Shown here: positions 1 through 37,565 of the stretch, one piece after another
How positions within the stretch are numbered: the stretch's first letter is position 1
How the letters are laid out: each line of letters starts with the position of its first letter
From: Anaerolineae bacterium
GTDB taxonomy: Bacteria; Chloroflexota; Anaerolineae; Aggregatilineales; Phototrophicaceae
Assembly: GCA_021296115.1 (NCBI GenBank)
Contig: JAGWBC010000007.1
Location: 1 to 37,565, forward strand
Direction: 5' to 3'
DNA: 37,565 nt
The notes under the pieces: model-generated
The model's input: only the letters and a program-made list of their open reading frames with translations
Database searches by the model: none
What the model was told of the DNA's origin: nothing
Program-made: the position numbers and the translations under genes

Positions 1-1238
1 CCGTCCTCCTGCGCGAGGCGCACAGCGCGCCGGTCATCAGCTGGTGGCTGGCTTATCGCGTGGGCAGCCGCAACGAACCCACCGGCCAGACCGGCATCTC
101 CCATTGGGTCGAGCACATGATGTTCAAGGGCACCGAGCAATTCCCGGCCGGCATGCTCGACCGCGAAATCGACCGCGCCGGCGGGCAGTGGAACGCCTTC
201 ACCTCTATGGACGCGACCAAATACTTCGAGACCCTGCCGGCCGACAAAATCGACATCGCCATGCGCGCGGAAGCCGATCGCATGGTCAACGCCCAGTTTG
301 ACGCCGACGAGACCGAATCCGAGCGCACGGTCATCATTTCCGAGCGGCAGGGCGCGGAGAATCAGCCGACCTTCTGGCTGCAGGAAGGCGTCCGCGGCAG
401 CGCTTTTCGCGTACACGGTTATCATCACGAAATCATCGGCGATGAGACCGATTTGCGCGCGATGACCCGCGACGAGCTCTACGCGCATTATCGCCGCCAT
501 TATAGCCCGGCCAATGCCGCCGTCATCGCCGTCGGCGCCTTTGATACGGACGACATGCTGCGGGAGATCGACAGCTTGTACGGCTCGATTCCCAGCGCTG
601 GCGAGCCCGATCTGTTTGTCAGGCAGGAGCCGGCGCAGCAAGGCGAACGCCGCGTCATTGTGGAGCGGCCGGGCCAGACAGCCTTCCTCGAGCTTTGCCA
701 TCATATCCCCGGGGCGGCGCACGACGACTGGATGAAGCTGCAGGTGCTCAACGCGGTACTGAGTGGCTCAAGTGGCGCGTCCGATAATAAGACCAGCCGG
801 CTTTATCAAGCGCTGGTCAAGACCGAGATTGCCGCCGGCGTCGGCGCCTGGCTGACGCCAACCATCGATCCCTACCTCTACAGCATTCTGGTGACTCTGC
901 GCGAAGGCACGACGGCGGACGAAGCGGAAGCGATTCTGGCGCGGGAGATCGAGCGTCTGCAAGCCGATGGCATCAGCGAGGCCGAGCTGCGCAAAGCCAG
1001 AAAGCAGACCCGGGCCGCCTTCGCCTACCGCACCGAGAGCGTTACCGAGCAGGCCTACTGGTTGGCGCAGTCTTTCATCCTGGGCGATGTCAACTGGTTC
1101 GACAAGTATTCCGCGCGGCTGATGGCGGTCACAGCCGCCGATGTGCAGGATGTCGCCCAACGCTGCCTGAGGCCGCAGAAGCGCGTCGTCGGCGTGCTGA
1201 ATCCGACTGATCCGGAAGAGGAGCAGGCGCCAGCATGA
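1..1238 (+). CDS. M16 family zinc metallopeptidase, catalytic subunit (5' end missing)
   Basis: The frame is open from base 3, so the true start lies before the window. The inverted zinc motif HxxEH reads H-W-V-E-H at 102-116. The downstream acidic helix expected to give the third zinc ligand is present about 70 residues later (ETESERTVIISE). The C-terminal half has the usual M16 second-domain pattern, with SRLYQALV followed by an aromatic/GVGAW stretch. This is a processing-peptidase/PqqL-like M16B subunit, expected to degrade or process peptides. It is translationally coupled (ATGA overlap) to a second M16 gene without the zinc motif, the typical active/inactive pair that forms one clamshell peptidase. 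Substrate cannot be inferred. Confidence 0.93.
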   Translation, partial: VLLREAHSAPVISWWLAYRVGSRNEPTGQTGISHWVEHMMFKGTEQFPAGMLDREIDRAGGQWNAFTSMDATKYFETLPADKIDIAMRAEADRMVNAQFDADETESERTVIISERQGAENQPTFWLQEGVRGSAFRVHGYHHEIIGDETDLRAMTRDELYAHYRRHYSPANAAVIAVGAFDTDDMLREIDSLYGSIPSAGEPDLFVRQEPAQQGERRVIVERPGQTAFLELCHHIPGAAHDDWMKLQVLNAVLSGSSGASDNKTSRLYQALVKTEIAAGVGAWLTPTIDPYLYSILVTLREGTTADEAEAILAREIERLQADGISEAELRKARKQTRAAFAYRTESVTEQAYWLAQSFILGDVNWFDKYSARLMAVTAADVQDVAQRCLRPQKRVVGVLNPTDPEEEQAPA

Positions 1239-2530
1239 CAGAACGGCAAGCGAGCATCCCTAACTCCAGGAACATCACACGCAGCCTGCTGGACAACGGC
1301 ATCACCATCTTGGTGTACGAGAATCCGGCGGTGCAGTCGGTCAATATCATCGGATCGATTCACGCCGGCGGCATCTATGAGTCGCCCGCGCAAAATGGTC
1401 TGGCGTCCTTGACTGGCGGCGCGCTGATGACCGGCACTGCCAACCGCGACTTCGACGGGATTCACGGCGCGCTGGAAGATATCGGCGCCGATCTGGGCTT
1501 CCGCTGTCACCTGCACAAGCTGGGGTTCTCCGGCAAGTCGCTGGCGGAAGACCTGCCCACGCTGATTGACGTGGCTAACGACGCGCTGCGCAACCCGACC
1601 TTTCCCGATGAGCATGTCGTGCGGCTGCGCGGCGAGCGGCTGACCTGGCTGCAGTACAGCAACTTTGATACGCGTTTTCGCGCTTCCAAAGCCATGCGCG
1701 AGGCGCTTTACCCGGCGTCGCACCCTTATCACTACGGAACATCCGGCAGCGAGGACAGCATCGCGAACATCAGCGCGGAGGACTTGAGGCGCTTTCACAG
1801 CGAGCAGTTCGGTCCGCGCGACATGATCCTGGTGATTGTCGGCGCGGTGAAGGCTGATGATGCCGTCGCATTGGCGAGTGCTGCTTTCGGCGATTGGCGC
1901 AACGACAGCCAGCCCGCGATACGGCAAGTAGAGAAACCTTCCGGACACGACGGCGCGTCTCGACAGGAAGTCGAGGTTCCCGGAAAGACTCAATCCGATA
2001 TCTGCATGGGCGTCTTCGGTCCGGCGCGGCTGGCGGATGATTATGTGCCGGCCCAACTCGCCAACAGCATTCTGGGCGAATTCGGCATGATGGGCCGAAT
2101 TGGCAAGAGTGTGCGCGAGGAAAAGGGCTTGGCTTATTACGCTTACAGTCGCCTCGGCGGCGGGCACGGGCCCGAACCCTGGACGGTCAGCGCCGGCGTC
2201 AACCCGGAGAATGTCGACCTGGCGATAAGCTCGGTGCTGGAAGAAATCGCGCGCCTAACCAGCGAGCTGGTATCCGACGACGATCTCGCCGACAATCAGA
2301 GCTACTTCACCGGCCGCATGCCCTTGCGCCTGGAAAGCAACGAAGGCATCGCCTCCGATGTCCACGGCATGGAGAGCTTCGGGCTCGGGCTGGATTACCT
2401 GGCTGATTACGAAGAGACTGTCAATCGGATCGGAAAAGACGACTTGTTAGCTGCCGCTCAGCGCTATCTGGTTGCGGAAGACATGGTGGTCGCCGTCGCC
2501 GGACCGGATCGCGACGGTTCAACTGCGTAA
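1235..2530 (+). CDS. M16 family peptidase-like protein, non-catalytic partner
   Basis: 431 aa, starting at an ATG that overlaps the upstream stop (ATGA). Sequence and fold pattern match M16: an N-terminal strand/helix block, then the GLAYYAYSRLGGG segment typical of the second M16 domain. At the position of HxxEH the protein reads N-G-L-A-S in the segment ending GGALMTGT, so both zinc histidines and the catalytic glutamate are absent. In M16B heterodimers such subunits supply substrate-binding residues rather than the metal site, and I infer that role here. The tight overlap with the catalytic gene supports a heterodimer. No signal peptide is evident. Confidence 0.9.
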   Translation: MTERQASIPNSRNITRSLLDNGITILVYENPAVQSVNIIGSIHAGGIYESPAQNGLASLTGGALMTGTANRDFDGIHGALEDIGADLGFRCHLHKLGFSGKSLAEDLPTLIDVANDALRNPTFPDEHVVRLRGERLTWLQYSNFDTRFRASKAMREALYPASHPYHYGTSGSEDSIANISAEDLRRFHSEQFGPRDMILVIVGAVKADDAVALASAAFGDWRNDSQPAIRQVEKPSGHDGASRQEVEVPGKTQSDICMGVFGPARLADDYVPAQLANSILGEFGMMGRIGKSVREEKGLAYYAYSRLGGGHGPEPWTVSAGVNPENVDLAISSVLEEIARLTSELVSDDDLADNQSYFTGRMPLRLESNEGIASDVHGMESFGLGLDYLADYEETVNRIGKDDLLAAAQRYLVAEDMVVAVAGPDRDGSTA

Positions 2531-2544
2531 GCGAGTCCAGCAAA

Positions 2545-2814
2545 GTGAGCGGCGAACTTGGCAAACTCAGGAATATCGGCGCGAAAACCGTAGCCAAGCT
2601 GGCTGGCATTGGCATCACATCACCGGCGCAGCTAGAGGAATTGGGCGCAGTGGAAGCGTATCGGCGCCTGCGGGCGCAGCGACCGGTCAATATTGCCATG
2701 CTTTGGGCCCTGCAAGGCGCGCTGCTGGGCCTGGCTTGGTACGATCTGCCGACGGATATCAAGCAGGCGCTGCTCGAAGAGTTGGACGGCCACAGGGACG
2801 CAAAGGACAGATAG
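2545..2814 (+). CDS. TfoX C-terminal domain protein
   Basis: 89 aa from a GTG start 14 bp after the M16 pair. The whole length matches the TfoX/Sxy C-terminal domain: LRNIGAKTVAKLAGIGI, then LEELGAVEAYRRLRAQ, then NIAMLWALQGALLGLAWYDLP. It is a small helix-hairpin-helix-like module. In gammaproteobacterial Sxy this domain accompanies an N-terminal domain involved in competence regulation; here it stands alone, so a competence role should not be assumed. It is probably read through from the M16 genes. The fabF promoter begins immediately after its stop. Confidence 0.88.
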   Translation: MSGELGKLRNIGAKTVAKLAGIGITSPAQLEELGAVEAYRRLRAQRPVNIAMLWALQGALLGLAWYDLPTDIKQALLEELDGHRDAKDR

Positions 2815-2843
2815 TTCAAATCTCGCGACGCCAAGTGTATAAT
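2815..2843 (+). promoter_or_regulatory. Sigma-70-type promoter for fabF
   Basis: A perfect -10 TATAAT lies at 2838-2843, with TTCAAA (4 of 6 matches to TTGACA) at 2815-2820 and a 17-bp spacer. It sits directly after the TfoX-domain stop and 58 bp before the fabF start. Confidence 0.65.
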
Positions 2844-2901
2844 AGTCTCCACTTATACGGGCCGCGCGCTTGGCGGACGAGACGAGCAAGAAAGACTGCA
2901 A

Positions 2902-4143
2902 GTGGCAACTAAACGCGTAGTTATTACAGGCATGGGATTAGTCTGCCCGGTGGGCAACAACGTGGATGATTCCTGGGCGAATATCCGCGCGGGCAATTCC
3001 GGCATCGACTGGATCAGCCTCTTTGACGCCGACCTGGTGGAGAATCGCGTCGCCGGCGAGGTCAAAGGCCTGGATCTGGTCGGCAAATTCGGCCGGCGCG
3101 AAATGCGGCGCATGGATCGCGCGCAGATGCTGGCGCTGGTCGCCGCCGAAGAAGCCCTCAACGACGCCGAAATCGTCATCAACGATGACAACAAATACGA
3201 TGTCGGCGTGGTCGTCGGCTCGGGAATCGGCGGGATCGTCACCGTAGTGCAAGCGCTGCAAGGCTTTGAGGCAAAAGGACACCGCGGCGTCAGCCCGGTA
3301 ATCGTGCCCGCCCTGCTCCACGACGGCATCAGCTCGCGCGTGTCTATGCACTTCGGATTAAAAGGACCCAATTACAATATCACGGCTGCCTGCGCCACCA
3401 GCAACAATTCGCTGGGCGATGCGGCTGACCTCATTCGCATGGGCCGGGCCAACGTGATGGTGGCCGGCGGCAGCGAAGCCTGCATTATGCCCATGGTCAT
3501 CAGCGGCTTTAACAATATGAAAGTGCTGACGAATACGGAAGATGTGCCGGAAAAAGCCGCCCGTCCCTTTGATGTCACTCGCGATGGTTTCGTCGCGGCG
3601 GAGGGCGCTGCCCTGCTCATCCTGGAAGACCTGGATCATGCTCTGGCGCGCGGCGTGCCGATTTACGCCGAGCTGACCGGCTACGGTCACACATCCGACG
3701 CCTTCCACGTGACCGCGCCCAACCCGGACGGCGTTGACGCGGCCGAGGCGATGCGGCGCGCCATGCGGGAAGCTGACATCAGCGCCAAAGACATCAGCTA
3801 CATCAACGCGCACGGCACCGGCACCCAGCTCAACGACAAAAGCGAGACGCTGGCGATCAAGCAGGCGCTGGGCGAAGACGCTTATACCATTCCCATCAGT
3901 TCGACCAAGTCGATGACCGGTCATATTTTAGGCGCGACGGCGGCGGCGGAAGCGATCTTCTCGGTCAAAGCCCTGCAAGACAACTTCATCCCGCCCACGA
4001 TCAACCTGGAGACGCCCGATCCGGATTGCGACCTGGACTATACGCCCAAGGTCGGCGTCGCTCAACCGATGCAGCACGTGCTCAGCAATTCATTTGGCTT
4101 CGGCGGCCACAATACAGCCGTGGTGATCAGCCGCTACGCCTGA
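2902..4143 (+). CDS. fabF: 3-oxoacyl-[acyl-carrier-protein] synthase II (FabF)
   Basis: 413 aa, full length for KAS II. It catalyses condensation of malonyl-ACP with acyl-ACP in fatty-acid elongation in the cytosol. The catalytic triad is visible: Cys164 in NITAACATSNNS, His in INAHGTGT, and His in STKSMTGHILG with its preceding Lys. The C-terminal glycine-rich NSFGFGGHN loop is intact. A GTG start at 2902 is chosen because TKRVVITGMG is the conserved family N-terminus; the ribosome-binding site is weak. No acpP or fabD/G lies beside it here. It converges on the minus-strand selenoprotein gene with only 11 bp between stops. Confidence 0.96.
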   Translation: MATKRVVITGMGLVCPVGNNVDDSWANIRAGNSGIDWISLFDADLVENRVAGEVKGLDLVGKFGRREMRRMDRAQMLALVAAEEALNDAEIVINDDNKYDVGVVVGSGIGGIVTVVQALQGFEAKGHRGVSPVIVPALLHDGISSRVSMHFGLKGPNYNITAACATSNNSLGDAADLIRMGRANVMVAGGSEACIMPMVISGFNNMKVLTNTEDVPEKAARPFDVTRDGFVAAEGAALLILEDLDHALARGVPIYAELTGYGHTSDAFHVTAPNPDGVDAAEAMRRAMREADISAKDISYINAHGTGTQLNDKSETLAIKQALGEDAYTIPISSTKSMTGHILGATAAAEAIFSVKALQDNFIPPTINLETPDPDCDLDYTPKVGVAQPMQHVLSNSFGFGGHNTAVVISRYA

Positions 4144-4154
4144 GCGGCGCTCTG

Positions 4155-4670
4155 CTAGGGCTCAACCAGCTGCGCCAGAATCTCCTCAAAAGCGGCATCC
4201 GCCAGCGCCTGAATCTCGGCGTCGCTGCGATCTTGAATCGGATGCTGCACGTAACAGGCGGCCGGTTCAAAACCAAGCGCCTGCCCCTGCGCCGCTGCCG
4301 CCTCGACGAACTCGCTCGAAGCGACGAACATGCCGGGAATCCCGCGGGATTCGAGGTCCGTGATGTCATGCACACTGCACGACGTGCACGAGCCTCAATC
4401 GGCCAGCGCTTCAATTACCAGATCGCATTCGCTGACGATCTCTTGCTTCAGGTCAACCGGGGCGACGCGCGCAAATGTCGGCTTCTCATAACGCCGCGTG
4501 TCGACGCCCAGGCTCTGCAAATGCTGCTGCACACGATCCAGAAAGACATCGCCGCGCGGCTTGGAGATATCGAGCAAAGCCACGCGCTTGTCGACCAGAG
4601 ACTTGGGGCGCGGCAGGGCGTCTCGCGCTGCGGCTTGGCCTTCGCTGGTCGGGTCGAGTAATTTGATCAT
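4155..4670 (-). CDS. UGSC-family selenoprotein (in-frame UGA read as selenocysteine)
   Basis: 171 aa if the UGA at 4397-4395 is read as Sec92; otherwise a 91-aa fragment. A strong AGGAGGT Shine-Dalgarno (4674-4680) precedes ATG at 4670. The UGA sits in the same frame as a long conserved continuation, ALAD-U-GSCTSCSVHDITDLESRG, giving the U-G-S-C motif of the UGSC (seleno)protein family, with Cys95 and Cys98 close by. UxxC-type spacing suggests a thiol/selenol redox centre. An 8-bp hairpin follows the UGA (see 4366-4391). It lies 22 bp downstream of a thioredoxin-fold gene, a plausible redox partner. The family reaction is not known to me. Naive gene callers would report two short ORFs here. 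Confidence 0.88.
4366..4391 (-). promoter_or_regulatory. Candidate bacterial SECIS hairpin in the UGSC gene
   Basis: Reading the minus strand, UCGUGCAC (4391-4384) pairs with GUGCAUGA (4373-4366), eight pairs with one G-U, around a 10-nt loop GUCGUGCAGU that begins with G. The stem starts three bases after the UGA. A G near the start of the apical loop is a common bacterial SECIS property. The loop begins 12 nt after the UGA, slightly closer than the usual range, and a competing short hairpin (UGCAC/GUGCA) exists. Confidence 0.6.
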
Positions 4671-4692
4671 GTTTACCTCCTGCTATGCTTTT

Positions 4693-6162
4693 TCAAGTTT
4701 GGATTGCTACCGTCACCGGTACGCTGCCCTTCGGCCCGTTGGCGGCCCAGCCGGTTATCACAGCCGACCACATGCCAGCGCCGCCGCCGGCGTGCACGAT
4801 CAACAAGCCGCCGGGCCGGAATTTGCGCAGCCGTTTGTCCGCTAGGCCTTCGGGCATGCCCACTGCAATATCATCGGCGCCGCGTATCACTGTGTGCCCG
4901 GCGACCGTCGTGTGCTTTTCCAACTCGCTGCGGAAGCGCGCTTTGCTCCAGCCAGCATCACGGAAGACCCGCATATGCTCGGGCGAGATGATCAGCAGAG
5001 CGTCCGCGCCGTTGTAAGCTTTGGCGTGATGGACGGTGCGCAGCGACAGCGCCAGGCTGCGCGTCAGAGATTCGGGGCTGCGGGAGGCCTGATCGCCTAT
5101 GGGATGAACGCCGCCGCCAGCGAATAGCGTCACGGTAGACTCGTGGGCCGCGAAGCCCCGCTCCACCGCCAGCGATTCCCAGTATGAGTCCTGCTCGCGC
5201 TCGGCAAAGCAGAAGCCGATTTTGCCCGGCTGTCCCAGCGTGGCGCGGTCGACGCCGCCCGGCCGCCCGCCGCCGACATTACGAATCACCAGCTGCAGCG
5301 CCCGGCCGATGGTCGCGTTGGCGCGATTGCCCTGCCCAAGCACGTTGTGACTCCAATTCATGCCGATGCGATCGCGGATGGGCCCGTTAACGATGAGGAT
5401 AGGCGCTGAGAAATAAGTCGTCGCCAGGACGCCGTGCATGCAGAATTCGTCGCGGCAGGCCGCCTCCACCGCCGCCAACACCACCGGCAGGTATTCCGGT
5501 TTGCAGCCCGCCATAACCGCGTTAATCGCGACTTTTTCAACCGTGCAGGGCGCATTGTCGGGCGGGATCACACCCACAAGCTCTGAGGGCGAGCGCGTCG
5601 TCCCGGCCAGCATGCGCAGCACGCGAGCTTCGGTCGGCGGCACAACAGGCAGCCCGTCCGACCAGCCGCGCTCGAAGACGAGTTCATGCTCGTCTTGCTG
5701 TGAAGCCACCTCAATGCGTCGCGCCTGCAAGGGGCTGTCGCCGAACTTAAAGGCCAGTTTCTCAGGCATGCCGGGATCGACCGACTTGGAGCCGCAGCCC
5801 GGGCTGAAGACCGGCAAGTCTTCGCCAAGCGCAGACAAGGCGGTCAGCCGGCGCCAATCGTCCCGCTGCCATCCCGCCAGCCGCTCTATTTCCTGGCCGG
5901 CATTCATGCGCATCAAGGTCGGCACGATTTCGATATCGTGACGGTAGGAAAACTCTAGCTCGCCGTCGTCATTTACCTCATCGACGCCTGGCGGAAACCC
6001 GGGATCGTCTTGAGAATACACCTGCAAGTCAAGCTCGCCGGCCATGTCGGCCAACACATTCTCGATCAGCCGGCAGGTGGCGCAGTCGCGCTTGACCACG
6101 GCGATGAAGCCGGAGTAACCCTCGGGAATAATTGCATTCGCTTGCCGCGTCGTTGCTGCCAT
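4693..6162 (-). CDS. Thioredoxin-fold protein with large conserved C-terminal domain, UGSC partner
   Basis: 489 aa. Residues about 15-110 look like a thioredoxin fold, with a C27-A-T-C30 redox motif after VVKRD and a cis-proline-like EIVPTL segment. Residues about 160-489 form a conserved domain I cannot name, opening with ERGWSDGLPVVPPTEARV and containing KVAINAVMAGCKPEYLPVV and NATIGRALQLVIRNVGGGRPG. From memory this domain recurs beside UGSC proteins, but no enzyme activity is known to me. The UGSC selenoprotein follows 22 bp later behind a strong RBS, indicating an operon. A TACAAT box (6174-6169) ends only six bases before the ATG, so transcription may be leaderless. No signal peptide or transmembrane segment is seen. 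Confidence 0.82.
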   Translation of the reverse strand: MAATTRQANAIIPEGYSGFIAVVKRDCATCRLIENVLADMAGELDLQVYSQDDPGFPPGVDEVNDDGELEFSYRHDIEIVPTLMRMNAGQEIERLAGWQRDDWRRLTALSALGEDLPVFSPGCGSKSVDPGMPEKLAFKFGDSPLQARRIEVASQQDEHELVFERGWSDGLPVVPPTEARVLRMLAGTTRSPSELVGVIPPDNAPCTVEKVAINAVMAGCKPEYLPVVLAAVEAACRDEFCMHGVLATTYFSAPILIVNGPIRDRIGMNWSHNVLGQGNRANATIGRALQLVIRNVGGGRPGGVDRATLGQPGKIGFCFAEREQDSYWESLAVERGFAAHESTVTLFAGGGVHPIGDQASRSPESLTRSLALSLRTVHHAKAYNGADALLIISPEHMRVFRDAGWSKARFRSELEKHTTVAGHTVIRGADDIAVGMPEGLADKRLRKFRPGGLLIVHAGGGAGMWSAVITGWAANGPKGSVPVTVAIQT

Positions 6163-6221
6163 ATGACCATTGTAACGTCTGCGCTCCCGATTCGCATCAA
6201 AGACAATCGCATGAACATTTT

Positions 6222-6402
6222 AACTAAAGAGAACGCAGAAGACACAGAGATTGAGTTTAATGACGACTGTAGGGAAAGTCAGCCGCTTGAATTGCGCGCG
6301 CCACCCGACAAAGTTCCTTCCCTCCCTGGAAATTCTGCCGCATAAAATAAAGAAGTCTATCAGCAATCGCTTTGCTCTGCGCTCTCTGCGTCCTCTGTAG
6401 TT
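6222..6402. repeat. Inverted-repeat intergenic element (AACGCAGA/CACAGAG type)
   Basis: 28-bp arms at 6222-6249 and 6375-6402 are imperfect inverted repeats, 22 of 28 matching, around about 125 bp of unrelated AT-richer sequence. The arms consist of GACACAGAG / AACGCAGA-like units, a type that I recall as dispersed intergenic repeats in many environmental bacteria. It occupies most of the 6163-6491 gap, in which I see no gene. It has no transposase; it could be a MITE-like remnant. Confidence 0.55.
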
Positions 6403-6491
6403 TTATTTCTGTATGGCTTGGCTTGTCGCTGCAATTGTCAATTGCGCCGAGCTTGCCTTGAGTTGGCATGTTGACGGATTCGATTTATCCT

Positions 6492-6662
6492 ATGGCTACG
6501 ATTGCAGACAGCAACTGCGAGGCGAATGCATTGAGGCTCTCTGACATCTTCAAAGAGGGTTCGGACGCGCGGAAAACCTTCGGCAAGTTTTATGCCGTGG
6601 CGGCCATCGCTGTCATCCTGACGGTGCTTGTGCTGCTGGCGCTGGCGACGCGCGGCGCTTGA
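6492..6662 (+). CDS. Small predicted single-span membrane protein
   Basis: 56 aa from ATG 6492 (an upstream ATG at 6468 would add eight residues). The N-terminal half is polar (ADSNCEANALRLSDIFKEG). Residues about 32-53 are a continuous hydrophobic span (FYAVAAIAVILTVLVLLAL) ending in TRGA, consistent with one transmembrane helix. No clear Shine-Dalgarno and no family recognised. It converges on the AhpD-like selenoprotein with two bases between stops. The hydrophobic composition argues for a real gene, but short ORFs can look this way by chance. Confidence 0.38.
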   Translation: MATIADSNCEANALRLSDIFKEGSDARKTFGKFYAVAAIAVILTVLVLLALATRGA

Positions 6663-6664
6663 GA

Positions 6665-7270
6665 CTACTCGTAATCTTCTCTGCCCTCAGTCCAATATCG
6701 CTCCAGCGAGACGCCCAGGCCATCCGCGATGCGGTTGACATAGGCATAATAGGCGACCACCTGCGCGATATCCAGGATAGCGCGGTCGCTGAAACCGATA
6801 TCACGAAGCTGGGCGATATCCGCTTCGGCCATGTCCCCGGGCGCGCGCGTTAATTTGGCGGCATAATCCAGCATCTGCCTGTCCGCCGGCCTAAGGTCAG
6901 CTTTGCTGTAGTCCTCTTCCATGTGGGCGGTTAACTCCTGGTCTGCAGTCAACTGACGGAGGTTGGGCGCATGATGCCGCAGTCAGTACTCGCAGCGGTT
7001 GATCGCCGAGCCCACCACGCCGATCATTTCACGCTGGGCGCGCGAGAGCGGCGATTCGCCGTACATCAGCGTCTTGTACAGGTGCTGATGGTCCAGCAAT
7101 GAGGCCGGGTTGAGACTGTGGATCTTCATGATGTGATCAACATGACCTGACTTTGGGTCGGCGGCCCGGCGATAGGCCCGCTCTAATTCCCCAGTCGCCT
7201 TATCTTCAGCAACCGTTTCGATCCAGGCTACGGGATTGCCCGCTGAGTTGTGGGGTCGGTTCTCGCTCAA
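6665..7270 (-). CDS. AhpD/CMD-like peroxidase-related selenoprotein (CxxU)
   Basis: 201 aa when the in-frame UGA at 6985-6983 is read as Sec96. The product matches carboxymuconolactone decarboxylase/AhpD-like 'peroxidase-related' enzymes across both halves: KIHSLNPASLL and LSRAQREMIGVVGSAIN before the UGA, then HHAPNL and IGFSDRAILDIAQVVAYYAYVNRIADGLG after it. The AhpD redox motif CxxCxxxH appears as C93-E-Y-U96-L-R-H-H100, so Sec replaces the resolving Cys position. The predicted role is thiol/selenol-dependent peroxide or disulfide chemistry in the cytosol. A TTG start at 7270 is preceded by AAGGA seven bases upstream. It sits 12 bp after the Cys-cluster gene, probably as one operon. Confidence 0.88.
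6943..6985 (-). promoter_or_regulatory. Tentative SECIS-like structure after the AhpD-like gene's UGA
   Basis: On the minus strand after UGA (6985-6983), CUGCGG (6982-6977) can pair with CUGCAG (6948-6943). Above an asymmetric internal loop, CAAC (6965-6962) pairs with GUUG (6953-6950), leaving an 8-nt apical loop that starts 22 nt after the UGA. Position is suitable for a bacterial SECIS, but the pairing is short and the loop lacks an early G. Treat it as a hypothesis. Confidence 0.3.
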
Positions 7271-7282
7271 TTCAAGGTCCTT

Positions 7283-8095
7283 TCAGGCATCGGCGAAAAG
7301 CGGCGCGTCGAGCTTCCAGGCGGTGTAAAGGGCATGGAAGAATGCGACAAACTCGCGGATGCACGGGTCGCTCTCCGCCGGCTCTGACATCAAAAAATCG
7401 TAGCGCTCGCGCTTTGCTGCTTCGGACGATGAGATGTCCTGTATTTCCTCGGCTTCCAGATCCCGCTCTATCGCATGGACAAAGAGCAGCAGAATGCCAG
7501 CATGATTGGGGATAATGCGCTCGCCGACGCCGAAAATCATCTCCAGCAGTTGATCGGAAGAGATTCGCAGCTCTCCCAACCGGCGTTGGGGCGCGTCCGG
7601 CAACTCGAAATAACGGACCGCTTGATCGGCAGCCGCAGCGCGCAGGGCCTTGACCGAGCCGCCATCGTAGCCCAGCTTCTGAATGCCCTGCCGCAGTAGC
7701 AGCCAGACGAGGGGTTCGTCCGGCGCCGGCAGCCGTTCCAGCAGCCAGGTTTCGGCCAGCGCCGTGATCGGGTATTGGATGAATCCGGCGCAGCCATAGG
7801 GTCGGCCCGCGCGATTGGCCGGGCATCCCTGACAGTAGTCGGCATAATCGTCCAGCACGGCAGCGTGATCCAGCAAGTCCTGCACTACGATGAGTTGCTT
7901 GTCGCCACTGTCGCTTGGTGTGCTTTGGCTGAATTCAAATCCCATTTGCGCCGGAGGCCGTTCATCGCCGGCGGCGCGAAACCACTCAATGACTTCCCGC
8001 GCGCGCTGCCGCTCCTTCAGCCGTTCCAGGATTCCGGCGGCGCTCAGCTCGCGTTTGGGCGGGCAGTCGAGTTCCACCACATAGTCGATTGCCAA
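7283..8095 (-). CDS. Conserved hypothetical protein with cysteine cluster
   Basis: 270 aa from a TTG at 8095, chosen because AGGAGA lies seven bases upstream. An in-frame ATG at 8134 falls inside an intergenic repeat and has no RBS. No family recognised. The protein is mainly helical and soluble, with Cys11 in ELDCPPKREL and a cluster Y-C-x-x-C-P-(x)9-G-C-A-G near residue 85-100 that could bind a metal or form disulfides. It lies 12 bp upstream of the AhpD-like selenoprotein on the same strand, so a shared redox or stress role is possible but inferred from position only. The gene ends with TGA; read-through into the next gene would not give recognisable sequence. Confidence 0.7.
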   Translation of the reverse strand: MAIDYVVELDCPPKRELSAAGILERLKERQRAREVIEWFRAAGDERPPAQMGFEFSQSTPSDSGDKQLIVVQDLLDHAAVLDDYADYCQGCPANRAGRPYGCAGFIQYPITALAETWLLERLPAPDEPLVWLLLRQGIQKLGYDGGSVKALRAAAADQAVRYFELPDAPQRRLGELRISSDQLLEMIFGVGERIIPNHAGILLLFVHAIERDLEAEEIQDISSSEAAKRERYDFLMSEPAESDPCIREFVAFFHALYTAWKLDAPLFADA

Positions 8096-8134
8096 TGCGC
8101 AGTCTCCTGTAATGATGCCAGCGGTAAACCCCAT

Positions 8135-8193
8135 CCCCCGTCCCCTATCCCGCCATCTCTATGGCGGACATCCCAGCAAGCTAGGGAAGGGGG
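8135..8193. repeat. Nested GC-rich palindromic intergenic repeat
   Basis: A perfect 7-bp hairpin CCGCCAT-CTCT-ATGGCGG (8150-8167) is nested inside outer arms CCCCCGTCCCCTA (8135-8147) and TAGGGAAGGGGG (8182-8193), which pair with one mismatch and one bulge. It lies between two minus-strand genes and resembles a REP/BIME-type element. It could also shape the 3' end of the upstream transcript, but there is no T-run, so I do not call it an intrinsic terminator. Confidence 0.5.
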
Positions 8194-8318
8194 CTATGTA
8201 CGCAGCCGGACGCAAGGTATATTGCGTGGGCGCTGGCATTGTCGCGCGGGAGTCTACGATGATGCCAGTAGCTTCTCGGCTGCGAGTATAGCACAGCAAG
8301 CAAGTTCACTTCACCGGA

Positions 8319-9149
8319 CTACAGTCTGCCGTAGCGGCGCAGCGCCAGCAGGACATTGATGGTGGTCATGGGGAACCACTGCGGCAGGTCATGCTGGTCG
8401 CGCCAGTGCCCTTGCTCTTGCTGCCCAGCCACCAGCAAATCCAGACAACGATCGATGAAGCCTTCGGGCAGCGTTAGCGCGATCAGCGAATCCGGCTGCG
8501 GCGCAAAGGCGAAGAGGGAGTCAACCTGGTTTTCCGGCGCAGCCAGCGCGCAAGCTACGATGTTGTCAATTGTCGCCTGACGCAAATCGTCCAAACCCGG
8601 CAAGTCATCGACGGCGAAGAAAAAGTCGAAGGCGTGGTAAGCCATGAAGAGCCATTCATTCGCCAGTATCGATTCGGGCCTATGGTTGGCGAGCGCCCAG
8701 CGTTTGGTTTTTTCCACCAGCGATGGCGTGGCGCGATCAAAGCGCATGAGATTGGCGACGATGGAATCGGGCATGGTCTGGCCGCCCTGCTCCCGCCACC
8801 ACCATTCCAGCGGATAATCCCGCGTCGTAGGCGGATTGCGCAGGCTGCCATCGGCGTTCATCTGGCTTTCCACCCAGTTCGCTGCGCCGTCGAGAACGCA
8901 GCCGGCCGGCATCTCCGTGTGCTTCATCACGCCCAGAAGATACTCCAGCGCCAGCGGATTGGATTGCGGCGCCTTGAGATCGTGCTCCAAACCGTGACCA
9001 AATCCATCGTCGGCATTCTTGTAACAAAGGATGAGCTGATGCAGGCGCTCCAGGCTGCCCGCTTCAAATAGCCAGGCAAACAGCGCCCGCTCAAACAGCG
9101 TGCCCTTTCGGTAGACAAATTCACGCGCTTTTCCGAAGTCAATCGCCAT
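8319..9149 (-). CDS. Alpha/alpha-toroid (prenyltransferase/terpene cyclase-like) protein
   Basis: 276 aa with AAGGAGG upstream of ATG 9149. It is built from repeated helical units with short glycine/tryptophan turns: NADDGFGHGLEHD, QMNADGSLRNPP and QEQGHWRDQHD, similar to the QW-like repeats of squalene cyclase and prenyltransferase toroids. No DxDD or zinc-ligand set is visible, so catalysis is unproven. The product may be a binding toroid or an enzyme of unknown substrate. No signal peptide. The gene upstream is a glycosyltransferase on the same strand, 62 bp away. I assign fold type only. Confidence 0.62.
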   Translation of the reverse strand: MAIDFGKAREFVYRKGTLFERALFAWLFEAGSLERLHQLILCYKNADDGFGHGLEHDLKAPQSNPLALEYLLGVMKHTEMPAGCVLDGAANWVESQMNADGSLRNPPTTRDYPLEWWWREQGGQTMPDSIVANLMRFDRATPSLVEKTKRWALANHRPESILANEWLFMAYHAFDFFFAVDDLPGLDDLRQATIDNIVACALAAPENQVDSLFAFAPQPDSLIALTLPEGFIDRCLDLLVAGQQEQGHWRDQHDLPQWFPMTTINVLLALRRYGRL

Positions 9150-9211
9150 CAGACAGCCTCCTTGCGAACATATATTCTATCTTGACGCCTTTTCCGAGAA
9201 GATGCAAGGGG

Positions 9212-10399
9212 CTAAATATAGGATTCGATGATGCTCATCAATTCGCGGGCGCGGTGGCGGAAAGTATGCTGTTTCAATACGCGCTCGCGGGCCGCCCGGC
9301 CAATTGCCAAGCGCTCGCCTTCGTTGGCGAGCAAGTATCGGTAGCGCTCGACCGCCTCTTCTGGCGAGTGAACCACGACTGCTTCTTTGTCCGGCTCAAA
9401 CCATTCCGCGATGCCCTCGTAGGGATTGGCCACGATGCAGGCGCCCATTGCAGCCAGCTCGAAAGGCCGCGATGACGACGAGGCATATACGCTGGCGTGC
9501 GCGCCGCGCGTAATGCAGAGATTGAGCTTGCTGCGGCAGACGTATTCGCGCAGCTTGCTGAAGCTGAGATAGGGAAGCTGCCGCGCTTGGCCCAGGTCGC
9601 CCAGGTTAAGCCCGCGCACGGCGAATTGCGCCTCAGGCAATTGGCGGGAGGGCGCCGTTATCATGCCCTCGATCCATTCGGAGCGGTATTCGCGTCCGTG
9701 TCCATAAAAGAATACGTCCAGGTCTTGTGTCGGCGCCGCTGTTGGACTGAATACATCTGGATCCGCGCCATACCAGACGGTATGGGCATACCTGGCGCCG
9801 AGCTGGCGCAGCAGTTCTTCACCGCCTTTGCTGTTGCTGATGAAAGCCGTGTACTCGGATAGATCAGCGCCTTGATAAATGCGAAAGCCAGAGGCAAAGC
9901 CACGCATATTAGGCAGGCTGGCCGGCACATCGCCATCGAAATAGAGGACCGGCAAATCGAACTTGTCCGACAGGTAGCCGGGCAGGCCCGTCAAGTGATT
10001 GAGCGGAATTGTCAATAACAGCAGAGCGTCAAAGTCCGGCTCTCGCGTCAGAATCCGCTCAAGATGCCGGCGCCATACCGGAGCGATAAAGGTCTGCGCC
10101 GTCTTACGGATAGCTCTGTCCGAAAGCCCATCGCCCGCGGACGCGCCCTCGCTGACCCTTGCGCGGCGCGGCCGAAGCGAGCGAGACAGCTCGCGCAGAG
10201 CTTTATACGCGCTGCCCTGCCAATGCGCTGGATTGGGATAGGAGCGCCACCATAGGCTCTCCACCGCTGCGCCTTGATAGGGAGCGGCGACAAGATCCAC
10301 GCCCAACTCATAAAGCCCCTTCATGAGCTGCCACCAAGCGGGCGTGGCGCTGAAAGGCTGATTCAGATCAAGCGAAGATACCACGACAAGTAGCTTCAT
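9212..10399 (-). CDS. CgeB-like glycosyltransferase family 1 protein
   Basis: 395 aa. It starts with a Rossmann-type strand MKLLVVVSSLDLNQ. The C-terminal third carries the GT-B donor-site pattern: CITRGAHASVYASSSSRPFELAAMGACIVANPYEGIAEWFE, then a segment ending RYRYLLANEGERLAIGRAARERVL. This matches the CgeB-like/Glyco_trans_1_2 group. The predicted role is transfer of a sugar from a nucleotide donor to an unknown acceptor in the cytoplasm. An AAGG precedes ATG 10399. No polysaccharide or lipid biosynthesis genes lie beside it to indicate the substrate. Confidence 0.82.
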   Translation of the reverse strand: MKLLVVVSSLDLNQPFSATPAWWQLMKGLYELGVDLVAAPYQGAAVESLWWRSYPNPAHWQGSAYKALRELSRSLRPRRARVSEGASAGDGLSDRAIRKTAQTFIAPVWRRHLERILTREPDFDALLLLTIPLNHLTGLPGYLSDKFDLPVLYFDGDVPASLPNMRGFASGFRIYQGADLSEYTAFISNSKGGEELLRQLGARYAHTVWYGADPDVFSPTAAPTQDLDVFFYGHGREYRSEWIEGMITAPSRQLPEAQFAVRGLNLGDLGQARQLPYLSFSKLREYVCRSKLNLCITRGAHASVYASSSSRPFELAAMGACIVANPYEGIAEWFEPDKEAVVVHSPEEAVERYRYLLANEGERLAIGRAARERVLKQHTFRHRARELMSIIESYI

Positions 10400-10617
10400 A
10401 TTGCCTTGATTTCTGACACAGTGGCACGATTGTACAGCATCGCGTCGATTTGCCTACGACCGTCCTCATGACTGTTCCACCGAATGCGAGCGCTCGGCTA
10501 AATCCAACCGGGCGGCGCTAGATGCTCACTGCTCAAGTTACACAGCTCCCGGGCGCCTTCAGCTGCGGAAGCTTGCCAGCGTATTGAGAAATCTGCGCCG
10601 TCGCTTGACCGAGGACA

Positions 10618-10637
10618 AATGCGAAAACAGTCGCATT
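10618..10637. promoter_or_regulatory. Perfect dyad upstream of the liv region
   Basis: AATGCGA-AAACAG-TCGCATT is a perfect 7-bp inverted repeat with a 6-bp spacer, about 70 bp upstream of the predicted -10 box. Size and symmetry suit a dimeric regulator operator. Within the 366-bp gene-free stretch 10400-10765 I see this dyad, the -10 box and a second dyad at 10718, and no gene. Confidence 0.4.
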
Positions 10638-10704
10638 CGTCAATCAGAACGTTACAAAATCGCCAAATGAATGTCAGCTATCACACAGAAGGCGACGTTT
10701 TCAG

Positions 10705-10736
10705 TATAATTGAAGTGGTCGTATCACCTATACGAC
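10705..10736 (+). promoter_or_regulatory. -10 box plus dyad at the putative transcription start of binding protein 1
   Basis: TATAAT lies at 10705-10710; no convincing -35 hexamer is present 16-18 bp upstream. Directly after it, GTCGTAT (10718-10724) and ATACGAC (10730-10736) form a perfect 7-bp inverted repeat with spacer CACCT, placed where transcription would begin. It may be an operator or a 5' mRNA hairpin. A consensus AGGAGA RBS follows at 10751-10756. Confidence 0.45.
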
Positions 10737-10765
10737 ATCATTCAAAGTTAAGGAGACATGAAGCT

Positions 10766-12049
10766 ATGAAACGACTACTCCCTGTGTTCCTGTTGATTGG
10801 CCTGCTCGTCGCCTTCAGCATCCCTGCGTTCGCGCAAGACGGCTGTATGGATGAGTTGGGCTGCGTCGAGATCGCCTCCGATGATCCGGTTGTGATTGGC
10901 GCTATGCTTTCTGTATCCGGCGCAACCTCATTTTACGGTGAGGATTCGCTGGGCGGTATCGAGTTGGCTATCAGCGGTCGCGACGGCATGCTGCTGGGTC
11001 GCGAGATTACCTTAGTTGTTGAAGACAGTCTGTGTTCGGCCGAGGGCGGTCAAGCGGCTGCTCAGCGTGTTGCCGCTGACGAGACGATCGTTGGCGTCAT
11101 CGGAACCACCTGCTCGGGCGCTGCCCAAGGCGCTATGCCGATCATCAGCGAAGCGGGCATGGTGATGATTTCATCCTCGAATACATCGCCGAGCTTGACC
11201 AATGATGACACGGAAGCCGGCGGCACCTATTTGCCCGGCTATTTCCGCACCGCGCACAACGACTTGTTCCAGGGCGCCATGGGCGCGCAATACGCCGTGG
11301 AAGTTCTGAAAGCCGGCGCCGTCGCCACCATCCATGATGGCGATCCCTACACCGAGGGGCTGGCAGTCGTCATGGCCAACACCTTTGCCGGCTTGAACGG
11401 CGAGGTGGTATTCCAGGGCGCGGTCAGCAAGGGCGATACCGACATGAGCGCGATTCTGACGGAAATCGCCGCCAGCGCGCCTGATGTTGTGTACTTGCCA
11501 GTCTTCGTGCCGGAATCCGAATTTCTGGTCTCCCAAGCGGCCAACACGCCCGGCCTGGAAGACGCTGTGATGATGACGGCTGACGGCAGCTTCTCGGCTA
11601 CCTTCGCCCAGAATACGGGCGCGGCCGCGGTTGGCGTGGCCATGACTGGCCCCCATGTCTCTGGCGAGGCCTATAGCGCGTTCCTGGACCTGTGGGCGGA
11701 AGAGCAGCCGGGCGGCACCGAAGCGCCACCCAGCGGCTTCCATGCGCATGCCTATGACGCCGTCAACATTTTGATGGACGCGGTCGAAGCTGTGGCGGAA
11801 GAACTTGATGACGGCACAGTCCTGATCGGGCGTCAGGCGCTGCGCGACGCCATTTCGGCGGTTGAGAATTACGACGGCCTGACCGGCTCGCTAACCTGCC
11901 AGGACGAGTCGCCCTATGCGGGTGACTGCGCGACCGGCACGGCGCTTGCGGTATTCGAGATAACCGAGCCGCAAGTCAATGACGGTGATTGGCCGCCGCC
12001 AATTGTCTGGGATCTGTCCATGTCGATGATGATGATGAATGACGGATAA
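10766..12049 (+). CDS. Branched-chain amino-acid type ABC transporter substrate-binding protein 1
   Basis: 427 aa from ATG 10766, nine bases after AGGAGA. An in-frame ATG farther upstream is rejected because a signal peptide begins exactly here (MKRLLPVFLLIGLLVAFSIPAFA|Q). The mature protein is a type-I periplasmic-binding fold of the LivJ/LivK (Peripla_BP_6) group: VVIGAMLSVSGATSFYGEDSLGGIELA, then a VIGTTCSGAAQGAMPIISEAGMVMISSSNTSPSLT ligand segment. There is no lipobox, although the extracellular protein should serve livHMGF downstream. Paired cysteines occur near both termini. The C-terminus ends in a methionine run encoded by GATGATGATG, an oddity. A strong terminator follows, so it can be transcribed separately. 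Confidence 0.93.
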   Translation: MKRLLPVFLLIGLLVAFSIPAFAQDGCMDELGCVEIASDDPVVIGAMLSVSGATSFYGEDSLGGIELAISGRDGMLLGREITLVVEDSLCSAEGGQAAAQRVAADETIVGVIGTTCSGAAQGAMPIISEAGMVMISSSNTSPSLTNDDTEAGGTYLPGYFRTAHNDLFQGAMGAQYAVEVLKAGAVATIHDGDPYTEGLAVVMANTFAGLNGEVVFQGAVSKGDTDMSAILTEIAASAPDVVYLPVFVPESEFLVSQAANTPGLEDAVMMTADGSFSATFAQNTGAAAVGVAMTGPHVSGEAYSAFLDLWAEEQPGGTEAPPSGFHAHAYDAVNILMDAVEAVAEELDDGTVLIGRQALRDAISAVENYDGLTGSLTCQDESPYAGDCATGTALAVFEITEPQVNDGDWPPPIVWDLSMSMMMMNDG

Positions 12050-12082
12050 GGTCCGCCATTTGTCCGGCAAAATGTAATTCCA

Positions 12083-12122
12083 GGGCGGGCCAGAGCGAAG
12101 AGTTCTCTGGCTCGCCCTTTTT
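12083..12122 (+). terminator. Rho-independent terminator after binding protein 1
   Basis: GGGCGGGCCAGAG (12083-12095) pairs with CTCTGGCTCGCCC (12105-12117), 13 pairs including one G-U, around a 9-nt loop. Five T residues follow immediately at 12118-12122. This is a textbook intrinsic terminator. Partial read-through would give lower expression of the permease genes than of binding protein 1. Confidence 0.9.
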
Positions 12123-12235
12123 CTGTTACAATTGCTATGCTAAACGCGCGATTGCGATATCAGCAGCATGTGATGATGAATGCCAGCAGACGCGTCAATC
12201 GAGTTTACTTGTCCAGGAATTGGGAAATCTTAAGC

Positions 12236-13501
12236 ATGCTCGGTAAATACCTTCGCGTATGCAGCGCGCTTGCCCTTTTTCTAATACTCGTGTCGCAGTC
12301 CGCCGCGCAGGCCGTTTGCGATGATACGCTGGGCTGTATTGAAGTAGAGCCGGACGAACCCATCGTTGTTGGCGCTATGCTGGTGGTTTCCGGCGCTATC
12401 AATTACTTGGGCGAAGATACCCTCGGCGGGATTGAGCTCGCCTTGCTTGCGCGCGACTATACCTTGCTGGATCGCGAGATCGAATTAGTCCTTGAAGACA
12501 GCCTGTGCACCGCGGAAGGCGGTCAGGTGGCGGCACAGCGACTGGCGGCCGACCCAACCGTGGCAGGCGCTATCGGGACGAATTGTTCCAGCGCTGCCCA
12601 GGGCGCCATGCCAATTATCAGTGAAGCCGGCATGGTAATGATTGCGCCGTCCAACACATCGCCAAGCTTAACTAATGACGACATCGCCAGCGGCGGGTCG
12701 CATTTGCCGGGCTACTTCCGCACCAGCCAAAATGGCTTGATTGAAGGCATGCGCCTGGCGGAATTCGCGATGCATGCGCTGGGGGCGGAATCTCTGGCGA
12801 CAGTCCACGACGGAGACCCTTATACGGAAGGGTTGGCGAGTGCGGTCGCGGCTACCTTTGCCGATCTTGAGGGCGCGGTAGTCTTTGAAGGCGCCGTCAA
12901 CAAGGGCGATACTGACATGGCATCCATATTGACCGAGATCGCCGTGCATCAGCCTGACGTCATCTATGTGCCGCTGTTCGAGCCCGAGTCCAACTTTTTC
13001 GCGGCGCAAATGCAGCATATCATCGGCCTGGAGGACACCATCATAATCGGCGGCGCAGCCAGCTTTTCATCCGGCTTCCCCGAGAACACTGGACAAGCCG
13101 CCGTGGGCATTTATGTTTCCGGACCGCTCGTCAGCGGCGAGGCTTATGATAAGGTCCTGGCCCAATGGAATGAGGAGTACGGCAGCGACCCGCCCAGCGG
13201 CTATCACGCCCATGCCTATGACGCGACCAACGTTCTGCTCGACGCCTTGGAATCAGTGGCGCTTTTCCAGGATGACGGCAGTATCCTATTTGGCAGGCAA
13301 GCACTGCGCGACGCGGTTGCCGACACCGAGGATTATCCGGGTTTGACGGGTCGCTTGACCTGCCGTGAAGATTCGCCCTTCGCCGGCGATTGCTCCCCGG
13401 GTACGGCCTTGGCGGTATTCGAAATAACCGAAGCCGAGGTGTTCGACGACAATTGGCCGCCGCCCGTGGCCTGGAATTTCGCCGTCGATACCTTTGAATA
13501 G
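12236..13501 (+). CDS. Branched-chain amino-acid type ABC transporter substrate-binding protein 2
   Basis: 421 aa from ATG 12236, chosen because a signal peptide starts there (MLGKYLRVCSALALFLILVSQSAAQA). An in-frame ATG at 12137 would add 33 polar residues. It is a clear paralogue of the preceding binding protein, with co-linear motifs: CDDTLGCIEVEPDEPIVVGAML, EDSLCTAEGGQVAAQRLAAD, ISEAGMVMIAPSNTSPSLTNDD and CREDSPFAGDCSPGTALAVFEITE. Two tandem paralogues suggest widened or divided ligand specificity for the same permease. It lies 63 bp before livH. Confidence 0.92.
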   Translation: MLGKYLRVCSALALFLILVSQSAAQAVCDDTLGCIEVEPDEPIVVGAMLVVSGAINYLGEDTLGGIELALLARDYTLLDREIELVLEDSLCTAEGGQVAAQRLAADPTVAGAIGTNCSSAAQGAMPIISEAGMVMIAPSNTSPSLTNDDIASGGSHLPGYFRTSQNGLIEGMRLAEFAMHALGAESLATVHDGDPYTEGLASAVAATFADLEGAVVFEGAVNKGDTDMASILTEIAVHQPDVIYVPLFEPESNFFAAQMQHIIGLEDTIIIGGAASFSSGFPENTGQAAVGIYVSGPLVSGEAYDKVLAQWNEEYGSDPPSGYHAHAYDATNVLLDALESVALFQDDGSILFGRQALRDAVADTEDYPGLTGRLTCREDSPFAGDCSPGTALAVFEITEAEVFDDNWPPPVAWNFAVDTFE

Positions 13502-13564
13502 CGGAGTATTCTTCCGGCCTGGCGAGCGATCGGCGCAGCCAATAAACGATGACTAAGGACAACG

Positions 13565-14638
13565 GTGCAGCCAATGTTCAAATGGAAAACTGACGACTTT
13601 TCCTGGGTCGATTTCACGATTGACGTCCTGCGCGTTATCATCGTTCTTGGGGTCGTCATCGGCGCCTGGAACACGCTATCGTCGGGACGGATCAGCTTTG
13701 CGCAGTGGGTGAATCTGTTTGCCGCCGGGCTGTCTCAAGGCAGCATCTACGCCTTGATCGCGCTTGGCTATACCCTCGTTTACGGCATCTTGCTCATGAT
13801 CAATTTCGCCCATGGCGAAGTCTTTATGGCCGGGGCCTTCTCCACCGTTTTCCTCGCCGAAGCCCTTAACCGCACCGGCTTCCTCAATGCGCAGCCGCTT
13901 CTGGCGATTCTGCTGATGATCGCTTTCGCCGGCCTGGTGTCGATGAGCGTGGCGATATTATTGGAGCGCATTGCTTATCGTCCGCTGCGGGGCAGCCCGC
14001 GCCTGGTTCCGCTGATCACCGCCATCGGCGCCGCCTTCTTCTTGCAATACACCTTCCGCGGCTTGTATGGCTCCGGCTTCAAAGCCTACCCGGGCGTCCA
14101 TGCGCTGCAAGGCGCAATCGAGATCGGCGGCATCAGCATCCCGGTAGTGCAGGTATTCGTATTCTGCGCCGCGCTTTTCCTGATGCTATGTCTCTATTGG
14201 CTGGTTGAGCGAACGCGCATCGGCAAGGCAATGCGCGCCGTCTCCGAAAATAAAGAAGTCGCGCGCCTGATGGGCATCGACATCGACTGGGTGATCATGT
14301 TCACCTTTGGCGTCGGCGGCTTCCTGGCGGGTTCAGCCGGCGTGATCAACGGCTTGTTTCGTCCGCAGGGCGTCAACTTTTATATGGGCTTCATCCCCGG
14401 CATCAAAGCCTTCACCGCTGCGGTTTTAGGCGGCATCGGCAATATACCCGGCGCCATGCTCGGCGGCTTGTTTCTGGGCGTCATTGAAGCGATTGGACCC
14501 AATCTCGTGCTGGCCGGCTTGGGCATTCCCGGCGCCAACCAACTGAAAGACGTCATCGCCTTCACCATGTTGGTGCTGGTGCTGATATTCCGCCCGCAAG
14601 GCATCCTCGGCGAACGCCTGTCTGAGACCAAGGCGTAG
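13565..14638 (+). CDS. livH: Branched-chain amino-acid ABC transporter permease LivH
   Basis: 357 aa. It is a polytopic inner-membrane permease with the LivH pattern: GLSQGSIYALIALGYTLVYGILLMINFAHGEVFMAGA, then the cytoplasmic EAA-like loop RTRIGKAMRAVSENKEVARLMGI, and GGIGNIPGAMLGG near the end. The N-terminus carries one extra hydrophobic segment (VLRVIIVLGVVIGAW) before the conserved core. The start is GTG 13565, five bases after AAGGA; ATG 13574 is the alternative. It forms the translocation channel with LivM. Confidence 0.95.
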   Translation: MQPMFKWKTDDFSWVDFTIDVLRVIIVLGVVIGAWNTLSSGRISFAQWVNLFAAGLSQGSIYALIALGYTLVYGILLMINFAHGEVFMAGAFSTVFLAEALNRTGFLNAQPLLAILLMIAFAGLVSMSVAILLERIAYRPLRGSPRLVPLITAIGAAFFLQYTFRGLYGSGFKAYPGVHALQGAIEIGGISIPVVQVFVFCAALFLMLCLYWLVERTRIGKAMRAVSENKEVARLMGIDIDWVIMFTFGVGGFLAGSAGVINGLFRPQGVNFYMGFIPGIKAFTAAVLGGIGNIPGAMLGGLFLGVIEAIGPNLVLAGLGIPGANQLKDVIAFTMLVLVLIFRPQGILGERLSETKA

Positions 14639-14647
14639 GAGGAAGTC

Positions 14648-16522
14648 ATGAATATGCTGAGATCTCAAAGAGCGCGAACCGTCCTGACGCTGGGCTTGTT
14701 GTCGGGCGCTTTCATTCTTTTCATCGGCGCCGTCGGCATGATCGCCGCCTTCCAAGAACGGGAAGTCGTTGACGATGTTTTCAGCCTGGGCCAGCTCTTG
14801 CTTGTCTTGGCGCCCTTTGCGACGGGATACATCGCATCCGATCGCTTGCGTGAAAGCGAGGCCGAGGCTCAAGTGATGATCATCGGCGGCGTCGCAGTCG
14901 GTCTGCTGACGGCATTGCCCACGGTGATTTTGCTGCTTTTCAACTCAGCGGAGTACCGCTTCCTGCTGGACTTGACGCTAAAGCTTGTTCCTTTTGTAGT
15001 AGCGACAATATACGCCGTGAGGCTGCACAGAATCGGCAGCGACCAGCGGCTGATCATCGGCAGTTGGCTGGCGATCGTCGTCTTGGTCGGCATAGTGACA
15101 TTTTCCTTCGCGCTGATATTCGAGATTAAGGGCGATCTGCGAACCGTCTTGCCGAACATTAGTCGCGATTGGGTGGACGTTGTCACCTTCGACCACCGCA
15201 ATGAGCTTATGACGGGCATCTTCACCCTGCTGCTGGTTTCGGCTGGCGCCGGCGCGGCCGGCTCGATCATGGTTCTGGCTCCGCCAATTCCGCGCAAAGC
15301 CTTGCTCTATGGGCTGGGCGTCACGCTGATAGTTGGCGCCTTTGGCGAAACCGTCCGCCTCATTCTCCAGGAAAATGTCGACCGCGATACCTTGAAACTG
15401 ATATTCAGGCGCGATACCTTGCGCCAGAATCCCGCGCTGCTGCTCTTCATCGTCAGCACTATCTCCGGCTTCCTCTGGGCGAAGTTCGGGCAACAAGCGC
15501 GCCTCGGATTCTCTAACCTGGAGCCGTCTCGACGGCGCGCGGTGAACGGCGTGGGCATGCTGGTCTTCGCCGGCATAATGCTGATGCTGCCCTGGTTGAT
15601 CGGGCGCACGCTCAGCGATGTGGCCGTTACCATCGGCATCTTTGTCCTGATGGGGCTGGGCTTGAATATCGCTATTGGCCTGGCGGGCTTGCTGGACCTG
15701 GGCTATGTCACCAACTATGCCGTCGGCGCCTATATTTTGGCGGTCCTGACCTCGATCGGTCCCCTGGGCAGACTGGACGGCGTATTCACCTTCTGGATGG
15801 TGATCCCGGTCGCCTTGCTGGCAGCCATGTGCGCCGGCTTTGTTTTTGCTGTGCCCGTGCTGCGAATGCGCGGCGACTATCTGGCGATCGCCACACTCGG
15901 TTTCGGCGAGATTATCGGCAAGCTGGCCATTTCGGACTGGCTCAAGCCGCTGATCGGTGGCGCGCAGGGTGTGCAGGCTATCCCAAAACCAATCTTTCTC
16001 GGTATCGAGCTTAAGAACCCCGAAGAGCTTTATTACATCGTGCTGGTCGCAAGTCTGGTCACGCTTTTCGTATCGATCCGGCTGAACAACTCGCGCACCG
16101 GCCGGCAATGGATGGCCATCCGCGAGGACGAAGACGTGGCCACCGCTATGGGCATCGACACGTCGCGCGCCAAACTCCTGGCATTCACCCTGAGCGCGGC
16201 AACCGGCGGAGTGGCCGGCGCGATCTTTGCCGCCAAGGTGGGCACCGTCTTCCCCAACAGCTTTACCGTCTTTATCTCGATAAATGTATTGAGCTTGATC
16301 ATCGTCGGCGGTATCGCCAGCAATCCCGGCATCGTCGTGGGCGCTGTCGTGCTGATAGGCTTGCCCGAACTGCTGCGCGAGTTCTCGGACTTCCGTTTCT
16401 TGATGTATGGCGCGCTCTTGGTCATCATGATGATCAAACGACCGCAGGGCTTTGTCCCGTCCAAGCTTGTCTCACACGAGATCAGAACCGGCGTCAAAGC
16501 AAAAATGGCGGCTGCGGACTAA
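14648..16522 (+). CDS. livM: Branched-chain amino-acid ABC transporter permease LivM with long N-terminal membrane extension
   Basis: 624 aa, against roughly 300-430 for typical LivM. A strong AGGAGGAAG RBS precedes ATG 14648. The canonical LivM core begins near residue 300: LMGLGLNIAIGLAGLLDLGYVTNYAVGAY, then VLRMRGDYLAIATLGFGEI, NSRTGRQWMAIREDEDVATAMGI and GGIASNPGIVVGAV. Residues 1-290 add about seven hydrophobic segments with polar loops (for example DLRTVLPNISRDWVDVV) not found in the standard protein. I see no stop or frame change, so the extension is part of the protein. Its role is unknown; it could be an extra membrane scaffold or docking module. Confidence 0.93.
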   Translation: MNMLRSQRARTVLTLGLLSGAFILFIGAVGMIAAFQEREVVDDVFSLGQLLLVLAPFATGYIASDRLRESEAEAQVMIIGGVAVGLLTALPTVILLLFNSAEYRFLLDLTLKLVPFVVATIYAVRLHRIGSDQRLIIGSWLAIVVLVGIVTFSFALIFEIKGDLRTVLPNISRDWVDVVTFDHRNELMTGIFTLLLVSAGAGAAGSIMVLAPPIPRKALLYGLGVTLIVGAFGETVRLILQENVDRDTLKLIFRRDTLRQNPALLLFIVSTISGFLWAKFGQQARLGFSNLEPSRRRAVNGVGMLVFAGIMLMLPWLIGRTLSDVAVTIGIFVLMGLGLNIAIGLAGLLDLGYVTNYAVGAYILAVLTSIGPLGRLDGVFTFWMVIPVALLAAMCAGFVFAVPVLRMRGDYLAIATLGFGEIIGKLAISDWLKPLIGGAQGVQAIPKPIFLGIELKNPEELYYIVLVASLVTLFVSIRLNNSRTGRQWMAIREDEDVATAMGIDTSRAKLLAFTLSAATGGVAGAIFAAKVGTVFPNSFTVFISINVLSLIIVGGIASNPGIVVGAVVLIGLPELLREFSDFRFLMYGALLVIMMIKRPQGFVPSKLVSHEIRTGVKAKMAAAD

Positions 16523-16543
16523 AGCGAAGGAACGCACTGACTT

Positions 16544-17353
16544 ATGGCGAATGGCAAGCGCAAGGGCCAGGCCCGAATCCTCGAAGCCAACGGCATGACC
16601 AAGCGCTTCAGCGGTTTGGTCGCTGTTGACAACCTCGATTTCTACATACCGGAAGGCGCGATCGCCAGCATCATTGGTCCCAACGGCGCCGGCAAGACCA
16701 CCTTCTTCAACTGCATCACCGGCTTCTACCAGATCGATGAAGGCGAGCTCCTCTTCGACGGCGCGCGCATCGACGGCAAGACGCCGGACCAAATCACGCG
16801 CTCGGGCATCTCCCGCACTTTTCAGAATATCCGACTCTTCAATAATATGTCGGCCATAGAGAACATCATGGTCGGGCAAGAGCCGCATCTGCGCTCCAGC
16901 TGGATCGGCGCGATTTTGGGCTTGCCATCCACCCGGCGTGAAGATGAACTCACGGAGGATCGGGCGCGGGAATTGCTGCGCTTCGTCGGCCTGGAAGGCA
17001 AAGGCGACATGCTTTCCAAGAACTTGTCCTATGGCGATCAGCGGCGCCTGGAGATCGGACGCGCCTTGGCCAGCAAACCCAAGTTGATCTTGCTCGACGA
17101 GCCGACCGCGGGCATGAATCCGCGCGAAACGATCGAAACCACCGATTTCATCCGCCGCCTGCGCGACGAGGTTGGCATCACGGTGGTGCTGATCGAACAC
17201 GATATGCGCGTGGTCATGGACATCTCCGAGCACATAACCGTGTTGGATTACGGACGCAAAATCGCCGAGGGTCTGCCGGCCGACATACAGACCAATCCCG
17301 ATGTCATCGAGGCTTATCTGGGGCGGGGCGCGGCCGAGGCAACCAGCGCGTAG
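16544..17353 (+). CDS. livG: Branched-chain amino-acid ABC transporter ATP-binding protein LivG
   Basis: 269 aa. Walker A GPNGAGKTT at residues 45-53, signature LSYGDQRRLEIGRAL, Walker B LILLDEPTAGMNP, and the H-loop in VVLIEHDMRVVMDI. The Q-loop region ISRTFQNIRLF and the C-terminal DVIEAYLG segment are typical of LivG. It powers import with LivF in the cytoplasm. It lies 21 bp after livM, so it is in the operon. Confidence 0.96.
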   Translation: MANGKRKGQARILEANGMTKRFSGLVAVDNLDFYIPEGAIASIIGPNGAGKTTFFNCITGFYQIDEGELLFDGARIDGKTPDQITRSGISRTFQNIRLFNNMSAIENIMVGQEPHLRSSWIGAILGLPSTRREDELTEDRARELLRFVGLEGKGDMLSKNLSYGDQRRLEIGRALASKPKLILLDEPTAGMNPRETIETTDFIRRLRDEVGITVVLIEHDMRVVMDISEHITVLDYGRKIAEGLPADIQTNPDVIEAYLGRGAAEATSA

Positions 17354-17383
17354 ATTATCGAATAACCAATACGGGCAGCTGCT

Positions 17384-18094
17384 ATGGCGCTTCTGGAAGT
17401 CAACGACATTCATACCTACTACGGCAATATCCACGCGCTTAAGGGTGTATCTTTCGAGGTCGATTCCGGCGAGATCATCGCCTTGATCGGCGCGAACGGC
17501 GCCGGGAAGACGACCACGCTGCGCACGATTTCCGGTTTGATGGACCCGCGTGAAGGCAGTGTCTTCTACGATGGCGAAGACATCTCGTTGTCTCGCGCGG
17601 ACACGCTGGTATCCAAGGGAATATCCATGGTGCCGGAAGGGCGCGGCGTATTCGCCAAGCTCACCGTCGAAGAGAATCTCGATATGGGCGCCTATACACG
17701 GCGGGATGGCGGCATCAAAGATGACCTTGAAAGCTCATACGAGCTATTCCCGCGGCTGGGGGAGCGCAAGAAACAAGTGGCCGGCACGCTCAGCGGCGGC
17801 GAGCAGCAGATGCTGGCGATTGCGCGCGCCCTGATGGCCAAACCACGCCTGCTGCTGCTGGACGAGCCGTCGATGGGTCTGGCGCCGGTGCTGGTCGATG
17901 GCGTTTTTGATACCGTAGAGCGCATCGCCAGTGAAGGCGTCACCATCTTGCTTGTTGAGCAGAACGCGCATATGGCGCTGCAGATTGCTGACCGCGGTTA
18001 TGTGCTGCAAAGCGGAGAAGTCGCCATCGCTGATACGGCCGCCAACCTGCGCCAAAACGAAACCGTACAGCGAACCTACCTCGGCATCGACTGA
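17384..18094 (+). CDS. livF: Branched-chain amino-acid ABC transporter ATP-binding protein LivF
   Basis: 236 aa. Walker A GANGAGKTT at residues 36-44, MVPEGRGVFAKLTVEENL (a LivF hallmark after the Q-loop), signature LSGGEQQMLAIARAL, Walker B LLLLDEPSMGLAP, and the H-loop position occupied by Q in LLVEQNAHMAL, as usual in LivF. Second ATPase of the transporter. It lies 30 bp after livG and is followed four bases later by a kinase-fold gene. Confidence 0.96.
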   Translation: MALLEVNDIHTYYGNIHALKGVSFEVDSGEIIALIGANGAGKTTTLRTISGLMDPREGSVFYDGEDISLSRADTLVSKGISMVPEGRGVFAKLTVEENLDMGAYTRRDGGIKDDLESSYELFPRLGERKKQVAGTLSGGEQQMLAIARALMAKPRLLLLDEPSMGLAPVLVDGVFDTVERIASEGVTILLVEQNAHMALQIADRGYVLQSGEVAIADTAANLRQNETVQRTYLGID

Positions 18095-18098
18095 CGCC

Positions 18099-19238
18099 AT
18101 GCCATCGATTCCGAGCGGCGGATCGCATAACCCATTGGACTTGCCCAAATCGTATGTGTCCGGCCTCGCGCGGGGGGCGACCGGCGATGAGAACTTTGAG
18201 GTTCAAGTCTGGCAATGCGAGCCGGTTCAGGGCGGCTTCGGCAGCGCGGTCGGCGGCACAGCCCTTTACCGCCTGCGAGTAAGATCTTGCGCCGACCGGC
18301 GATGCAGCCTGATTCTGAAAGTCCTCTATGCCCGGCCAGATGAGAGCGAAGCTTCGCCCTACTACTGGAAGCGCGAATTCGAGCTCTACCGCTCGGACAT
18401 ACTGGCCGACATGCCGCGCGATTCCTTCGTTGCGCCGCGAATGTACGCCCTGGAAGCGCATGATGATGCCTGCTGGATCTGGATGGAAGACATTGAGGAT
18501 GACAAGGGCGAGTGGGCGCTGGAAGACTTCGCGGATGTCGCCGAGCGCGTGGGCCGATTCAACGGCGCCTGGCTGGCGAATGCTCCGCTGCCTACGGGGC
18601 CGTGGCTCTCTCGGGGCTGGCATGCCGCCATCGTACCGGCCCTGGCAGATTGCTTCAATCAACTGAATCGGCTGCTGGAGCATCCGCTGGCCCGTCTGAC
18701 GCTGCCGCTGGAAGCCAAGGCCGAGATTGATTCCATCTGGCGCGACCGCCGTATCTTCATGGAGGCACTGCGCGGCCTGCCGCAGACATTCTGTCACTAT
18801 GACGCTTTCCGCCGCAATGTGCTGTTCCGCGGCGACGATGCTGTCCTGCTGGACTGGGCGCTGGCCGGGGTCGGCGCCATCGGCGAAGATCTGGTGTCGC
18901 TGGTGGCGGTCAGTTTGTACTACGAAGGTTATACGCAGGAATACGCCGCACAACTCGACGACGTGGTATTCGCGAGCTATATCAAGGGGCTGCGACAGAC
19001 GGGCTGGGCTGGCGACCAGCGGCTGGCGCGCATCGGCTACACCTGCGGCATGACTCTGCGTGGCTTGGCCGGCGTCAAACAAGACATCGACCAACTGACG
19101 CATGACGCAGCTGCGGTCGACTTACCGCAAGTGCACCGCGTGAGCGACCTTGAGCAGATCGCCCGCTTCTTCGCCGACATACGCCGCTTTCGACTGCTGA
19201 AGATGGCGCGCGAAGCCAGGTCGCTGCTTACGAATTAG
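18099..19238 (+). CDS. Aminoglycoside phosphotransferase (APH)-fold kinase-like protein
   Basis: 379 aa from ATG 18099, four bases after livF stops. The kinase catalytic loop reads F-C-H-Y-D-A-F-R-R-N-V, giving HxDxxxxN, followed by the metal-binding LLDWALAGVGAIGEDL, which replaces DFG as in APH/choline-kinase-like enzymes. The N-lobe is shorter and divergent; a lysine in CSLILKVLYARP is the likely ATP-contact residue. It should phosphorylate a small molecule, but the substrate is unknown and antibiotic resistance should not be assumed. Position at the end of the liv operon hints at a link with transported substrate. Its last 11 bp overlap the convergent EamA gene. Confidence 0.85.
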   Translation: MPSIPSGGSHNPLDLPKSYVSGLARGATGDENFEVQVWQCEPVQGGFGSAVGGTALYRLRVRSCADRRCSLILKVLYARPDESEASPYYWKREFELYRSDILADMPRDSFVAPRMYALEAHDDACWIWMEDIEDDKGEWALEDFADVAERVGRFNGAWLANAPLPTGPWLSRGWHAAIVPALADCFNQLNRLLEHPLARLTLPLEAKAEIDSIWRDRRIFMEALRGLPQTFCHYDAFRRNVLFRGDDAVLLDWALAGVGAIGEDLVSLVAVSLYYEGYTQEYAAQLDDVVFASYIKGLRQTGWAGDQRLARIGYTCGMTLRGLAGVKQDIDQLTHDAAAVDLPQVHRVSDLEQIARFFADIRRFRLLKMAREARSLLTN

Positions 19239-20133
19239 CCGCCTCGCTTTGCGCGCGATAAAGCGACAGCAGCACGCCGAGCGCGATCAAGATGCCGCCG
19301 AGCCACAATGTTTCGGTCATGCGCTGGCCCAGAAACACCGCCGCCAGTAGCGCGCCGGCCAGCGGCTGAGCGAAGAAAAACAGCGAGGCTATCGTGGCGG
19401 GAACCAGACTGAAGGCGCGGTTCCAGAGCAGCAGCGCCAATGCGGTTGATACGATGCCCAGATAGAGTATGCCCAAGACGATCTCCACGCTCATGGCGCC
19501 GATCGGCCGCTGACTGAGCTCAAGAATGCTGGCGGGAATCGACACCAGCAGCCCGCCGAGCAGCGCGACAATAGTAACCATCAAAGCAGGCGTTGCCTGG
19601 CGCAGTGTGACCCGCCGCACCAGCACCGAGTATAGCCCCCAGGTGACGGCAGCGACCGCCAGGAAGGCATCGCCGGTGAAAGTATCGGAGGCGAAATCAG
19701 CCGAAGCGGGATTCAGAATAATCAGCAGGCCGGCCGAAGCCAAAACAATGGCGGCCAGGCGCTGCAAGGTCATACGCTCGCGCAGCAGCAAGACGGCGAA
19801 GAGTACGACAAAAGCCGGCGAAGCGCTGGTGACCAGAGCGCCGTTGACCGCCGTGGACAGGTCCGTACCCAGGAATTGGGCGCCCAGACTGATGCCCAGA
19901 CCGACGACGCCGACCGCCAGCAGGCTCCGCAAGCTGCGCCGGCCCGGCAGCGATTGCCCTCGCCTCAGGCTCAGCGGCAGCAAAACCGCCAGCCCGAGCG
20001 CGATGCGCAAGGTCAAGAGTGTAAAGGGCGGCACGATCAGCAAGACAAGGTCCGAAACCACGTACATGCTGCCCCAGATACTCGCGGCGGTGATGCCATA
20101 AAGCGCGCCGCGCCACATGCCCGAACTATCCAT
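19228..20133 (-). CDS. EamA/DMT-family transporter
   Basis: 301 aa from ATG 20133 (TTG 20148 is an in-frame alternative). About ten hydrophobic helices are arranged as two repeated halves, each beginning with a GxxxAxxWG-type helix: YGITAASIWGSMYVVSDL and FLAVAAVTWGLYSVLVRRV. The C-terminal helix pair includes SLFFFAQPLAGALLAAVFLGQ, the conserved EamA motif. The predicted role is inner-membrane export of amino acids or other metabolites. It is transcribed opposite to the liv/kinase operon and overlaps it tail to tail by 11 bp. Its start faces the accessory TIR locus. Confidence 0.92.
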   Translation of the reverse strand: MDSSGMWRGALYGITAASIWGSMYVVSDLVLLIVPPFTLLTLRIALGLAVLLPLSLRRGQSLPGRRSLRSLLAVGVVGLGISLGAQFLGTDLSTAVNGALVTSASPAFVVLFAVLLLRERMTLQRLAAIVLASAGLLIILNPASADFASDTFTGDAFLAVAAVTWGLYSVLVRRVTLRQATPALMVTIVALLGGLLVSIPASILELSQRPIGAMSVEIVLGILYLGIVSTALALLLWNRAFSLVPATIASLFFFAQPLAGALLAAVFLGQRMTETLWLGGILIALGVLLSLYRAQSEAANS

Positions 20134-20222
20134 AAACGCGCATCTCAATCACGTCGCCGCCAGCCGCAAATCGGCACGCGCTCCAGGGCCGTGGCCCGGC
20201 GCCAGATTTGCGCCCATATCGC

Positions 20223-20251
20223 ATAACACACATGCCGCCCAAGAGTATAAT
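20223..20251 (+). promoter_or_regulatory. Promoter of the TIR/STAND locus
   Basis: TATAAT at 20246-20251 with ATAACA (4 of 6 matches to TTGACA) at 20223-20228 and a 17-bp spacer, 57 bp before the predicted start codon of the first conflict gene. It is the only good -10 in the 174-bp gap and could drive the whole plus-strand island. Confidence 0.55.
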
Positions 20252-20307
20252 CGATAGGTAGAAAGTGAAGTATACGCGCGCCAAAGGGTTCCGTCATTAA
20301 CGCGAGC

Positions 20308-23300
20308 TTGATTTACCTTTCATACCACAACATCGATATCGATTACGCTTTTCGGCTTTCAACCTTGCTGATTCGCTGTTACCGCAACATTTGGCTGGAC
20401 CGCTTCGAGATTCTTCCCACCGCGAACTGGCCGGAGGAGACGCGCGCCGCGCGCGATCGGGCGACCAGCGTAATCGCCGTTGTTTCAGACGACTATCTGC
20501 AGTCGGCGGCTTGTCGCGCGGAATTCGAACATTTTCACGATCGAGGCATCGCCGTCACCGCCGTCATCGCGCGCGATTTCTCCACCGATCGCATCAGCGG
20601 ATTCACCTTCAACGACTGGGTCGACTTTCGGCGCTGGTTTGACGAACCTGATGACCGCAGCGTGGAGAACTTGCTCAGCCAATTCCCGCAGTCGGAATCG
20701 GCGCCGCCGGCGGGCGAACGGCTGGACTACTTGCGGGGCTTCATTCACCAGACGGAGCTCGCCTTCGCCAAGATGCCTACATCGTGGGCGGCGCTGCGCA
20801 ATGGCGACGCGGCCAATGCGGACGATATTCGCCCGCGCATGGTCCACACGGACTTGCTGCAAGGTTGGGAATTTGTCAGCGCGAAATCGGGCAATGAGCT
20901 GCCGCTGGAGAATCTGCTGACCTGGTCGCAGAATGAAGCGCAGTTCATGCTGCTGGGCGAGCGCGGTTGCGGCAAGACCACTTTCGCCCGGCTGCTCGCG
21001 CTGGAACAAGCTCACGCTGCCCTGCGCGACGACGGGGCGGCCCTGCCCATCTGGCTTGATCTCTCGCTCTGGCAGGACAACTGCCCTTCAGTCGACGCCT
21101 TCATTGAATCGCAGTGGCCCTTGCTGTCATACTGGCAGCACTGGCTTGAAGGACATCAAGCTTTTTTCGTTCTGGATAACTGGAATGACTTCCAAAAGAC
21201 CTGCCCCGGCATGGCTGCCGACTTCTGCGACTGGATTGACGCCAGCCCGGACCAGCGCTTCGCTCTGCTCGCCGATGGGCCCAGCAGCAGCGACCCAGCT
21301 CTGCCCTCGGCGCGCTTCACGCCCTTGAATCCGCAGCTGGCGCAGAAATTCGCGGCCGCTTTTCTGACCCTCGATCAGCAGAGCGGATTCCGGCAGATTT
21401 TGCGGCAAAAAGAGGCGCTGATTCAAGACAGCCAACTGGCTTATCTGTCGCTCGGCGTGGAGTTGGCTTCAGCCGACCGGGCGCTCGCTTTCAACGCCTG
21501 GCATAGCAATCCAATCGGCGCGGCAGTTCGGCTGCGCAGCCAGCAGATTCCGCCGCGGGCGATTGCGCTGACCGCAGAGATGACCTTGTCTTCGCTGCGG
21601 GCGCTGGCTTGGTCGATGATGTTGCAGGGCAACCACCGCACAATTGCGCGGGCCGATGCGGAACAGCAGACCTCGGACAGCCAGGTTATTGAGTACGCGC
21701 TGGAGCTCGGTCTGATGATCGAGTCCGGGGGGCGGATTCGCTTTGAATCTGAAGCTATTCAATACTACCTCGCCGCTGAAAACCTCAAGAAAGACGGCTT
21801 AATCAAGTATTTGACTCGGCCGGAATTCGACCCGGAACAAGGCCGAGCGCCGCGCAAGTGGGATCAACTGGCGCTGGTCGTGGTGGACTCGCTGAGTGAC
21901 GAGCAGCGCATACGCGTGGTCCACCAGATTGCCGACACAGACCCATTTCTGGCGGCGATGTGTACGCGGCTCCACCCGGACGACTACGCCAGTTGCCAAG
22001 AGATGCTGGTCAAGAAGCTGGTTCAATTGTGCGCGCAAAACCCCGCCGCTCAAGGCGCGTTTCGCGAGACCGTGGCGGGCTTGCCCGATCCGCTGCAAAC
22101 GGCCGAATTACTGATCGCCCAGGTGGGTCAGCAGAGCAATCCCGTTCAGCTGTGGCTCTGGCGCGAAATCTGCGCTCTGCCGCTGGACTTGCCGGTTGCT
22201 TTCGTAGAGATTTTGTCGGGCTTTGAGCGCGACGAATCGACCACGTTGGCGGAAGAGCTGGCCGAATACAGCCTGCCGCACACACTCGCATACCTCTTGC
22301 GGCTGACGCAGAACGACGACAAACAGCTGCGCCGCAATGCGCTCTGGGCCTTGGGCGAATTGAAGTATCTGCCCGTGGCCATTCTGCTGCTGGATTATCT
22401 GGAGCGGGCCGAACGGGACGATCTAGGCGAAGTCTTGTCGGCGTTGATGAACTTCGCCTACTCCGAAATCTTGGTGCGGGTGCTGCGCTGGTCGCAAGGC
22501 AATGCCTGGCATCGCGATACGGTGATCGCGGCTCTAGCGCGGCGAAAACGGGGCGTGACCAGTCGGCTGCTGGCCTTTGCCGACTCGCGCCGCTTGACCT
22601 TGAGCGCCGATTTCTATGACTTGGTCGCCAATACTGACGAGCGGGATATCGCCATTGGCCTGGCGCAAATCATCGGCGAACAGGTCGACTTGTCGGAGTC
22701 GGTTGAGACCGCCTTACTGTCCGCCAGAGATGCCGACGCTTTACGCGGGCGCATCGCCGGCGCCATCACACACCTGCCAAACCGCGAAGGCTTCCAGCAG
22801 TTGGCGCAAGACATCGAGCAAGTGCTGCAAGATCCGCCGGAACCGACCGTGATCGCCGGCAGCAGCCTCGATGCGCTGCTCTATGGGCCGACAGTCTTCG
22901 ACGAGATCTCGGCGCTGTCGGCGCAGGCTGGCGGCGCCATTCCACCAGACTTGCTCCAGCAATTGAGACATGGAGACTGGCAGCGGAGACATCGTGGCGT
23001 CAGCGGTTTGTCGGGAGTCGCGGCGGCTGATGCGCTCCCGCATCTCTTGCAGGCCACGGCAGACGAAGACAATCGCGTACAATTGGCGGCCTACGAAGTG
23101 CTGGCGAGATTCGACGACGAAACAGCTCAGAAGGCGCTTGTCGCAGCCTTGTCAGATGCAGATATCGAGATCGTTGAATCGGTGACCAATTTGCTGCAGG
23201 GGACCTCCCTGGCGGATTACGACCCGCTGATCGAGCTGCTGGACAGCGGCAATCCGACTGTGGTCGCCGCGTCCATTGCGATTCTCGCCGGCGCCGGGCA

Positions 23301-24231
23301 GCGACATGCTGCCGAAGCGATTGAGCAACTGCGCGACGACCCGCGACAGCCGGCGCAAGGCGCCCCGACCATCGGGCAACGCGCGCGCGCGGCCGTCCAA
23401 CAATTGGCGGCGACAGGCGCAGAATCGCTCGACGGTCCTGCTGTGCCGTACAACGGCAGCCAAGCGACATTCAGCGACGCGGAAAAGATCAGGCGTACGC
23501 TGGATGTGCTGCGCGATGACGATTGGGGCCGGACGCAAAAAGCGGCCAAGTTCTTGCGCAAATTCGCCCGCCACATGCGCGGTCGCGACAATTCCGAAAT
23601 ACGCAGCCTGCTCTGCGCTGCCCTGGACGACAGCAACTGGAGTGTGCGTTGGGCGGCGGCCGAGGCCTTGGCCATGCTGCATGATCGAGCGGCAGTCCCC
23701 CAGCTGCAAGCTTGCCTTAACGACCCGAGCTGGATCGTACAGGTGGCGAGCATCCGCGCGCTGGTCGAGCTGGCGGCGCTGGATGCCGCGCCACACATGC
23801 TGCCGCACTTAAATAGCAGCCAAAAGCCTGTGCGCGAAGCCGCGGCGGAAGCTCTGGGCGAGCTGAAATACCGCGACGCTATCCAGCCCTTGGGCGACGT
23901 CTTAAAGCGCGAGCGCGATGAATTTGTGCGATTGGCGGCGCTAACAGCCATCTACCGCATCAGCCCGGCCGAGGCGCGCCCCTGGCTGGAATACGCCCTC
24001 AGCGACAGCTACATGCATATCCGTGTTTTCGCTATGGAGCGGCTGTCGCCCGCTTTGAACGAGAGCGATCTGCCGGTTCTGCGTCAGTTGCTGATGGACG
24101 ACGAGCAGCCCTCATGGGAAGGCGAATCCGTCCGCGACATGGCCCTGCAAGTATTGCGGCGGATCAACGGCGAGGAAAGCCGCGCGCTGCTTGACTCGCT
24201 GGGCGCCACCGAAAATCGGACCAGCGCATGA
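20308..24231 (+). CDS. TIR / STAND-like P-loop ATPase / HEAT-repeat protein
   Basis: 1307 aa. Residues 1-110 are a TIR domain (IYLSYHNIDIDYAFRLSTLL, then SVIAVVSDDYLQSAACRAEFEHF), with Glu72 at the position of the catalytic NADase glutamate. A P-loop FMLLGERGCGKTTFAR lies near residues 214-228, with a Walker B-like AFFVLDNWNDF about 65 residues later, giving a divergent NACHT/STAND switch. From about residue 560 to the end are HEAT-like repeats, for example LRRNALWALGELKYLPVAI, VRWAAAEALAMLHDRAAV and VREAAAEALGELKYRDAI. I infer a ligand-sensing HEAT array that releases TIR NAD+ cleavage. The start is TTG 20308, immediately before the TIR first strand; an ATT at 20296 is possible. ATGA overlap couples it to the next TIR gene. 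Confidence 0.85.
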   Translation: MIYLSYHNIDIDYAFRLSTLLIRCYRNIWLDRFEILPTANWPEETRAARDRATSVIAVVSDDYLQSAACRAEFEHFHDRGIAVTAVIARDFSTDRISGFTFNDWVDFRRWFDEPDDRSVENLLSQFPQSESAPPAGERLDYLRGFIHQTELAFAKMPTSWAALRNGDAANADDIRPRMVHTDLLQGWEFVSAKSGNELPLENLLTWSQNEAQFMLLGERGCGKTTFARLLALEQAHAALRDDGAALPIWLDLSLWQDNCPSVDAFIESQWPLLSYWQHWLEGHQAFFVLDNWNDFQKTCPGMAADFCDWIDASPDQRFALLADGPSSSDPALPSARFTPLNPQLAQKFAAAFLTLDQQSGFRQILRQKEALIQDSQLAYLSLGVELASADRALAFNAWHSNPIGAAVRLRSQQIPPRAIALTAEMTLSSLRALAWSMMLQGNHRTIARADAEQQTSDSQVIEYALELGLMIESGGRIRFESEAIQYYLAAENLKKDGLIKYLTRPEFDPEQGRAPRKWDQLALVVVDSLSDEQRIRVVHQIADTDPFLAAMCTRLHPDDYASCQEMLVKKLVQLCAQNPAAQGAFRETVAGLPDPLQTAELLIAQVGQQSNPVQLWLWREICALPLDLPVAFVEILSGFERDESTTLAEELAEYSLPHTLAYLLRLTQNDDKQLRRNALWALGELKYLPVAILLLDYLERAERDDLGEVLSALMNFAYSEILVRVLRWSQGNAWHRDTVIAALARRKRGVTSRLLAFADSRRLTLSADFYDLVANTDERDIAIGLAQIIGEQVDLSESVETALLSARDADALRGRIAGAITHLPNREGFQQLAQDIEQVLQDPPEPTVIAGSSLDALLYGPTVFDEISALSAQAGGAIPPDLLQQLRHGDWQRRHRGVSGLSGVAAADALPHLLQATADEDNRVQLAAYEVLARFDDETAQKALVAALSDADIEIVESVTNLLQGTSLADYDPLIELLDSGNPTVVAASIAILAGAGQRHAAEAIEQLRDDPRQPAQGAPTIGQRARAAVQQLAATGAESLDGPAVPYNGSQATFSDAEKIRRTLDVLRDDDWGRTQKAAKFLRKFARHMRGRDNSEIRSLLCAALDDSNWSVRWAAAEALAMLHDRAAVPQLQACLNDPSWIVQVASIRALVELAALDAAPHMLPHLNSSQKPVREAAAEALGELKYRDAIQPLGDVLKRERDEFVRLAALTAIYRISPAEARPWLEYALSDSYMHIRVFAMERLSPALNESDLPVLRQLLMDDEQPSWEGESVRDMALQVLRRINGEESRALLDSLGATENRTSA

Positions 24232-25949
24232 AGATCTTCGTAAGTTACGCGCGGGCGGATAAACCCTACTGCATTCGCATCATCGAAACCTTGCACGCCC
24301 ACGATGTCTGGTACGACCAGCGCCTCTACGCCGGCCAAGACTGGTGGAAGGAAATCCTCAGGCGGCTGGATTGGTGCGAGGTCTTCCTTTACTTGCTCTC
24401 GCCGGATTCGGTGACTTCGCAATATTGCCGGCGCGAGCTGGAACTGGCGCTGCGGCTGAAGCGCGACATCATCCCGGTGCTGATCACCAGAGACACCGTG
24501 CTGCCGGAAAATATGCGCGATTGGCAGTATGTCGATTTGAGTGACAATTTGACGGTCGAAAATGTGTCACAGCTCTTGAACGCCATCTTGATGGTGGAGC
24601 GCCAGAAAGCGGCTGAACCAGCGCCGGGGGCGGAAGTTGAGATCTCCGAAAGCCGAGCGGATTCGTCAGCCAACCCGGCGGAAACCATAAGCAATGCCGT
24701 TGGCGCGCTGGAAAAGGGCGATTACCGGCGTGCCGCGCGTTTGCTGCGGCGAGCCAAGGCCAGCGGCTACCAGTCGCGTTTCGTCAAGATCGACAAGCTG
24801 CTGCAAGTGGCGGAATCCGCGCTCAAGGAGCGTAAACAGACGCGGGAAGTCGAACGCGAGTATCAGCATATCGTGGCCCTATTCGCCTTTGAGAGCACAC
24901 GCCAACTGGCTTGCGAGACGCTGGAAGAATTCCGGCGCGAATTCGGCGACTACGATCCGCGCGGATTGCGCAAGTTGTGCAAACCCGCCGCGGCTGAGGG
25001 CAATGCGAACAGCCGACCTCGTAACGCGAACAAGTTTCAGCCTACACCGAGCCCGCGGCGCGTCGCTACGTCCCCGCCGCCCTCAAGCAAAAGGCCAGTC
25101 GCGCGCGCGAGCAGTCAGGCGGTACCGGATCCGCCAGCCGGACGCGGCGCCCCCGCACCTTCTCTCAAGGCCACAGCCCAGGCGGAAACGCCGAGGCGCC
25201 TGCCAGACGCTGACGCGCCGCTCACGGTAAAGGAAGTTTTGCCTATGCTACAATGGTGTGACATCCCGCACGGGACGGTCACGGTCTCCAGTATCGTAGG
25301 CGCGGATGAAGACTTCGGCGAGATGACGGTGCAGGTGGACAATTTCGTCATGAGCAAGTATCCGGTGACCAACGCGCAATTCGCCATCTTCGCGCGAGCG
25401 GAAGACGGCTACAAGAATTCGCGCTGGTGGACCTATTCGGAGCATGCGCAACGCTGGTTCAAGCTGGGCAAAGGCGTGGCCGAAGCGCGCTTCAGCGGCG
25501 AAAAGCACCCGCGCGAGAACGTCAACTGGTACGAAGCCATGGCCTTCGCCAATTGGCTCGGCAGTTTGCTCAAGATGAAAGTGGCCCTGCCCACAGTGGC
25601 GCAATGGCAGCGCGCCGCCCAAGGCGATGACGACCGCTATTTCCCCTGGGGCGATGAGTATGACGAGGAACACTGCAACACGCTGGAAACCGGCTTGAAG
25701 ATGACGACGCCGGTCAACCGCTATCATCAGGGGGTCAGCCCCTATGGCGTATACGATATGGCTGGCAATATATGGGAGTGGACGATGAACACCGCAGCCG
25801 CGGCTGACGAGGGCCGGGATCGTCGGCGGGCGGTCGCCGGCGGCAGTTACGTCAGCCCCTGCGATCGCGCGCAGACTTCATTCCGCTATTATTTGGATCC
25901 GCGTGTGCGTTATTCATCAATTGGCATTCGACTCGTCGGCTTGACGTAG
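24228..25949 (+). CDS. TIR domain protein with C-terminal FGE/sulfatase-modifying-factor-like domain
   Basis: 573 aa. Residues 1-125 are TIR (MKIFVSYARADKPYCIRII, then LYLLSPDSVTSQYCRRELELAL), with Glu70 as the expected NADase residue. Residues about 145-235 are helical. Residues about 250-335 are a Pro/Ser/Arg-rich linker. Residues about 340-573 are an FGE-like C-type-lectin fold: FVMSKYPVTNAQFAIF, HPRENVNWYEAMAFANWLG, DDRYFPWGDEYD, VYDMAGNIWEWT and AVAGGSYVSP. The FGE active-site cysteines that follow GGS(Y/W) are absent, so formylglycine synthesis is unlikely; a binding role is inferred. ATGA overlap with the upstream TIR-HEAT gene implies coupled expression. Confidence 0.88.
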   Translation: MKIFVSYARADKPYCIRIIETLHAHDVWYDQRLYAGQDWWKEILRRLDWCEVFLYLLSPDSVTSQYCRRELELALRLKRDIIPVLITRDTVLPENMRDWQYVDLSDNLTVENVSQLLNAILMVERQKAAEPAPGAEVEISESRADSSANPAETISNAVGALEKGDYRRAARLLRRAKASGYQSRFVKIDKLLQVAESALKERKQTREVEREYQHIVALFAFESTRQLACETLEEFRREFGDYDPRGLRKLCKPAAAEGNANSRPRNANKFQPTPSPRRVATSPPPSSKRPVARASSQAVPDPPAGRGAPAPSLKATAQAETPRRLPDADAPLTVKEVLPMLQWCDIPHGTVTVSSIVGADEDFGEMTVQVDNFVMSKYPVTNAQFAIFARAEDGYKNSRWWTYSEHAQRWFKLGKGVAEARFSGEKHPRENVNWYEAMAFANWLGSLLKMKVALPTVAQWQRAAQGDDDRYFPWGDEYDEEHCNTLETGLKMTTPVNRYHQGVSPYGVYDMAGNIWEWTMNTAAAADEGRDRRRAVAGGSYVSPCDRAQTSFRYYLDPRVRYSSIGIRLVGLT

Positions 25950-26006
25950 ACGTAAAATCGCGACAGCCTAACAAGTCTGAACCGGGAAAACGAAGGGAAA
26001 GTAGAG

Positions 26007-26402
26007 ATGGAATCAAGCGAACGCAGCCTGGACAAGTCAAGACCTTTTCGACCTGATATCAACATCGACATCGACAGTCTTTCAGTGACGGGCCACCTCG
26101 TCTTCGCGGGCCGCGACGGACAGGTCAAAGTGCAGACGGGCGGCGACGTGGCGCAGCATACCAACCAGACCGTCACCGTCGGCGGCGTGGAAACGACGCC
26201 GCAGGAACTCGATATGATGCTGCAGTGCATACGCAATGTCGAGCAGACGATTAATAAAGAACAGCAGCTGCAGCCGGAATCGCGCGAGGCGGCCATGCAT
26301 GATCTGCAAACGGTTGAAGCGCAACTGACCACCAGCAAACGGCCGAATCCCACTGCTGCGCTTCTCACCAGCGCTAACGGCGGCCGCATTGACCCTCTTT
26401 GA
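26007..26402 (+). CDS. Small beta-motif protein of the conflict locus (apparently frameshifted)
   Basis: 131 aa as read. Residues about 17-60 are beta-rich and repetitive (INIDIDSLSVTGHLVFAGRDGQVKV, then GGDVAQHTNQTVTVGG), followed by a charged helical segment. The GHLVFAGRD motif recurs in the NACHT protein downstream. The frame ends at 26402, but the +1 frame is open from 26329 to a TAG at 26499 and encodes a hydrophobic helix that looks like the natural C-terminus (LTLFDQPLVGAILASAGEVA). One base gained or two lost near 26340-26375 would explain this. Without the shift the protein would be about 163 aa. No named family recognised. The start follows GGGAAAG, 57 bp after the TIR-FGE gene. 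Confidence 0.6.
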   Translation: MESSERSLDKSRPFRPDINIDIDSLSVTGHLVFAGRDGQVKVQTGGDVAQHTNQTVTVGGVETTPQELDMMLQCIRNVEQTINKEQQLQPESREAAMHDLQTVEAQLTTSKRPNPTAALLTSANGGRIDPL

Positions 26403-26499
26403 CCAGCCGCTTGTGGGCGCGATACTCGCCAGCGCCGGTGAGGTGGCCATCAATTTCACCGAAGCCATCGCGCGGCACCGGCCCGGCAAGAAGATCTAG
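26403..26499 (+). pseudogene. Displaced 3' coding tail of the small beta-motif gene
   Basis: In the +1 frame relative to the upstream gene, codons run openly through LFDQPLVGAILASAGEVAINFTEAIARHRPGKKI and stop at TAG 26497-26499. No start codon with an RBS precedes it, and its amphipathic/hydrophobic composition matches a protein C-terminus better than random translation. It is either a real inactivating frameshift or a base error. The remaining gap to the NACHT gene (26500-26630) shows no gene. Confidence 0.5.
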
Positions 26500-26630
26500 G
26501 GACTGCGCGCCTGCTTGCGGTCGCCCTTGCCTTCCGGCCTGGCTCGGCCGACGGCCGATATCGCCTGCCGCCTTCCCGGGCTACGAGCGGCTAGCGACTA
26601 GATGACCTCCTTCGAAACTGAGATGAACCA

Positions 26631-29039
26631 ATGAATCAGCAGCTGCCCAAGCAAAGCCAGAACGCCATCGTAAACGCGAGAGCGGCGGCGCCTGCGCAAC
26701 TCATGATCGCCTCGCCGACTGCCTGGCGCGAATTTGTGCAAGCCAATTGGAGCGGGCTCAAGCGGCAGGCCGACCAATCCACGCTGGCGTCGCCTTATCA
26801 GAAGCTGGTGATGATGGTCTTCACGCCCGTCATGCCCAACCCGACCACCAAGCTGACCTTGCTGCGGCGCTTATTGAAGAAGTATCGCTATTGCGGGCCG
26901 CTCAGCAAGCGCTTGACCGAAATCTACCGCGACCGCAATTACGCGCGCACGGCTGAAGAACTGGCGCGCGATGAGCTGCTGCCCGAGAAGCTGGACCGCG
27001 ACGAAGTCATCGGGCTGGATTGGCTGATTGTGGCCACGGGCGGATTGGACGGTTCGGCCAGCCAGGGCGCGCAAGCGATACAGTTTTCGCGCAATCTGCT
27101 GGAAACCATGCGCGGATACCGCGATTACCCATCGGCCGTGCGTGTGCAGGCGGGCACGATCACCGCGGGCGGCCATGTCATCTTCGCCGGCCAGGACGTA
27201 AATATCGTGGCCGAGCATTACCACGGCAACAAGTCAGCGCTGAAAGCCTATCTGGCGGCCGTGCGCACCGAATGGGACATCCCGACCACAACCATCCACC
27301 CGGCTTCGCAGCATCATACCTCGGCGGCGCTGCATCAGCTGTATACGCCGGTCGACATCTGGACCGACCAGCGGCAATTTCACAATGTGGGCGTCGAGGA
27401 GTTAAACGCCCGCCGTTACCAGGCCATCGAGAAGGACATGGGTTATGTGCGCGAATCCGTTTTCGAGGTCATCGCGGCCCATCCGCTGATTGTGATCACC
27501 GGCGCCGCGGGCACCGGCAAGAGCTCGCTCTGCCGCTTCATCGTCACAGCGCTGGCCTACGCTTGCGATCCGCGCGCGGAGCGTCAGAGCAAGGTCAAAG
27601 GGCTGGAGATGCTGGGGCCCTCCTGGATCCACGGGCCGATTCTGCCGATCTACGTCAGCCTGCGCGACTTTGCCAATACGCCGGAATTGTTCCCGAAATC
27701 GCTGGGCGATAGCTCGGCGAGTCATCTGCTGAATTACGTCAAGGGGGCCACCGGCAATCTGGCGCCGCATTTGGAAGCCTATCTTACGCAAACGGACGTT
27801 CCCACCCATGGCAGCCTGCTCGTGCTCGATGGCCTCGACGAAGTCTATGAAGAGAGCGACCGCATCATCTTGCAGCGGATCATCGAAAATTGGGCCGATC
27901 GCTTTCCCAATTGCCGAATCATCGTGACCAGCCGCACCTACGCTTACCGTCACGACTCGCGCTGGCGGCTATCAGAGCGCTTCGCCTCGGCCGAATTGGC
28001 GCCCTTTACCTGGCAACAGGTCGCGACCTACATTGAGCGCTGGTACGCCAATGTCGCCGAAAATCGCCCCGGCGTATTGGGCGGGCGAGCCATGGCGGCC
28101 AAGCAAGCATCGCTCATGGCCAGCGACCTCAACAAAACCATACGCGAGACGCGCGCGCTTTGGCCTCTGGCCCGGCAGCCGCTGATGCTGGCGCTGCTGA
28201 CCATGATTCACGAAGATTACAAGCAGCTGCCCGATAAACGCGCCGAGCTTTATGAGCACACAGTCGAGCTGCTCGACCGCTGGAATATCCCCTCGCCCGC
28301 CGACAAGCTGCACGAGAAGCTGGCCAACATCAACCTGGACAGAATGCGCGCCGCGCTCAAGCTGATCGCCTTCGAATTACACTCCGAGCAGCGCAGCTAT
28401 CAGCGCTATCCGACTATCATCCAGCGCGCGCGTCTGCTGGACAAACTGATCGAGCAACAGTCCATGGGCGGCGGCTTGGGCGCGGGCATCGAAGATGTGC
28501 TGGAGTACCTGGCCACGCGCAATGGCATCCTGGTGTCGGACGCGCCTAATCTATACCGCTTTCCTCACTTGACCATCCAGGAGTACCTGGCCGCCTGCGC
28601 CCTGCTGGAATTCTACGATGAATGCCGCATGCCGGCCGAATTGCGACCGCAGAGCGCCGAGGGCTGGGTGTTCCCGCAGAATATCGTCGCGCTGCTCTGC
28701 CACGACTATGCGCGCTGGCGCAACGTCGTGCTTTTCGCCGGCGCCATCATCGCGGCGGGCAAGTGGCAGGATATGCGCTGGCAGCTGATTGACGAACTGC
28801 TGCCGACTCAGCTGAACCGAGACTTGCCGGAGCAGGAGTTGCATTGCATCAGCGTGGCAGCTGAGATCTGGGGCGAAAGCTGGCTAAAGTCGCGCACGCG
28901 CAGTCAATTCGTCATCGAATCGCACCTGGTACAATGTCTGCGGCATATCCACGGCGACGAACGGATTGACGCGCCGGAACGCGCCAACAATTACACCATG
29001 CTCTCGCGACTGGCGAAATCGCAGCCGGCGCGCGCCTAA
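26631..29039 (+). CDS. NACHT-domain STAND NTPase
   Basis: 802 aa. Walker A GAAGTGKSSLC near residues 291-301, Walker B LLVLDGLDEVYE near 396-407 with the D-x-x-D-E pattern of NACHT, then CRIIVTSRTYAYR (sensor 1) and the helical NACHT-associated region with FPHLTIQEYLAACAL near residue 640. Residues 1-165 are helical and probably an effector-associated adaptor region. Residues about 170-195 carry a beta segment (AGTITAGGHVIFAGQDVNIV) shared with the small gene upstream. There is no leucine-rich, TPR or WD repeat tail. It stops soon after the C-terminal helices, at a point where relatives often continue into a sensor domain. It likely acts as an ATP-dependent switch in a defence or self/non-self system. 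Confidence 0.88.
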   Translation: MNQQLPKQSQNAIVNARAAAPAQLMIASPTAWREFVQANWSGLKRQADQSTLASPYQKLVMMVFTPVMPNPTTKLTLLRRLLKKYRYCGPLSKRLTEIYRDRNYARTAEELARDELLPEKLDRDEVIGLDWLIVATGGLDGSASQGAQAIQFSRNLLETMRGYRDYPSAVRVQAGTITAGGHVIFAGQDVNIVAEHYHGNKSALKAYLAAVRTEWDIPTTTIHPASQHHTSAALHQLYTPVDIWTDQRQFHNVGVEELNARRYQAIEKDMGYVRESVFEVIAAHPLIVITGAAGTGKSSLCRFIVTALAYACDPRAERQSKVKGLEMLGPSWIHGPILPIYVSLRDFANTPELFPKSLGDSSASHLLNYVKGATGNLAPHLEAYLTQTDVPTHGSLLVLDGLDEVYEESDRIILQRIIENWADRFPNCRIIVTSRTYAYRHDSRWRLSERFASAELAPFTWQQVATYIERWYANVAENRPGVLGGRAMAAKQASLMASDLNKTIRETRALWPLARQPLMLALLTMIHEDYKQLPDKRAELYEHTVELLDRWNIPSPADKLHEKLANINLDRMRAALKLIAFELHSEQRSYQRYPTIIQRARLLDKLIEQQSMGGGLGAGIEDVLEYLATRNGILVSDAPNLYRFPHLTIQEYLAACALLEFYDECRMPAELRPQSAEGWVFPQNIVALLCHDYARWRNVVLFAGAIIAAGKWQDMRWQLIDELLPTQLNRDLPEQELHCISVAAEIWGESWLKSRTRSQFVIESHLVQCLRHIHGDERIDAPERANNYTMLSRLAKSQPARA

Positions 29040-29127
29040 ACGCCTCAGCCGGAGCACTGGTACGCGGCTATTCCAAAGCGATTGCCGCGGACTAAGGGAC
29101 CGCAACCAAGCACGGAGGAAGCATTCT

Positions 29128-30312
29128 GTGACAGCGATACGACTTATAATATTCGTCCTACTCCTACTCTTTATCGGCCTCGCCTCGGCGCAAGACGCGG
29201 AGATTGTAATTTCGCGCGACGCCGCGCCTTCGTCAGCCAATGTCAAGCTGACGCTCATCGCCAGCGGATTCAATCGCCCGCTTTACCTGACCCACGCGGG
29301 CGATGGCTCGAATAGACTCTTTCTGGTGGAACAGAGCGGCAAAGTCTGGATATTCAAAGACGGCGAAATGCTGTCGCAGCCCTTCCTTGACCTGTCGGCG
29401 ATCATTTCCCGCTCAGCGCTCGGCAGCGGCTTTACCGAGCAGGGACTGCTGGGCTTGGCATTTCATCCGCAATACGCAATAAACGGCATATTCTACGTCA
29501 ACTACACCGACAGAAACGGCAGCACGGTCGTAGCGCGTTATCAAGTTTCGCAAAGCAATCCCGACCTGGCGGCCGGCGGCAGCGGCGAGATCATTTTCCA
29601 CTTGGCCCAGCCCTACGCCAACCACAACGGCGGGCATATCGAATTTGGACCCGATGGCTATCTCTATATCGCACTGGGCGACGGGGGTTCAGCCAATGAT
29701 CCCCTCGGCGCCGGGCAGAATCGCGCGCTGCTCCTTGGGTCGATCGTGCGCATTGATGTCGACAGCGATCCGCGCTACGCCATCCCCGAAGACAATCCTT
29801 TCGTCGGCGTCGCCAACGCGCATGACGCCATTTGGGCTTATGGCTTGCGCAACGTCTGGCGCTTCAGCTTCGACCGCGCGACCGGCGATATGTACATGGC
29901 CGATGTCGGGCAAAATCGCTGGGAGGAGATCAACTTCCAGCCGGCGGACAGCGCTGGCGGGGAGAATTACGGCTGGAACGTCTGGGAGGGCAATCACATT
30001 TTCGCCGGCGGCAGCGCGCCCAATCATGTGCCCCCGATCTTCGAATACGGTCGCGATATGGGCTGCTCAGTGACCGGCGGCAATGTCTACCGCGGCCAAG
30101 CCGTTCCCGATCTGCAGGCGGTCTACCTCTTCGGCGACTTCTGCACTGGCTGGATCTGGACGACCTGGCGCGATCATGATCTGCAGTGGCGCGCCAGCAC
30201 ATTTATGAACACGACTTTTGAAATCAGCAGCTTCGGCGAGGACGAGGCGGGCGAACTGTATCTGATCGACTATGCCGGCGCGCTATACCGCTTCGACGCC
30301 GCCGAGGCTTAA
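29128..30312 (+). CDS. Secreted PQQ-dependent sugar dehydrogenase-like beta-propeller protein
   Basis: 394 aa from GTG 29128, eight bases after GGAGGA. A signal peptide follows (TAIRLIIFVLLLLFIGLASA|Q). The body matches soluble glucose/sorbosone dehydrogenase-type six-bladed propellers: GFNRPLYLTHAGDGSNRLFLVEQ, EQGLLGLAFHPQY, NHNGGHIEFGPDGYLYIALGDGG, then WAYGLRNVWRFSFDRATGDMYMADVGQN. The conserved His in the NHNGG segment fits the catalytic base of PQQ sugar dehydrogenases, so oxidation of a sugar or polyol outside the cell is plausible. PQQ use is inferred from family. It is 88 bp after the NACHT gene but looks unrelated to it. Its stop overlaps the next, convergent gene by 4 bp. Confidence 0.9.
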   Translation: MTAIRLIIFVLLLLFIGLASAQDAEIVISRDAAPSSANVKLTLIASGFNRPLYLTHAGDGSNRLFLVEQSGKVWIFKDGEMLSQPFLDLSAIISRSALGSGFTEQGLLGLAFHPQYAINGIFYVNYTDRNGSTVVARYQVSQSNPDLAAGGSGEIIFHLAQPYANHNGGHIEFGPDGYLYIALGDGGSANDPLGAGQNRALLLGSIVRIDVDSDPRYAIPEDNPFVGVANAHDAIWAYGLRNVWRFSFDRATGDMYMADVGQNRWEEINFQPADSAGGENYGWNVWEGNHIFAGGSAPNHVPPIFEYGRDMGCSVTGGNVYRGQAVPDLQAVYLFGDFCTGWIWTTWRDHDLQWRASTFMNTTFEISSFGEDEAGELYLIDYAGALYRFDAAEA

Positions 30313-31685
30313 GCCCCTGCCTGCGCAGCGTCGGTATTGGTGATGCCGGCGCGCGTTCGTTTGTATTGGGCGATCAAGGTCTTGATCTGCAATTCGATCG
30401 GGTGGTAGCGCTTCATCACCTGCTTGCCTTCGGTCTGCAGTTGGCGCATGCGCGTTTCTACCTGCCGCAATTTCGATTCCAACTTGCCATCGTAATTCTT
30501 CCAGTCGATATACGCCAGCGGCGCCAGCAAGATGAAGAAAGCTCCGAGTCCATATACCACTGAGCCGTAGTCGGTTTCGCCCGTGTACTGAAAGTAGAAG
30601 CCCAAAGCGCCGCTTGCCAAGACCAGCATCACGTGCACAATCATACGCCGGGTGAAGGCGCCGCGCTTTTGGCGCCGGTCCAGCTTGGCTTGCAGCTTCT
30701 CGCGCTGCTGCCGCAAATCGTCCAGTTCAGCGCGTATGGCGTCGACGCGTTCGCGCAGCGGCTGCCCTTCTTCAATGAAGGTATCCAGCCGGTTCTTCAC
30801 CAAGCGCGCCGATTCCCATGTGTCCATCATGCGGCTGTAATGGACTTCCAGCGCCTTGATCTGCAGCTCCGTCGGCTGATAGCTTTGCCGATAGACCGCG
30901 CCTTGCTGCTTCAACTCACGGATTTGCTGCTCCAGCTTGCGCTGCTTGCGCGCTGTACGCGTGCGGGGATCTTTCCAGTTTGCGATCACGATAGGTATCA
31001 ACACGGCGCAGGCCACAGCCAGACCAAAGGCTACCAGGCTCAGATTGCGGAATGAATTGAAATAGTGCAGGCCCACTGTGCCGCTCGCGGCGATCAGCAC
31101 AACCAGCATGCCGATGCGGCGCAGCACAAAGCTGCGTTTCATACGATTGTCGATCTTCTCCTGGCGCTTCTCATAGGTCAGGTTCAGCGCCTCGAGCTCG
31201 CCGACGAAATCCGTCAGTTGTTCGCGCGCCGGCTGGCTTTGTTCGCGCAGGGCGTCCAGCCGGCGTTTGAATTGCTGGATGTTCTGCCATTCGTCGTACT
31301 GCGCATGCCCCCCGATAAACCACTCGCCGGTCCTGGCATCGCCAAAAATAAAGCGCCCAAAGTCAAAGCTGTAGGGCAAGGGTTTGCCGTTGCTGAGGCT
31401 GCGCTCCAGGTCGTTGACTTCATCAACCAATTGCTCATGCAGCAGCAGCAGGAGGTTAAGGGGCGCGGCGCCGCGTTTCTGGGCAGCGGCGGAATCCGCA
31501 TCTTGCTCGTCAGCCGGATTGTCGCGCTGTAAGGTCAACTCGGTACGCAGGCGGCCCAACTCCTGACGCACTCGGCGAATGCCCGCAGCGCGATCGCGCG
31601 TGGTGAGCTGCGGCTGGAACAAGCGCGGTATCCCAATCGCATGCATATCATCCAGATATTCCTGTGGACTTGGCTGTTCGATCAT
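30309..31685 (-). CDS. Membrane coiled-coil protein with internal duplication
   Basis: 458 aa from ATG 31685; codons upstream are open, but a -10 box (31764-31759) lies inside them, so they are not translated. Residues 30-60 and 135-180 are charged coiled coil. Two transmembrane hairpins occur at about 190-236 and 346-394, each followed by a coiled coil ending in (Y/H)(Q/H)PxELQIKxL. Residues 180-290 and 340-445 are therefore two copies of one unit. No family recognised. A structural or scaffold role in the cytoplasmic membrane is plausible. It is divergent from manA. Confidence 0.75.
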   Translation of the reverse strand: MIEQPSPQEYLDDMHAIGIPRLFQPQLTTRDRAAGIRRVRQELGRLRTELTLQRDNPADEQDADSAAAQKRGAAPLNLLLLLHEQLVDEVNDLERSLSNGKPLPYSFDFGRFIFGDARTGEWFIGGHAQYDEWQNIQQFKRRLDALREQSQPAREQLTDFVGELEALNLTYEKRQEKIDNRMKRSFVLRRIGMLVVLIAASGTVGLHYFNSFRNLSLVAFGLAVACAVLIPIVIANWKDPRTRTARKQRKLEQQIRELKQQGAVYRQSYQPTELQIKALEVHYSRMMDTWESARLVKNRLDTFIEEGQPLRERVDAIRAELDDLRQQREKLQAKLDRRQKRGAFTRRMIVHVMLVLASGALGFYFQYTGETDYGSVVYGLGAFFILLAPLAYIDWKNYDGKLESKLRQVETRMRQLQTEGKQVMKRYHPIELQIKTLIAQYKRTRAGITNTDAAQAGA

Positions 31686-31758
31686 TGGGCGGGCTTTGCG
31701 TCGTTCACCGAATTCCAATACAAAACAACCGACAATCAACTTGCGCTGAGTCAAGCTC

Positions 31759-31764
31759 ATTATA
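31759..31764 (-). promoter_or_regulatory. -10 box for the membrane coiled-coil gene
   Basis: TATAAT on the minus strand within GCTATAATGAGC, 74 bp upstream of ATG 31685; no convincing -35. It decides against longer start choices for the coiled-coil gene. Confidence 0.45.
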
Positions 31765-31840
31765 GCATAACCGTGTATGACCATAAGATAATCATGGTAC
31801 GATACGATGTTGCGTGGGCAAGCCCAAAAGGAAATCAAGC

Positions 31841-32803
31841 ATGACGGCTAGAACGCTGTATCCGCTGAAGTTGCAATCCACGTTGCATGTAAAAGTATGG
31901 GGCGGGCGCAAACTTGCCACAGAGCTGGACAAGCCATTGCCAACTGAGCAGCCATACGGCGAATCCTGGGAGCTGCACGACACGTGCCTGGTCACGAATG
32001 GCGCGCTGCGCGGCGCGAACCTGGGAGAATTAACGCAGCAATTCGGCGCGGACTTAGTCGGCGCGGGCAACGATCCCGCCGATGGCATGCCGCTTTTGGC
32101 GAAATTCATCGACGCCGGCGAGTGGCTGTCCATTCAGGTGCATCCGGACGATGCGCAAGCCATGGCGCTGGAAGGCCAACCTCGCGGCAAGACTGAAGCC
32201 TGGGTCGTGCTCTACGCTGACCCGGGCGCCCGGCTCGTCATCGGTTTGCAGCCCGGGACAAGCAAAGAGCAGATGACAGTCGCGATTCAAGACGGTCGGC
32301 TGGAGGAGCTGCTGGTCTACGCCGACGCGACGCCGGGAGACCTGCTTTATATCCCAGCCAATACGGTACATGCGCTGGGGCCCGGAATCCTCGTTTACGA
32401 GATTCAGCAGTCGAGCGACACCACCTATCGTCTTTATGATTGGGGACGCCTGGGCTTGGACGGGCAACCGCGCGAATTGCACATCGACAAAGGCATCCAG
32501 GTTGCCAATCTGGAGTCGCTGCCGCAGGTCAGGCAGCCCGGCGGCGACTTGCTGGTTGATGGCAAGTATTTCCGCGCCTGGCGTCATACACTGGACGAAG
32601 ACGCGCTGGAATTGTCAACGCCGGGCCGTTTCCAGGCCCTGAGCTGCATTGAGGGCGAGCTGCGCATTGAAGCGCCCGGCGCCGCCGGTTCAGATGACGA
32701 TGCGATTGTGCTGGGCAAAGGCCAAACCGGGCTTATTCCAGCTTGTATCGCCAGTTTCAGCATCAGCGGAAGCGGCACGCTTCTTCGATCCGCTCAGCGC
32801 TAA
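31841..32803 (+). CDS. manA: Mannose-6-phosphate isomerase, class I (ManA)
   Basis: 320 aa from ATG 31841, about seven bases after AAGGAA. It interconverts mannose-6-phosphate and fructose-6-phosphate with zinc in the cytosol. The metal ligands are visible: Gln and His in LSIQVHPDD, Glu in KTEAWVVL, and His in YIPANTVHALG. The cupin core continues through VYEIQQSSDTTYRLYDWGR, the conserved substrate-site segment. The short form (about 320 aa) is usual in Gram-positives and Chloroflexi-type bacteria. It supplies mannose derivatives for glycans; no mannose pathway gene is adjacent. Confidence 0.95.
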   Translation: MTARTLYPLKLQSTLHVKVWGGRKLATELDKPLPTEQPYGESWELHDTCLVTNGALRGANLGELTQQFGADLVGAGNDPADGMPLLAKFIDAGEWLSIQVHPDDAQAMALEGQPRGKTEAWVVLYADPGARLVIGLQPGTSKEQMTVAIQDGRLEELLVYADATPGDLLYIPANTVHALGPGILVYEIQQSSDTTYRLYDWGRLGLDGQPRELHIDKGIQVANLESLPQVRQPGGDLLVDGKYFRAWRHTLDEDALELSTPGRFQALSCIEGELRIEAPGAAGSDDDAIVLGKGQTGLIPACIASFSISGSGTLLRSAQR

Positions 32804-32821
32804 GCAGACCGACGCCGCCGA

Positions 32822-32874
32822 CTACACGTTTTTTACACAGCGCTTACACCCTTCCTACACGATTCAAGGATAAT
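32822..32874 (+). promoter_or_regulatory. Four-box 11-bp-period regulator array and promoter upstream of clpB
   Basis: YTACAC occurs four times at exact 11-bp steps: CTACAC 32822-32827, TTACAC 32833-32838, TTACAC 32844-32849 and CTACAC 32855-32860. A -10-like GATAAT follows at 32869-32874, so the last boxes cover the -35 region, as in activator-dependent promoters. Direct repeats with an 11-bp period are characteristic of OmpR/PhoB-family response regulators binding one face of the helix. A GGAGG RBS precedes the clpB start at 32900. Confidence 0.65.
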
Positions 32875-32899
32875 TGAGTCATACCACAGGGGAGGGAAT

Positions 32900-33355
32900 A
32901 TGGACTTTGCACGATACACCAATAAAGCGCAGCAGGCCGTGCTCAAGGCGCAGGCGATCGCCGCGCAGCGCCATCACACCGCCATCGAACCAGTGCATGT
33001 ATTTCTCGGCCTGATGCAGCAAGACGAGGGCCTGGCGCCGCGGATCATTCAGAAGATCGGCGCTCATCCTTCAGCGCTGCGCATTGAGCTTGAAGCCGAT
33101 CTGGGCAAGCTGCCCCGCGCCGCGCAGCCAGCAGCCGGCATTCCAATTGGCCGCGCCAGCCTGGACATCTTCACTCAGGCCGAAGCGGAAGCCAAAAAGA
33201 TGCGCGACGACTATACCAGCACGGAGCATCTGCTTCTGGCGCTATCGCAAGACAAGATCACCGGCGCCATGCTGGGCCGCAACGGCATCGCCTATGACGA
33301 CATCCTGGAAGCGCTGCAAGCCATCCGCGGCAGCCAGCGCGTGACCGGACCTTGA
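32900..33355 (+). CDS. clpB: ClpB N-terminal domain cistron (first part of split ClpB)
   Basis: 151 aa with GGAGG four bases before ATG 32900. It is the double-repeat Clp N domain: [37 protein letters not shown], then [25 protein letters not shown]. It ends [10 protein letters not shown] and stops at 33355. In normal ClpB this is followed by a linker of roughly ten residues and then (E/N)KFGRDLT; here the linker is missing and the frame changes. The next cistron starts within the stop (TTGA), so it could be translated by coupling. The N domain engages aggregated substrates. Confidence 0.85.
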
Positions 33356-35487
33356 ATAAATTCGGGCGAGACCTGACGGCCGACGCGCGGCAGGGCCGGC
33401 TCGACCCGGTCATCGGGCGCGACGAAGAAATCCGGCGCCTGATTCACGTCATCAGCCGGCGCACCAAGAACAACCCAGTGCTGATCGGCGAGGCCGGCGT
33501 CGGCAAGACCGCCATCGCCGAAGGGCTGGCGCAGAGGCTGGTCAACGGCGATGTGCCGGAAGGGCTAAAGGACAAGACGATAATCGCACTGGATCTGGCT
33601 GCGCTGGTCGCCGGCAGCAAATTCCGCGGCGAATTCGAGGAGCGCCTGCAAGCGGTGCTCAAGGAAATCGCCGACAGCCAGGGCGAGATAATCCTCTTTA
33701 TCGACGAGCTGCACAATATCGTCGGCGCCGGCAAAGCCGAGGGCTCGATGGACGCCGGCAACATGCTCAAACCGATGTTAGCGCGCGGCGAATTGCGCAT
33801 GATCGGCGCGACTACGCTGGACGAATACCGCCAGAACATCGAGAAAGACGCGGCCCTGGAACGCCGCTTCCAGCCCATATTCGTCGACGAGCCCAGCGTC
33901 GAAGACACCATCAGCATTCTGCGCGGTTTGAAGGAGCGCTACGAAGTGCATCATGGCGTTCGCATTCAGGACAGCGCCGTGATCGCCGCGGCTACGCTCA
34001 GCAACCGATACCTGCCCGATCGTCAGCTGCCCGACAAAGCGATCGACCTCATCGACGAGGCGGCAGCGCACCTGAAAATGGAGATCGACAGCAAGCCGGA
34101 ATCGCTGGACAAGATCGAGCGGCAGCTAATGCAACTGGAAATTGAGCGCGAGGCGCTGCGCAAAGAAAATGACGAGGCGTCCAAGCGGCGGCTGGAAGAC
34201 CTGGAGCGGGAATTGGCTGACGCCCAGGAAGCGCTCGACAGCCTGCTGGCTGCCTGGCAGGTCGAGAAAGACGCCATCCAGCGCATGTCCGATATCAAGA
34301 CGCAAATTGACGAAGCGCGCATACAACTCGAGCAAGCCGAGCGACAAAGCGACCTGGAAACGGCTGCGCGGCTGAGCTATGGCGTGCTGCCGGAGCTTCA
34401 GGGCGCGTTGAATGAGAGCGAAGCCAAACTAAACGCAATGCGCCAGGATAGCGCGCTGATGCTGAAGGAAGAAGTAGACGCGGACGAAATCGCCGCCATC
34501 GTCAGCCGCTGGACTGGCATCCCCGTGGCGCGCATGTTGGAAGGCGAAATCGAGAAGCTGCTGCACATGGAGCAGCGTCTGCACGAGCGCGTGGTCGGGC
34601 AAGACGAAGCAATCGCCGCTATCTCAGCCGCCGTGCGCCGCAGCCGGGCCGGCTTGCAAGACCCCAGTCGTCCAGTCGGGACTTTCCTGTTCCTGGGCCC
34701 GACTGGCGTCGGCAAGACCGAGACGGCGCGTTCGCTGGCGCAATTTCTCTTTGACGACGACAATGCCATGGTGCGCATCGATATGAGCGAATACGGCGAA
34801 AAACACAGCATCGCCCGCTTGATCGGCGCGCCCCCGGGTTACATCGGCTTTGAAGAAGGCGGCCAACTGACCGAAGCCCTGCGCCGCCGTCCTTACAGCG
34901 TCGTACTCTTTGACGAGATCGAAAAGGCGCACCCCGATGTTTTTAACGTCTTCCTGCAAGTCTTTGACGACGGCAGGCTGACCGACGGCCAGGGACGCAC
35001 GGTCAACTTCAGCAACTGTGTGATCATCATGACGAGCAATGTCGGCAGCGATCTAATCAAACGGGGTGGCCCCAATGCCGATGTCGACGCGCAACGCGGC
35101 GCAATCATGAATGAACTCGACCGGCATTTTCGCCCTGAGTTTCTCAACCGGCTGGACGAAGTCATCCTCTTCCACAGTCTGACGCGCGAACACATCATCC
35201 GCATCGTCGATCTTCAGCTGGAAAATCTGGAGCTACTGCTGAGCGAGCGGCAAATCACGCTAGAACTGAGCGCCGCCGCCAAGATGCTGCTGGCAGAATC
35301 GGGATGGGATCCGATGTATGGAGCGCGTCCGCTCAAGCGCGCCATCCAACGCCAGCTGCAAGACCCGCTGGCGCTGGCGCTGATCGACGGCAGCATCGTC
35401 GATGGGGATCATGTGCGCGTAAACGTCAGTGGAGACGGCGAGGAACTAGTAATACAGTCGCAGCAGCTTGAGCCGGTAGCTGTCTAG
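33352..35487 (+). CDS. clpB: ClpB AAA+ disaggregase core (second part of split ClpB)
   Basis: 711 aa. NBD1 begins at residue 1 ([26 protein letters not shown]), with Walker [10 protein letters not shown] and Walker [12 protein letters not shown] full middle coiled-coil domain (about residues 240-350) identifies ClpB rather than ClpA/C. NBD2 has Walker [10 protein letters not shown], Walker [14 protein letters not shown] and a C-terminal domain ending in HVRVNVSG. It disaggregates proteins with DnaK in the cytosol. The TTG start overlaps the upstream stop (TTGA). If this start works, the core resembles the N-domain-less short ClpB made from internal starts elsewhere. The break could also be a deletion or assembly artefact in one ancestral gene. 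Confidence 0.93.
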
Positions 35488-35535
35488 AACCGGCGCGTTA
35501 TGGGCAATCGGGGGTGGCGACCTGCTGCCCCGGCT

Positions 35536-35775
35536 CTAGTCTTCCGGCGGCGGGACCGGCAGGTCGTCTTCGGCGGTGTCTTTCCACTTCTCGCCTACAT
35601 CCACCAGCATGACCGGGATGCCATCGCGGATGGGGTACTTGTAGCCGCTGTCGTCACAGACCAGCCAACTGTCTTTCACAATGCGCAACTGCCCGGGATC
35701 GTCGCCCTTGTCCGTAAAATGAACCGCTACGGGACAGCGAAGGATCTCCATCAATTCGTCAGAAACTACTGCCAT
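35536..35775 (-). CDS. Trm112-like small protein
   Basis: 79 aa from ATG 35775 with GAGGA upstream. It matches the Trm112p-like (UPF0434/YcaR) domain: SDELMEILRCPV at the start and WLVCDDSGYKYPIRDGIPVMLVDV at the end. Only two of the usual four zinc cysteines remain (C14 and C40), so zinc binding may be lost. Bacterial relatives are small partners of unknown targets, possibly methyltransferases. It converges on clpB with 48 bp between stops. Confidence 0.85.
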   Translation of the reverse strand: MAVVSDELMEILRCPVAVHFTDKGDDPGQLRIVKDSWLVCDDSGYKYPIRDGIPVMLVDVGEKWKDTAEDDLPVPPPED

Positions 35776-35879
35776 TTGACATCCTCAAGGGCAACCGACC
35801 ATTGCTTCAAAGTATAGCTATGGGTCACTAGAGCGTCAATTCTCAGCCCATCGCCGCTGTTGATTTCGCCGCCTGCCAT

Positions 35880-35885
35880 TATAAT
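35880..35885 (+). promoter_or_regulatory. -10 box upstream of the glycoside hydrolase gene
   Basis: TATAAT about 110 bp before the chosen start; the nearest -35-like TTGATT (35860-35865) is only 14 bp away, so the promoter is incomplete as read. Confidence 0.35.
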
Positions 35886-35993
35886 CAGAACGCGGAGCAG
35901 GCCATTAATCAGCTATTGAGACTGCCGACAATGCATCCAATTGCACGCATACACTTGCCGCGCACGCTTGCGGCGTCGAGCGGAACTGCGTTA

Positions 35994-37562
35994 ATGCTTC
36001 GCGTTGTGATGCTGCTCTTGGTCGCATTGCTCGCCGGCAGCGCGGCGCAAGCGCAAGTGCCCCGAGTGCCGACATCGGTACCCGGCACGCTCATTGAAGC
36101 CGGCGACTATATTCGCGCTGACCGGCTGGGCATCACCTTCATCAGCTACGTGGACGACACTATGGCGGCGGAGCGTTACCGCAACGCTTTGCTTCTGGGC
36201 GCCGGCTGGAACCGCTGGCCGCTGTATTGGGATCGCGTGGAGCAGCAACCCGGCCAATACGACTGGTCGGCCTACGACCGATTAGTCGCGGCGGACATTC
36301 GCAACGGCTTAAATATAAACGCCATTCTGCTTGGACGGCCGGGCTTTTGGCAAGACGGCGGCAGCGTCATTAACCTGCATGCGCCCGTATTCGCAAATGG
36401 CACTGACAGCGGAACCGCCGAGACGCTGATCAATCCGGACAACGCCTGGGCGCAGTTCGTCCACTACGCGGTCACACGCTACAAGCCGGGCGGCGTCCTG
36501 GCCCAGCACAACGGATTCGGCGCCGGCCAAGGCATCAGCGCCTGGGAGATCTGGAACGAGCCCGATATCCCGCAATTCTGGACCGGCGGCAGCGAAGCTT
36601 ATGCGCGGCTGCTCAAGACCGCGGCCATCGTGATCAAGACGGTTGATCCTCAAGCGCAAGTCATCTTTGGCGGCCTGCTCTACGCCAGCGATCAAGGCTT
36701 CCTGACCCAGGTGCTGCGCCAGTTTCGCGCTGACCCGCTGCGCGATCAGTACAACTGGTTCTTCGACATCGTGGCGGTGCATAGCTATGAGGATCCCTGG
36801 CGCAGCGGATGGCTGACCAAGGTGGTTCAAGACACGCTGAGCCAATATGAAATCGCGCGTCCGGTATGGGTGAACGAGACTGGCGTGTCCGTCTGGAATG
36901 ATTACCCCGGCCCGGTATGGGCATTTGGCGCTGAGCAGCGGCAACGTCTGGCGACAGCCGAGCAGCAGGCGCACTTTCTGATTATGAGCGCGGCCTTCGC
37001 CTGGTCCAAGGGAGTCGAAGTCGTCTTCTATCATCAGCTCTATGATGACTGCGGCAACTATCCCGCCGGCACCGACTTTCCCTTTCATAACGGCGAATAC
37101 TGCGCAAATGGCGCCTGCTATGGCGATGCCTTCGGCTTGTATCGCAACTCGACAGATTCTCCTTGCTTCAGCCACCACCCTTTCGCCAATACGCCGCGGC
37201 CCGCCGCCACGGCATTTCGGCTTTTGGCTGATATATTCGGCGACCAACCTTTCGTCCCGCTCAGCCTGACCGGCCTGACGGAAGCCATCACCACCATCGT
37301 TTTTCAGCGCGCAAATCACGAGAGAATAATCGTCGTCTGGAATAATACCGGCCAGCCGCTGCAGCATTCCATCCGGGCCAGCGGCGCGGGAGCGCAGATC
37401 TACCGCCTTTCCGGCGACGTTTCGCCCCTGCCGGCCGTCGGCGGCGTGTACACGCTCCAGCTCAAGCCCGCCGGCGACTTCAGCTTCCCCGATCTCGAGA
37501 GCAATCGCAGCAGCGCAATCGGCGGCGAGCCCCTGATTCTGGTGGAATCGCCCAGCCAATAA
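35994..37562 (+). CDS. Secreted glycoside hydrolase, clan GH-A (cellulase/GH39-like TIM barrel)
   Basis: 522 aa from ATG 35994, chosen because a clean signal peptide starts there (MLRVVMLLLVALLAGSAAQA|Q); ATG 35931 and TTG 35916 are in-frame alternatives. The barrel shows the clan A signatures: acid/base Glu in AWEIWNEPDIPQFW and nucleophile Glu in RPVWVNETGVS, about 115 residues later, with HSYEDPW between them. An early segment GAGWNRWPLYWDRVEQQPGQYDWS is the typical strand 1-2 region. A C-terminal beta-sandwich-like stretch (about residues 430-510) follows. It likely hydrolyses a plant or microbial polysaccharide outside the cell; substrate unknown. The gene is complete and ends three bases before the window end. 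Confidence 0.88.
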   Translation: MLRVVMLLLVALLAGSAAQAQVPRVPTSVPGTLIEAGDYIRADRLGITFISYVDDTMAAERYRNALLLGAGWNRWPLYWDRVEQQPGQYDWSAYDRLVAADIRNGLNINAILLGRPGFWQDGGSVINLHAPVFANGTDSGTAETLINPDNAWAQFVHYAVTRYKPGGVLAQHNGFGAGQGISAWEIWNEPDIPQFWTGGSEAYARLLKTAAIVIKTVDPQAQVIFGGLLYASDQGFLTQVLRQFRADPLRDQYNWFFDIVAVHSYEDPWRSGWLTKVVQDTLSQYEIARPVWVNETGVSVWNDYPGPVWAFGAEQRQRLATAEQQAHFLIMSAAFAWSKGVEVVFYHQLYDDCGNYPAGTDFPFHNGEYCANGACYGDAFGLYRNSTDSPCFSHHPFANTPRPAATAFRLLADIFGDQPFVPLSLTGLTEAITTIVFQRANHERIIVVWNNTGQPLQHSIRASGAGAQIYRLSGDVSPLPAVGGVYTLQLKPAGDFSFPDLESNRSSAIGGEPLILVESPSQ

Positions 37563-37565
37563 CGA

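Follow-up and report, generated by a model that had tools for sequence, protein, structure and literature searches.

Selenoproteins of the UGSC family (NF041046, PF24696) have been known since 2008, when relatives proved abundant in aquatic metagenomes, with 255 selenocysteine (Sec) versus 21 cysteine sequences in the GOS survey (PMC2398784). A thioredoxin fold was suggested at that time, and the same paper mentions the fusion of UGSC to a domain termed 'Unknown_1' (PMC2398784). UGSC proteins decoded from UAG were reported earlier for the Geodermatophilaceae, as cited in PMC5330540. The literature found names no reaction or function for the family. Two further groups of described proteins invite comparison: the Sec domain of GrdB, GrdF and PrdB (TIGR01917, NF040794, TIGR04483; PF07355 region) and the thioredoxins together with other UxxC redox proteins.

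The window analyzed here, a stretch of 37,565 nucleotides from an Anaerolineae genome, contains one more member of the UGSC family. Length, UxxC motif and insertion of Sec at UGA are all shared with the other members, and nothing differs in kind; the window protein belongs to a clade whose partner protein (hereafter P) bears a thioredoxin-like domain. The UAG-decoded proteins agree with it in family and motif, whereas the window gene uses UGA. Comparison with GrdB, GrdF and PrdB reveals a common U-G-[ST]-C-[TN]-x-C, a common E-x-x-G-[IL]-P and a similar following segment; in contrast, UGSC lacks the N-terminal PF07355 part, and its partner, as compared with GrdE, does not appear to be GrdE/PrdA-like. 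With thioredoxin and other UxxC proteins, UGSC shares the redox motif, but it is predicted to be Rossmann/flavodoxin-like, and the thioredoxin-like domain sits on the partner.

The UGSC gene and its in-frame UGA

Inspection of the minus-strand translation reveals a continuous frame from 4670 to 4155 (171 codons followed by TAG), in which a lone TGA at 4397-4395 falls on the U of U-G-S-C-T-S-C. The Sec codon (4395-4397, minus strand) specifies residue 92 within ...LADUGSCTSCSVHD..., such that U92-G-S-C95 forms the UxxC motif. Standard translation without recoding ends the open reading frame at 91 aa. A ribosome-binding site, AGGAGGT (4675-4681, minus strand), lies 4 bases ahead of the ATG. The product scores 149.5 bits against NF041046, 'UGSC family (seleno)protein' (curated cut-off 125, span 3-146/147), and 139.4 bits against PF24696 (curated cut-off 25, span 2-171/172).

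Across the 301 genomes of the phylum, the family occurs in 32, with 69 matches, 66 of which contain exactly one in-frame TGA. Elsewhere in the phylum, as many as 11 copies are present in one genome. Nearly all copies retain Sec, which is uncommon among selenoprotein families and matches the GOS proportions given above. The nearest relative of the window protein, from an Anaerolineae MAG (L095), retains the UGA and is 82% identical in amino acids before it and 87% behind it, with dN/dS values of ~0.11 and ~0.09, respectively. Since dN/dS is equally low behind the UGA, that portion of the sequence is translated and selected. In the UGSC tree, the window copy falls within a five-member Chloroflexota clade (100/93), itself nested in a larger well-supported group that holds nearly all of the thioredoxin-bearing partners. 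A second cysteine, C98, is not conserved beyond the clade of the window protein. Natural Cys-for-Sec variants are rare and comprise fused UGSC-P copies without TGA in L083 (11382-11921) and L161 (1-541), the latter reading GHCSTC.

A different codon occupies the Sec position in Candidatus Blastococcus massiliensis (L126), where it is TAG (9653-9655). The tRNA-Sec of this organism carries the anticodon CUA and is called tRNA-Pyl by ARAGORN. The pairing of TAG with a CUA tRNA-Sec offers independent support, at the level of sequence, for the residue being Sec. Taken with the family profiles, the conserved TGA and the selection on either side of it, the comparisons show that 4155-4670 (minus strand) encodes a UGSC-family selenoprotein of 171 aa, with Sec92 in a UxxC motif and predicted to be inserted via a SECIS directly behind the UGA. 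The initial annotation had anticipated much of this from the letters of the DNA, and its single-UGA frame, strong ribosome-binding site, conserved coding on both sides of the UGA and UGSC identity (for which it asked for a database search) are all borne out, as is its statement that the family has no assigned reaction.

SECIS hairpin and selenocysteine machinery

Folding of 4397-4350 places a core hairpin at 4365-4383 (minus strand), GUCGUGCA-GUG-UGCAUGAC, in which an 8-bp stem begins 11 nt after the UGA and the GUG loop (4373-4375) follows 19 nt after it. The whole predicted fold, UGA included, extends over 4352-4397 (minus strand) with a minimum free energy of -23 kcal/mol and a z-score of -2.95. 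Covariation accompanies the fold: among 119 distinct relatives, a mean of 7.05 of the 8 pairs is kept versus 4.62 in synonymous-codon shuffles, sliding the arm by one to three bases leaves at most 4.4 of 8, and compensatory swaps between G-C and C-G occur at pairs 17-25 and 18-24. The minimum energy of the region also falls below that of synonymous shuffles more often than is the case for five control regions drawn from these genes (mean z -1.25 versus -0.3 to -0.8). The published bSECIS model describes a stem of 4-16 bp, a loop of 3-9 nt with G in one of its first two positions, a distance of 16-37 nt from the UGA and an energy of -7.5 or lower (PMC13188914); the stem of 8 bp, the GUG loop, the spacing of 19 nt and the -23 kcal/mol found here all fall within it. 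That is to say, the initial annotation was right to expect a SECIS behind the UGA and wrong about where it begins. The 8-bp hairpin it had drawn three bases after the UGA (TCGTGCAC/GTGCATGA) can be written down but is neither the stable pairing nor the predicted fold, and its loop would lie 11 nt after the UGA, outside the published 16-37 nt.

The genome itself is a draft of 302 contigs that is 83% complete. Of the four sel genes for which a search had been proposed, selA (561 bits), selB (344 bits) and selD are present, all above curated cut-offs, whereas no tRNA-Sec (selC) was found in this assembly with RF01852 or with a specific tRNA-Sec pattern. The only RF01852 match above the gathering score was rejected as selC after ARAGORN and cmscan identified it as tRNA-Ser(UGA). 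By comparison, all 11 other genomes searched contain a tRNA-Sec (58-83 bits), among them a close relative (G302, which holds L095) and a member of the same family (G240). Given its presence in the near relatives tested, we attribute the absence of selC to incompleteness, and the gene probably lies in sequence that this assembly lacks. The selD gene (G000:C105:30895-31830, L016) contains an in-frame TGA near its N-terminus (SCAGUAAK), and SelD is thus itself a predicted selenoprotein. In the phylum as a whole, selA exceeds its cut-off in 243 of 301 genomes and in 31 of the 32 with UGSC; it is too common for its occurrence to discriminate genomes with the family.

Partner protein P and gene neighborhood

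Immediately upstream, with a gap of 22 bp between its end and the UGSC start codon, lies the gene for the partner, a protein of 489 aa (4693-6162, minus strand). Its main domain, the P domain of about 345-350 aa (4705-5736, minus strand), belongs to no Pfam or NCBIfam family; searches of both collections with the partner returned no known family other than a weak thioredoxin match. That match covers an N-terminal thioredoxin-like domain with a CATC motif (6073-6084, minus strand), whose CxxC is conserved; an N-terminal CxTC domain of this kind marks the full-length form of the partner, to which the window protein belongs.

The association of P with UGSC was surveyed from both sides. In the fetched Chloroflexota loci, P lies within 700 bp of UGSC or on the same chain, in either order, for 49 of 52 UGSC hits; the three without P comprise one at a contig edge, one fragment of 41 residues and one real absence (L051). 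A second survey started from P and covered 82 P domains of GTDB genomes, 71 of which have a Sec-UGSC gene just downstream. The other 11 include the UAG gene of L126, a gene truncated at a contig edge ahead of its Sec codon (L111) and the fused Cys copy of L161. In two more, UGSC is divergently adjacent; in three, it occupies another part of the retrieved stretch; and the last three are close to a contig end or on a short contig. Comparison of loci therefore shows, in terms of gene order and fusion, that UGSC likely works with the P protein found upstream of it here, adjoining or fused to it in almost every genome. The thioredoxin-like CxxC is present in the N-terminal domain of 81 of the 82 partners in the GTDB set, and the thioredoxin domain is missing from many Chloroflexota UGSC-P pairs. 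The P domain itself contains many near-invariant polar residues and no invariant cysteine; the invariant residues include D169, T207, N214, T249, N282, R287, E321 and W328 (numbered along 4696-6162). The 'Unknown_1' domain of 2008 may be the P domain (PMC2398784).

Attempts to place P among known proteins included homology to GrdE or GRDB, which was discarded for lack of similarity (GrdE/PrdA family PF09338; hhalign of the P domain against GrdE, probability 0.1, E 0.6). A fold search with a model of the partner, whose N-terminal 140 residues are poorly modelled as a result of most alignment rows lacking them, returned weak and mixed matches to class I fumarase, chorismate mutase and cyclic amide hydrolases (Z at most 6) and gave no assignment.

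Genes for Sec synthesis and insertion adjoin the pair in a number of genomes. Nine loci have selA beside UGSC-P and seven have selB, in every case encoded on the strand of the pair. The run of Pseudohongiella sp. O18 (L134) comprises P, UGSC, selA and selB and ends with tRNA-Sec (G307:C2:511753-511843). This suggests that, in bacteria with such linkage, the UGSC protein is a main client of the Sec machinery. Other neighbors are a thiolase, downstream in eight gammaproteobacterial loci, and an acyl-CoA dehydrogenase, an SDR and transporters elsewhere; clustering of gene neighbors gave no hint of a shared substrate.

The window holds further genes of note. Upstream of the pair is another predicted selenoprotein gene (6665-7270, minus strand; UGA at 6983-6985), of carboxymuconolactone decarboxylase/AhpD-like type with CEYU as its CxxU motif. 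Standard translation splits it into two open reading frames; PF02627 scores 49.7 bits when read through versus 17.7 and 20.5 for the halves. No strong SECIS is predicted behind its UGA; L095, L096, L097 and L099 also retain the CxxU form upstream of their UGSC pairs. Farther along, a run at 20308-29039 (plus strand) encodes a TIR-NACHT-HEAT protein (1307 aa), a TIR-FGE-sulfatase protein (573 aa), a small protein and a NACHT/STAND protein (802 aa), and resembles a signalling or phage-defence cluster.

Fold, kinship and proposed reaction

An AlphaFold2 model of UGSC built from 43 family rows (pLDDT 95.6) consists of five alternating strand-helix units, with Sec92 directly after strand 3 at the start of the next helix. 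Its neighbors by Foldseek and VIA-align are flavodoxin, receiver and other Rossmann-like alpha/beta domains. The model thus predicts a Rossmann/flavodoxin-like alpha/beta fold, not a thioredoxin fold. The thioredoxin topology, in which UxxC follows the first strand and the chain ends in a beta hairpin and helix, is absent from the model (E-H x5, with no consecutive strands). No thioredoxin chain appears among the top rows of the structure search, which proves nothing alone, and sequence searches of solved structures returned no credible relative of UGSC or of the partner.

Kinship is evident instead with the glycine and proline reductases. Aligned by hhalign to the Sec-bearing C-terminal part of GRDB from the same phylum, the UGSC profile reaches an E-value of 8e-10 over 92 columns, among which are U-G-[ST]-C, E..GIP and hP. 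With seven motif columns masked, the E-value is 5e-6, versus 8e-3 for the best of 60 column shuffles. The NCBIfam matches of 43 UGSC members, each of them weak, fall to GrdB (20), GrdF (15), the general selenoprotein B model (7) and PrdB (6). By sequence comparison, UGSC is accordingly shown to be a distant relative of the Sec domain of the glycine/sarcosine/betaine and D-proline reductases, with the GrdB alignment confined to the C-terminal ~90 residues. PF07355 matches neither the UGSC protein nor anything in its genome. UGSC may work like GrdB and PrdB by analogy; it is not filed as a member because P is not GrdE-like and PF07355 is absent from protein and genome. Unlike the GrdB/PrdB system, UGSC also occurs in lineages of mostly aerobic bacteria. 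The GrdB/PrdB homology, the Rossmann/flavodoxin-like fold, the P linkage and the sel-gene linkage are new relative to the literature searched, which consisted largely of papers available without subscription and in which the GrdB/PrdB kinship goes unmentioned.

We think it probable, by analogy with these reductases, that UGSC and P constitute a two-component, thioredoxin-coupled Sec reductase in which a new partner replaces the pyruvoyl subunit (GrdE/PrdA). From the parts, linkage and homology that the comparisons show, we infer each catalytic step as follows. P would bind and activate a small organic substrate, whereupon the selenolate of Sec92, positioned where beta strand 3 ends, would attack an electrophilic carbon or heteroatom; as in GrdB and PrdB, a reductive cleavage of a C-N or similar bond could result. 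C95 would then resolve the adduct on selenium, giving a selenenyl sulfide that the thioredoxin-like CxTC domain at the N-terminus of P would re-reduce. The chemistry may differ from that of glycine or proline reductase, since P has no similarity to GrdE or GRDB.

Alternatives concern both the decoding of the UGA and the role of the pair. Were the UGA an ordinary stop, the gene would specify a 91-aa protein with the remainder decayed or separately translated, as the 91-aa frame from standard translation and the failure to find selC in the 83%-complete draft would allow; selection persisting behind the UGA, its presence in nearly all relatives across several phyla, the covarying SECIS and the Sec machinery genes of the genome render this extremely improbable. 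Under another reading, which follows the 2008 proposal of a thioredoxin-like protein, UGSC would be a redox protein of the thiol-disulfide or peroxide type; Sec92-C95 would form a plain UxxC pair, and P would serve it as a protein client or as a scaffold. The motif itself, the CxTC domain on the partner and the presence of an AhpD-like Sec protein in this gene run fit such a role, which we nevertheless judge rather unlikely: in the model, strands and helices alternate, Sec follows strand 3 and the structural neighbors are flavodoxin/receiver-like, the sequence kin are GrdB and PrdB, the near-invariant polar residues of P resemble those of a substrate-binding enzyme, and up to 11 UGSC copies per genome suit substrate diversification.

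Placement of the pair directly beside selA-selB in several Gammaproteobacteria and Actinomycetota, with selC as well in Pseudohongiella, could also point away from a metabolic enzyme and toward a selenium-handling accessory, for example one that carries or senses selenium on behalf of the Sec pathway itself. However, most loci, the window included, are not beside sel genes, many genomes encode several paralogues, and the GrdB/PrdB relatives are metabolic enzymes. A Sec-requiring protein for making Sec would also be circular, although SelD demonstrates that this can occur, and altogether an accessory role appears improbable.

Returning to the two-component reductase, UGSC proteins rank with the most abundant selenoproteins of aquatic metagenomes (PMC2398784), yet no function is named for them in the literature found. 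Through GrdB/PrdB kinship, a near-obligate partner with a thioredoxin-like domain and selA-selB-selC operons, the family gains an enzyme hypothesis that can be tested, for which Pseudohongiella sp. O18 and Blastococcus are cultured hosts of the pair. Tentatively, UGSC and P may represent a class of two-component, thioredoxin-coupled Sec reductases that has not yet been named. It would have evolved from the Sec domain of GrdB/PrdB while acquiring a new partner for substrate binding, would be common among aquatic and soil bacteria from several phyla and, in some lineages, would have its genes located with those for selenocysteine synthesis and insertion.
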